DNA of 64,000 bases from Cloeon dipterum (taxonomy: Eukaryota; Arthropoda; Insecta; Ephemeroptera; Baetidae), in NCBI RefSeq assembly GCF_949628265.1, contig NC_088786.1, positions 18,745,681 to 18,809,680 on the forward strand, given 5' to 3'. Made by a program: the position numbers and the translations under genes. Below the pieces are notes generated by a model. It saw only the letters and a program-made list of their open reading frames with translations, had not been told where the DNA came from and did not search any database. The stretch's first letter is position 1. Each line of letters begins with the position of its first letter. Shown here in pieces: positions 1-64,000 of the stretch.

Positions 1-318
1 GTAGGGAACTGTCCACGGAACAGTCTTTAGAGCAGGAGGGAAATCATCCCACGGCTTACCAGTTTCACCACCCGATTATTAACACATGTTGGCCAAGCTA
101 GGCCCAAGCGGGTGGTTGCTGCAGCCTGGGGTGTGACGGGTCGTCACCTTGTGCATGCGTCCCAGGGTGATGCGGGCCATCGCGTTATAGTCCATGGCAG
201 CACATATGCATTTCGTTGACCTTTTTAAATAGAAAAATTTGTTGGTATAGCAAATATTTTCATCGATTTGAAGTGATTGCTGGGAAGGCAAAGGCTTCAA
301 ATGTTTGTTTTTTCACAG
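1..318. other. Intronic DNA before the first ZFYVE1 exon
   Basis: No exon is supported here on the plus strand. The segment ends in a pyrimidine-rich acceptor (TTTTTTCACAG, ending at 318). Bases 79-240 are richer in G+C than the surroundings and are open on the complement strand, but I recognise no protein there. It is probably intron of ZFYVE1, possibly with an old repeat fragment. Confidence 0.5.
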
Positions 319-3300
319 ATGTCTGCTAGCAATCTTGGGCCGGTCGTGATGATATTTCATCAGACACATTACACAGCGCCGTTGAATATGGGAGTAGAGA
401 AAAGTGCCGAGGAGCAGTTGCGCATTCGTTTTGGCCAGTCTGGATATGACCTCAGTGCCTTCAGTTCTTTGCGGTACGGTTAAATTTTAAAGATTTTTAA
501 GTAAATATTTTGTTCTTGTATGGTAAGGAAGTGAAAATTTAAAATTTATGCGAGGAGATTACTTACACAATTAAAGTCAATGCTGATTTATATTGTGATT
601 TGGCCAATCCCATCAGAAATTCTGGCTCTAGTATTACTTGCCAGTCATTCTCTGGCCACATGCGGCTATTCAAAATGAGTGGGAAATATTTTTAACAGTG
701 AGAGTCAATCAAGTACGAACTGCAGCACCCTGTTGGCTCTCACCTGTTCTCCATATACCTATTTTGCAACATTATATGAAATTTACTGAAGGAAAGCGGT
801 TGCTATTTTTACACTCGGCACAAGCAAATTTAACATCAGATCTAAAGTAAGGATCAGTTCGGGCCAGAAAAAAGCTAAATACATTAATTCTGTTTGCTCA
901 ACATTCGTAAAATGCCTTTTTTACCAAGTAAACGAATAAAAAACCTTTGAATATTGTTGTAACAAGTATTTGTTAATTTAAGTAATGAGTAATGCCATAC
1001 ACGTCAAATGAGAAAATCATACGAATTTTTGTCGTTATTTTTTGATAATAACTTGTTACATTGTAAACAAATAAAATATATTTTGTTAATGATTTTTCCT
1101 CATACAATTTTCTCAAATAGCTGACGGTTGAGATTCAGTTTTCCACACAGAGTAGAACCGTAGAACCATTCAGTTTTCCTTGGATTTAAATAAAAAATGT
1201 TATGGTGATGAAAATTTCAAATGCAGGTTTAGTATTTAACACTGGATGGTGTGGGATTCGCTCATAAATCACAAGTTAAAGTTCCAAAAATCTTAAATCT
1301 GTTAACTTTCGTCAGCCCTGAAAAATTAATAAATTTAAAATCAACAATTGCAGGTATGTTGGCGTCCAGTCGCAGGGCGGAATGACCAACTTTGATTCCT
1401 TGAAGACTATGGTGTTGAATGAAGTGGGCAGTACAGCTGCCCGTTCCAAGCGCGAGGTTAGGTTTGTGCTCAAAGCTCTTCGGGCGCTCAACGAAAAGTT
1501 CAGCGGCAGACTCCAGGACGAGCGGGACCACCTGTTCCCCGCCGAGTTCTTCAGCTGCCAAGCCATGTGCCAATCATGCAAGAGGAGATGCGAGCTGAGT
1601 ATGGGCCACCTCACGGACGGTGCCAGCGCCGAGCACAAGTGCGCCGAGATATGCATTTACCAGAACCAATACCAAAACGCGGTGTACCGCTGCATTACTT
1701 GTGAAAAAAACGGCCACAGAGAGCTTGCTTTCTCGACAGAAGACCAAAACTCTTGGATGGGTCCAGCAAAGTATGTAATATTTTGCTACAAAAACATGTT
1801 TTTTTCTTTAGACTTTGGTAGGGTTCGCACATCCAACGCTAAACAAGCATTATTAGTTGAAAGTTTAATTTCTTTAGAAATGGGTTTACCCCCCTGATAG
1901 CAAACAACTCGTGAAAACTCTGTGTTCCAATAACATGGTGAACGAATGATATGGACTCACTAGCCTCATTGGAGGAAGCCCATTGTCCAGAAAAGGAGAA
2001 GCTTGCGTTACTGCCCCTTCAGGTTTTTTTTAATCGAACGATAGACATTTGTCCCGTTTAATTCATTTACGCATGATGGAAAGGTGTAAATCAGTAATTA
2101 GCGAGTCTGGCTGCCGAAAGCAATTTTCCAATCCGAATAAGCTTTTTGCAGCAGTTCAAAAACCCGTTGAACTGAGAAATAACAAAATATATACTTATCT
2201 TTAAAGTTAGTCCTTTTTGCTAAAAAATCTGTGACGGTTAAAAATGGTGCTCTAAATTCTATGTAACTCAAAGCTCAAGTGGGGGCTGCAACAAAACAAT
2301 TTCTTATAACTGCATTTTTGTCAATTCCTGCGGATACTTCCGAAAATTCAAATTCAGTCGAAAACCAATAAGGGAACAAATTCAATGGATTTTTAGTAAA
2401 TTTCCTCATCATTACTTTGATTTGATGTGCAAACAGGTCCGTCTTCTCCGGAATGGTCCTGAACTGCAACCGTTGCGGAGTGATTTATAACAGCCGCGAA
2501 TTCTGGTATGGCAACCCATCGCCTGAGGAAGCTGGTACGGTGAAGACTGAGACATGCCACGTGTGGGACGTAAAGGCTTTCGTCCCAGCTGGTGTCAACA
2601 CGGCGCGTCGGATCGTGGACGGCGTGACCGTCATTTCAGGAGTGGTTGCCGAGGCGAGCAAGGCACCGACGGCGGCACTCGCCTCCTGGGCAGCAGATAT
2701 GATCGCTCCCACCTACTGGAAGTCCAATTCTGAGATTATCAAGTGCACGACCTGTAGCAAAATCTTTGACAATGATTCCTCTAAGCACCACTGCAGGTAA
2801 GAAGCACCAAAGTCTAGTCTGGAGAGTTTGAGATGCCATTGCTTTTTGTCAATTTTATTCCAATAGAGATTGATATTTAAAAGGAATATTCACAAGGGGT
2901 TTGATGGAAAAGGAATGTGCAGTGAAAAAAAGACGCCATTATTAAAGAAAAGCCATTTTCTTCACTATTTTTGAGACTATTAAACTGATGTTTTATTTGA
3001 TTTTGGATATATAAGGTTTTATTCTTTCAAAGCAAATTAAAATTTAGTCACATGACGTTCTTAAATATATTTTTAAGAGCTTGCTTAAGATTTTGTTATT
3101 CTTGCAGTGGTCAATACAATACCATTGACATTTTATATTTTAATTAGCTCAATAGGAAATTTAAATTACTGTTATTGTCTCAATTTAAATTTTAATCTTC
3201 ATACATTTTCAATGGTCTATATGAGTCATTAAATTTCATGTGTGGTAAAGGAATAGAAGATACCTTACGTTTTCTCTTGTATTTTTTTTTACAGAGCATG

Positions 3301-4713
3301 CGGTTTTGGCTTCTGCGAAAATTGTTCCAACTTTGAGAGGCCTGTCCCTGAGCGCGGGTGGGGTGTGAAACCAGTCAGGGTTTGCAAACCTTGCTCCTTA
3401 ATTCAACTTAGTGCCAGCGATTTCTCCAAGGAGAACCCCGATGAGGTCCGCGCAAGGAAGGTTGGAGAGTTTATGGCCAGTACCATCGCAAGCTTCGGCT
3501 CTGTCTTGAGTATACCCAAAGGTACCACCGCTGAATTTTAATTCTGTTTTAAATAATTGTATTGAAAAATACTGCGGTGTGAGAGGCGCACGCTGTCACA
3601 AAAAAAATTTATTTTTCCTCAACAATTTGTCAACGCTCAATCAGTCTGTACTAGTAGGCTTTGTCATAAATATTTTTCTACAAATTATTCATTTTACTGG
3701 ACAATTTTGGAAAACTCAGAATCTCACCTCCCCGTAGTGCAATCTAAAAAATATGGTGCTTTGGTTTCCTCTCGCTGAGCTTGATGTCCTAAAGTTCTAG
3801 GTCAAAGATCAGTTCTGTTAATTTTGGAAATTGGCTCAAAATCCTGATGTTCATAAATGTGATTTAAAGTTGTAAAACTACATGCGTAATAATTTCTGTT
3901 TTTATTTTTTTTTTATTTTTGGCAGAAATTTCACTTTAAAACACGTATTTCTTTCATGTTTTGCAAATGCAAGTCCAAATCTCGGGTTCTAACAATCAGA
4001 ATTTATAAAAATGCACACCGTCTAATTCTTCTCGAGAAACCCTTGATAAAAGAAAAACTCTTTCATAACGCTGGAATTTTGCAAATAATCCATGTATATA
4101 TGGTGTCATAATTTTGAGAAAAAGGCATGTGGTAGTATTGTAGATTTATTTGTGAATAAATCAAATTATGCAAATTACTTTTAAGCCCTGAGGAAGCATG
4201 CTTAGTTGTATGAAGTTTTGTAATTGCATCACAGGGAGTTGAAATACTGGATGTCTCGGTCAAAATTTAACCGTAAAATATGTTTAATAATAATAATGTT
4301 TAAAAAAATGCATGAAGCAAATCTTCTAGATCCTAGTGCAAATTTCGTTGAATTTGCTTCGCTTTGTGCCAATTTTGTCATCCGACCCGGGACATTTTGT
4401 CGTTTCATTTAAATGATTTAATTAAAAATTAAAACCGAGCAATCAGGCACTGAAATTAACTAATGCAATTTTTGTCCTCACCAAATTAGATCTCATAAAA
4501 AATTCCGCACAGCCAGACTACTGGGAACCAGATGCAGATATAAAAAAGTGCAATGTGTGCAGTAAGGACCTACCAACGCCGAAAGAGAAGACACACCATT
4601 GCAGGGACTGCGGCAAAGGCGTGTGTAATGCGTGCTCAAGCAACAAGAAACCGGTGCCCTACCGAGGATGGAACACTCAAGTCAGAGTTTGTGACTTGTG
4701 CTTCAAAGACTGA
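319..4713 (+). CDS. ZFYVE1: ZFYVE1/DFCP1-like double FYVE-finger protein (3' part, truncated by window start)
   Basis: Coding exons are 319-473, 1354-1770, 2437-2796, 3295-3521 and 4490-4713. They join in frame to 460 residues ending in TGA. The ATG at 319 is not the start: the exon begins exactly after an acceptor, and the sequence LGPVVMIFHQT aligns with the middle of vertebrate DFCP1. The N-terminal zinc-finger and P-loop NTPase-like parts must therefore lie upstream of the window. The visible part has a Cys-rich region (CQSC, CITCEKNG, CNRCGVIY) followed by two FYVE fingers. Finger 1 has KHHCRACG and RVCKPC. Finger 2 has WEPD, THHCRDCGKG and RVCDLC. All eight zinc ligands are present in each finger. 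The vertebrate protein binds PI3P and marks ER omegasomes, Golgi and lipid droplets; the same role here is inferred. It is convergent with NFRKB. Confidence 0.93.
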
Positions 4714-4808
4714 GTTTTCCTAGCTAGTTTTTTGCTTTTTAGGACATATTGTACAAATTCATCATACATTAACTTAGCTATTGTCGTGTAGTTTTTTACA
4801 GAAAAAAA

Positions 4809-4814
4809 AATAAA
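4809..4814 (+). promoter_or_regulatory. Polyadenylation signal of ZFYVE1
   Basis: An AATAAA lies about 95 nt after the ZFYVE1 stop codon, in a short AT-rich 3' UTR. Confidence 0.75.
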
Positions 4815-5280
4815 CTAAGTTTTTTAAAACGAACATGTCTCTTTTGATTGATGCTTTAAAACAATCACTGTTGTTGAATTGCTTTCTTTATTCTTCCATA
4901 TAAAAGCAAAATAGAATACACTTTTAATTCGATTTTAATTGTAACACCTGTTATTTACAAGAATCGCTTTGTTAAAATAATAAATATTTTCTAGTTTATA
5001 CTTCATCATCCACAAATATAATCGAAACGTATGGAACATCCATTAATTGTGGTCTAGGAACATTGGTTGGTTGCCAGCTTTGTGATTCTGGAAATGTGCA
5101 TTCATTCCACCAGCCCAGGGAGTAACCACCACTATTTGATCACGTAAAATTATTAAGCCGTGACAGTTTAAGGGCATACCATATTTATTTAAAAAAGCCA
5201 ACAACCAACACATGTTCACCATTTTTATTTCACATTGCAATATGCAACACCGAGAAGTTGATTACAGGAGTCGCGAGTCT

Positions 5281-8200
5281 TTACTCAGCGGCTCCGTCCA
5301 CACCTTTGGTCCCTTCCACACTCTTGGCCAAGTTGGCTTGCAACGCTGCACGGTTTGTTGGCGAGATGATCCTGGCGAAAACCTGCTGTCGCCCTAGAAA
5401 AAGATTGACATCCGTTTAGCAATAATTAACTGATAAGAATTATTAACCACAATGAGTCACGTAAATATGTGTCTGGGATTCCGAAAAAATGTACTTATTT
5501 TCGATTTAAAACTTAAAATAACTTATTGATTTAAAGCTTAAATATAGTTCAAAGAATAAAGAATTTTCCCTCAAGAGATGATTATGGGTTTCGTAGTTTT
5601 TTAATGTTTTAATAAAAAAAATATATAATCTAATCTGAAAGCCGATAAAATTTCCATTTTTTTCATATACGCACCATGATTTTTTTTTTAATTAATTTTT
5701 TCTAGTAAAACAAAAGACAATATGAAAATGAAGCTCTTATTGATCTAGATTTTTTTTTCAGACAGTTCAGTAAGTTTAAAACAGCCTGAAAGCATCATGA
5801 TCTATTAACGAATTACATTAACTTTCAAGACAAAAATGATACATATAAATCGATTTGGTTTGAGAAGCAGAGCATTCATGATTAGACTCACCTTTGGCAA
5901 GATTGGCGTTTGAGGCTGCCGCCTGAGCAATTGGAATGACGCGAATTCCCTGAACATTCTGCAGCGACTTGATGTTCAAGTTACCCCCTTGAAGGTTGGC
6001 CGGCAGCACAATTTGCTGCGCCCCACCCTGCTGCAGGACAAGGCCTTGGGGTCGCAGGCCGCTCGGTGAAGCCAACACCACAGTCTGATTCGAGCCGCTG
6101 CCACTGGTCAAAAAGAGATTCTGAAAGGCAAGTAGTGAGTAACTGGGCATGTGAAGCAAGCAGCCAATTCACCTGTCCCGGCGTTTGCGGTTTGCTGGCC
6201 AAAATCACCTGCTGACCGCCAATTGACGCAATGTTGTAGCCAGAGGTTCCACCTTGGATCGCTGACGGGCTCAGCAACCTGATGCCACCAGCCTTCACCT
6301 GAAACATACCACGTATAATTTATTAGAGGATAAAGCCAAAATCGTGTTTTTTTTTCTATAATTGTCTCGTCCTGGTATTGTTTCTGGGCTCGTCTTTAGA
6401 AAAATACTGTCTGGTACTATTTGGAAAAAATTAGTTTCATTGGGCATTGTTCTAGTATTATATTTTTAGACAGTTGTGGCGCCTTCTTTCCTAATAACTA
6501 GTTTGCATTAAATACGCTTCGCCAGGTGGCAGTACAAAGGTGTGCGACAAGCAGTGCACTCTTACTGCACCTTCTCCCCCACTGCACTATACGACTCGCA
6601 CCAAAGCAGTCGCAGCAAAACCGAGTCTGTGTATCTTTCTTAGGACTCAAATTATCGCAGATTTTCTAAAATAAAGTATTTTCGAAAAATGAAAAATGTG
6701 GAAACTTTAATATTGAATTTATCTGAAATTACATCCTATTTTGGTCCGAAATTTTGGCATAAAAAATCTCTCATCCAACCCTATAATGTAATGTGAAATT
6801 CAAAATGGTGCCTTAACTGTTTTGTTTGACGTGCCTATTACCCTTTGTTTTAAATATACCTGCCTTGACTAGTATAATTTCAAAGAATTTAAGCTTGTGA
6901 ATACATTAAATTATGTCCTTGCTTAGTTTTATTGCAAAAGAAACAAACTACCTGTTGAGGTTGGGCCAATCGAGGTCGAACGACGCTTCCAGATGATACA
7001 ACAGCTAGCTGGGGCACACCTCCTGAGCCAGCAGCAACGTGCAGAAACTGTGGCGACTTTCCTGTCGTTGCGCCTAGAACAAATAATTCCAAGAACAAAA
7101 TTAATTTTCAAAAATCGATTTGTTGTGGCTTATTTATTACCAGCTGAAGTGGAGGCAACGAGTTGCTTTTGCCCGCCGAGGCTCTCGAGAGAAATGAGCT
7201 GGCCCTGAGAGTTGGTGGCCACCAACTTGGTTACCAGTGGCTTGACACCTGACTCACCGGTCTTGAGTGCCGCCGCTGAGGTTACTTGGAAGCCGCCGCT
7301 CTTGTTCATGATCAGGGTGGGCATAGTGGCGCCAGGCTGACCTGACTGCGCTGCTCCAGCGGCAGCCAGTGATGACTGCTTGATGAAAACTGCCTGAGGT
7401 CGTGGAGAGCCCATCAGCGGGGCACCTTTCACTACAGCCACATAATTAATTAATTACTTGAATTAATTATTTAACGTCCCTCAGACTAAAGAAATTATTT
7501 TTTGCTTTTAAGGATAAAAAAGTATTTCTACAACCCTGGGTTGTAACAAAATCTGGTTTGAATTGGTTGTTACTAGTTTACTAAAAAAAGCCAACCTTTT
7601 CTGAACACTGAAAACTGGTCAAACAAATTACATTAGAATGAAATAGAAAATCAAACGACGTGTATGTCAAACTCAGTCCAACAATGATGTCATACGTGAC
7701 ACAAATTGGCAAGAGTCAAACCTGTGTTGGATAGGACTTTGATGTTCTGCGGCAACGTTTTGGCTGCAACAATCTGTGACTGCTGCTGTTGCTGCAACTG
7801 AGGCCTGGCAATCTGCTGCAGCAAGTTCTGCTGTTGCGCTTTGGACAAGCCGCTGTTGAGCAGTTTCATCTGCGACGGAGTGACGCCGACCACTGCCTTC
7901 TTAGAGATCACTTTGGCCGTCTCCACTTGCTTCTGATGCACCTGGAACGATTCAGTTAACAACATTCATTACATTTAACCTCATAAACGGCACCTGCAAC
8001 GGAGCTGGTGCAGTTTGTTTGGTCGGCTCTAAGCTTGTCTTGCTCAGCATTGCGGTGTTTCCGGTGGCAGATGAGCTTGTGGGGATTGTCCCGCTGAGCC
8101 TGTTCCCTGTGACTGGCGTCTGGGTCGGCACCACTGTTCTCTTTGTCAGCAACGTTTGTGGAGACCTTAAATCACAGTGAGACACGGTTGATTTGGTGAA

Positions 8201-11200
8201 TGATAGCTTGCGATTTCAAATAAATTTTGACTTTTCGATGACAAATAGGATAGAAAATCATACAGGGTGATATAAATTTAAAACTGATTTTAAAGTGGCA
8301 AAATGATAAAGAATGGGAGAAAGCCATTTCTGAACCTTTTTAAATAAATTTAATAATGAAATCGTACGGCGAATAACACAATCAAATTTTATCCTCTTAA
8401 CATTTCAATATCCATCCTGAGAAAATACCTGCAGTTCATCCTTTTAATAATTTTAAATTTCATAAATAAACTATAATAATTTCATAACGGATTTATTTCT
8501 TTCTTCTGTTCTTAAAATATATTTCTCGTATGGGAAGATATATGTCTTACGGCTTTTTGCCTAAAATCCTTTTTGAATAGGATAGCATTATTTGCAACCA
8601 TGCACGGTACAAGGGAATTTTTCCTTCTCAAATTCTCATTTTAAAAAGAGAAGTAATTCACTATTTGAAATTAGATTTTCATTTCTCAGGATGACATAAT
8701 ATATTAATATTAAGCTTGCGAATTTCTGTGGGGGAAAGTTAAATCACAGGGAGGGCGAGTGACAGGGTTGACACGATTTCGTCACTTGCTTATGCTTATT
8801 CTTTATAATGTTGCTCAGCAATTAGTTAATTCGGACGTTTTTGGCAATCACTGATTCATAATTCTCTGCGTCTAGTAATGAAGTAAGAATTTTGTTTTGA
8901 AGGTTAAGTACTACTGATCCAAGGCCGGAAGGGCCAAAACAGCCGCTATACAGTACAAGATCGAGTTATTTAAAATCATTTAAAGCTTAGCCGTTCGATA
9001 TTTTTATATTTCAACACTACAACGTTCCTGAACAGTGTTTCAAATGGAGTGCTAGTTTGTGTTTGAAGAGTTTATAAAGATCAAAATAAAGGGAACTTAC
9101 GATGCAGGCGTGGGCTTCTTAGCGGCGGCCTTGCAGACTTTAGCAGCGGAGGTAGTCAGCAGAGAGGTTCCACCTCCTTTGTTTGGTGCTGAGATTTGTA
9201 TGGTCTGCAGACCTGTGCTTGTCGCGATCTGCACATTTTGGAATGTACCACCAGCCGCGACTGCGAACTGTCTGGGAGGAGCAGGGGTCGCAGCCTTGGC
9301 CTTGATTTGAAGCTGCGTCTTTGGCGTCACGGCCGGCGCAGCTTGTGGCTGCTGGAAATGCGTGGCCGGCATGTCCGAGGAGAGCGAGCTGACCACCTCA
9401 GCCAGCACCTTGTCCATTTCCTCTGCCGACTTCTCAGGTTCATGCACAATAGTGTAGCCACCAAGTGCTGGTTCTTTAGCTTTAGGCGTCCGCGGTGCCC
9501 GGACACTCTTTCTCGGGGCGGCCCTCTTATTCTTCTGAGGCATGCACTGGTTCTGCTGATATATTTTCTCTGCAAAAACACTAGTCAGGCGAGATATCAC
9601 ACAAATAAAGAATGATACCCTTACCAAAATCCTCTTCAGTTCGATTTCTGTGAAGGTATACCCATATTTTTCTCTTTGGATCGTACTTGATGCACTTGTC
9701 AGGCTCGTTGTGAAGTCTGTCAAGCGCTCCCCCGACGACTGCTTGCAAGTAATTCTCCTCGGCGCCAGGGGAAATGTAGTGCGAGTCCCTCAGCAGAATG
9801 CAAATATCACTTCGCGTCCCCTCGCCATTGGGCAGTCTTGCAAGAGCATCCCGCACTAAAAGATGTCAACAATTAGTTAAAAACTGGATAAAATGTAGGA
9901 CGAGAGACTGGAACATAATCTAAATTGTTTGACATTTTGTGGCACCACACTCAGTTACCATATATATCGTTTCCTCCTAGCTTCCTATTCCACCGAACAA
10001 ATGTAAATTTTCCAATTTTGAAAATAATTATAGAAGAAAAAATCAAATAATTAGTCTTATAATATAAATTAAGCTTAAATTGTTGTTGTATCACAGCGAA
10101 ATTATTGGAATAAAGACTGGAACGGTAGCATTTTTAAGGTGTTAAATAGGAAAGTATATTTTCAAAAGTTTTCCATGATTTTATGACCAGAATTGAATCT
10201 ATTAAAAAATTAATGCAGAATCATAAAATAAGATCCAGCATCCAAAATCGCATTAAAAAGTACCAGATTAATTTTGTTACTATTATTTCTATTATACTGG
10301 CTATACAATCTATCTTGGGAATATTTTTATCTGAGAATGTTATTACTGATCGCAAGCATTTAAAAAACTTATCCTTACCTAAAGCGAGAAGTGTAACACA
10401 ATTGGGGCGGTCAGAAACCAACAGCGTGTGCCCTCTGGGTTTAGAGAGCGACGAGTTGGTCGCGCTGGCTCCTCTGAGCGGTCCCACAACGGATTCAAAT
10501 CCGTGCAATCTGTATGTGTAGGCCTTGTTTGGATTATCATATCGCTCTTTTTCCTGCAGGCAAACACATAGTTGTAATGAATTTCTTTCACATTTATTTA
10601 ACCTTACTTGAAGGTGGAATAGTTCCCGGGCTGCGCCAGCTGCCGGCTGCACCTGCCAGCTGGTGGGACACCGAGGCGGCGGTGGTTGCAGTAGGCTTGG
10701 CTCGTCAGTGCTCTCCTTCTCTTGGCAGATGTTGGCAGGGACATCATTTCGCCGTTCCAGCCAGTGCGTGCAAAGCGTAGCCAAATTGTGATCAGAGTCT
10801 CGGCCAGCGCCTATCCACTGGTACGCTTGCATGTGCGGTTTGTACTCCAAGTAGGGGACAAAGTCGTCAGGCTGAGTCTCTGCTGAGCAATCATAGACCA
10901 CAAATTTATTTATTTCATTTCAGCAAAGAATTTGATAATTTATGACTTTTATCATGGTTTTTGCTAAACGAAAGAAAAACTTAACATGACGAGGACAAAA
11001 AACACTTTTGCTACCTAAACTCCTGGGATCTCAAATTTACTATTTCAATATCTGAAATTTTTAACTTTATGAATGAAGTTTTGGCTATAATTGCAATTTG
11101 TTCAAAATCGTGTATATTTTCTAGTAATCTCAAGTCAATGCTTTCTAGATTAATTTTTAGCGCGTTGTTAGTTAGTTTTTGATATTACAAATTTGGCCCA

Positions 11201-14200
11201 AAATTAATCAAAATATTGATTTTTAAAATTTCATTACCGTGACAAATTTTCCATTTAAGTCTTAGCCACGGGAGGCGGTGAGTAGCAATTTAGTAAAATG
11301 GATATATATAAAAGTTGAATGAAACAGTGAAAAATCCAGATATTATGAAACAGGAAGAAGACAAGATTTTTAATAAAAAAATATTGCAATACAGGAAAAT
11401 GTGTCCTTGAACTAGTGGGATGAAATAACCAAAATAAAATACACTTTGCTTGCAACTTACCAGGAAAATCTCCTGACAAAAAGTTGATCGCAGACTGGAG
11501 GTGATTAACCCAGTTCTCTGACAGGCCAAACCAGTCGTTGAGGGGTGAAATTGGACTCTCTTGCCATGCCTGCAGTTTGCTAGTCAGCGATGGTAGTCCC
11601 ATTCGCTGGTCCTGGGTCGAGCAAATAATGTCCCGTACCAAGGTGAAGAAGCACACGTGCATTTCTTGATTCAACTCGTATTCTGGCCTAGGCAAGGAAA
11701 ACATGAAAGGTTAGTCATTTCAAAGCATAACGCAAAGTTATTAAAAAAGGTATATTCGCAGTTTGACGCATTATTCTATATACATACCCATGTGCAGTCT
11801 ATCATAAATATGTTATGTTAAATGGCGAAAATTTTAATTCAATAATAAATAATGCTATTGCAATTTTTTATATTCTCTGACTTGTTTGGCGTAAAATGTA
11901 TTTTTTCGTAGTCAAATTTGAAAAAACTGCAAAGTAAAAACACGTACTTGGAAGAAGTGGAGGGGTTCATCACAGGAGGGGTGGTCGACAGGGGAGCCGC
12001 TGTGATTTGTGCGACGATGTCTTCGAATTCAGCCATGTTGATCAGCTCCAGCGCCTCCATCTCCTGCGGTGTGAAGGTGATGTTTGGGAGTATCTGATTA
12101 TTGTCGATGGAGGTTTGAACGTCTTCAGGTATCGCAGTAGGGGGCAGAGGGGCAATGTCCGGTAGGGTTGGAATGACTGGCATCGCTGGCGTTACTGGTG
12201 CCGCCATCCTGGCAGCGGGCATCACGCAGTTGTTGCTTTGGTTCAGTGTCGTGCTTAGCGGCTCTGGCAGCGGAACCACTCTTTCCTTCTCCTTCTTGAT
12301 CGCATCTGGGGTAAGAATTGAAGTGGCGACTTCGGCAGGCGCGGAAGTGGGAACAGCGATCGGCTTGGCACTGCTCCGGCGTCTGTTCAGAACCTTAGCG
12401 TTCGCAGTCGGTTTGGCACTAATGTTTTGGCCGTTTCCATACACTGGTTCAGACTTTATTTTTGTATTCCGTTCCTGGAAATTAAACAAAATTGCAATAT
12501 AATTTTGCAAATCATCAAGGAGCTCATATTTGTCTGTCCTCTCTTTTGGTTTAAAAACCATCAAAGGAGTTCATGGCCACACAGAGGGTAACTCAGTTAC
12601 AGTAGTGAACAACGTGAAGTGTTAGAATTAATTTGATTCCACGATCTTAGAAATTTAGGAAAGATACCCGAGATTTAAAAAAAAATCTTTTTATCAATTT
12701 TAGCTGACCAATAAAATCGCGAACGAATAACATTAGCGCACAAACTCTCACGTTGCAACGTGCACGCAAAGCATGCGCTTAACTATGCGATCCAACAGCT
12801 TGGTTTTTATACACGTGATGGATACTACATGAATTGATCAAATTAAAGAGTCGTACCTCATAAATAGAGCCGTTGACAACCTTGGGGGAGAATGCAGGAG
12901 ACGGAACTGGCTCAACTTTTATCTTTCTCCTCTTAGGCGGGGGCTTTGAAGGGCTTTTCGTCGCTGGCTGCGTCCTTTGACGTTGCATTCCGTTCATCTC
13001 GGTGAAGGTCTGCGCAAACCATGATTAAAAAAATAACTTTCTAGGAAATCAATACTAACCCCTTCTTTCCGCTTGCGTTTTCTGTAATTGGAAATAACCT
13101 TCTTGTAATACTTTTCGTTGAAATCCAGCGGATTTTTGGTTTCAAGACAGGTGGGTCTGAGATCACCGTGGGAAGACATGACGACAGGCATTTCCTGTCT
13201 TAGAGAAGTTTCGGCACTCGAAAACTGTTTTTTGTGCTTCTTGCTAGGCCCAACTGGAGGGCCTTCTGTCAACACAAAATTCAACCACATTAGTTTCCAG
13301 TTTTCAAATAATTATCATTAAAGGAACCACTTGAGGGGTGATCCAATGTTAAAACAAAAACTGGACAGTGTATATCCTTGTTGCCAAGAGCGTAATATTT
13401 CCCAACTGGTGTCAACTATATTTTTAGACTCTGAAGTAATCTATTATGATTTTTCATAAAATTGAAATCCTGATTTAAAGCCAAAACGAAACTAAAAATA
13501 AATTCACGCCCCTGACAACGAGGAAGTACAATTACCAGTTTTATCAATATTATTTTATTTATATATCCATTGAAGGAGCAGCAATATTTTTACCCTAAGG
13601 TTAACCATTTAAAGCTAAGCCTGGAAAAAACCTTGGAGGAAATTTTTTGTAACATCAAAAATGACCGATCGATTTGTCTCATTGAACAGAACACATTTTA
13701 TCTCAATTAAGCGAAAATGTATATTAAAATCAACTTTGAAATTATGACCAGCTTTTGCAAAATTTCCAAATAACGCTTAAATTTTTGAATCAAAAAATTT
13801 CCTTCCCTGTATTGTGTTCCCAACAGGAAAGGCTAAACAAATTCATTGGTTTCACTAAAAACCAAACGTTGAATTCTTAGATTTTCATTTTTAGGGCGTT
13901 GAGAGAGGTTGAAGCATATGCATATACCGGTGTATATTTCGTCATCACTTTGTCCGAATTCACCGATGGAACAGCGGATCTTGTTTAGTTCGTTGAAGTA
14001 TCTGCGCTTGGTGCGTTCTTCAGCCGGAGTAGGCTTTGCAGCCAGAGCGAGCCGGCTGAGTCGAGGCGCCACTTCACTTGAGGGAAAGACAAGTGCGAGG
14101 GAGGGATTATGCTTCTTTGAGGACAACAAGCTCCTAAGGATCGCGTGCATGTTTCTCTGCTGCAAAAGCTTGCATTCTTGTGCCTGTACTCGTTTCCTCA

Positions 14201-14684
14201 GAGTCTTAAGCCTCTCAGTCTTGGAGGTGAAGTTACCATCCTTAAGCAGGGCGAAAAACTTGTGAAGAGGGTTTCCAAAACAAAAATTCGCGCCAGTGAA
14301 AAGTCTTCGAAGGGTAATGACTCTTTCTGCACTGCTGTTCTCTTCAAAATTAGGTAAGTATTTCTGCAAATTATTGAACCGTCAGATTTGATAATTTTTT
14401 TCTAACTATTATACCATAAGCAGAGTCCTCTGCTCAGAAGTGAGATAGTTGTTCCACATGTCCAAGGAGAAGAACTCATTGAATACTTCCGGACTCTCGC
14501 ACAGACCCTGCGGCAGCTCAAGTCTAGTGGACTGGTAGCAAAATTCTTGAGTTGGCTCCAATGTTGTCGGGAATGGCTGGGACTGGCTGTCACTTTCCGA
14601 TTCGAACGAAGACTCGTCAGACGATTTTTCGTCGTCTTCTTCTTCGTCATCCTCTTCCTCCTCAGAAATATAATTTGGATCCAT
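5281..14684 (-). CDS. NFRKB: NFRKB, INO80 chromatin-remodelling complex subunit (INO80G)
   Basis: There are seventeen coding exons on the minus strand: 14684-14415, 14363-13928, 13265-13060, 13009-12857, 12474-11948, 11687-11461, 10879-10608, 10553-10379, 9855-9625, 9569-9101, 8165-7994, 7941-7722, 7431-7141, 7073-6952, 6298-6173, 6120-5892 and 5393-5281. They total 4239 nt, or 1412 residues plus stop; the human protein is about 1300. After an acidic N-terminus comes a DEUBAD-like region (about 70-160, with FGNPLHKFF). In the middle is the HGFESVVGPLRG block. It is followed by the NFRKB winged-helix domain (about 745-835, with RLPNGEGTRSDIC and GALDRLHNEPDKCIKYD). The long tail is rich in Gln, Ala, Ser and Thr, with a polyQ run. 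In vertebrates the DEUBAD part holds the deubiquitinase UCHL5 inactive within INO80. The start follows an acceptor directly (CCAG|G ATG). Candidate AATAAA signals on this strand lie at 5229-5224, 5189-5184 and 4892-4887. Confidence 0.95.
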
Positions 14685-15103
14685 CCTGGCACAAAGAAAA
14701 TAACAAGTATACATCAGAAAATATTTACGAAACTGCTGGGGATAGAAAAAAATTCTTCTATGGAGAGGTCAACGTGTTTTCGTTTATTTATGTTTGAGAC
14801 TTGCGAGTTGAAATTGTCAAATTGGTTCAAAACAACGTACCCATCAAAAATGCACGCTGCACTAAGTGCACCTATGCAAGATCAATCGCGATCTCACTAC
14901 CTGCGGAAATAATCGGGGAAGGTAAAGGATATTTCCCAGGTTTGTAAAAAAATTGAGAGAAATTAAGATGTAAGTCCTGGCGCCGATTTTTGTTGTATTT
15001 AATTTGGGGGGACTCCAATGTTTTGGTAGATATGGCCGGCTCGACAGCATGACACAACCATGGAAGTAAGGTGGTTTGGTGCTAATTTCTTAGATTTTAA
15101 TAC

Positions 15104-15166
15104 CTTTCTGGATAGAAATTTACGCTTTTCCCGGTTTGAAGGTCTGCCAGCCTCGTTCATGAGAGC
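15104..15166 (-). other. Candidate NFRKB 5' leader exon (its 3' part)
   Basis: On the minus strand a good acceptor (GCATTGCAG) precedes 15166 and a donor (AAAG|GTATTA) follows 15104. The next acceptor on this strand, CCAG at 14687, opens the exon with the NFRKB start codon. Either this is a 63-nt internal leader exon, or transcription starts near 15250 and the leader exon runs 15250-15104. The block is also open in one frame (53 codons, 15160-14999) but matches nothing I know, so I treat it as untranslated. Confidence 0.35.
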
Positions 15167-15523
15167 CTGCAATGCAGATATTTAGACGGCTGTTAACAAA
15201 GACCGACATGGCGGTCGGAACAAGAACCATCTTGGTGGAACGAAGAAAAAGTTAGCAGCGATGCATGCCAGTAAAAATATTTACCAAACATTATAAGATA
15301 ATTTTCATTTCGATTCCAGTTTTGTTACAACCCCAACTCAAATCATCTCCATGAATACAATGGCAGAAATTTTAAGAATTTATAAGTTTATTCTATTTTT
15401 TTAAAAATTAAAAAATATTTTGAACCGGCAGAAGAGCGGCAACACTGTGCTCAGAGGTATCATGCATTTCGTGTTCCGCGTTCCAATCATCGTTTCTTGT
15501 TTATGTTGAAAATCATCTTACGG

Positions 15524-15532
15524 CCCCGCCCC
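15524..15532. promoter_or_regulatory. GC box upstream of EIF3F
   Basis: CCCCGCCCC, an Sp/KLF-type box, lies in the NFRKB-EIF3F spacer about 35 bp before the MITE insertion point. Without the insertion it would be about 60 bp from the EIF3F start codon, so it could belong to the ancestral promoter. Confidence 0.4.
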
Positions 15533-15566
15533 AAACCAGCCCCACTGATTTGATGACTTGGAGTTG

Positions 15567-15886
15567 GAGTGAAGCAGCCCCTGCTCACTCATATGGCGCG
15601 AAAATGCGCCAGCTAAGAAGTTCTGCAGCCACACACAGGTGGCAGGTCGATAGCTTTTTAAGCCAATCAGAGGCCGTCTCGGAGTTTGTTGCCTGTTACG
15701 CCCACGAAAAACTCCGCATATACGCCCCTCTTCGCCTCCCTCTGCCCGTGGGCGTAACCGGCAACAAACTCCGAGACGGCCTCTGATTGGCTTAAAAAGC
15801 TATCGACCTGCCACCTGTGTGTGGCTGCAGAACTTCTTAGCTGGCGCATTTTCGCGCCATATGAGTGAGCAGGGGCTGGAGTGAAG
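15567..15886. mobile_element. Palindromic MITE with 132-bp inverted repeats and 8-bp target-site duplication (hAT-like)
   Basis: The arms 15575-15706 and 15747-15878 are reverse complements over 132 bp with one visible mismatch (15694 against its partner). They surround a 40-nt pyrimidine-rich spacer. The octamer GAGTGAAG abuts both ends (15567-15574 and 15879-15886), which is an exact 8-bp target-site duplication. The element starts CAG and ends CTG. Eight-bp duplications with CAG...CTG ends fit a non-autonomous hAT element; no transposase is encoded. A small nested stem (TGGCGC/GCGCCA, 15594-15611) lies in the outer arm. The near identity of the arms and the intact duplication indicate recent insertion. 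It ends 14 bp before the EIF3F start codon. Confidence 0.85.
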
Positions 15887-15899
15887 TAGTCCGACCACG

Positions 15900-18800
15900 A
15901 TGGCGTTCAACGTTGTTGTTAAAGTTCATCCCGTGGTTTTATTTCAGATTGTCGACTCGTACGAGCGTCGAAATGCCGATTCCTTAAGGGTTATTGGCAC
16001 GTTGCTAGGTAATGCTTAAGAATTGCATGGAATAACCGTGACTGACACAGAAAAAGGTCGATATTTGGCCTTGTTTATTACTCGCATCTGGCTCATTTAG
16101 AAATCATAGCACAAGCCGCTAAAGTTTATAAATCATAATTTTTGCATAATTTTGCTCTGGTATTTGAATTTAAAGCGGTCATGAGTGTGACTGAGCTACA
16201 AAGCGAAATGAATTAAAGAGAAAATTGAAGATAATTATTTTGTAAAAATAAAAATATACTAGACACTCGCACCTAAATTTGATTATGATAGTGTCTGGAG
16301 TTAACGGCACACACCTATAATGTTAGCAATTTTCCTAAATATCCAGAAATAAATGTTGCAAAATTGAATCTTTAGATCATTATCGAATTAAAGTGGAATG
16401 ATAGTGATTTTTTATTTTAAAAAATGAAATTTCATCTGAAGTTAACCCTAACCGACCTATTTTTTCCATGAACTTCTGACCATAAGTGCCCCAAAATCCA
16501 AATTTTTAAGTGTTACCGGTTACGCCCTCTTTTTTAGCATAGGAAATGAATTGCTTCTAGGGTGAGAAAATTTATGAAAATTTAATAGTGAGAAAATAAA
16601 AAATAGTGCTTTTGAGTCTTGAAAGAAATTTTTTATTTTTTCAAAAATTGCAGATTTTCAAAAGGGGTCTGTGTTTGGCTTCATTAAAATTCACCTGTTC
16701 ATAGTAGCGTTAAATACTGCCTAAATTCTGAAAGCTGATTAAATTTCCAGTTTTTCCCCACTGTCAGCAGAGCCGATTCCTCACGAGTCCTGAGCTTTAT
16801 TATCTTAGCCATAACTACGGAAAGGGTATAACCTGAGACTCTCCCTCCACGCTCCCCTTAGGGCGCCCGAATATTTTACTTTGATTGCTTCGTTACAAAT
16901 AATATTGATCGTAATATCGTCAGGTAAAACCCTGACACCCCCACTCAGCAAAATTTTCTCAAATTTAACATTTTTTTTTTAAAAAAAATCGTCTGAAAAC
17001 TTCAGCTGGCCGTTAAAGAACGTTTAATTTTTTTGGGGGAAAATCAAAATACCCAAAATTAATTTAATTTATTCAAGAATCATCTCAGAAAAAAATTTTT
17101 CATTTTAATAATTTCAATGATTTTCAGAGGCAAATTCGGACCCTTATGGCTATCAGAGACTGCGTATAATAAATAAATTTTTTATTAATTTTCAAGGACA
17201 GATTCATTAGTTACCATGTGCGAAAATTTCAAATTTTTCTGATAATGATAACGTAATTAAAATGATAATTGAGTTGCGCGCCGGCCACCTTCTGTAATGC
17301 AACGAGAAGCGACGGCGTGAAACGCCCCCCTCTGACCGATCTGGGCGCTGACCGATCAAATTGTTTTAGCCAATTTTCTCCGAAATTTACAGTGCTAAAC
17401 TATGTTTTCTCACATGATTTGGAATCCTCTCATCGAGATCTATCGGACAGCCAGAGTCTTTTATTGGGGAAATGCGAAATTTTAGAGAAAATCGCGATTA
17501 CACAATTCCGTTGAAAATTCTCCATTTAAAACAATGCTAAGTTTGAGGCCGATTTTGTCGAAAATTTACAGTGCTGCCTATGTATTTTTTTAACTGTACA
17601 TGATTTTTAGGACCCAATGTGTACGCGTGTTAAAGGATTTGGCGGGGAAATTCACTATCATTCCTCTTTGGACTCTTCATCCTATATAAGCAATGCACCA
17701 AATTGATTTGTGAATTGTTGCATAATATTGTACATATAGATATTCAATTACATTTGTATCTCTTACTAGCCGTTTCTCATTACTCAATATTAAATTCAAC
17801 AGGATCAGTGGAAAAGGGTGTTGTAGAAGTTTCCAACTGCTTCTGTGTTCCCCACAGAGAACATGACAATGAGGTTAGTGTCATAAAATATTCGGAAAAA
17901 ATACTGCCAACGCTATCAAATTTTTGAGGAACCCTAACACTGTGTGATTCTTAATGTCAGGTGGAAGCTGAACTTGTCTACGCTGCGGAGCTTCGAGACC
18001 TCAATGCTCGCGTGAATACTCAGGAAAATGTGGTTGGTTGGTGGGCAACTGGCAATGAAGTCACCAGGCACTCGTCTTTGATCCACGACTATTACACCAT
18101 TGAGTGCCCGAATGCCATCCACCTTACCCTGGACACGACCCTGCAGGGCACTTCCATGGGTATCAAGGCTTATATCAGGTGAATGTTGTTTAAATCAAAT
18201 AAAGCAACGGAACTTCTTTTCATTACAACTGGGGATTATTTTAAAAATAATGTTTAATGAAATTTTCCAAGTTGAACTGTTTAATTTCTTACAAAATTTT
18301 AGATGTAGGGCAAAAAAGAGATGTGCCATATAACAATAAAACTACAGATAGTAGAAATATTAAACAAATTTGACATTTATGAAATGTCAACTTGGCTCTC
18401 TCACACATTTGGAAAAATCACTTTCAAATTCATAAATATGCTGCTGAGCCAACTCCTCCACAGTTTTGCTCAACTTCAAAATTTCAGAATCCAAGCTGCG
18501 TAATAATATTATTTAAATATCTTGGAGTGATTACCCATTTTTTCCCAAAGTTTAGTTCAGCCAACTTAACACTCATCAGTCAAATTTGTTTAATTCTGTC
18601 CTTGTGGAACATCTCGCTCTCGTTTCCCACTTTTCCCCTCTCCTGCAATTTGCCTTTTCTATATTCTATATAAATTAGATGTATTAGCTTAATTATATTA
18701 TTTAAAATCTCCTTTATTAAATTTATAAGTTGCAAATGAAACAGCATTCATGGCTAGGCATTTATTGATATATAAGTCAGTATTATAAATTAATAAATAT

Positions 18801-19360
18801 TTAATGTTGTTTTTGAAGAGTTCCAATTGGAACGCCCAGTGGTAACAACGGCAGCATGTTCACCACGGTGCCGGTCGAAATCACATGCTACGAGCCTGAA
18901 AGAGTTGGACGTAAGATGAAACAACCTTGAAATTAAATCAAATAATTTTTTATTGTGCAGTGCAACTCAGCTCAAAGACCATTGGAATCAAGAAATCAGT
19001 CGAGCCAGTTCATGAGCTGGCTCAGGTGTCTGAAGCCACTGGTAATGTCTTGTCCATGCTTGACACCGTGCTGGATTATGTGAATGAAATTCTGGCTGGA
19101 CGCAACATCTCCCCTCAAGACAACGCAGTGGGTCGAGCTCTTCTTGACATGGTCAACTCTGTACCCAAGATGACGCCAGAAGAATTTGAAAACATGCTGA
19201 ACTCCAACATTAAGGTACTGCCTATCTAATGATTAGTTTCCATATTAATGCATTTTTTCTTGGTTATATTTAGGACCTTTTGATGGTGATTTGCCTCTCG
19301 CAGCTTACCAAAACGCAGATTCAGCTGAACGAAAAACTCACTTTGTTGACAACTCTTTAA
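15900..19360 (+). CDS. EIF3F: Eukaryotic translation initiation factor 3 subunit F (MPN-domain protein)
   Basis: Exons 15900-16008, 17803-17873, 17961-18178, 18819-18910, 18961-19214 and 19274-19360 join to 276 residues plus stop, similar to insect eIF3f. It lacks the Pro/Ala-rich N-terminal extension of the human protein. The MPN domain covers about residues 5-140 ([48 protein letters not shown]). The JAMM HxH zinc ligands are absent, so a non-catalytic scaffold role in the eIF3 core is expected. The C-terminal helical part ([32 protein letters not shown]) is typical of the family. The start codon sits 14 bp after a MITE, so the 5' leader or core promoter probably includes transposon sequence. 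Intron 1 is unusually long for this region (1.8 kb). Confidence 0.95.
16009..17802 (+). other. EIF3F intron 1
   Basis: This 1.8-kb AT-rich intron has donor G|GTAATG and acceptor TTCAACAG. It holds a GC-rich block at about 17274-17360 that I cannot assign, and several A/T homopolymer runs. I see no nested gene. Confidence 0.6.
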
Positions 19361-19373
19361 ACTTAGGCAGTGA

Positions 19374-19379
19374 AATAAA
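19374..19379 (+). promoter_or_regulatory. Polyadenylation signal of EIF3F
   Basis: An AATAAA lies 14 nt after the stop codon, giving a very short 3' UTR. Confidence 0.7.
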
Positions 19380-19399
19380 CTTTGGAATAAGTGGCTAAA

Positions 19400-20235
19400 A
19401 CAAACTCTTTCAATTCTCAAGGAACCAATCAAGGAAGCTAATGAACATTGCACTATGTTGTTCTGAATATTGATTGCTCTTCATTAATATTTTGGGCATT
19501 TAGTGTTACAAATTTTAATCTCGCCTCAATATGATCGCCATGGTTATTGATGTGGATTGAGTGCATAAATACAAATTATGATAATTACCATACATTATGT
19601 GATTATTATAATATATTCGTACGCTCCTCATATAGAGTGGAATCCTATTGTTAGGCAACCAGATCATATTTTAAAATAATCAATCAATAGTTTTATTAAA
19701 CACAAATATAGTGTACAACAAACGTTATCTATTCTTTATATCATTTTAAAATGATGTAATATTGCTTTTAGATAATATTTATGCAGGTTATAATTTTCAT
19801 GATATTTATTAAGGCAACGAGAATTTTAAATTTTAATTTTAGTTCGGGAAGTTTGATTATATCTTATACCCTGAATTCCAATATCAATATATAAAAAAGA
19901 TTGCATTTTACAAATTTATTTTCCATGGCATTTCTTGGTTAAATTCTTACTGAGTGTTTTTTTTTTAAATTTGATAGTCCCCTAAATTTGATATATTGTG
20001 GAGGGACAGCGCCCTTTTCAATGAAACGGACGGAGCCGACATAAAACGATGGATGTGCGGTGCGAGTTAGTAAACCCCCTCCACTCTGTCTAGACGGAGA
20101 AGTAGAGGGGGAATTTAAAGGAGAGATCAAAATGGCTACGTCTTTTGTTGCTTCCTCCCTGCATATTTTTTAATTGCCCAGGCACAGTTTCTTGTCTTTT
20201 TAGTTATCCGTGAAACCCTAAATTTCCTCGCCAAA
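19400..20235. other. Spacer between EIF3F and NCK, including the NCK promoter and leader
   Basis: The first 550 bp are very AT-rich with nothing recognisable. From about 19990 to 20230 the base composition rises and the sequence becomes promoter-like. This is probably the NCK 5' leader, although no transcription start can be fixed from sequence. Confidence 0.45.
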
Positions 20236-23200
20236 ATGTCAATTCAGAAGTCATGTAAGTGAAAGCTTTTCGGCATGGTTATCTCACTTGTTGCGGTCGC
20301 TGTGTTAGCAGGTTGATGCTGACACTTAGGGCGAAATTTCACCGACACTTTTCTCTTTCGCACTGTATTGCAGATGATGCATTGTAATTAACTCTTTCGG
20401 CGAGCTTAATTAGCAGAAAGAGCATTCTCAGCTCTCTTTCGAGTGATCAACTGTGGGGCTCACGTTGTTTATATTCTTTTAAACTTGACTTCAAATCTCA
20501 GGGTTTTCTTGGGAAATTATATCATACGCCCATTCAACGAAGTCACATTAAATTTCGATTTGCACTTACTTGTTATATTAAATTTTCAGTGTTTTTAATT
20601 TGTTTGTTTTGTAAATTTTGATTGGAATTTTTTACGTATGAGTTGTGTTTGGACCATTTTTGCGTCCACTTCTAATTTTGCTTCCTTTGTTTTCAGCTGT
20701 TTTATGAGTGGCATGATTCACCTATTTGGTTGTTTGCATAGTAATATGAGGTATTTATTATTTCATTCATTATGATTTTGCGCCCCGCCCCAAGATAGTT
20801 TTTCGTACCACCACTCGCTTTTCCTTTTCTAGCTTCTTAATGTACATTATCGGCGACTGTTGCAGCACAACAAGATGAAATGGCGATGTATGTGGTTGCC
20901 AAGTACGACTACTCTGCTCAGGGTGCCCAAGAGCTGCCCCTTCGCAAGAATGAACGGTATTTGCTGCTAGACGACTCAAAGCACTGGTGGCGAGTCCAAA
21001 ACACCAGAGGCTTGTCTGGATACGTGCCGTCAAATTATGTCAAAAGGGACAAACCGTCGCTCTTCGATAGGTAAGGCAAACTTCCACAGTCCGGACTAAT
21101 CTTTGTAAGCTAACAATAAGCACACTTAAAATATGAGGGATCAGTGGGAAAATCTTTTATTGCTATGTCTATTTTTTTTATTTGTATTTGATTCTTTATC
21201 TTGCTCACCACCAATTTCAGCATCAAGAAGAAGGTGAAAAAGTCGGGAACCACAGCGGCCCGAACTCTTCCCAACTCACCAGTGGTGGGTCGGCGCTCGA
21301 CCCAGCAGATAACCCAGCCCGTGGACCCTGGAGAAGCCCTCGGTTGGGCCTTAGTGCGCTACAACTACCAGGCGCAGCAAGCAGATGAACTCCCCTTGAC
21401 CAAGGGCTCCAGGGTGTTGGTGCTAGAGAAGAGCAACGATGGATGGTGGCGCGGACAAAATGCTAACGGCCAACAGGTTTGAAAATTTTCTTTAAATCTG
21501 ATAATTATGGTGTTTTTTGCTGCCATTTAATAGTGTTTGATAAAAAAATGACATTTTGCCGGAGGAATTCATCCCGCTGTTTATGGTTTGCTACATCCAC
21601 TTCTCCATAGTTAGATAGTCAAAATTTTGAGGAACTCCAAACAGCCATAATTTCTCTAAAAGTGGTCGGATTACAATAAACTTAATATTTTTGCAATTTA
21701 CACAGCAATACAAATCAATGCAATATTAGGTAACAGAGACCTGCACAATTAAAGCCTTTGATTGTTACACTAAATTTGGTATTTCAATGGACTTTGAGAA
21801 CAATGAAGAATTCATGAAATCATGAATGATAATTTTAATACTTTTCAATGGCTTTGCTGTCGTTCAATATCCAAATATGGATATCAACAAACAACATTTT
21901 GTCCTTGTGTATTTTGAGCAAAGTTCATTGTTCTACTTTTCGGCGTTTCACTGATTGTTTTTTGCTTTTGATTCTCTTCTCAGGGCTGGTTCCCTAGCAA
22001 TTACACTCAGCCCGATGACTGCTCGTCGTCTCACTCATTGGAAAGGCCAACTGGCGATACAGACACGCTGCACACGTACGCCATGGCCGAGAACGTGCTG
22101 GACATCATGGTGGCCCTCTACTCTTTTAGCTCGCAAAACGACCAGGAGCTGAGCTTTGAAAAGGGCGACAGACTGGAGATCCTAGACCGACCAAGATCTG
22201 ACCCCGAGTGGTACAAAGCTCGCAGTGCTGCAGGACAGGTGTGCTAGCCCAATCCAAACCAAATGGTTTTCCTACAATATAACTGTAGTTGACATTATAA
22301 TGAAAAGTCAAATAGCTTAAATAACAGCTCTGTTCTTTTTCCTTTTGGTTTAACATTTTTGCTATTTTTTAATTGAGTGTTTCTCAGAAAAGTGTATAGA
22401 TACCAGGCGTATTTTTTCATAAAAATTGACTTATTTAGGTGGGGCTGGTTCCGAGAAACTACCTGCAGGAGCTGTCCGAGTACCTTGCGGAGCCGTACCG
22501 AGGCGGCCGTTCTTTGGAGCGACCCACAAACGGAAGCCTGCGAGCCGTCAGCCAGGCGTCTCTCGCACACGTCGACAGGCCCCATTTAGTGGGCAAACCC
22601 TGGTACTATGGGCCTATCACTCGAGCACACTGTGACACCATTCTAAACGAAGCCGGCCAAGACGGCGATTTTCTCATCCGAGACTCTGAAACGAATGTAA
22701 GTAAACTAAAATTTGGTTGATGACAGGTAATAGCATGTTACTTGCACAAATTATCTTCTAATTTAAGATCCCTCTAAAGGGCCTTTTAACCATTGGAATT
22801 TGCTAATATCTTAGAAAATATTAAAAAAAGTTGATCTGGGTGTATTTTTTCTCCTACACAAGAAATAAAGACTGCTGTTTTTATTTTATTTTGTTAAACC
22901 ATTGATTTTTAAATTTTTGTTTTGTTGCGGTGGCAAAACAACCAGCTGTACAATTATAAAACGTGGGATTTAGTTTTTTCTTCTCAGTTTTTTGTTTATC
23001 TTCGTTGCAGAGAATATCAGTCATTTTGTGTTTTGAAAATTTTCCTGCATGTGAATTTTGTCTATTATTTGGTCACTTTGTTGCAATTTGTAAGAGATGT
23101 CTAAAAGATCCTTATGCTTACAGCTGGGCGATTACTCGGTGTCGCTGAAAGCTCCTGGACGAAACAAGCATTTCCGGGTGCACGTTGAGGGAGCGCTGTA

Positions 23201-23348
23201 CTGCATAGGGCAACGCAAATTCCACACGCTAGACCAGCTTGTGGATCATTACCAGCGAGCTCCTATCTACACCAACAAGCAAGGCGAAAAGCTGTATCTA
23301 GTGAGGCCTCTTCCAAGAGCGCCAAACGGAGGCCCGCCACCCAGCTAA
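20236..23348 (+). CDS. dock: NCK/Dreadlocks SH3-SH3-SH3-SH2 adaptor protein
   Basis: Exons 20236-20254, 20866-21070, 21221-21476, 21984-22238, 22439-22696 and 23124-23348 give 405 residues. Three SH3 domains lie at about 14-70 ([20 protein letters not shown]), 117-170 ([17 protein letters not shown]) and 201-255 ([26 protein letters not shown]). A C-terminal SH2 domain lies at about 300-400 ([15 protein letters not shown] with the phosphotyrosine-binding Arg, LYLVRPLPR). Domain order and length match NCK1/2 and Drosophila Dock, which link phosphotyrosine receptors to actin regulators in axon guidance and myoblast fusion. The tiny first exon encodes MSIQKS and carries the most upstream ATG, but the ATG at 20880 is an alternative start. 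No domain is lost either way. Confidence 0.95.
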
Positions 23349-25260
23349 TCCTAGTTTGCTAAGCTAAGTGACTCGTTTTTTTTCTACTCTCCTGTCTTCG
23401 GTAGCAAAAGGAATGTGTTTTGAGCTGTGAAAGCGGCACCGTCGCAGTTCTGCACTGTCCCCTACCTCAAAACAGTTCGGACCAGCATAGAAAACATCAA
23501 TGCGAAAAAATACCTTCAGAATATGGGTGGCCACGCTGATTTGATTTACGCTACTTGATCATTAACTAATTGTGGAAACTTAGGGATGGTAAATTGGACA
23601 TTTTACTGTCATTTCAATTGGTTTCAATAAATTTTCTGGTCCATGTCAGTTGATATTTTTAGCATGAATGTTGTTCCCGGTGGTCAACTGAAAGGGATTG
23701 GCTATGAGGGGCTTAAAATTGAGTTTATTGATTAAATTTTCATATCAGATTGATGATTTAATTTTTGTAAATTAACACCATCTCTTGAGGACACCAATGT
23801 TTTCATTGCATTTCATACTTGTGCATTTCCCTTCCGGTCATCTGAACAATGAAACGATATTCGACTGCGATATTTGTCCTATGATTGGTTAAGCAAAGCA
23901 ATGCATGTACAAATCAATTTTACAAAGTAATCGTTAATGCTGTCTATAATGTTAGTTTTTATACTTAAAAAGTTTTACATTAAGAATTCCGCGTGCATAC
24001 ATATTACAGATTAAAATGGTGCCACACGTTCTGAAGGTATTTGCTCGGCAGCCGAGAAAAAATAATGTAAAGCGATCGAAGGTGTAGTCATTGTACGCGG
24101 CAGCAGTCATTCACGATTTGTCTCGTTCTAGTCTGATTTTACTGTTTTGGTCGAAGCTGTTGTTTTGACTGCGCGCAAATTTTCCAAGTGATCCAGCTGC
24201 GTCGGCTAATAATGCGATGCCATGCGAAGTGTACGAGAGACAAAAATAATATCAATAGGGAATGGAAACAGGTTGAGGTGAAAATGGCAAGGCATCATTC
24301 CATAGTGCGTCACTTTTATTTGAATTAAAAGGGCTGAAGGCGATCAAAATGCTCAAAGAGAATTAAAAGTAAACAAAGAATGGCTTAAGGACTGAATGTG
24401 TTTTCCAAGCCCGACTTTTATATAACAGATTAAATTCGAATCTTGTAAATACCTTGGATTTTGACACGATTGATTTTCACCGTATAGCTGCTTGCCATAT
24501 CGTACTCTCCATAATTATTACATTGTACTAGCTAGATGCGATCCAATTCTCACAACTCGTCCCCTGGTTTTTATGATGAAACGAAACGATCTTCCCGTTT
24601 TTGAAAATTTTGATGTTCGTTCGTCACTCGCACAGAGTCTCAATCAATATATTATTATCATTTTGGGTGATTTTAGGGGACATGACAGAGGACAAAATTT
24701 AAGAGCCCTGGATTAATGAATAAAATATAAACACAGCTGCTGCCATGTGAAACGAAACTGAGGAAATGGTCCAAGTGTTGCATCAACACGCACAGCCAAA
24801 AACTGCAGTTTCGCCAGCGGCAAAAATTACATGTTTCGTGCTAGGAGTTTTCTTTTTAATTTTAACATTTTACATATATACGATTGTTAACAAGTTACTT
24901 CCAAAGTGCATCACGAAAATTGTCATTATTTTAGCGCTTAAGTCTCGATTTTGCATGATGTGTATGATTGAAATTAACGTCATATATGATTGATTAATTT
25001 TTTGTGATTTATATACAACAAGCATTTCCCATCACCACAAACTTTCGTGTTAGATCAAATGGATTAAATTGTGAGAGTAAAAGTGTTCTATTGTATGTAT
25101 TAAACCTTAAATACGACATCCTCATTTCTTTTCAACTTGAAAACTGTGTACGATTATATTATTTATTATAGCTTTCATGTATAAAAATACTCTTCTATAA
25201 GGAATACCGAGTCTGTCATTTCCCAGCAGCAATAATTGCTGAACCGTGAAAGCCGATTGT
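23349..25260 (+). other. NCK 3' UTR and spacer to the arrestin gene
   Basis: AATAAA at 23626-23631, about 280 nt after the stop, is the first good polyadenylation signal; a second is near 24719, so a longer 3' UTR is possible. The rest is AT-rich. I see no gene or structured RNA. Confidence 0.5.
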
Positions 25261-25261
25261 T

Positions 25262-25267
25262 TTTATT
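25262..25267 (-). promoter_or_regulatory. Polyadenylation signal of the arrestin gene
   Basis: TTTATT on the plus strand reads AATAAA on the minus strand, about 245 nt after the arrestin stop codon. The 3' UTR between them contains a CAG/CAA-rich stretch (about 25450-25485). Confidence 0.6.
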
Positions 25268-25510
25268 TTGCCAGCCAAACCACAACTATATGGCTTCGAA
25301 GCCAAAGAGGGTAAGTTGTTGATGCAAAACAGGTTATGTTGCCTTCGTTGCAACGATTTTATTACAACCTCTCCAATCCACGAGTGACACAATTAGTTAT
25401 AGAAGAATATTCTGCTCAAGTTTGCATATTGGTTGAGTTATCGGAATACACAGGGCAGCAGGGGCAGCAGCAGCAACAACAGCCGGTTTTCGATTTTTTT
25501 GTGGTTTCCT

Positions 25511-27040
25511 TTACTCTGGAATGGTCTCTGGGCAGTCGACCGACTCTTGGTGGAAAGTTTCTACGTCGGCAGTGCTGTCAGCACGACACACGGATTTGCC
25601 AGTGGGCTGGGTGGAAAATGGAAATGACGGATGTGTTTTATTTGAAACCGAAAATAATCTACCTTTGGGTGCATGAGAACGAACGGCAGCTCAGCAGCTA
25701 GTTCTCCGCTCAGGGCTCCAAGATACAGCTTGACCTTGACAGTGTAGGAGACGACAATGCCGAACGCATCGGTGTCCTGTGAAGGAAGCCTGTTTTTGGG
25801 GGGAAAATCGGATCAGTGATTATTTTTTGTGTGTCATTGCGAGGCGCTTACAGGGTGGTCGAAGCCAAGTTGGTGGACTCATGCTTCAGCTGGCCGTCTA
25901 GGGCGATGCCGCGGCGGTCCTTGTTGGAGCTCAGGGTCGGCTTCAGGTAGATCACCTTGGACAGGGACGATCCAGGCTGCACGGGACAGCCCTCACTGTC
26001 GGCAATAATTAGGTCATTGAAAGAAATTTCAGATGACATTGTGAACAAACGTACGCTGTTTCCATTTCAGCAACAGTGGAGCGGAACTGTCCGTTCTGGA
26101 AGACGGAAATGTCGACTCCCTGCTGGACCATGGCCTTAATCTTCTTGACCAGCTTGTTGCTGTGGTTGCGGATGCAGATGTTGACGGCGATCTTCTCGTC
26201 ATGGTGATACAGCTGCTTATCCAGCGTGACCTCTAGTTCGAGCTCTCCAGGGCTCAGCATAAAGTCTTTGCGCACCACAGTGCACGGCTGACGGCCCATC
26301 TTGGATGGCGCGTACTGGATTTTTCGGATGCCAAGAGCCACGGTGCTCCTGAGGGGTGAATTTATAGCCAGACCAACAATTTTAAGTGTTCACTTACCTC
26401 TTGTGGCTGCGGTCAGTGTCGCTTTCTCCAGTGAAAATCTTAACGTAGTAGTTGACTCCGCAAGGCTGGCCGGCATCTTCGGCGCCGGGCTGCAGGGTGA
26501 TCGACCCTGGAGCAGTGGTCGGCAGCTGGAAGGTGAAGGGGAAGGCGTTGGAGCCCAGCTTCTTGATCAGTCGTTCCTGTAATTTGTTCTTGGCAGTTGT
26601 CCTTTTTAGTTACTCAGATCTTACCTGCAGCTTGGTCAGGTTTTCATCCTTCTTCGTTGCCGGGTAGATCTGTTCGTTGGCGAAAAACAGATCTTTTTGG
26701 AAGTTGAGGCCCATAACCTCATCCTCCTCGCGTCCATAACGGAAGGAGCACACAACCTGGCCGTAAACCTTCCTACCGTTTAGATATTCTGAGTCGAGTA
26801 GCACAACACCATCTGAAATGGGACATTTTGTTCTCAAGATTGTCTGATCCAACAGGGCTACATTTTCAATTAATTGATATTGGGCACTGATCAATATGGG
26901 CACTGTCTTGAAGATTTGTAAATGCGCTTGCCTATCGGTTCGACACCACTGACGTGATCGACGAAATCCCTCTTTCCGAGGTAGACGGTGATTTTGCCGT
27001 TGGGAGAGCACTTCTTGAAAACTTTGAAGTTGAACACCAT
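25511..27040 (-). CDS. Arr1: Visual arrestin (Arr1/phosrestin type)
   Basis: Seven minus-strand exons, 27040-26932, 26812-26625, 26576-26398, 26348-26055, 25995-25852, 25789-25663 and 25606-25511, give 378 residues. The arrestin N-domain has [46 protein letters not shown] and [15 protein letters not shown]. The C-domain has [46 protein letters not shown] and [10 protein letters not shown]. The tail with ADVETF resembles the fly Arr1 C-terminus. It is far closer to Arr1 than to Arr2 or non-visual arrestins. Arr1 quenches light-activated rhodopsin in rhabdomeres and supports its endocytosis. Intron 1 uses a GC donor (ATAG|GCAAGC). It is tandem with and downstream of DIPK2 on the same strand. 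Confidence 0.95.
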
Positions 27041-27158
27041 GATGTTTCAAGTCGACTGCGGCATCCAACAGGTCGAAATTTGCTTAAGTACGCTGCCCAC
27101 AGCACTTTGCGGGGCTCTTTCATCCATTTAGTCGCGCGACAACCCTCCACAGTGGGGG

Positions 27159-27172
27159 TGATTGGATTAAAT
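27159..27172 (-). promoter_or_regulatory. Candidate photoreceptor homeodomain site upstream of arrestin
   Basis: On the minus strand the sequence reads ATTTAATCCAATCA, about 120 bp before the arrestin start codon. TAATCC is the Otd/Crx-type K50 homeodomain core. The segment matches the rhodopsin conserved sequence I consensus (TAATYNRATTN) at ten of eleven positions. The functional assignment is inferred. Confidence 0.35.
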
Positions 27173-28094
27173 CGAAGGGAGAGTAATGCAACAATGTCTG
27201 CATGCAAATCAATGGGCATTCTAGAATGCGTATGAAAGAAAAAGCCGCTCATTGATGACTCCTGTCGCATGCTCAGTTTTACTATGATTATGCGTGTTGC
27301 AAAATTACAGAATTTGTTTAATTTTTCCAAGAAAACTTATGATTGATGTTAACTGATATTAAATAAACGTAATAAGTCAAATTTAACAAAGATGATTTTA
27401 ATTACAGTTCATGTTAGGTTTACTGATAGCCGCAGGCGCTTATTCGTTTTAGCCTCTTAATTTTTATTCAAAAATGTTATCAACGACCTTTAGGGATAAT
27501 CAATTTTTTCTTGGGAGTCTTTTGTTTTGCTGTAATGTAACATAATGTGAAAATATTTTGTGAACCATGGTAATTCAAATCAAATTCTTGTGTTGCCTTT
27601 TGATGCGCAACTCTCTGAGCGTGGGCAGACATGCGCTTAGTTCTAGGTATGCAACAAAAAGGATTACGTAAAAGCACGCGTGTGACTCTCACAAGGTCAC
27701 CAGAGTTTTTTGGGCTTCAGTAGTCTTAGGGACCACGCATTTGTATGTTGAAATGTGTCAACATGGTGGAAAAAAATAAAGAAAAAAGTCATAATGATTC
27801 CAGATTTTAATAGTCAGTTTTATCTCCAAGGAAATCTTTCAATTAAATAATGGTCATAATGAATTGGCTCATGCAGCCTGCAAGACCCGAGGAGAAAGAG
27901 ATCACTAGTGGAAAATGCATTCACGTTCAATAAATTCGTTTGGCGAACACATCATTGTCCTGGTATTCGTAAATGGTTTCCTGTCCGGAATAATAGGAAA
28001 CAGTTCAAGGGTGTCAACGGCGACTTGCAGGGCTTCTCAGGCCGCATGCCACATATGTTGCTTTCTGTAAGGCAACGAAAATTCGATTATTCGT
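27173..28094. other. Spacer between arrestin and DIPK2
   Basis: The first part is arrestin 5' flank; the part near 28094 should be DIPK2 3' UTR (minus-strand AATAAA at 27468-27463). No coding potential or repeat is recognised. Confidence 0.45.
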
Positions 28095-29799
28095 TCAACC
28101 CAGAGTCACGTTGGCAAGGACGGCAATGAGCTTGCGGACCGCGATGTAACGGCCCTGCTCGCGCTGCGGCTCGGCGCACTCCCTCAAAAGCTCAGGCAGC
28201 TGAGGATACGCCCGCAGCACGTTCTCTGGTGCGTACCTCAGCCAAGCGGTGTGCTCAAAAAACTGGCACACTGCGTAGTAATTATGGTCGCTCGTTCGGT
28301 GGCCACAAATGTCCTCTTGCGAATATGAGAAGCAAGTTTCGCACTCTTCCAGAATGTCACTTGTGTGCTTCTCCTTCCAGCCTTCGGGCCGCACTGCGAA
28401 AATTTCGAAATCGTGAAAAGCTTATATATGATTTTATCAAATGAAGACATCTCTGGTTAACCAATAAAATGAGAAAAATAAGGCTCGAAAAAGGGGATCA
28501 GAATATACTACTTGGTCTCATTGTCAGATAAACAACTCAGATTGAAATCTTTAAAAGGTTAATTTTTGAGAAAAATGATTGATGGCATTTAGTTGTAATA
28601 GAAAATTAGCTGGTATGAACGATTTTTAGTATACAAACCACTCAATGGTGGATTTTTGTCGACAATGATGATATTTCCGAGGTCAACGACCTTCAGGTTT
28701 CCGTGAGAATCGACGGCTAGGTTTTCTGGAGTGACGTCAGTCATATAGAGGGAAAAACGTGGATCGTGAAACGTCATTCTCTGCGCTATTTTCAAAAGCT
28801 GCAGGGCTAACTTTGCTCTTGTGCGCCACTCGGAGTTTGTGTAGTACGCCAGCGTTGAGCCGATGAACTCTTGGGCCGTCACCCGCCCGCAGGAGCCCAA
28901 ATATTTTGGAAATGGCCAGCCATCTTCAGCCCGAAACGCCTGTAATACCAATTATTTTTCTAGCTTTGAATTTTCCTAGCCCAGTGTTCTTTTTATTATT
29001 ATTATTTGTTTAATAAAATAATTACAAGTCCGGCCTAGCTAGCAGCACGATACCATTTAAATTTTATTTAAATAATTATTTTTTATTGTTGTACTTTATA
29101 GCAGCAGACAACAATTTATAAAAATAGTAAAAAATGTTATTTATAAGGTAGAAGTCCATTTTTTATTTATATCAGAACTGGGAAAATTATTACCTGCAGG
29201 ATGACAGGCTCAGGGTTTAGAATAAACATAGTGAGCACGTTGATTAGCAAGGTCTTGTAGGCGGTTTCCTTGGAGTGCTTGACAACCCGATCAACCAGAT
29301 CATCGATTTGTTTCGTGTCGGCGACTGGACAGAAGGAAATTCCGCTCCGTAGAGACAAATTGGACAAGACGGTGTTGAAGATGGCTGTGTGCACGTCGTC
29401 GAGGCGCCAGGCTAGCTCGCTCAGTCTGCAATTATTTTTGCTGTTCTGACCAACTAGCCTGCAAACGTAGGCGTCCAGTTCCTCCAGCTCCCAGTCGTGC
29501 CCAAGCTTTTTAAACGTTAGCTTCTGTCCAGCGCTCGTGTGTCCAAAGTAAACATTTTTTGCGTTGAACCAAGAGATGAACGGGTACAGGTGGATTGAGC
29601 CTGACTTGATTGCCGGACACAGATTGGTGCCGTAGCACGCCGGACATTTTTCCTCCTCTGTCAGGTCGCCGATGGAGGTGTGTTTCATCACCAGGGCGCA
29701 AACAAGCACCAGACCCAGCGCAGTGATGAAGAAGAGCCGGAAGATGAATTTCGCCCGTCGCACGTGCGGAGGAATGTACGTGTAAATTACGCTAACCAT
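28095..29799 (-). CDS. DIPK2A: DIPK2 (FAM69/DIA1 family) divergent secretory-pathway protein kinase
   Basis: Exons 29799-29194, 28939-28639 and 28393-28095 give 401 residues. An N-terminal signal-anchor (about residues 14-37, hydrophobic FIFRLFFITALGLVLVCALV) follows a basic segment. Next comes the family Cys motif (CPACYGTNLC, then NAKNVYFG). Conserved blocks include NPEPVILQ, DGWPFPKYLGSCGR, YMTDVTPENLAV, DHNYYAVCQ and a C-terminal Cys. DVTPEN resembles a kinase catalytic loop (Asp and Asn kept) and VVDLGN stands where DFG is expected. Relatives of DIPK2A/2B act in the ER/Golgi lumen or are secreted; their substrates are poorly known. The orthologue choice between 2A and 2B is not meaningful in insects. 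The exon containing the ATG begins at an acceptor near 29814, so the leader is split. Confidence 0.88.
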
Positions 29800-30172
29800 G
29801 ACTAGAGATATCTGAAAAAGGGGGAAACGGTACAATCATTGACCGAAAAGTTGTCATTACAATTAAAAAATACAGATAAAATCTTACAGCTCTCGGCAAT
29901 ACGAAAACACAACATCTCAATCAAATAAACGAGACGAGTAAATAAGTGAGCAACAACTGCAAGTCGGTCTAATTTCGAGGTAACGTTAAAAACGTTATAT
30001 AATATATAGAAGTCATTATTGTGTGCATTCCAAAACTTGTGATATTTTCTTTAAAAAAGGCTGGATTTTTATGGTAAAATTATTAAATTTTGTTCAGTTA
30101 AGAAGAACTTCCACTAGAATAAATTGTTATAGCACTACATATTAATACTATACAAATTTTCAATTCACGTAC

Positions 30173-30290
30173 CTTGATTTTGGCAGAAGTTGATCACAAT
30201 TTTCACAGCTCTTATTGATAATATTTTTAGTTTCCAACTCCATCGTTGTCTTTGTAAATTTCAGCTTTAGTTGGAACATAATTTATTCTC
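30173..30290 (-). other. Candidate DIPK2 5' leader exon
   Basis: The minus strand has a strong donor (CAAG|GTACGT) after 30173. The acceptor TTTTTCAG near 29815 opens the exon with the start codon. The upstream limit is a guess. Confidence 0.4.
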
Positions 30291-30861
30291 TTTGAAATGT
30301 TTTGGTTTGTGCTGATATTGGCACGCCCCCTCGATCAAGACGTCCCTTCTCTATGGACCTGCTCGAACCCCTCCAATTGGACTGTTATAGTTTTAAATAG
30401 TTTAGTTAAAGGTCTAGTGCTGCTAATATCAAATCAGTGTACCTTGAATAAATTTATAATTATTAGTTTTTTTATTACTCTGGCTTGGATTTTTTTATTA
30501 ATTTTGAAAAAAATTATTCAGATCAGAGGATTTTCATTTTACAATATTGATAATGCTTTTAATTTTTATAAGCTGTGCCAGCCACCGGCCTAAGCGCTCA
30601 GCAACCACCAATGTTAGTCCAATATTCGGCTGCAGCCGGATCAGCCAGTCAACGTCTAAAATTACGTGGCTATTACAATGAGATATCTAACTTTTATTGA
30701 GTTATTTGGCTTGTTTAGCTGAATTTTTGGATTTACAACTAAACTCTGCTGTTTGAAATGACTTTTTTAAATTAATAAAAAATAAGGATTTACTTAAATA
30801 CTGTGTGTGTCAATGAAACTGTTTTTTTTCTCTTAAAATTTGATTTTTTTTCGAAAGTTTT
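30291..30861. other. Spacer between WDR70 and DIPK2
   Basis: This holds the WDR70 3' UTR (TTTATT on the plus strand near 30692, that is AATAAA on the minus strand) and the DIPK2 5' flank. A more GC-rich stretch at 30580-30660 may be DIPK2 promoter. I see nothing else. Confidence 0.4.
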
Positions 30862-33800
30862 CTACACTTTTGGCTTTTTGCTTGATGGTTCCTCATCGTC
30901 TCCTTCCTCTTCTTCTTGCGTTTGGAAAATGGGATTCGGCTGCGTTCTACAACAAGTATATTAATTAAAACCACCAAGAAAAATGGCAGACATATTTTTA
31001 CTTTTTGTAGGCAGGCGCAATCCAGTAAGGATTTTCTTCAGCCTCTTTAGCAAAACGAAGAATGGCTTCCCTCGGGTCTTGGTCATCCTCAACCCTCTTG
31101 CTGATTCCCAAGTTCCTGATGACATACGAGCTAAGAGTACCTCCGCCGGTGGCCACTCTCCCGCCTTGGCCTGTCAGATGGGTCCATGGATATTTATCAA
31201 GCGTTGCAAGATTAAATCAATATTATTACCCTTGGCAATAAGCGGCAACTCCGGTCTTCGAGACTTGACTGGGTCCTGTCTCGCTTTTTCCATTTGCTTC
31301 TTGAGCGACTTGGGTCTGTCCTTGCGGAACAAGGGCAGCGCGTGGGGAGTAATGATTTGTTGGCCAACCGCTGTGTGCGCCTGAAAGATTGAAGAACTTT
31401 GAGAAACTTTTGTAAAGCAGGATTTGACAAGAAAGGTGACAAAAGAGACGCGTTTTTTATTTACGGAAATGACAACTTTTTCTACGCATTTTTAGCGACA
31501 TTAAATTAAGAAAATTCACTTTTTTACAATTGGTTTATTTAAAAATATTGTATTTTATACTAAGAAACTATGGAATCTTTTCTTTTGACAAAAACCCTAA
31601 GAAAACGCGGCCCATCAAATTTAAATTTAGCATCATGTGCCCTGCATGAGAGGCCTGAAAATTAAATAAACGGCACAGTTACAAAAATACGCCACAATTT
31701 TTTTTCTACAGTTTATATTTTCATTTTGCTCACGTTGTAATTTTTAAATCAATAAATGTTGTGAAAAACGGTGTTCGCGTCCAGAGCCTCCCTAATCAAG
31801 ATTTATTTATTCAAGCCTATTAAAAGTACCTAAAGAGGAACTTCAAATTAATTTTAAAAGCATCCCTTTAAAATTTAACCGTAAATTAACAAGTCATTAT
31901 CATGTCTAGCCTACACTTTTTCAGAATTTTGCCGTAAATTGTAGAAAAAATGCATTTATTATCTATCCATAGGGGGACAACAGGAAAAACAGGAATTTCT
32001 GTCAGTCTTTTTTTCTACAAATAGAAGTAGAGTTTAAATAAAAAAGAAGACGTGGAAAACACAATATTGCCAACCCTGTTTTATAGTAATATTTAAGAAA
32101 TTTCTTTCGGCATACCTCTCTAACTTTCCTTCTTGTCTTATTTGCGCAGAGCATGGCGCCCCTGAAGCTTTTCTTGTCATCGTAATATGCCTTGATAATG
32201 CCATTGCCGCAGCTGACCAGCAGCTGGTTCAACTTTTGGTGCCACACAGATCGAACCACATGCTGAAATAAAAAAAAACAATAACGGAAGTAAATAAGTG
32301 ACAGTAAGGGCCTCACCGAATTTGTGACAACCAGCTCATGTACTTTTTCAAAAGTGTTTTTATCATAGAACATGAGTTTGCCCTCAGTTTCTCCTTTCCG
32401 CATGGATACGCCAGTCATAACCATTGAGTCGTTTGGACTAAATGAGCATTCTGTCCTGTGAGACAAAAGATAATATTTAGTTTCATAAACACCATAGCGA
32501 AAAGCATTTTCTCTTGAACACTTACGTTGAATATCTAGAAAACAGATTTTCCGCTACATGCACAGGCTTTTTGAAGGCCCTCAAATCCCAGAGCTTGAGG
32601 GTTTCGTCACCACCTCTGGTAGCGAGCATCTGTTCTCCATACGAGAAAGTGATGCACGATGTTTCAGTCTGGCTTTCGTGCGCCTTTCTAACCACCTTGG
32701 CAGTGTTGACCTGCAATTAAATAAGTAACGTTTATTTTAAATCCAAGCCATAATTAAATCTTACAAAAGCTTTTCTGTGGTCCCACATGAGGATCGAGCC
32801 ATCAAAACAAACGCAGGCCACCAGATTTCCATCACGGCTGTATGCACAACATGTTGGATTGGTTTTCAGTCCAGTCTGCGACCGGCATTTGATCACGTTG
32901 ATTTGCGTTTTCTTGTTCCACATGTCCCACAGTCGAAGGGTGCTGGGAATAAATCATATTTTACGATAAAACTTTCAATATTGATTTTATTACTTACAAT
33001 ATTTGAGAGATTAAAAATTACCACAATTTAGGCAAAAATTTTGATAATAAGTTCTTGCACTGCCCGCATAAAAAAATATAACCCAGGAATATCCGGAATA
33101 ATCTTAGATTAATCAAAATTTACCCGAAAAAATTAATCCAAAAAAATGATCCAGGATTAATCCTGTATTAATTGAGATTAATCTATGAATGTTTAAGATC
33201 AATCTAGAGATTAATCTAAAAAAATATCCTCAGATTATTCTTTAGATCATTCTGAGATTAATCTAAAAAATTAATTTATAGAATTTTCCTGGAATTAATT
33301 CAGATTAACCTTAGAATGTTCTAAAGTCAATCTAGAGATTAATCTACAAGAACATCCCTAGAATAATCCCAAAGGGGAAATTTGAATATAGTTAATAGAA
33401 TATCCCCAGATTATTCCATGGATCATTCTGAGATTAATTCAAAATATTTTTTTAATGTTCCTAGAATATTCTTTAAAAAACCCTAAAAGAGAAGAACTTA
33501 GATATTTTTCTTACAATTAAAAACACAAAATTAAATATGAAACATAATTTAATCAAGAAAATTAACTGCCATATTGTTAAATAATATCACAAAAATATTT
33601 TTCTGGGAAATATTTTTTAATTAAGTCGATAATTAAATTTTAATATTAAAACCTAAACCTTTTTCGCATTATCTAATACAAAATTATGATGCCTTTTTTC
33701 AAAGAAGCTGCCCAGATTAAAAAAGGTAAAAAATCATAAATTCGATTGAATAAATTAATTTCTTAACACAAGGAGTCTTAATTAATGCTACCGACAAACG

Positions 33801-36665
33801 GGCAAATTTGTAAATTAAGGTCAGAAGACCAAAAAAGGGTTAAAAGGGCGATTTTAGTGTGCGCGTGGTAGCGGCGGCTGCACATGCATGCACGCACTTG
33901 CATGGAATGCCTGCTGCCTGCCTCTGTTGTGGAGCGGGGGAGGGGCGACGGCCGGTGGCAGCAGGACTGGCGAGCAGCAGCAGCAAGAGACTTACAAAAT
34001 CCTGCCTCGCTCTCTTTGTCTAACGCGTCAACGGTCAACCGCCGTTCAAATCAAAGTTATTAACGGACGCAGGACGCCGGACGCCGCCAGTATGGGACAA
34101 CACGGACGTCCCGCGGACTCGGACGGATGGCCTGGATCTTGCGGTTAACAGGGTAAGTCCCATTTTATATATTAGCGTCCAAAGAAATTAGAACAGATCG
34201 CGCAACTTTGAAATCCAACGGTTTTATGGTAAAATTACACTTTTCGCCGCTACTTGTACGGTTTTCGCCACCAATATTTTGATATGGGATCCTCTCCAGT
34301 CCTTAATGTTCTTAATTAGAACCCCGTAATTAAGTTTGGGTGGCGGAAACTGTAAATCGGTGATGAAAAATATAATTTTTCCATGTAAATCGCGGTCGCA
34401 TTTTTTGTACGCTTACGAGAATATTTATTACACATTCTGATTCAATTGGCTTCGCATGGCAAATGGAAAAATATTATGCATGAACTTGACATACTTCTAC
34501 CTTCCATTTTCCAAGCACAGCTAATTGAAAAAAGCTTTTATTTATTTTTTTCTACGAGTCGCTCCCTTTTTTTAGCTTCAAGCCATCCGCAGCTATTTTG
34601 CACGACGGGAAAAGATACAATCGTTTAAGTTCTGCAGTTTGGGCTTCAAGATTGGCGGTGCTGGCATCGAATGAGAGAAAATTTTGTACCTGATATGATT
34701 AAAAACAAATAAATTTTAAAAATTTAACTGAATAAGTTTGTAATTATTTAAATAATTCCCAATTATATCGCAGTAATAGTAATAACAGATTTTGAAATAT
34801 TCTAGGAACAATCTGAGGGTAATTTTAAGAATAATTTAGGGATAATTTTTGTCACAATCTATGTTAACCTTAAAATGATATTAGAATAACCTAAGAACAT
34901 TCTAAGATTGTCCTCAAAGAATAATACAAAGTTAAGATTTGATACGCTAAATATTAATCCCAGATCAATCCAAAGATTAATCCATAAGTATATTCTGAGA
35001 ATGTTCTAGGATCATTCTTTAGAGCTTTTTGAAACAAACCCCGGCAGAATAATCCTGGAACATTCTAAGGATATTCTCTTAAATTAATCTACAGATTAAT
35101 CCAGTATCACGAAAAACCGTATCATAAGTTCATATATAATTAATTTTTTAGATTAATCCTGGGCGAAGTCGGTTTATTCTTAGAACATTCTCAGGCGATA
35201 TTTTTTTATGCGGGTGTTTTTAATAATGAAATTTTAATTTTGAATGTTAGTGAATAGGCTGCCAGTTGGAGCCAAAACATGTCGAAAAAAATTAAGTCTC
35301 AACTTTTAAATATCTAAATCAAGTCTGCTTAATTAAGAATAATATATGTCAATGCTGGAATTCTATTTTTAATCAGATTATGAGTATATTCCAAATTTTA
35401 TTTCTTTCCCACGATGGCTAAATCAGTGGCTACCAATGTCACTTGAAAAATCCGTTCAGTTTTTAATTAAAAAAAAAGCATGAAAAACATGTATCCAATC
35501 ATAGAAACAGTCACTGTCAAAATTGATCAGTTACCTGTCTTCAGCAGCGGTCATGAATTCTTCTCTGATCCTTGGGTGCCAAGCACCACAGGTCAGGGAG
35601 GCTACGTGACCCTTAGTATTAGCCATGTCAGTGATGTACATGTCTCCTTTGACATATTCTGCTTTTTCAAAGCCATCTCTGTCCAAAATTTTAGCTTGGG
35701 AACTACCCGAAATAATGAGAACCAGGTCGCCGGTCATCGAGTACTGCACATTTTTTATTGGATGGCTGCATTTGTAATAGTATTAATAAAAAAAAACAAG
35801 CAAAATTGGAATAATTACTTTTCACAAGGGGTGAGCGTGCGGAAGCTTTGACACGTTGAGTCCATGCCCTGGAAATCCCAGAATTTGACTTCGTAGTCGA
35901 TTGAGCCTGTGGCCATTCTAGCTCCAGCCGGATCAACAGCAAGGGCCAAGACAGCTTTTGATCCATGCACCATGTGGACTTCGTGGGATGCAGGAACTTT
36001 GCTTGCCTGACTTTCCTAATAAAATCAAATCAATGTAGGGGAAGGGATTTAAAAAATGAAAGATACCCACCGACTCCTCGTCTTCAGACTCACTATCTTC
36101 ATCATCTGAGTCTTTTTTAGGAGGTAGAGGACCTATTACGACATCGTCATCGCTGTCATCCTCTTCATTTTTCGGAACTTTAGTAACTGCTGCAGCCAAT
36201 TCTTTAGGAATTGGAGGTCCGATAAAATCGTCATCGTCGCTCTCATTCTTTTCCTCGTCCAATTTCAGAGGAGCCAGTTTTTCAGCTATAAAATTAAATT
36301 ATATTCAATTTCAAAAACTTCACACAATTTTAATGCATTAAATTGCAATCCATACCAACAGAGTGTTTATCTTGGACCTTCTTTTTGGCCTGCGCAACCA
36401 TTTCCTCCAGGTTGAATTGCTTTGCTTTTTTTCCAAAGCCACTGAAACCCATGACTTTTTCCATTCCATCCAATTCTTCCTGTGCCGCCTGTGCCGAGCT
36501 GCTTGCCTGCTGGGAAGCTGAAAATTTGCCAAAGCCCCCAGTTTCTGATAGGTCATCCTGTGCCGTAGACGAGGTAGCAACTTCTGCAGGCGCTGCTGCT
36601 GCTGGACTGGGCCCGATGCTGAATTTAATCTTTCCAAACTGGATTCCCTTTCCTTTCTTATCCAT
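30862..36665 (-). CDS. WDR70: WD repeat-containing protein 70
   Basis: Eleven minus-strand exons, 36665-36356, 36285-36071, 36015-35819, 35765-35535, 32942-32765, 32710-32526, 32455-32317, 32262-32116, 31380-31230, 31170-31002 and 30946-30862, give 668 residues; the human protein is about 654. The N-terminus has the family block MGFSGFGKKAKQFNLEEM, followed by acidic DDDD/IGPP repeats. A WD40 propeller follows (DYEVKFWDFQGMD, ISGSSQAKILDRDGFE, DMANTKGHVASL, LKLWDLRAFKKP, GKLMFYDK, WHQKLNQLLVSCGNG). The tail has IITPHALPLFRK, ATGGGTLSSYVIRN and a Lys-rich KKPKV end. WDR70 is a nuclear protein linked to histone H2B monoubiquitination and DNA end resection in yeast and human studies. Intron 4 (2.6 kb) carries a large repeat block. 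The start was chosen as the ATG with an A-rich context at 36665. Confidence 0.94.
33063..35214. mobile_element. 2.15-kb element-like block with inverted ends and arrays of degenerate palindromic motifs
   Basis: The termini CCCGCATAAAAAAATAT (33063-33079) and its exact reverse complement (35198-35214) bound the block inside WDR70 intron 4. Just inside each end lie about 400 bp of dense, imperfect AGATTAATCT, GGATTAATCC and AGAATGTTCT/AGAACATTCT motifs (33090-33480 and 34800-35200). The core is AT-rich except for a GC-rich island. No transposase is seen. Flanks share only TG on both sides, so target-site duplication is unproven. Subterminal repeat arrays with short inverted ends are typical of non-autonomous DNA transposons. 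Confidence 0.6.
33840..34151 (+). other. GC-rich island ending in a strong splice donor, inside WDR70 intron 4
   Basis: About 300 bp with many CpG and a CAG run (33977-33991) ends in AACAGG|GTAAGT at 34151/34152 on the plus strand, antisense to WDR70. It could be a promoter and first exon of a nested transcript. An open frame runs 33888-34148 but closes in TAA before the donor, and its protein resembles nothing I know. Confidence 0.3.
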
Positions 36666-37559
36666 TTTTAAAGAGGTGAGTGACACTGCTGAAATCCACG
36701 ATGTATGAAATCATTAAAAACTCCTCATTCAGTTTAAAATTGAGGTGACGAGCCGAACTCAAACCCACTGTTACATTATATATTTAAATCATGTTAAACT
36801 GTTAAAATGTAGTATGATAGATATCAAATAAGTCTAATATCTGTTCTGCCATAAAAAATATGTATGTAGAACTCACCGTACTGGTTATGATTTCATGCAG
36901 ATTGACAATATTACCATCAACTTTGCCTTTATATTTTTGAATGATTTATTTGTTTGTTTACATACCTTAACCTTTAACCACGCCCCCTTCCTTCGCACAC
37001 TGACGCTGGCGGAGAATATAAAAACTAACAAGGAGGGATGGTCTTGTTGTTGGCGCCGCGCGGCATTAGCGGTTTGTTTTCGCACGTGAAACTATCAATA
37101 AAAATCTTCTCTTAGGGAGATTTTTTTCTTGAAAAGGAAAAATCGACCGACGGAAGTCAAATTTGCAGGTATGTAGTTTAATTCTCATAGACTCGTAATT
37201 TATGTAAATAATTCTAATGCGTTTTACAAGTCTGTTGGAAATAATGGCGTTTGTCAATTGCAATTACGTATATGTATATGCTCCAAAAGTTTGCTCTTTT
37301 TTCACCTGACACCGGTTGTGTTTGAATTTTTTTTATGACAGAACTATGATACCCTTTTTGTACACTTCTTGCTCAATTACATTCATCGTTTTTTCTTTTA
37401 AATAACACATTGTACCGAGAAATATAGTTGTGAGCGAGGAGTGTAGATACATACATAATTGCAGATGATATAATGAAAAAGCATATGTATGTATCTACTA
37501 TTAAACAATAAATTTATTACTAAAAGAATTTCAAACATTTCTCTTGTACGTAACATAGG
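36666..37559. promoter_or_regulatory. Bidirectional promoter region of WDR70 (-) and NUP107 (+) with both leader exons
   Basis: For WDR70, the minus strand has donor TACG|GTGAGT after 36877 and acceptor ATTTCAG near 36697. For NUP107, the plus strand has donor TTGCAG|GTATGT after 37168 and acceptor ACATAG at 37558, one base before the start codon. The interval between the leader exons (about 36960-37090) contains a CACGCCCCC box and is locally GC-rich. Confidence 0.5.
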
Positions 37560-39331
37560 ATGAGTGGAATGGACCAATTACGTAGGAAATCGCTGCATCG
37601 AGGAGTGCTTTCGCTGGACCTAGATGACTCATTTCCAGACGACACGATCCAGATGCTCCAATCGCCCACAATCAGACGCCAAAACTTGAGAAATGCTTCC
37701 ACTCTGGATACAACAGCATCAATCAATGAAAATTCATTGATGGACGTTTCTATTCTACAAGGAGAGGCCTCAAAGTTCTACAACCAGTCAAACGCGTCTG
37801 AATGTGTCGAGCCAACAGAGTCTTTGGTGCAGGCATTTTACAACGTTTTTGAAACCTACAACGACGGCCAGTCAGCTTTCGATGCCGTCAAGGAGTTCCA
37901 CGAAATCTGTAAAACACTCTCCCAGGTATATAATTGATAGAGGAAAGAAATGTTGAAATGTGGATTAATTTTATAAATTTGCAGTCTGCAAAGAACAACA
38001 AGGTTCTGGAAAATTGGCTGATTGAGGAGAAGAACACTTGGCACCTAGTGGAGACTCTATATGGAGACCGATTGAACTATGAATACGACGAGGAAATGCC
38101 CATGGAGTTGATGCTGAGTGAGAAAGAAGTTATGCTAGACGTCTTCAACAGGGATAGCGTCACCAGGCAGTGTCAGTTAGTGGTTGATTGGCTTGAGCAG
38201 GCAGAAGCAGATAAGAAGGAGCAGTCGCAGAAGCTGCAGGCGCAGCACTTTTCTGACAAAACTGTCTGCTGGGAAAACACAGTTTACCAAATTCAGCAAA
38301 AAGACAATCTGGCTTACACATCTGGAGTTGCGCTTGTCACGGAAATTGATCCAGACGCTCCATTGCGACAGCAAAAGTAATTAATACATTATCTATGCTT
38401 ATCAAATGGGGGAGAGGAGTTGAGCGAATTCAAGTAGAACAATAGTGGGCCTTTTAGTAGTTGATGCACAGGAGTTCAGTCACCAGAAACTCTAATCTAA
38501 AGTAATTTTTTAGATATTAATCAATTCACCTGAGATTGGATTAAAGCACACTCGTTTTTGTGCCAGAAGTGGTTCAGCTATATTAGCTAATTGTGAATTT
38601 AATTCAACCTTGTTTCTCAATAAAAAATTCCTTGGTGAAATTTTGCAGACACATCCACAGTCTGGACTTGGAAGACGAAAGGCTGCTTCTCTCGCAAATT
38701 CTGTCACACATCCGGTGCGGTCAGCTGGACCTGGCACAGCAGCTGTGCATGCACTGCGGCCAGCAGTGGCGGGCGGCCACCCTGGAAGGTTGGCGGCTGT
38801 ACCACAACCCAAACCTAACCAAGGAGAGTGAGAATGGCGTGCTGTTGCCGATCGAGGGTAACCCGAACCGCGACATCTGGAAGGTGGCCGCGTGGCGCAT
38901 GTCCGAGGACAACAGGCTGCCGCAGGCCACAAGGACCACATACGCGGCTCTGTGCGGCCACCTGCAGCAGATGCTGCCGAGCATGGTCACCTGGGCCGAC
39001 TGGCTGTGGGCGCACCTCAGGGCGATGATTGATGTGCGCATCGAGGAGGAGATCCGCGAGCGCGTCAACAAGCAATATGTCGAGATGCCAAACAGCTACT
39101 GGGCCAACAAGATGAGCCTGACGCAGATCTTCGCGGCCCTCGCCTCCAGCCCTTTGCCTAAGATCAGGGCCGAGCACGCCGAAGACTTTCCCACTGTACA
39201 GAGGGCGCTCATTCTTGATGACATGGTCACCCTCTATGCCACGCTTGCCGCCTGGGCGCGCCAGCACGCTGACCTCAAGTTCCAAAAATCACCTTTGCTC
39301 CTCAGGTATAATTTCTTTAGTTACTTGTTTG

Positions 39332-39403
<72 letters not shown>

Positions 39404-42272
39404 TACTAAATAATTTGCTTGCTTGAGTCAGACTGGTATCTTATGTCAAATTTAATTTAAAAAATTAAAAAAATGGTAGGAGAGTAAATACTATGGTCAC
39501 AGAATCATCGGTTGCTTCAAAACTGATAATTATTGTAGATAATTTCCAAGCCGATTTTTTATATTTTAAATGTATTTTTACGTTCCTTAAAATTTTAAAG
39601 GGATTGGATATCTGTAAGTCTAAATAGAAAATGCTTGATTTTGTTTTGTATCAAAGAATTTAATGTCTAAATATTTGCAATAAACTCAAACTGGTGGAAA
39701 TAGTATTTTTGACTTAAAACATAATAACTTGGTTTGTTAATCTCAACTAGAATGCTAACCTCTAGAGCACAATAGACCTGATTTCAGTAATAGAACACAA
39801 AAATTAGATCAACTAAGCAATATTAGTTGATCCAAGACATTTTTGACAGTTTTAGTGGAGTTAGATTCTAATACTTATTTGATGGTTATTCCGCCACAAT
39901 TGGATGCTCAGAAGAAATAGTTGATCATCAAAGTATGACAGCCCTCGTTATCAATGCCAACAACCTTGTTAAATGTTTCGCTTTTTTAATGTTCTTGAGG
40001 TTGATAAATCTCAGTGTCGAGATGCCGAAAAAAATTCTCCATTATTCAATGTAACGTTGCAGATTTTCCGCTCACTTGGTGCTGATCCTGAAGCAGCTCG
40101 GCAAAGAGGAAAACGAGTCGTGCGCCCAACACGCGGCGGAAGTGCTGAAAATCTACTCAAAGTACGTGATCAGCACGAAGAAGCCCGAGATTATCATCTC
40201 GTACATTTCGCAACTTCCGCAAAAGGAGCAGGTGGAGGCGTTGGCTGTATACCTAGAGAGCATCACAGACCCCGACCTGAAGGCGCACTGCCTCATCCTG
40301 GCCAACAACGCGCAGCTTGACGTGGAAAAGGCCGCCCGTCAGGTCGTCATTTCCATCAGGGAACGACCCGTTCCCATCACAGGTACTTAGAAATAATTAT
40401 TCTTAACAATTCTGAAAGAAATTGTTGTTTAGATTTTTAAGTTACTCTTGGTAATCAAGGACTGTGAATTTTAGGCACATTGAATATTTTTTCTGACTTT
40501 AAAATTGTCATAGAATATTTAAACGAGCATTGAACAAACATGCATAACTATTTTAGCCGTTTGAACCACCACAAAACAGTCTAAAATCGTCTAAATATAC
40601 AATTTCACCAGCATAATTAGATTTCACATGTTGTGTTGGTGCCACACTTAATTTATAAATGACATGTTCTTCTGCAGCCCTGAACCCCAAGGATGAGTAC
40701 TACGCCAAGATCCAAGCGCTGGACTGGCTAGTCGTTTGCCCGACGCAAAGTGGCGAGGCGCTGTGGCACGCAAACGCACTCGTCCGACAGTTTGTGGCCA
40801 AAGGTGAGCTCGACCTGGCACGGATGACCTACGCAAAAATCCCGCAGGACACGCTGCACCACATCGTCCAGCAGGGACAGTTGCTGAATGACGATGAGGA
40901 CACAATGCCACGTCACAGCGCTGCCATGAGGGAGTACTTGTCCTTCCAGCACTACTTGGTAATTTGTTTCTGAATTTGCTCATTTCATTTCATTTTGTTT
41001 TGTAACTACAGGACGCACATCGAGATTTTGGAGAGTGGATGCACTATTTGCACAAGAAGAAGCCGATTTCTCCTGAATCAGTGCCAAAAGAAGCGACTTT
41101 CCAGCAGAAGTTGCTTTTTGAGGAGCAGCTTAAGTACTACAAGTCTGCCCACGAGAGTTGGAAGAAAAATTTGTGTCACATGGCTGAGGTTGGTGCAATT
41201 TTTTTCTCAGTAGTTTTGTAATCTTTTTGATCAAAAATGAATAAATTTCTAAAAAGGAACATTAATCTCATAAAAAAACATGTCAAGCTAAATATTGTGA
41301 AAGCAGTATTGGTAGAATTGTTGGAATCGGCATCGGCGTTATCCGTGAAGCTCTGAGCAAAGATCGGCCAGTATATTGTAATGTCATCTCTGCCCAGGGT
41401 GGAAAAGATATGAATGCGTCAATTTTAAAAGTGAATGTTAGTGTTTATTACACCTTCCTTAATTGACCATCAGCAGCCTTAAAACACTGATGATGTGATG
41501 TCTCAATGTAATGACCCGCTCTCTTTGTCCAGCGCTCGACGGCTAACGCGGAGGCTAAATCCACAACGGCACTCAAATTTTATAATTTTATTACAGATAT
41601 CGTCTAAAATTTCATCATTTTTGCTATCCCATTTTTTCTCCTTAAATAATATATTTTTGTCAACCACATTTACATCAATGAATACCACCAAAGGCGCCAA
41701 ATTAATATTAATAATTGACAATTTTGGATAGTTTATCATCAAAGTGTAAGACTCAAACACAAAATATTCACCGTTTTTCAACTATCCCAGGACAAAAAAT
41801 GGTTTAGGATTCTTTCCTTCAAGGGTTAAAATTAAATTACCTTTGCCTACCAATAACTGTTAACTAAATATAATAAATCTTTGTCCATGTTATAAAACCT
41901 TTTTTTGTATTCTAATTCCAGGTCTGCCACAAAAGGTTCATAAACATTCTCACGTTCCCTGATGGCATTTGGCTGAAAGAAATGGGCCAATTGGAGCCCT
42001 GCGCGGAAGTGAACGCGAGAAATGTAGAAATTGATGCCCTGATCCGTATTGTAATACCGCAGTCTGCATTTCTTGTACACGACATTTGTCTCAAGTCTGG
42101 AAATCCGAAGGGTAGCATGGATTTGGCCAACATAATTGCCTCAGAACAATACGAACTGTACAAATTCTTCAACAAAAAAGACTTGAAAGAGCTTCTGCAG
42201 AAGATCTGTGAATCATCAGTTGAGTTGTTGAAAATGAATTATGACTCATTTGGTCACGAAGCATCGAGTTAG
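37560..42272 (+). CDS. NUP107: Nuclear pore complex protein Nup107
   Basis: Exons 37560-37925, 37985-38376, 38649-39305, 40063-40382, 40678-40958, 41012-41188 and 41922-42272 give 847 residues; the human protein is 925. The non-conserved N-terminus is short. The helical Nup84/Nup107 fold follows, with recognisable blocks WENTVYQIQQKD, LDLEDERLLLSQILSHIRCGQLDLAQQLC, EGNPNRDIWKVAAWRM, FSAHLVLILKQLG, QKEQVEALAVYLESI and PKDEYYAKIQALDWLVV. Nup107 is a core member of the Y-shaped Nup107-160 scaffold, needed for pore assembly and kinetochore targeting. It is divergent from WDR70 and shares the intergenic promoter region. Exon 3 and exon 4 are markedly GC-richer than the flanks. The intron 6 donor (GAG|GTTGGT) is weak. 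Confidence 0.95.
39335..39399. repeat. (TA)n microsatellite
   Basis: Thirty-two uninterrupted TA units lie in NUP107 intron 3, starting 29 nt after the exon 3 donor. They are self-complementary and likely to vary in length. Confidence 0.97.
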
Positions 42273-42304
42273 AATTCGGAATACACATTATGTTCTATAT
42301 CTTT

Positions 42305-42310
42305 AATAAA
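42305..42310 (+). promoter_or_regulatory. Polyadenylation signal of NUP107
   Basis: An AATAAA lies 33 nt after the NUP107 stop codon. Confidence 0.75.
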
Positions 42311-42319
42311 CAATATTTG

Positions 42320-42748
42320 AAATGGTAAATTTACTTTTTATTTTTAAAATATTTTTAACTTTGCGTTACTTTAATTTTGTTTCAAAAAGGTTTCAAATAG
42401 AAATTAACTGTTCACTGGGATAAAAATTACGTATTCCATTAGTTTCAGCTATTTTAAATTATTTCAAAAATTAATAAAGCCTTTTCGCTGACATACCTAA
42501 ATCCATATTATTTTAAAAATAAAATCTTAAACTATCCACATAAAAAATAAGGAAAAAATCGCAGCATGATATTACAATTATTTTTCGTTTTTGCTCATGA
42601 ATCTGAAAGTTCATGTTCATGCAGCGCAGTGGCCAGTCACAAGCATATTTAAAAAGTCCCGCCAGAATCTGTGCTCACCCTCGCACACCCTTGCGTGACG
42701 CATTCGGCCAGCCGGCAGACAGACAGCGTTTTGCAGCTATCAACAAAC
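42320..42748 (+). promoter_or_regulatory. Spacer and promoter/leader of NCBP3
   Basis: AT-rich DNA to about 42590 is followed by a more GC-rich stretch (42620-42745) just before the NCBP3 start, probably promoter and 5' leader. No intron is needed in the leader. Confidence 0.45.
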
Positions 42749-45700
42749 ATGGCGAAACCCACTGAACTTGTTCCAATGCCGACCGGCCACATTGGAGCAG
42801 AAATTGACTCGGCCGACGAAATAATGGAGGTTGACGACGTCTGCGTTCAAGAAGACGTTCTCAAAGACTCTTTAAACATGTCTGGTGACCTCGAAGATGG
42901 TGAAATTGACGATCCAGAATGCGGAGAAATCAACGACGCTGGGGACTACCCTCTCGAAGGAATTAATACGAGGAACAAGGTGTGTTTAATGTTTTAAACT
43001 CCCTTTTATTATTTGCCAATTTTTAATTGTAGAGTGATATTTGAAAGGGAATTGGCTCCCGTCTTTTAAAATTGACATGAAATATTTGATTTCAATTTAT
43101 ATTTATTATGTAGATACATACGATAAATATGATTCTTTAAAATCGCGCATGCGAAATTTTAAACTTGCATTCTGGGTGAACTGAATTCCTCGCAAAATAA
43201 TATATATTTACAATGATAATTTTTAATTTTAATGCTCCTTTTTTTCGTCAGGGTCCAGGAAGAATCTATGAAAACAACTTCAAAGCAGGCATTGATTTAG
43301 GCAGCGAGGAAGGAAAGATGCTGCTAGAAAAGAGAGCCAAGCGTTTTGGTCTTGAGGAAGGTGACATAAAAATCCCTGAAATCGTCCCAGCAAACGCTGT
43401 AGATGAAACAGTGCTGCAGGAGCTCTACAAAAGGTACTTTTTTGTTATTTTTGGCTTGAAACCTTAATCAAAAATTCCTTTTCCAGCTTAAACATGTCTG
43501 AAGCAGAAAGTTCTTACGAGAAACAAGGCTACCGACTAACTGCCATTCACATTCGTGGCGTGCAGGAGATGAACACAGATGAAGTCTTCAGCTTTTTCCG
43601 CCACTACAATCCCGCCACTCTGGAGTGGATCAGCGACGTGTCTTGCAACGTAGTCTGGCAGGATACGATCGACGCTGCAAGGGCGTTAATTGGACTATCA
43701 AAGCCGATCATCGGTCTGACGGAGCGTCGGAGCGACAAGTATGAAGAGATTGTCGTGGTTGAGGAGGAAACCGATGACACTACAATTGTTGAGGAAATTA
43801 TGGAGGGGGTTCCAGATGCAAAGGAATCGCATGATCAGGAGAACAGAGCACCTGAGGTATATGGTTCAATAGTGCATTTTCTTCACTTTCCATATATATG
43901 TTATTCCTTGTCATTTTTATCAAATAGTTTAATTTAAAACTATGTTAAGCGATATTTTATTGTTTTTGAGATGGTAAATTTAGATATCATATTTAAATAT
44001 AAATTGGATAATCTCCTCAAAAATTGTTTAAAAACTGATTTTACAAGTACAATGTAATATTTTTCCAAATTGTGCGTAGTTGTTGCAATCCTGAGTTTGC
44101 CATATTTTGCGTATGCTCACCTAAATACGGGTACCAAAATATTGTGTATGTTACTTTGAATCCTTTTAATGGCTTAAAGAAGACGTTTTATTGCATAATA
44201 TTTTATTCTTGATGCTACAATCTTTAGTGTGAAACACTCAAATTGCCTGAAATACTAAATTTATTGTATTAGTTTTTTAATGTTTAATTTTATTTAAAGC
44301 ATAAGTTAATTTGGATTTATGAATTTTTAAGCATATTAACTGACAAAGTTCTGTACATGATGACAAAATTAATTGCAGTGCGTTAGTTTAAAATGTTTTA
44401 ATAAAGTTCATCCATTTAAATTTCAGCATTTGGGTTTAGTACCGGCATCTACTATTGAAGTTCCCATCCCTCCCGGATACTGGAGATACGGAGGAAAGAA
44501 ACGCAACTCTAAAGGTTTGCTTCTACGTTTTGCCAAGGTTGGAGATAAGAAGCCTCCAGGTGCAGAAAGCCACAGTGAATACTACAGAGTGCATGGTAAT
44601 CCAAACTACGGAGGTGCGGCGGACATTCACATGAAAATAGAAAGTGGATTTATCTGAAATTAATTTTTGTTAGGAATGAAAGGGTTCATCTCGCAGAACA
44701 GAAAAAGGAAACGCCAAGAGAGGAAGAGCTCTCTCCCAAAGATGGTCGAAAATACAAGTAAGAATCCATGGGGCAATTTGGCTCAAGATTGGAGCACTGT
44801 TGACATCAGGCCAAGAGGACCTAGAGGTAAGGGTTTCTTTATCTGTTAAATTATATGGATAAAATGAGCATCACGCCATCCACCTGAGAGTTGGGCTGGC
44901 TGCGTTGCGGCGCTGTGACGCACAACAGCACACGCGCGTTGCCACCAACCGGCTGTTTAGGGAGGAACTCAGCTGCGCTTTGCTGTGCAGGAATGTCGAG
45001 GAATCCTTTTGCACGCCAAATCAAAAGCAAAGTCCCACTTTCAGTGTTTGATAACAATTAGCCAAAGGATTAGTTCCTGTAATGTAAGGTTCTCTAGATC
45101 CACGCCTCCTTAATATTATCAAAGCTCGAACAGCTCACCGGGCTTGGAGGCGCACCGTCACCGACTCGCCACTTGCTGCTTTACGAACCTTTTCCATTTA
45201 ACTTTAGGGACAAATATCTGGCGTTTCAATTAAAATATCTCAGTATGGGGAGGCGGCCACTTGGGTCCCATGTTATTCGCTTGGCGATGATATTGGGATC
45301 CGGTGAGCTCATAGTCCATGGGATGTGCTGAGTAGATGAGGTTCTAGATAATAAGATCGTATAATGGAAAAAATTAATTCTTCTGGATACCAGGTGCGCT
45401 CTTCTCGTGAGCATCACATGTTAATTATTGTGTGAATATATCTAATTATAATATTGAGAAGGTTAAACTCTTCGCCTATATCAATCTGAAAAATTATCTA
45501 AATTCCTTCCCTTGAAATAAATAACCGATTTCCTTATCTACAAATTATTTTTCAGAACGCTCAAATTTGGACGATCATGGTCTGCTAGAGAAAATCGCAG
45601 ATGTGAGGATGATCCTAAAGTCAAACCGGAGCAACCCACCTGCGCCGCCGCCAACCATTCACTCTTCGGACAGTGAGCTGCTTTCAGAATCCTCGTCCGA

Positions 45701-46557
45701 GGAAGAAATGCTGTGGACAAAGAAGCTAAAGCGGCCGCAGATGAGAATGCATGCGGACGAAGAGGAAAAGAAAATCAACAAGCGACGAAAGATGGCCGCG
45801 AGGAGTGTGAAGATTCCACACAGAACTCGTACGCAGATTGCGGAAAAGCCCAAATTTGAAGACTTGCGGTCTCGTCTGTCCCACTCAAATCAAGGCTCAG
45901 TTTGGTCGCGTCTGCAGGCTCCCGCTAGGCCTGAGAGGAGAAGAGACTACTCTCCCAAGCGAGCCGATTCCGAAGAGGACGAGCCACCTGTGCGGCACGC
46001 TGTCCAGTCGACCATTTCAGCGGTTAAGGGCGATTTGAGAGGTGCAATTGAAGTCAGAAAATCAGGTAAGATTATCTTGAATCGAGGAAAAAGGAAAAAT
46101 CGACAAAAAATACTACTGCACCGAATTACAAAACCCTGAAACACGATTTATTTCCAATTTTAGTTCTCCTTTATTTGGTCTATTTTTAAAATTGATCACC
46201 CAGTCTCCTGTTTAGGCTCAAGTGCCATGGATTTATCTCAAGTAATTTCATTTTTCAGGCGGACAAGATTTGCGTTCAAAAATAGTAAAGCCAGAGCCAA
46301 AGAGAGATTCGTACAGAGAGCCACGTCGGAACAGCAGACGCAGGAGGTCGGTGACGCCTCCGTACAAGAAGGAAGAGATCAGAATCGAGATCAAAAATGA
46401 GAATTTCAAGGAGAAGAACCCAAGCAGCAGCGGATCTGACAGTGAGAGCAGCAGTAGCAGTAGCAGCAGTACGTCCGGCTCATCATCCTCTTCTGGCAGC
46501 AGCAGTTCTAGTGACTCTGACTCTGAAGAAGATGAACGGCAGAGCAAGAAGAAGTAG
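42749..46557 (+). CDS. NCBP3: Nuclear cap-binding protein subunit 3
   Basis: Exons 42749-42979, 43252-43433, 43487-43856, 44427-44613, 44674-44826, 45556-46065 and 46259-46557 give 643 residues; the human protein is 620. After an acidic N-terminus, the RRM-like domain spans about 140-215 (YRLTAIHIRGVQEMNTDEVFSFF, EWISDVSCNVVW). Then come VPIPPGYWRYGGKKRNSKGLLLRFA, a Lys/Arg-rich segment, NPWGNLAQDWSTVDIRPRGPRG and a serine-rich, acidic C-terminus ending in KKK. NCBP3 binds capped RNA and works with the NCBP1 complex and TREX/EJC in mRNA export. The start ATG has a good context (AACATGG). Intron 4 is only 60 bp. The gene is convergent with GLOD4. Confidence 0.93.
45205..45346 (-). repeat. Diverged interspersed repeat, copy A (in NCBP3 intron 5)
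   Basis: Read on the minus strand, this segment aligns with 51441-51619 from TAGAACCTC to TTTGTCCCTA. Identical blocks include CTATGAGCTCACCG, ATAACATGGG and GAAACGCCAG. The family is unknown to me. Confidence 0.6.
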
Positions 46558-46596
46558 TTTAAGGTATTCAGAGTAGAGCATCGGTCCAAATGTAAA

Positions 46597-46602
46597 AATA
46601 AA
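46597..46602 (+). promoter_or_regulatory. Polyadenylation signal of NCBP3
   Basis: An AATAAA lies 39 nt after the stop. The convergent GLOD4 signal (46669-46674) is 67 bp further on, so the two transcripts end nearly back to back. Confidence 0.75.
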
Positions 46603-46668
46603 TTCGCATATTTTTAAATAACCTTTTTTAAATTTTTAAATAGTAGCTTATACAATTATAATATCCAC

Positions 46669-46674
46669 TTTATT
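46669..46674 (-). promoter_or_regulatory. Polyadenylation signal of GLOD4
   Basis: TTTATT on the plus strand is AATAAA on the minus strand, about 115 nt after the GLOD4 stop codon. Confidence 0.65.
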
Positions 46675-46788
46675 GGTAATCAATATCAACAGCTTTTTTA
46701 TCAAAAATTGCCGAGAACAACGTTTGTTTACAAATTAATGGCATCGCTGGTCAAGTGGTTAATGGGTCCTCTGAGTCAGGTTCACTCT

Positions 46789-48436
46789 TTACGCATCTTT
46801 CTTCATCGCTTTCTCCAAAAGTGAGGCCGCTTGTGGGTCGAACTCGGAGAGTTTGCGATAGCTTTCATCATTGACAAAGCAAATCTCGTGTCCGTCCTGA
46901 AAGTGCATTGTTAAATTATTATGAATGGTCCACAATGGATGACTAGAATTTCTTGATAAGGTACACCTGCCGACACTTGTCTTATCATTAGGAAAACACT
47001 TAGCTAGTAAAACATTGTTGGCCATCAACTAGCTCTTGAAGCATCTTGAAAAAATAAAGTTGCTAACTGTTTTTGTGCAACATACAAACCTATGCTTCAC
47101 ATTTTAAGTAGCAAAATCAAAACACTTCTTTTCAATTTAACCACGTCAACCATAAAAACCGCAATTTATGTTTTCCCCATTTAAACACTAACTGAATATT
47201 TAATAAAAAATTAAATCCTTGCAAGGACAGGTTACATTTAAATATTATCTATAATCTTAAAAAGTTTATTTTTTATTTTTTGTAAATAAACATTTTCTTT
47301 AAAAATCTATTAAAATCAAAACTCATGTTTTAATTTCACCTGTTCTTACGGATATTTGTGGAATTTACCTTTCGGCATATTAAAACTAAAATCTTAGCAA
47401 TGCTCACAGGGTCAGCGAGAATGATGACTCGAACAGTGGCCTTCCCTGGGGTGGGTAGAGAAATCAGCGGAGTGAGAATCGTGTTCTTGGTCTCTGTTAT
47501 TTTCTCGCTGATCATCGGCTGTTGGTCGGAGGGGCAAGAAAAAGCAATTCTGCCGTAGGCCTTAGCGCGCTCGACAGGGCCTCCTGTTGGTACAAAGTGG
47601 TTCACATGACGCTAACCCAGCTTCACGTCGCATGCTACCTATATCCCTGATCTCGAGCTTAGCTTGGCCATCTCCAAATGACACGACTGCCGCCTTTTCC
47701 TCCTTGCTGTGCAGTTGCAGTCCCAGCGTTCCGTGCCAGAAGTCGACGCTCCGTTGCAAATTCGAACTAGCAACTAAGACGGACTGCACTGGATCTGGAA
47801 ATTCACCAAAAACTCAAATTAATTGCTTTCTCATTTAGACGTCCAGTACCGCCATTGGAGGGTTGGGGCTCGTCAATTAAAAAGAACTGGTAGCCGCCGG
47901 GAGCTTCAGTGACAAAATGCTTCTCGTCCTTCCTGATGGGCCACTCCAACGCCTTAGCTCTCTCGATTGCTTCACGAGACTTGACAACGATGCCGATAAA
48001 GTCATTTCCTTCAAAGTATTATTATTTCTTAATTTAATTTGAGATGCTATATAGTTGGACTTAATTTTACCTTTCTCGTATTGAGTAATTCCGTAGTTGT
48101 AAGTCAGCTCAATGACAAAGTGTGTGTCTTCTGAGCCATAGCCGATCATAGTTTTGCTCCAGCGCGTATCATAGTTTCTACAATTTAATATTTAAATAAT
48201 TGGATTTTTGAAAATATAATTTTTCAGCAAATTACCCATTGCAAGCGGCCTCACAGCCTTCAGAAAACTCCTCATGCCTAAGTACCTGACAAGCGAAGAA
48301 AAAGATTGGTTGTTATTATTTAATCTTAATTATATAATATTACCTTCATTCCTAACACCTCTCGGAAAAATTTCAGGGTGTTTTTACGCTCACCGATTTT
48401 GAAAACAAAGTGTAAGGCTCTACCGTTGATGTTCAT
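46789..48436 (-). CDS. GLOD4: Glyoxalase domain-containing protein 4
   Basis: Seven minus-strand exons, 48436-48344, 48285-48236, 48177-48071, 48008-47850, 47794-47639, 47583-47408 and 46896-46789, give 282 residues; the human protein is about 298. It carries two vicinal-oxygen-chelate (glyoxalase-fold) domains. The first has [44 protein letters not shown] and [10 protein letters not shown]. The second has [56 protein letters not shown]4 is reported in mitochondria; its substrate is not established. The start codon is in the exon that opens after CTGTAG near 48454; the upstream in-frame codons run into a stop across the leader junction, which supports this start. Confidence 0.93.
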
Positions 48437-49733
48437 CTTGATTTTCTTACTCTCCTACAGAAAGGAAATATAAATATGCTCGTGTAAATTACAAGAGCAG
48501 AACAAAAATTTACGTAATATCTGTAAAATCGTAGAAGAAAAATGTTTAGGAAAAATTAATTCAAAATGTGTGCGTAGATATGTATATATGAAAAACTTAT
48601 TTTTTTTAAATCAATGGATAATCCCTGTTAATGACACCTAAAAGTTGTGCTTTAAATTGTTTTAAAATTAATTACAACAACGCTTTAAGGCTCGGCTCCA
48701 ACAGGTACCTGCTGATGACGCTACAAAGTAACACTTTCGACAGTCTTTGACGAGAGGACGGTGCTGGCGAGTGCCTGGTGTAGTGCTCGCCTTTTAAAAA
48801 TTGTTACAGGGGGCGTGATTGTTTCAAAGCAGTGTTGCCTCCATTCCAAGATAAACTTTTTTCAAAAAAATTAATCCATCCAACAATCATGTGGATTTTT
48901 TTCTAAAATATTGAAAATTTTAAAATATTTTTCAAAATAACTGATACTTATGGAATGAAGACCCTGAAAAAAAAAACAATTTTCGTCAATTTTTTCGAAG
49001 TAGGTTGGCAGCAACAGTGCTTGATTTCGTTTCGTATTCGGATTGCATTGCACGGAAAACACACGACTTGTGTACACCTTCCTCAAAAAGCGCCGCATTT
49101 TGCGACTTTCCCCTGTTTTTTCAGCTTATTGCGAATCGGAGTCCAGCTAGGTGAGTGTAAAAAGTCATCAACCAAAATCACGATCGTGATTCAAAGGTGT
49201 GGTATTTCGATTCTGACGGAAATGGGAGCTAATCGGCTTTGTCGAACCTCTTTTGAATTTAGGCATCTGCATCTGTTGGATACATATTATTGTCATGCTT
49301 AAAATTCCTTTCGCTTTATTTGTAAAAGATTATTATAAATCCTGTTTATTAACAAGCAGTGCGTACATGCCCATACACAAATTTTAGATTTATATTTACT
49401 ACTTTGACTAGGAAAAAGATAGGAAACATAATGTTACATACAGACTCGGCGTGAGTTTTTTCCGCCAATTTTTTCGCTTCATGCTTTGCTGATTTGTGAA
49501 AGCAGAAGACCAGCAGACAGCTGCATCTCCGTTTTTTGCATTGTTCCCCATCAGTCATTGCTTTCCACTGCAGGCATTGCATTCGGAATTTTTCTTTGAA
49601 GTTCGCATCTAGTTTGATAAAGAAAAAAAATTATCTCTTTAAGCGATAGCAAAAGTCCCACTGCTGTCATTATCGCAATGTCTTTGTTTCAATCAAAGTC
49701 ACTTATATTATTAATTCTGATTACAGTTGAAAG
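48437..49733. promoter_or_regulatory. Divergent promoter region of GLOD4 (-) and ZNF706 (+) with leader exons
   Basis: A GLOD4 leader exon ends at 48709 on the minus strand (CAGCAG|GTACCT) and starts near 48800. A ZNF706 leader exon ends at 49150 on the plus strand (CAGCTAG|GTGAGT) and starts somewhere after 48900. The acceptor ATTACAG at 49726 precedes the ZNF706 start by 7 nt. The spacer is otherwise AT-rich with no other gene. Confidence 0.45.
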
Positions 49734-50273
49734 ATGGCACGAGGTCACCAAAAGATCCAGTCGCAGGCGAAGGCGCAAGAAAAGCAGGCCAAAATGAAGA
49801 AGCAACAGGGACACAGCGCTTCAGACCAGCAGAAAGCGGCTGCCAAAGCTCTAGTTTTCGCTTGTGCTATCTGCAAGGTAAATTACTGTCCACATAAGCC
49901 GCACTGACAGTGTGAAGGCGTCTGTTGGAATAATAAAAATTATTAAAAGCAAAAGTGGGTCAAAATTATAATATGCCTTTGAGAAATGTTTTTTATAAGA
50001 CTATGTATTGTATAAATATACCCTAACTCTGTGATAAAATGTCCCATTTTGTTTAATAAAATTTCATTTTAAATAAAATGATCGTGAAAGTGAATTAATA
50101 TCTCAAAAATGTGCATATCTATCGGAGAATCAAACGTCATAGATTATTTAAAACCAAACCTTTTAACGTCTGTCCATTTTCAGTCGCAAATGCCCGACCC
50201 GAAGACCTACAAGCAACACTTTGAGAACAAACACCCTAAAAACGATTTGCCCGCTGAGCTGAAGGATGTCTAG
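49734..50273 (+). CDS. ZNF706: Zinc finger protein 706-like small protein
   Basis: Exons 49734-49877 and 50184-50273 give 77 residues. The N-terminus (MARGHQKIQSQAKAQEKQAK) is the basic 4F5/SERF-like segment. A single C2H2 finger follows (CAICKSQMPDPKTYKQHFENKH; spacing C-x2-C-x12-H-x4-H). The end (PAELKDV) is also typical. The length matches vertebrate ZNF706 (76 residues), a conserved small nuclear protein implicated in stem-cell state control. It is divergent from GLOD4. AATAAA signals lie at 50649-50658, about 375 nt after the stop. Confidence 0.95.
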
Positions 50274-50659
50274 AATCACGTTCGATTGTGTGTTCATCGC
50301 CGAGGGGCGGAGCAGGAGGAGAAAAAGGAGCTGGGTGCAGGAGCCTAACTAAGACCGATTCATTGCCAATAAGAAGAGAAATTTTTGCCGCTAGCCATCG
50401 TTTCCCCCGCAGTATTGACCAACTATTATTAAGATATGTGCTCAAACTTTGTCCGAGAAGCCAGTGTTGATTATTTGGTCGAGATTGATCTATTTGCAAC
50501 CGTTAATATTTTGCCGTTTTGAATGTTTCTCCTGCAACGCACGTTCCTGCCAGAATGTGAATTTGGACTTGCACAACGTGGTGATTTTCGACCGTTTTTG
50601 TCGTGTACTTTTAATTTTATTTTTGTTTTGAAGCGACGGGAACCATCCAATAAATAAAG

Positions 50660-51440
50660 GAATGTTCAATTCATTTTCTTTATTTTTATATGAAAATGTA
50701 TTTTATTCAGAGTGGTCTGGTTACCAGAAAATCAGATTATTTTATTTAAATTAACCCATACATTCATCATTTATAAATCCTCCTTTGTCAGAAATGTTTT
50801 CCTAAAGAGTTCAATCATGCTTGAATTTTTTTCAATTAATGCATTTTACTACCTAAAATTAATGGTTTCCTCCCTCAACTTGGCATGGAAAACAGCTGTA
50901 GTCTAATTTAATTTTCAAATAGGATTTAGGATATTTAGAGGCAGTAAAGGAAATCTAAAATATTTTAGGAAACAATTGCTCAGCGAGACAAATCGAATGA
51001 TATACGAATTTCGAATATTTGCAAATATTTGGGCTTTTTTCCAGTCTTCCAACGGAAAAGAGTTCTTGGAAAATCGCGTCTTTTAAATATTAATAGTTTT
51101 AATTTTTACTCTAGATATAAGTTTCATAAAATTTTAAGCTTTATTTTGGCTTTTAAATTTTTTTCTGACCGCATATCGCATAACTTGCTAGTAAATTCTC
51201 GTCAATCTTTAAAACGGCTATTCAGGGAGATAGGGGCAAGGAATTTGTTTCTAGAATACTGTTGAAATTTCAAATTTCACAACCTTTCTGAATCTGTTGA
51301 GATCTTTGATCTAGCTCTCATAGAGGCTAAATATAAAACCTACCCCTTGTGTTATTTACCTAATTTTAAAATAAAATAAAATTTAAAAATTGTTACAAGG
51401 AGAATTAAATTTTTTATTAAAAGAGGATCAATCTTTGTTT
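50660..51440. other. AT-rich intergenic DNA
   Basis: I see nothing assignable: no splice-bounded open frame, no structured RNA and no terminal repeats. Confidence 0.5.
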
Positions 51441-51619
51441 TAGAACCTCTACTTACAGCACAGTCATACCGTGGGCTATGAGCTCACCGTGTCCTAATAA
51501 CACCGCCGAGTGGATAACATGGGGCCCGATTGGCTGCAGAGGAGCTTGGGCCCAATGTGGACATCTTTTTGCCTCCTTGCACCGAAGTCATTTATTGAAA
51601 CGCCAGTAATTTGTCCCTA
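51441..51619 (+). repeat. Diverged interspersed repeat, copy B
   Basis: This is the plus-strand counterpart of copy A at 45205-45346, with extra sequence after the CGATTGGC segment (about 51540-51590). Base composition is higher in G+C than the neighbourhood. Confidence 0.6.
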
Positions 51620-54600
51620 TAAAGCAGTTGGAAATATCTTCAACAAGCAAGCTATTAAAATTATGCATCTCGCTCGACATTTGTGTCAGGATGTTGCCTA
51701 TCTAGCCAGTTAATTTTCTTAAAAACGGGCAATATTATCATTTTGCTTGAGCACTTCATGAATAATCGTTCTACGCAGGAATTCATTAAAAAAAATGAAA
51801 TAGGGCTTTAATATTAGTCAAAATTATGTGTCTAAAACAAAACTAAAATTATAAAAATAATTATTTACTTGAAATAAATAACTATCATCCGAATTTAAGG
51901 ATGATGAACAATCGATTTTAGAGTAAATAATTTCATCAATCACGTAGTTGTATTTTACTTCAGCAACAAAAAGTTAGAAGGAAACAAAAGATCCGTAAAA
52001 TTGCACGATTTTATGGCATCAAGTCGAATAGGACGGAGCCATAATAATAATAATTGATCTAGTGGCGGAGGCTGAGTCGTGATTGGCCTTGCTCCCGTTA
52101 TGACTGATTGATTCCTCTTGCAACCCTTTTGTTGTAAAAACTTCACCTTTGTCCGCCCAATTAAAATAATTACGTGACCAACTCCATTTCTCTGTGCGCG
52201 GTTATCAACGTCATATAACAATGAAACATATAGCCTGTGCTTAATTCTGCGATGATTTGTATTAGTTTAGAACCTTGATAAAATTCAAAATAAAATAAAT
52301 TGAACTACTTGGTGGACAAAACTTTAAAACCTTTTGATTTAATGTGCCACACATGTTTGATACAAATTACTAATTATTTAAACAGTTATGACAATTACGT
52401 AATATTGTATCATTAACAAAGAGTAAAAATATTTTAAATAACATATAAACTATTTTTTGTCATGCGCAGGCAACAGTTAAGTCACTTTTTCTTTCAGCTT
52501 TACTTTTACGCTCATGCCACCCATTTGACAGCAAAAGAGAATGATCTAGATCGCAAGCGCATATATAAATTCTATTTCGCAAGCTTAGCTTTATTTTATG
52601 TGGGAAAAATATTTTTGTTTATTGCCACTCGACGCCACGCCATTATTTTTCAGGTCGGGCGTGGCGGAGAGAACAAAAAAATTATTTCACGCGCTGGACC
52701 ATCAAATAGATCTTCTGACCGGACCAAAATTTGCTCTGACCTCGGCCTTGCCAAAAACTCAGCATCACGGATTTCTTCTCCGCGCATATGGAGTAGAATA
52801 TTAATAATGCACGCGCGCCGGGCGTGGATCTTTGCTTTGTGCTTACGGAAAAGTATTTTATGTTATACGTTATACTGCTGCGCATGCCTCACTTCAGGAA
52901 GCTATGAAATGATGATAGGAAGTTATCAAAAAAAATAAATTTGAGTTCCCGAGTAAATTATATATTTTTTTTACATTTTTCTAAATTTGTCTATGATAAA
53001 ATGTATTTTTTCAAATTGTACAGCCTCTTGAAAATATGCGGATCTATTCCTCCTAAAATTTAACAATTTAAATTGAAACATGTGAATGTATCTAGAATTT
53101 CAAAATTAATAACTATAAAATTAACTTATAACAGGTGTATATTATAAAACGTGAATTTTATCTTTGACAAACATTTTGAAAAAGTACTGTAAGTGTGCAA
53201 AAGCCAATTAGTATTTTGTTGAAAAGCAATTTTAACGCCCTTGGACCCGTTTCCCACATTTTTACTCTTTCATTGGGGTCCTTGCGGAGCATTTGAGTCA
53301 ACGCGGATTAATCGCGAATTGTACACGGCCAAAGAACCATGCTCTGTGCAAACAAGTCGGCCTGTATATAATCTACTGCGATCATTGAAATTTCTCACGC
53401 CATGAGTGCGAATTTCCTCGCACTGGCCTAATATTTAATCTGACCTACAATCGATCAGCTTACACGTTTTGTTCATTTTCCGTTTATCGGTTATCTCGAA
53501 AATTGCACTGCATTCGATACGGATTGCGCTGATTAAAGCTTTGCTTCTTATAGCTCTACAATTTTAATCTGATTAAATTCTTAGTTATAAATTCCGCTCT
53601 CTGATGAAACAAAAATCTGGAAGAAAAGGTTTAACTGTAATTAATTAGCAAAAAGAAATATTCCCGTTCTTATAATTTCTGTAACATTTTTTAAAGCACT
53701 TTTCTATCTCTTTTTTAATTACAAAATTCCATCACATTGCTCGCAAATTGATTCCAACAACATATTTTTTTTCCAAATATGCAGTGCATACACAAACGCA
53801 CAGGAAGAATTTACTTCCCTCTTATTCGATAAACATATTCAGTGTACCAGAGCGAAACTGACGAGGAAAACATTGTTCGTACAGAAAGCAACAAATTAAG
53901 GCTGTGACTATAATCACGGAATTGCAATTAGAAAAGTCATCCCATCCCGCATGCCTGAAACGCACATTTTTCTATAAATCACGTGCGATGACAATTTCCA
54001 CAATTAGCTGCGATGGTATAAAGCAAAAATGATACGCTAGAGTTGCAAAATATGTGTCGAGAAAATCGCCTCCATAAATTATTCTCCTTTTCCTCCCCGA
54101 CAGTTTTTACGTGGTACACTCGTTTGAAAAAGTCATTGTCGAGGCCGGCGTGTGCAGCAGCAGAAAAATCCGCGAAGGAAATTTCTTCACCGCGCGGAGG
54201 AATGTGTTCCAAAGCTCGGAGAACAAGAAGTAAAAGTTGTAAATGTGAGCTGCGCTTGATTAATCACGCATAAATTAAACTCGCGAGACACAAAGCAAAA
54301 AGTGCGTATGCGGTCGAGCGCACAGCCACTCAGGAAATAATCAACTTTGTCTAAAGACCGATTTTGTTAATACGCGCGCTCGGTGCAACATTTTAATTAC
54401 GCAAGAACTGCGAAGCCAATCTTAATTTATTCACAATTTTCTTTTCTATATCAGGCAAATCTGGTACATGTATATTACGTGTAGAAACTTTTATAAATAG
54501 ATATCGGTTGTGTTGAGTCTTTTCCCGCCGCGTAGAGCTATTAAAAACATTTTCCGATAAGAGTATGACATAACGTATCATTAGATTGAATAAATGATTT

Positions 54601-54872
54601 ATTCACAACAAAAGTGTACAACGGATTTATATCGAAAATAATAAACACAGAGAGGCAATCACAATTTCATATTGGTGGCTTAACATAAAGTTTCAGTTCA
54701 CAATTTTACAATTTTTCAATTTGTTAGCCTTCCATGCCTGTTTGTTTGCTTGCTGGGAGTACCCATTGAAAATTCAGTTGATGTTTCAGTATTTTGATCA
54801 CAGTTGAAGGAATTTGGTAAAATCCTATGGACAAACCACAGTGGATACAAATACCATTTCTTGTTTTTACAA
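51620..54872. other. AT-rich intergenic DNA
   Basis: The longest open frame (52462-52938, plus) has no recognisable domain and an AT-driven composition. The sequence at 53270-54380 is slightly richer in CpG. No gene is supported. Confidence 0.5.
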
Positions 54873-54972
54873 ATAAAAAAGTGGAAGACATATATGCTTT
54901 TTTGTGCTTTTGCTTTTTTTTGCTTTTTTGTGCTTTTGCACAAAAAAGCATATATGTCTTCCACTTTTTTAT
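54873..54972. repeat. Perfect 35-bp-arm hairpin (small MITE or hairpin RNA)
   Basis: The arms 54873-54907 and 54938-54972 are exact reverse complements around a 30-nt T-rich loop. If the ends are taken at AAAAAGTGG...CCACTTTTT, TA flanks both sides, as in Tc1/mariner-type MITEs. Confidence 0.8.
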
Positions 54973-56769
54973 GACTTCTGGTCAAACATTGCAAGGGAGA
55001 CCAAAATTTCAGGATTTATTTGGCACATATTAAAAAGCTGCTTCTGAATATATTTTTTCTACATTTCTTTGCAACATAGATACAACTCAGCTAGTTTGAA
55101 GAACGCCTGATAAAATTGGATTCAGAATTTTTCTGAAAAATCATCAATCGATTTATAATTTTCTGCCAGCGCAGCATCCTACAGATGGTAAGTAATTGTT
55201 GTGAAAAATATTATCATAAATTCTTTTGCTTTGCTGGTGTTTATTTTTCTTTTCATTTAACGAAAAAAATCCTTAATTCCTCTCACTATCGATAATCCGG
55301 TATGTAATTGCGAACTGTTAACTGTCACATACTATTTATTTTTATCAATTTAGTGCAATATTGCAGCCATGGGGCGACCTCATGTCGATCTGTGTCGTGC
55401 TGTAACACGAGAAGATGGAGATTTTTCTTTTGTCATCGCGCACTTCGTGCAGGTTTTGCACCCATCCCTCTTTCTCAGAGGTAGGCATTGCTATTATCAA
55501 CATGCAAATCGGCATTTCACGCAATCGGAACATTGGATCTGGACGTGTAATGGGCGGTGAATGTTTTTCACTCGAGGTTGTTCACTGCGTGCGACAATTA
55601 AGAAAACATTATTTATCAGTTGTGCCAGTGGCGGTGAAGTAGCAATAATTTAACCACCTATTTCCACAATTGCAATTTCGATTCGCAAACAGCTATAATA
55701 TGTCACTTATTTCATTCTGCAATACAGCGCTTTATTGTAGTCATTCCTTGATGGGAAACATCGATTAGGAATAAAAACTGCGTCTTATAATGTCTCACAA
55801 TCAGTAACCTTTTTAAGTGATTGCAAGAGTAATAATCTTGGCAAATTCCCAAAGCTGCTGAAATCTACAAAAATGTTCATATTATGAAAAATTTACTCTC
55901 CCCGATTTCCCAGACAGTCCATTTTAAAATTTGAATCGTATTTATCAGCATGTTGTGAAACCCACAAATATTTTAATCAAGATAAAGCTCATTCTATGAA
56001 TACTAATCTAAGAAAAATTCAAATTTTTCTACAAGCCGTTACATTTCTACACGCGATTTTCCCAAAACAATTTTTTATAAGAAAATTTGGAAAAAAATCA
56101 CGAAAGTTTCCAAAATTATGAACATTATTGCACATGTTCGATTCATCTAGCTGAGCAGATTGCAAACACCTCTGTTTAACGTCATAATTGCCTTGAATTT
56201 GATATATTATAACTGCGGGTTTAGAATTTTTGGTACAATAAATTACGAAGTTTTAATCAAAAATATTTTTCACCTGATTGCTCTCTTATCAGCACAGCTT
56301 ATTCTCACGAATGCCATCTTTTAAAGCTTAATCAACAATCAGATAAAAATGATCTTAAACACACAAATTAATGAACACAATCTTATCTGGCCCTTTTCGA
56401 AAAAACAAATCGGATGCTGGTAGGGCGAAAACAAAATTAAATCAAACACATCACTGTCACTGCCCTTGAAGCAGCTGATCATCGCCGCAATAAAATAATC
56501 TAAGGATTCGTTGGGCAATGCACTTTGTAGCAAAAGTGCAACGCGATGCAAAAAACGCACATTCTCAAAGGGTTGACGAATGCCAGCGCTGAGAAGATAG
56601 CAATCGCAGAAGCGCGCACGATATGTTCAAATAAGCCGTGTGCATTCAATATCTCGTTTGTGGCTGCGGGCTCGAGTTCATCGCTAATAGTCACTTTTTA
56701 TTGCGTTTGAGCTCGCAAGGTTGTGTGCTGTGCGTGCAATGCAAAGCAAAAGGTGAAACACACACTTAC
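54973..56769. other. AT-rich intergenic DNA
   Basis: No gene is recognised. A donor-like CAGATG|GTAAGT occurs at 55188 on the plus strand, without a supporting coding exon. CTTATC (GATA-type) motifs occur, for example near 56286. Confidence 0.45.
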
Positions 56770-56841
56770 CTGTAATTGTGGAAGCGGCGGTCGCTTGCCA
56801 AAGAGACGAGCCGCGAATTTCGCTCGAGGTGAAACATGCAT
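56770..56841 (-). other. Candidate first coding exon on the minus strand
   Basis: An ATG at 56841 opens 24 codons (MHVSPRAK... ending PPLPQLQ) that stop exactly at a consensus donor, TTACAG|GTAAGTG, at 56770/56769. The block is GC-rich within AT-rich DNA. No partner exon was found downstream on this strand, so it is tentative; it could equally be an untranslated first exon. Confidence 0.25.
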
Positions 56842-57830
56842 TATTTATTTGTCTTATCAGCAAAGTGCATCTTTTGGATTTTCCTGGCTTCCCAGCGCAT
56901 CTCGGTACCGTTAATTCTCATTCTATCACTTGGAAAGCTCGAAGGGATCAAAGTACGACAAACTAAGAGGTTTTTACAACACCTAAATGGTGTATAAAGA
57001 GCCAGATTTTGGCAACAGGGTGGAAAATCGGCAAAAATACTGTTTTTCCAAATCTGGAAATAACTTTCTACAATTGTTTTGCGGTATAAAATTAGGAAAA
57101 ATCGTTTTTCAATACATTGTTTAGAGAATTTACCTATACATAAATATCCAAAAGTAACGTAACACTTTCCATTTTTAATTTAGCATTCTTGTCCTCATGA
57201 GAAGTCCGAATATTTATTAAACGGCAAACAAAAACGACTAGAATCAAGATAATTTTAAACTATTGTTTGTTTGATTTTGCATGGCAGCTAAGAAAGGCTT
57301 AATTTTCTACAGTGAGGCTCCAAGTGCCATCTTATTGTTAGAATGATACTTACGAAGGTGCATTTTCTGCAGAAACGCATATTAATTTTAGCAATTAATA
57401 TTCGATATTCTAGAATTTTGTCTAAAATATTTTTAAAATATCGTTAAAATATGGGACAATAAGGATGTTTAAATGAAGCTGAAATTACAAATTACCCGAC
57501 GAGGAAATTTATTTTCCTATTTATTAACGTTTTAAAAGTTTTGGACGAAAGATGGTCAATAATTTGCAAAATGGTACGAAATATAATTTTATTTAATCAG
57601 TCTCAAGGCCCATAAAATTGGCAATTTATCTCCATTTTTTCTTCCTTACAAATTTAATATTCATGCATATCTTTTACGAGCGCAGGCAGCGCAGATTTAT
57701 TAGTCATCACGATCAAATTGCACAGTTTTTCCTCTGAAAAAGGCATTGCGTGCCAAAGGCTCACATGCCAATCATTATTATTATTTTCAAATTTGATTAC
57801 CTTTGACACGGGACGCATATCAATTTTGTA
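56842..57830. other. AT-rich intergenic DNA
   Basis: Nothing assignable is seen apart from A/T-rich homopolymer runs. Confidence 0.45.
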
Positions 57831-57839
57831 TTACGCAAG

Positions 57840-58280
57840 CATTATTATTTGACGTAACGTGTTTGTTGTGTCTGGAAATGAGGCACGCACGCAACAGCTG
57901 CCGGGCGATCGAGATCTATCAATTCGCAATTATTACCGACAGTTACAACGCGCGGACAATGCGCGCGCCTTGCTCGCTCGGAACGAATGAAATTGAGTGC
58001 ATTGTCTGCAGAGCAGAGCAGCGAGCGAAAGAAAGAAAGCAACCGAATCTAGACCGCCGAGGCCTGGGGGCGTGGGTGGGCACGTCCCTGACCCCCGACC
58101 CGGCTGAGAGAAATGCAAAGTCCACCTCATGACAGACACTGTATTTCGTCACGCGCCTCCAGAGAAAAGTGCCGAACTATATTATTTTACCCTTTGGCGC
58201 CGCGCGGCGAACAAGGTCGGGGCCGCTTGCAGACTGCAGAGAGTCGGTCAGGAATTATCACGACGCGTTTTATATTGCAC
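57840..58280. promoter_or_regulatory. CpG-rich islet
   Basis: About 440 bp have clearly more G+C and CpG than the surroundings. It includes GGGGGCGTGGGTGGG (58066-58080), a KLF/Egr-like box, and runs of GCGCGC. No splice-bounded coding exon is seen. A promoter or enhancer function is inferred from composition only. Confidence 0.35.
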
Positions 58281-59815
58281 TTTGGATTAGTCCCACGAAG
58301 AAAATATACATGTACCTGCGAGACTATTGAAATCTAAAAAAATGAAATAAAACTTTATGCAGCCGTACAAGAGTAGAGGGAAACGTTGTCTGCTCGCTAA
58401 ATTTGAGCTAATCATGGGCTCTGGCAGGCGAATTTTTGTTTTTGCACTCTATTTGTATTTACTAATGGAAAAGGAACCAGTGCCTGAAAAAAGGGGTGGG
58501 ATTTTGAAAGAAAGACTCATGTCCAGTATAAATGTTTTTTTAATAGCCATCTTTTCAACAGACGTTTTTGTGACGAACAGTAGAAAGAAAAATTCATTTT
58601 TCCACTAGTAAAATGCATTAAGATAATTTTCCTCCAACCAAAGTCATATTCCAATTTAAACAATTTAAATTTTACGCCCGGTTTCCTGCAGGAGAGGCCC
58701 AAAATCTAAACGGTTTTAAATAGAGAAAATCAAATGCTCTCTTCTCTTAACAACTTTTCAAGCTCCAGACCAGATTTTTTACCGTTGAACATTTTAAGCA
58801 GCCGAGCAGGAAGTATAAGTCACTTTAAAAAGGTCTCTCACTTTGAAATTTCATCATCCAAAATCTTTTCAATGGCCAAATATACGTTTCATTTGTATGC
58901 CTAGAAATAGAATGAAATTAATTTCAAAGAAAATTATAAATTTTTTCATTTCTGATAATACTTGACTTGGCCTTTAACACACAACATCTATTGTCTGGAA
59001 AAATAGGAGTTTTTCTGCTTTTTCCAGACAAACAGCCGAGGAAAACCCGGACGGATAAAATCGTATGACCCTGCAAAGAATGCAGCGGAAGGAGAAAAAT
59101 TGGGTTTGTTTTTCCAAATCTAAATTGTTGAAATTAAACGATCGTTCACTCACTTTATGTTCAATATATACTGCTAGTTTTTTTTGCGCCTTTGATAGAT
59201 AACCGGAAGAAAAGTTGCTGCGAAAATCTTATTACGCTTAAGAAACACTGGAGAGGGCCTTTGGGCTGCACTTTTACCGACCGCCAGAGGGAATTAAACT
59301 GGTTGAGACTCCAGCAGTCGAGACGTGGTCAAGTTTCAGCTTTTTCTTTCACCCTTCGGACAACGCAAACGCAACGTTAAATACATGCATCTGTGGATGT
59401 TTCGAACAAACATGCACCTGGCCCTAAAGGCATCCTGGTCCAGGGTTAGGCAATAGGGAAAAAATTGACAAAAGGACTGTTCCATTTTGTTTTCCCCGGA
59501 AATAATAGAACTGAAATTTTTGAAATAATTATATATAATTGAAGCACTTTTCCTCGATTTCGAAATCTAAAAAAATTGTCTCAGATAAATGAAATACAGA
59601 AATTTAGCATTCCTTGCACACATTAAAAAAGCTAATATAATCAATTCACAACGTTATCCCTCATTTAGAGCATTTTATCGGACACATTTAACAAATTTTG
59701 TTTTCTCTCACTTATCGCCAGTAAAAATTTTCGGTGTAACGCACAATTTTGCGTTAGTGAACTTTCCCTGTTTTTTAAAATTAAAATTTTATTTCGCTCT
59801 CAATTGTAATTTATA
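58281..59815. other. AT-rich intergenic DNA
   Basis: No gene, terminal repeat or structured RNA was recognised. Confidence 0.45.
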
Positions 59816-60050
59816 GTGTTGTACAACGTTCTGGCCTTGCTACGGACCTTAGAGGCCCATGACATGAAGCTTTTGGTCGCGGAATTGGCCATAGGCTATG
59901 TGTGCCGGCATATATAGTAAATTTACTAATACAACAATTTGACACTGTGCCAAGCCACCAAAGCAAACACGAGCAGTAATCTGTTATTCAATTATTGTGT
60001 CTGTGTCTGTGTTTATACCTTTGGTGTTGAATAAAGATTTCATCATCATT
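59816..60050 (+). repeat. Possible 3' end of a retrotransposon
   Basis: A short (TGTGTC)n run (59997-60012) is followed by TGAATAAAGATT and a TCATCATCATT tail at 60037-60049. This layout resembles the 3' tails of some insect non-LTR elements. No reverse transcriptase is present. Confidence 0.25.
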
Positions 60051-62520
60051 TTCCACGACTTAACATTTTGAACCACAACTAATGTGGTAGTTATTTTAAG
60101 CTTTGGTTTTGGCTTGGCATGACTAAACATTTAACTCTTTTACCTATTTAGTAGATCATTTTGCCACCTTATGTATTTTTCGCAAAATTTAGGTTAAAAA
60201 ATAACTTTTGTTAGGAAAAAACCCGGACAAAATTAGAACCCCTTCCCTGATTGCACGATTTCCACCGTTTTGACAATAGTTTTGCAACAGTTGTATAATT
60301 CACTATTTGAGGCGCAAAATCAACTGAACAAGGAAAACGACAGTCATGAAATTCAGGAGGCCTAACAATTAGTCACACACAAGACCTCCTTCATTGATTC
60401 AGTCGTTTTGCTAATAATGCTAAACACAACCTTGAACGGAGAAGTGGTGACTAAATATTTGTCCAGATAGTAGCTAGAAGCGCCTATACGACGCGACTTT
60501 TACAGCTATGTGCAGCAGTGTTTGCGGCGAAAACGTGCTGATTTAACACAGATTTGTATGGGTGTGGAGCCCATGACCGCAGATCAAACACGAATAATAG
60601 GGCAGAAATGCAAAAAGCGGTGCAATATACACAGTCGAAGGCTTGTTAGCGGACGGATCGTGATGAAACTCACCTCAACCTTGGGGTGAAAACGGTGGCT
60701 TTTTTTCTTTTTACCCGTCTTATTGCAATAATACTGCACCCACACTCCGCAATTATCGAAGAAAGAAGGTTTCCTTGGTTGCGCGGTAATCGAATAGTAA
60801 TGCTGTATATCTCGTTTCGCGGGTGCAAATAGTCTACTCTTGCACTACGTCATTTTTTTGCAAAGCTCTTGAGCAAATGCGCAGATTGGTAATTTCATGC
60901 GAAAATGAGCCCTGTGAGTAAGTTGCATTTCGCGGCTTTCTCACGCTATTTGCTCTGTTTTTCTAAGATTTATCGTTCCAATTCCGATGACCGGTGAGAT
61001 TCGAGCTGAGGAATTTCCGAATAGCAAATATTAGCCAATTTTTCATTGAAATGTTTATATCCCCGTTGAACACACCAATCACTTATTCGATTAGTCATCT
61101 GTGGAAACTTTTTTCGGTTACTGAGAAACACACAGCGCACTGCTTGACTTCCTTGTCAAACAAGCGAGATAAATTTAGAATCATTCCTCGGTTTCATAAC
61201 GTGAGTGATTCTATCAAAAGAGCCGATCTCTTTCTTCTCGTTTATCACGGACTCGATTAATTACGCCAGGTGGGGCTAGACAAATCAGAGCTGTGGACCA
61301 ACTGCGCGTGATTTATCGTTTGCCCCCATCGTCACAACAAAGCAGAATGAATTCAAACGCTTTAATAGGTACTGTTAACAATCAAGTCCAATTGAAAATG
61401 TTATGTTAATTGGCTCATTAATTAAATGAAGAACATTGGATTGGGCCTGCCTGTGTTGAAAAACTCTTGAAATGAATTATTACCTTTGTTCAAAATATTT
61501 TTTAAATCAAGAATGAGCTAAAATTTGCTCAGATTTTATTTTTCCGAGAAAATAATCAGCTGCAGAAAGTAAGCATGCTAATCCAACGCGTATGCACTGG
61601 CTCCGTCTTGAAAATGATGATTATTTTATTTCATCAGGAGAGTAATTTAACTCATGAGTCGCACACAATTGGATAGATGGCAACGAGAGGAAGAAAACCT
61701 CTGAAAAATCATAAATTTTTCGATAACTTTGGTGAATTCTCGAATTTCATTGTTTCTCCGTTCTAATTTGATAATTACTCTCACATGAGAGATGAATTAT
61801 TGCTAATGTTAACAATCAATAAATTGAATTTCCTACTTGCTATAGAGCCAACAATGCAACAATATGTTGTTCATTGTTGCCCTTTAAATACCCACTTAGA
61901 AATGAATTAAAATAAAAATCTTATGTTTAAGCAACTAAAAAGATCAGGGAAGGTAGTTAAATTGTTCTTAAAATATAATTTATTATAATTTTTCCATATA
62001 AATGTCTTGAAAATGAGGATGGAGCGTGGGAGGAAAATTATCATTTTTTCACTCATTTATTTTATTTAATTTTATTCAGCAACAAGTTCAGTTGATCGAT
62101 TAAAAAAAACGGCAGGTAACAATTCTGTGTTGCAGTTAAAGCACTGCTGATGAGGCCTGCGGGGCTGTTCAGCTAGTTTTGGAAGAAAATATTAGTCTTA
62201 ATTTGGACTGTTAAGCACTATCAAAAGTTCAACATTAAAAATATATGTTACCCACGCCAACTGCTGGGCTAAAATTTAGCTTAGGCCGCCTCAAAATCGG
62301 GCGGCTTGAGATGTTTAGATTTTAGGTATCCTCACAAGTGAATTGATTTCAACAGTTCCCCAATTCAAATTTCTAGCTCATGGGAAAACCATTAACTTAA
62401 ATTCCCGGTTGCATACCATGCCGCGTGTACGATAAATAAAAGAAAAGCAATTTTAGCAGCGATTTAATTACATTAGCTGACCCTAATAGTGCGAAATGCG
62501 GCTGGCACGTTTCACAAAAG
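60051..62520. other. AT-rich intergenic DNA
   Basis: No gene is supported. Scattered homeodomain-type TAATTA and GATA-type motifs are expected by chance at this composition. Confidence 0.45.
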
Positions 62521-62880
62521 AGAGTTGTGTGTGTGTATTAAAAAGTCGCCGGTCGCCGCCTACTACTCGGCGGCATATAACTACTCTAATAACATTCGAG
62601 AGACCGATATACACAACGAAAGAACCGCGCCTCTGATCAGAAAAAGCGCTTTCAAGGCGATTACGCCGAGCATTGAAAGCTCGCTCGATTTTGCCCGCGC
62701 CGCGTTTCCTGCCTCACGTTGCTTCTTGCGCAACAGCCAACTGCAAATTGAGAATTATCCAAGTTGCAACCGCTGAAACTAATCGCCGGTGCTGACTGCC
62801 GAGAGACACACTCATGTCACCCGCAATTGTGCGCCAATTACGTGTGCGAGAAGCCCTTTGGTTCCACTTTTGCTTCTGCG
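62521..62880. promoter_or_regulatory. CpG-rich islet
   Basis: The base composition rises here, with GCCGGTCGCCGCC and CCCGCGCCGCG blocks. It could be a promoter for a gene beyond the window, but no donor closes a clear first exon. Confidence 0.3.
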
Positions 62881-64000
62881 TCTGACGCGCTTGATTCGCT
62901 CCACGTCCCATTCCTCGATTCGCCAGAAAACGAATTGTGGGATAATCGCATTACTTTATCTGTGTTTAGTGCCTCTCACTTTGATATTTGGATACTTATT
63001 ATAAAAAAATATCTACTCAGTCCAAAATGAAAATATATAATTTTGATTCACATTTTGTGCGTCTCGTTTTTTCCACAGCCGTTTTTTCCTAAAAAATGAC
63101 ATTTTTAGATGATGGACGTTTTCTTTAGTTTTTTTCTTAAACTCATGTAAAGTGTGGCTCAAAAGTTTAGAATGAACAAATAATTCCTTACGTGATCGAA
63201 ATATTATTCTTTATTCCATTTCTAGATATTATTTACTCATTAAAATTACATCACGCTGCTAGGCTCTATTCGATTAAAAATCCAGTCAATACAGACCTTT
63301 AAAAATAAATAGATTGTAGGACAGCATAATTTTTGATACTAAACTTTTCATCAAGAAATCTGATTGAGCTATTAAGAAATAAAACAAAAGGTCACCCGCC
63401 GTGTGTATTATTTAAAATCATTCCTTTGGTCAGCCGGTTTCTAATTTGTAATTGTATATTATTAGAGTGTGCGAGCCATTCTAGCTTCCAGACGTGTTTA
63501 CATTTGGCAAATTAAGGTATTTTAACTTCCAAAATGAGCGAAAAGGTGCACTTCTAGGTCAAATTATTATGTGAAATTTTAAAAGTTATAAAATAGATTT
63601 GTGGCCTACTGGCATGTAATTACGCTATTTATCGAACCGAGTTGTGTGATAATGTGATTCATGGCGGGCTGAAAGGTGGCGTTTTCGTTTCCGATCAGAT
63701 TTGCTCGGTGATGCATGAAAAGCGTGTTAGGAAAGGGAAGTGCCTGCGCGCCGCGGTAAAAGTGCCAAAGGAATGAGGTCTCGCTCGGCCAGAATCGGAA
63801 GAAAGTGTCACCTTGAGAGTTGGCCAGGCTATGCTGTGCATAATAATTTAGGTCTCGTCGCGAATTACTCCTCCTGGGAAATCAATTCAAAGAGCACAGA
63901 GACTAATTACAGCTTTTTCTTTTGTGTCTCTCACACACAGAACTGCTCTCATTGCGATTGTAAATTGCTTCGAGCATCAGCTGAATTATTTCGCTGCTCA
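62881..64000. other. Intergenic DNA to window end
   Basis: Mostly AT-rich. A third GC-richer patch at about 63660-63840 contains GCGCGCCGCGG. No gene was recognised. Confidence 0.4.

What the first reader, a model, noticed from the sequence alone, without database searches (positions are those of the whole stretch)
15567..15900. A young palindromic MITE separates EIF3F from its presumed promoter
An element of 304 bp with 132-bp arms (one mismatch) and an exact 8-bp duplication GAGTGAAG ends 14 bp before the start codon of an essential translation factor. The only GC box (15524-15532) is on the far side. Either transcription now starts inside the element, or the leader carries it whole. Exaptation of a fresh transposon as a core promoter or 5' UTR of eIF3f would be unusual.
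Basis: partly seen in the sequence, partly recalled or inferred. Interest (0 to 1): 0.75.

Follow-up and report, generated by a model that had tools for sequence, protein, structure and literature searches.

The report
Young transposon beside EIF3F start codon
A recently inserted, hairpin-shaped piece of mobile DNA sits between the likely control region and the start codon of a gene that cells need for making proteins; a larger transposon that is probably its parent was found in the same genome, but whether the gene now uses the insert as a switch is not known.

Summary
Window 15575-15878 is a 304-bp, almost perfectly palindromic element with an exact 8-bp duplication, 21 bases before the ATG of EIF3F. 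Its family has two lineages in this genome (55 + 58 terminal matches, controls 0). The window copy differs from its lineage consensus at 1 of 304 positions, and the single arm mismatch is in the consensus, so it is no sign of age. A probable parent was found: a 6,049-bp element with the same 18-bp ends, its own 8-bp duplication and a hAT dimerisation domain. Deleting its interior at a shared 8-bp word gives 303 bp, matching the second lineage at 297 of 303 without gaps. Three of 18 other independent young copies lie 77-143 bp before start codons of PFDN5, SF3B4 and NOP16, so a landing bias may explain the position. EIF3F is the closest case. A leader carrying the whole palindrome would fold at about -297 kcal/mol and contain upstream ATGs, so transcription probably starts in the element's last part or in the 21 bases after it. 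That step is inferred; no transcript data were available. Promoter exaptation is possible but unproven.

The parts
15575..15878 (.). hAT-type MITE, subfamily A, 304 bp, palindromic
15575..15706 (+). left arm (132 nt)
15747..15878 (-). right arm (132 nt), ATG-proximal
15707..15746 (.). 40-nt loop; holds the only difference from the subfamily A consensus (15719)
15567..15574 (.). target-site duplication, left copy GAGTGAAG
15879..15886 (.). target-site duplication, right copy GAGTGAAG
15522..15532 (.). GC box GGCCCCGCCCC (CCGCCC core at 15526), presumed proximal promoter of EIF3F before the insertion
   Evidence: role inferred
15784..15790 (-). TGATTGG, inverted CCAAT box in the right arm; the word is in 20 of 20 A and 8 of 11 B copies; motif name recalled
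   Evidence: role inferred
15849..15858 (+). TTTTCGCGCC, E2F-like word in the right arm; in 20 of 20 A and 1 of 11 B copies; motif name recalled
   Evidence: role inferred
15861..15884 (+). upstream ORF (MSEQGLE) from an ATG in the right arm
15900..16008 (+). EIF3F exon 1 (end by eye at the GTAATG donor)
17955..18179 (+). open frame with EIF3F exon 3 (MPN/JAB domain)
18915..19226 (+). open frame with the EIF3F exon that carries the MitMem_reg domain
14412..14768 (-). open frame with the start of NFRKB, divergent neighbour

Best explanation
Shown: the feature is a recent copy of a MITE with 8-bp duplications whose ends are shared by a hAT element. Two MITE lineages exist; a sequence that matches the 303-bp lineage at 297 of 303 positions follows from one internal deletion, at a shared 8-bp word (ATGAGTGA), in a 6,049-bp hAT element still present in the genome. 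Suggested by a small sample: young copies tend to lie just upstream of start codons of housekeeping genes, so the element probably inserted into open promoter chromatin and landed at or next to the EIF3F start site. Inferred: EIF3F transcription now starts in the last part of the right arm or within the 21 bases after it, giving a short leader without the hairpin. Part of the drive may come from the right arm (inverted CCAAT, E2F-like word) and part from the GC box, which is now 312 bp further away than before.
For: Family and duplication: 30 of 40 fetched loci have a perfect 8/8 duplication, 19 of 20 in lineage A, the twentieth perfect after one shifted base. Age: 1-6 differences per 303-304 to consensus in lineage A, 1 in the window copy. 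Parent: 6,049 bp, duplication TTAGCGAC on both sides, 18/18 shared ends; Dimer_Tnp_hAT 23.5 bits, cut-off 21.4; predicted deletion product 297/303 ungapped to the lineage-B consensus of 11 copies. Landing: 77, 106 and 143 bases before the ATGs of PFDN5, SF3B4, NOP16 among 18 other independent A loci with about 3-kb flanks (identities). Short leader: hairpin -296.6 kcal/mol, z -30 for 15540-15910, against -19.1 to -29.3 for three stretches of 71-91 nt starting at 15820, 15860 and 15879; three upstream ATGs in the element. The ATG context CCACGATGGCG resembles the TISU start element; that TISU mRNAs with leaders of about 12 nt are translated without scanning was read in passages of PMC11900008, the TISU letters are recalled.
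Against: No transcript, chromatin or population data. Among 11 lineage-B loci I recognised no ATG within 150 bp; 3 of 29 loci is weaker (P 0.055 at a 3% background, 0.175 at 5%). The 150-bp limit was chosen after looking; the 3% background rests on my own rough count of about 13 gene starts in the 64-kb window. A splice acceptor-like site in the right arm (15831, score 4.5) leaves a leader intron possible. The 6-kb element may have gained the palindrome from a MITE rather than given rise to it, and three other transposase pieces gave no Pfam match. The CCAAT and E2F-like words are in 20 of 20 A copies wherever they lie, so their presence says nothing about use at this gene. PMC11900008 also reports a structured 5' UTR (SERPINA1) that promotes translation (passage).
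Confidence: 0.62

Rival explanations
1. Exaptation proper (a stronger form of the main reading): the right arm is now the main core promoter of EIF3F; NF-Y at the inverted CCAAT box and E2F at TTTTCGCGCC set a start near 15850-15880, and the old GC box is dispensable.
For: Inverted CCAAT 110-116 bases and E2F-like word 42-51 bases before the ATG, both intact; only 21 bases of native sequence remain downstream; one match for EIF3F exon 3 in the genome; that EIF3F is essential is recalled.
Against: The same words occur in 20 of 20 A copies; no refinement of the copy; the native start may survive in the 21 bases downstream.
Confidence: 0.3
2. The old promoter or one further upstream works from the far side and a leader intron removes most of the palindrome, with an acceptor in the right arm.
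For: Donor-like sites at 14922-15071 (best 7.8) and an acceptor-like site at 15831 (4.5); the EIF3F exon-1 donor scores 5.4; all with splice frequencies recalled by me.
Against: The acceptor is modest, another of nearly the same score (4.4) lies at 15639 in the left arm, and the leader would keep an upstream ATG at 15861. These donors lie upstream of the GC box, so that box would not be the promoter.
Confidence: 0.12
3. The leader carries the element whole; translation is reduced or the hairpin is diced into small RNAs, making this a weak allele.
For: Only weak splice-like sites could remove the element; a MITE lowering translation from a 3' UTR, dependent on a Dicer-like protein, is known in rice (PMC5338036, passages).
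Against: -296.6 kcal/mol hairpin and upstream ATGs before a gene with no close second copy seen.
Confidence: 0.12
4. The insertion is a rare or heterozygous allele caught by the assembly and has no lasting role (compatible with any of the start-site readings).
For: The copy is very young and one assembled sequence cannot show frequency.
Against: None found; not testable here, since no relatives or individuals are held.
Confidence: 0.25

Closest known systems
Mar and Vege, hAT MITEs of Drosophila willistoni (PMC3517528, passages)
   Same: Short non-coding elements with 8-bp duplications; Mar ends begin CAG, has recent copies in or near genes and relics of a longer element with hAT transposase
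   Different: Here the whole element is a palindrome with 132-nt arms (Mar 11-bp, Vege 12-bp ends); the duplication lacks the central TA of Mar/Buster; G+C 0.559, not AT-rich
P and Mu (TSS targeting) and Ac/Ds (TSS and TTS) (PMC7337890, passages)
   Same: Insertions concentrate at transcription starts of active genes
   Different: Here only a small sample of loci, measured to start codons, not to mapped transcription starts
Stowaway-like MITE in the Ghd2 3' UTR of rice (PMC5338036, passages)
   Same: A MITE next to coding sequence that could act through the mRNA
   Different: There in the 3' UTR and shown to repress translation; here before the start codon and without any transcript data

Membership tests
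hAT superfamily MITE | 8-bp target-site duplication | tested here: met
   30 of 40 loci perfect; 19 of 20 in lineage A plus one perfect after a one-base shift
hAT superfamily MITE | Ends shared with a longer element that encodes a hAT transposase | tested here: met
   L073: 18/18 ends, duplication TTAGCGAC, Dimer_Tnp_hAT 23.5 bits over cut-off 21.4 in one of four frames searched; the other three no match at E up to 1
hAT superfamily MITE | Terminal repeats beginning CAG (rule recalled; Mar CAG(G/A)GG in PMC3517528) | tested here: met
   CAGCCCCTG...CAGGGGCTG
hAT superfamily MITE | Short and present in many copies | tested here: met
   304 bp; 113 terminal matches
hAT superfamily MITE | No coding capacity | not tested
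   no separate test was made; an open frame from stop to stop runs through the left arm (15424-15786)
hAT superfamily MITE | AT-rich interior (listed as typical in PMC3517528) | tested here: not met
   element G+C 0.559, loop 0.575, window 0.389; a typical feature, not a requirement in my view
Ac-like hAT | Duplication consensus nTnnnnAn (recalled) | tested here: inconclusive
   T at 2 in 12 of 29 and A at 7 in 19 of 29 sites; 31 of 58 each when both strands are counted
Buster-like hAT | Duplication consensus nnnTAnnn (PMC3517528) | tested here: not met
   T at 4 in 10 of 29, A at 5 in 8 of 29
P element | P transposase with the same ends | not tested
   considered because the duplication consensus resembles that of P (recalled); the parent found carries a hAT domain
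Exapted promoter | Transcription starts in the element and expression depends on it | not testable with these tools
   no transcript or reporter data

The most novel reading that the evidence does not exclude
A MITE almost unchanged from its family consensus has taken over as the core promoter of EIF3F, and the same family is doing this at several housekeeping genes at once, so one transposon burst is supplying NF-Y/E2F-type promoter ends to translation, splicing, folding and ribosome-assembly genes.
Probability: 0.15. Interest if true: 0.75.

Novelty: new member of a known kind. Interest (0 to 1): 0.42.

Why it matters
It gives a clean natural experiment: a housekeeping gene whose proximal promoter was pushed 312 bp away a short time ago, with the empty site readable from the duplication and with sister insertions at other housekeeping genes for comparison. 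It also shows a MITE lineage together with a probable hAT parent and the deletion that could have made it. If transcript data showed starts inside the element, promoter takeover by a transposon could be studied before selection has reshaped it.

Tried and rejected
Partner search: 13 hAT dimerisation matches. One of them, C1:38817570, has a lineage-B-like copy about 6 kb off, but BLAST found no other end of the family in that 8-kb stretch; the stretches of 1.75-1.9 kb on the 3' side of the other 12 hold no 9-base end with up to 1 mismatch. The parent was then found through 14-base terminal matches (the pattern was meant to exclude the MITE base and did not, so the list was sorted by hand). P element considered and dropped. 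Organism: the COX1 search gave one match below the family cut-off, so no mitochondrial contig was seen; five contigs of 33-43 Mb and ZAD zinc-finger and chitin-binding proteins in the flanks (names recalled) suggest an insect, possibly a parasitoid wasp, but this is unproven and nothing rests on it; a paper search for it settled nothing. An ATG 24 bases from the L037 copy looked like a gene start and was dropped: it meets a stop after 13 codons. 11 lineage-B loci with 1.5-kb flanks gave Cdc42 619 bases away and TPP2-, PEPD- and METTL16-like frames within about 1 kb (names recalled; the Cdc42 piece matches Ras, the TPP2-like piece has no Pfam match).

Gene calls in the flanks used a codon score that I trained on 16 stretches of the window picked by eye, so gene starts without clear coding signal were missed; EIF3F itself did not pass the threshold. 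L028 has the flanks of L023 and was dropped from counts of independent loci. L043, counted with lineage B, proved to be the left end of the 6-kb element and was left out of the consensus and of the word counts. A first explanation for L046 (a CTG microhomology) did not hold when checked and is withdrawn.

Full report
Observation. The gene is EIF3F by sequence (eIF3f chains at E 9.6e-44, other MPN proteins at 8e-19 or weaker) and the exon-3 query has a single match in the genome. Upstream, NFRKB runs the other way.

Family. The 22-base terminus has 55 + 58 matches with up to 2 mismatches in 190 Mb, with 0 + 0 for the reversed pattern; the list of places was cut short by the tool. I fetched 40 loci around such matches. 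Lineage A (20 copies, 19 independent) differs from its consensus by 1-6 positions. Lineage B (12 aligned, one of them, L043, later seen to be the end of the 6-kb element) lies 27 of 303 positions from A, and its members differ from their consensus by 2-16. Eight further loci, fragments or rearranged or gapped copies, were left out of that alignment. Perfect duplications: 30 of 40; ten loci fail the simple test, one of them (L021) only by a shifted base. The window copy has one difference from consensus, at 15719 in the loop; the arm mismatch is in the consensus, and 19 of 19 independent A copies have the same base at that left-arm position. So the copy is young, and the arm mismatch is not a clock. 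Further copies lie in clusters near 38-41 Mb of C1 and 30-32 Mb of C4; of these I fetched four (L018, L022, L023, L028) and one more.

Parent. Thirteen hAT dimerisation matches did not share the ends where I looked. A 14-base terminal search led to C5:8746389-8752437: 6,049 bp, TTAGCGAC on both sides, the palindrome at its left end and the 18-bp terminus at its right end. One of its open frames carries Dimer_Tnp_hAT, 23.5 bits against a cut-off of 21.4; three other pieces searched apart gave no Pfam match, and further frames were not searched. A second, decayed copy of this transposase end (70-85% identity in three pieces) is on C4. If positions 286-6031 are removed at the shared word ATGAGTGA, the product is 303 bp long and matches the lineage-B consensus (11 copies) at 297 of 303 positions without gaps, in the reverse orientation. 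The simplest reading is that the MITE is a microhomology deletion product of such an element. The reverse order, a MITE captured at the end of a longer element, is not excluded. Whether the parent is active was not tested; its coding region is in several open frames, which may be exons.

Landing sites. Of 18 other independent lineage-A loci with about 3-kb flanks, three lie 77, 106 and 143 bases before the ATG of PFDN5, SF3B4 and NOP16 (identities), and a fourth 255 bases before the first ATG of a sugar transporter (the choice of its start codon is by eye). With a background of 3% (about 13 gene starts in the 64-kb window, my rough count) three or more of 18 has P 0.016; with 5% it is 0.058; with 1.6% it is 0.003. 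Among 11 lineage-B loci I recognised none within 150 bp, and 3 of 29 has P 0.055 at 3%, 0.175 at 5%. The limit was chosen after looking. I take a bias to the 5' ends of active genes as likely, not proven. It agrees with what passages of PMC7337890 say of P, Mu and Ac/Ds.

Consequences for EIF3F. In the empty site the GC box ended 55 bases before the ATG; now it is 367 bases away. The strand 15540-15910 folds at -296.6 kcal/mol, z -30, and a leader through the element would have three ATGs of the element before the true one, plus one at 15553 if it began upstream of that. Stretches of 71-91 nt beginning at 15820, 15860 and 15879 and running past the start codon fold at -19.1 to -29.3 kcal/mol, within 1.6 standard deviations of shuffles. 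Passages of PMC11900008 state that structured leaders are generally thought to impede scanning, give one counter-example, and say that TISU mRNAs with leaders of about 12 nt are translated without scanning. The EIF3F start context (CCACGATGGCG) resembles the TISU word as I recall it, 9 of 12 letters by eye. I therefore infer a start in the distal right arm or in the 21 bases after it. The right arm offers an inverted CCAAT box and, in lineage A, an E2F-like word at plausible distances, but 20 of 20 A copies have both words. A leader intron using 15831 cannot be excluded.

Novelty. A hAT MITE family with a probable parent and a plausible birth event; its position beside a housekeeping gene is striking but fits an ordinary landing bias. 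I made no search that could show that this family is unpublished, the genome being unnamed; six paper searches were answered, and I saw no title in their lists that is evidently about it.

Noticed in passing
L046 (C2:21066610-21067410): A lineage-A-like copy with only element positions 1-174 (172 of 174 identical), the right arm missing, yet a perfect 8-bp duplication starts directly after position 174. No clear microhomology at the junction; how the right arm was lost so exactly is unexplained.
   Followed up: partly
L035 (C3:7307540-7308848): A 709-bp copy with about 400 extra bases after the first 47 bases of the left arm; its outer flanks TGACTGCGAC and GTCGCAGTCA are reverse complements of each other, as if it sits in the middle of another palindrome.
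   Followed up: partly
L073 (C5:8746300-8752520), element positions 944-1939: Long internal direct repeats in the parent transposon, with minus-strand open frames rich in Q, G and S.
   Followed up: no
C1 38-41 Mb and C4 30-32 Mb of the genome: Clusters of copies of the family, about 91-99% identical to the window copy, perhaps in repeat-rich or duplicated regions.
   Followed up: no
L070 / right end of L073: Next to the right terminus of the parent lies a G+C-rich stretch with short inverted repeats (CCGGAGATCTCCGG), not part of the MITE.
   Followed up: no
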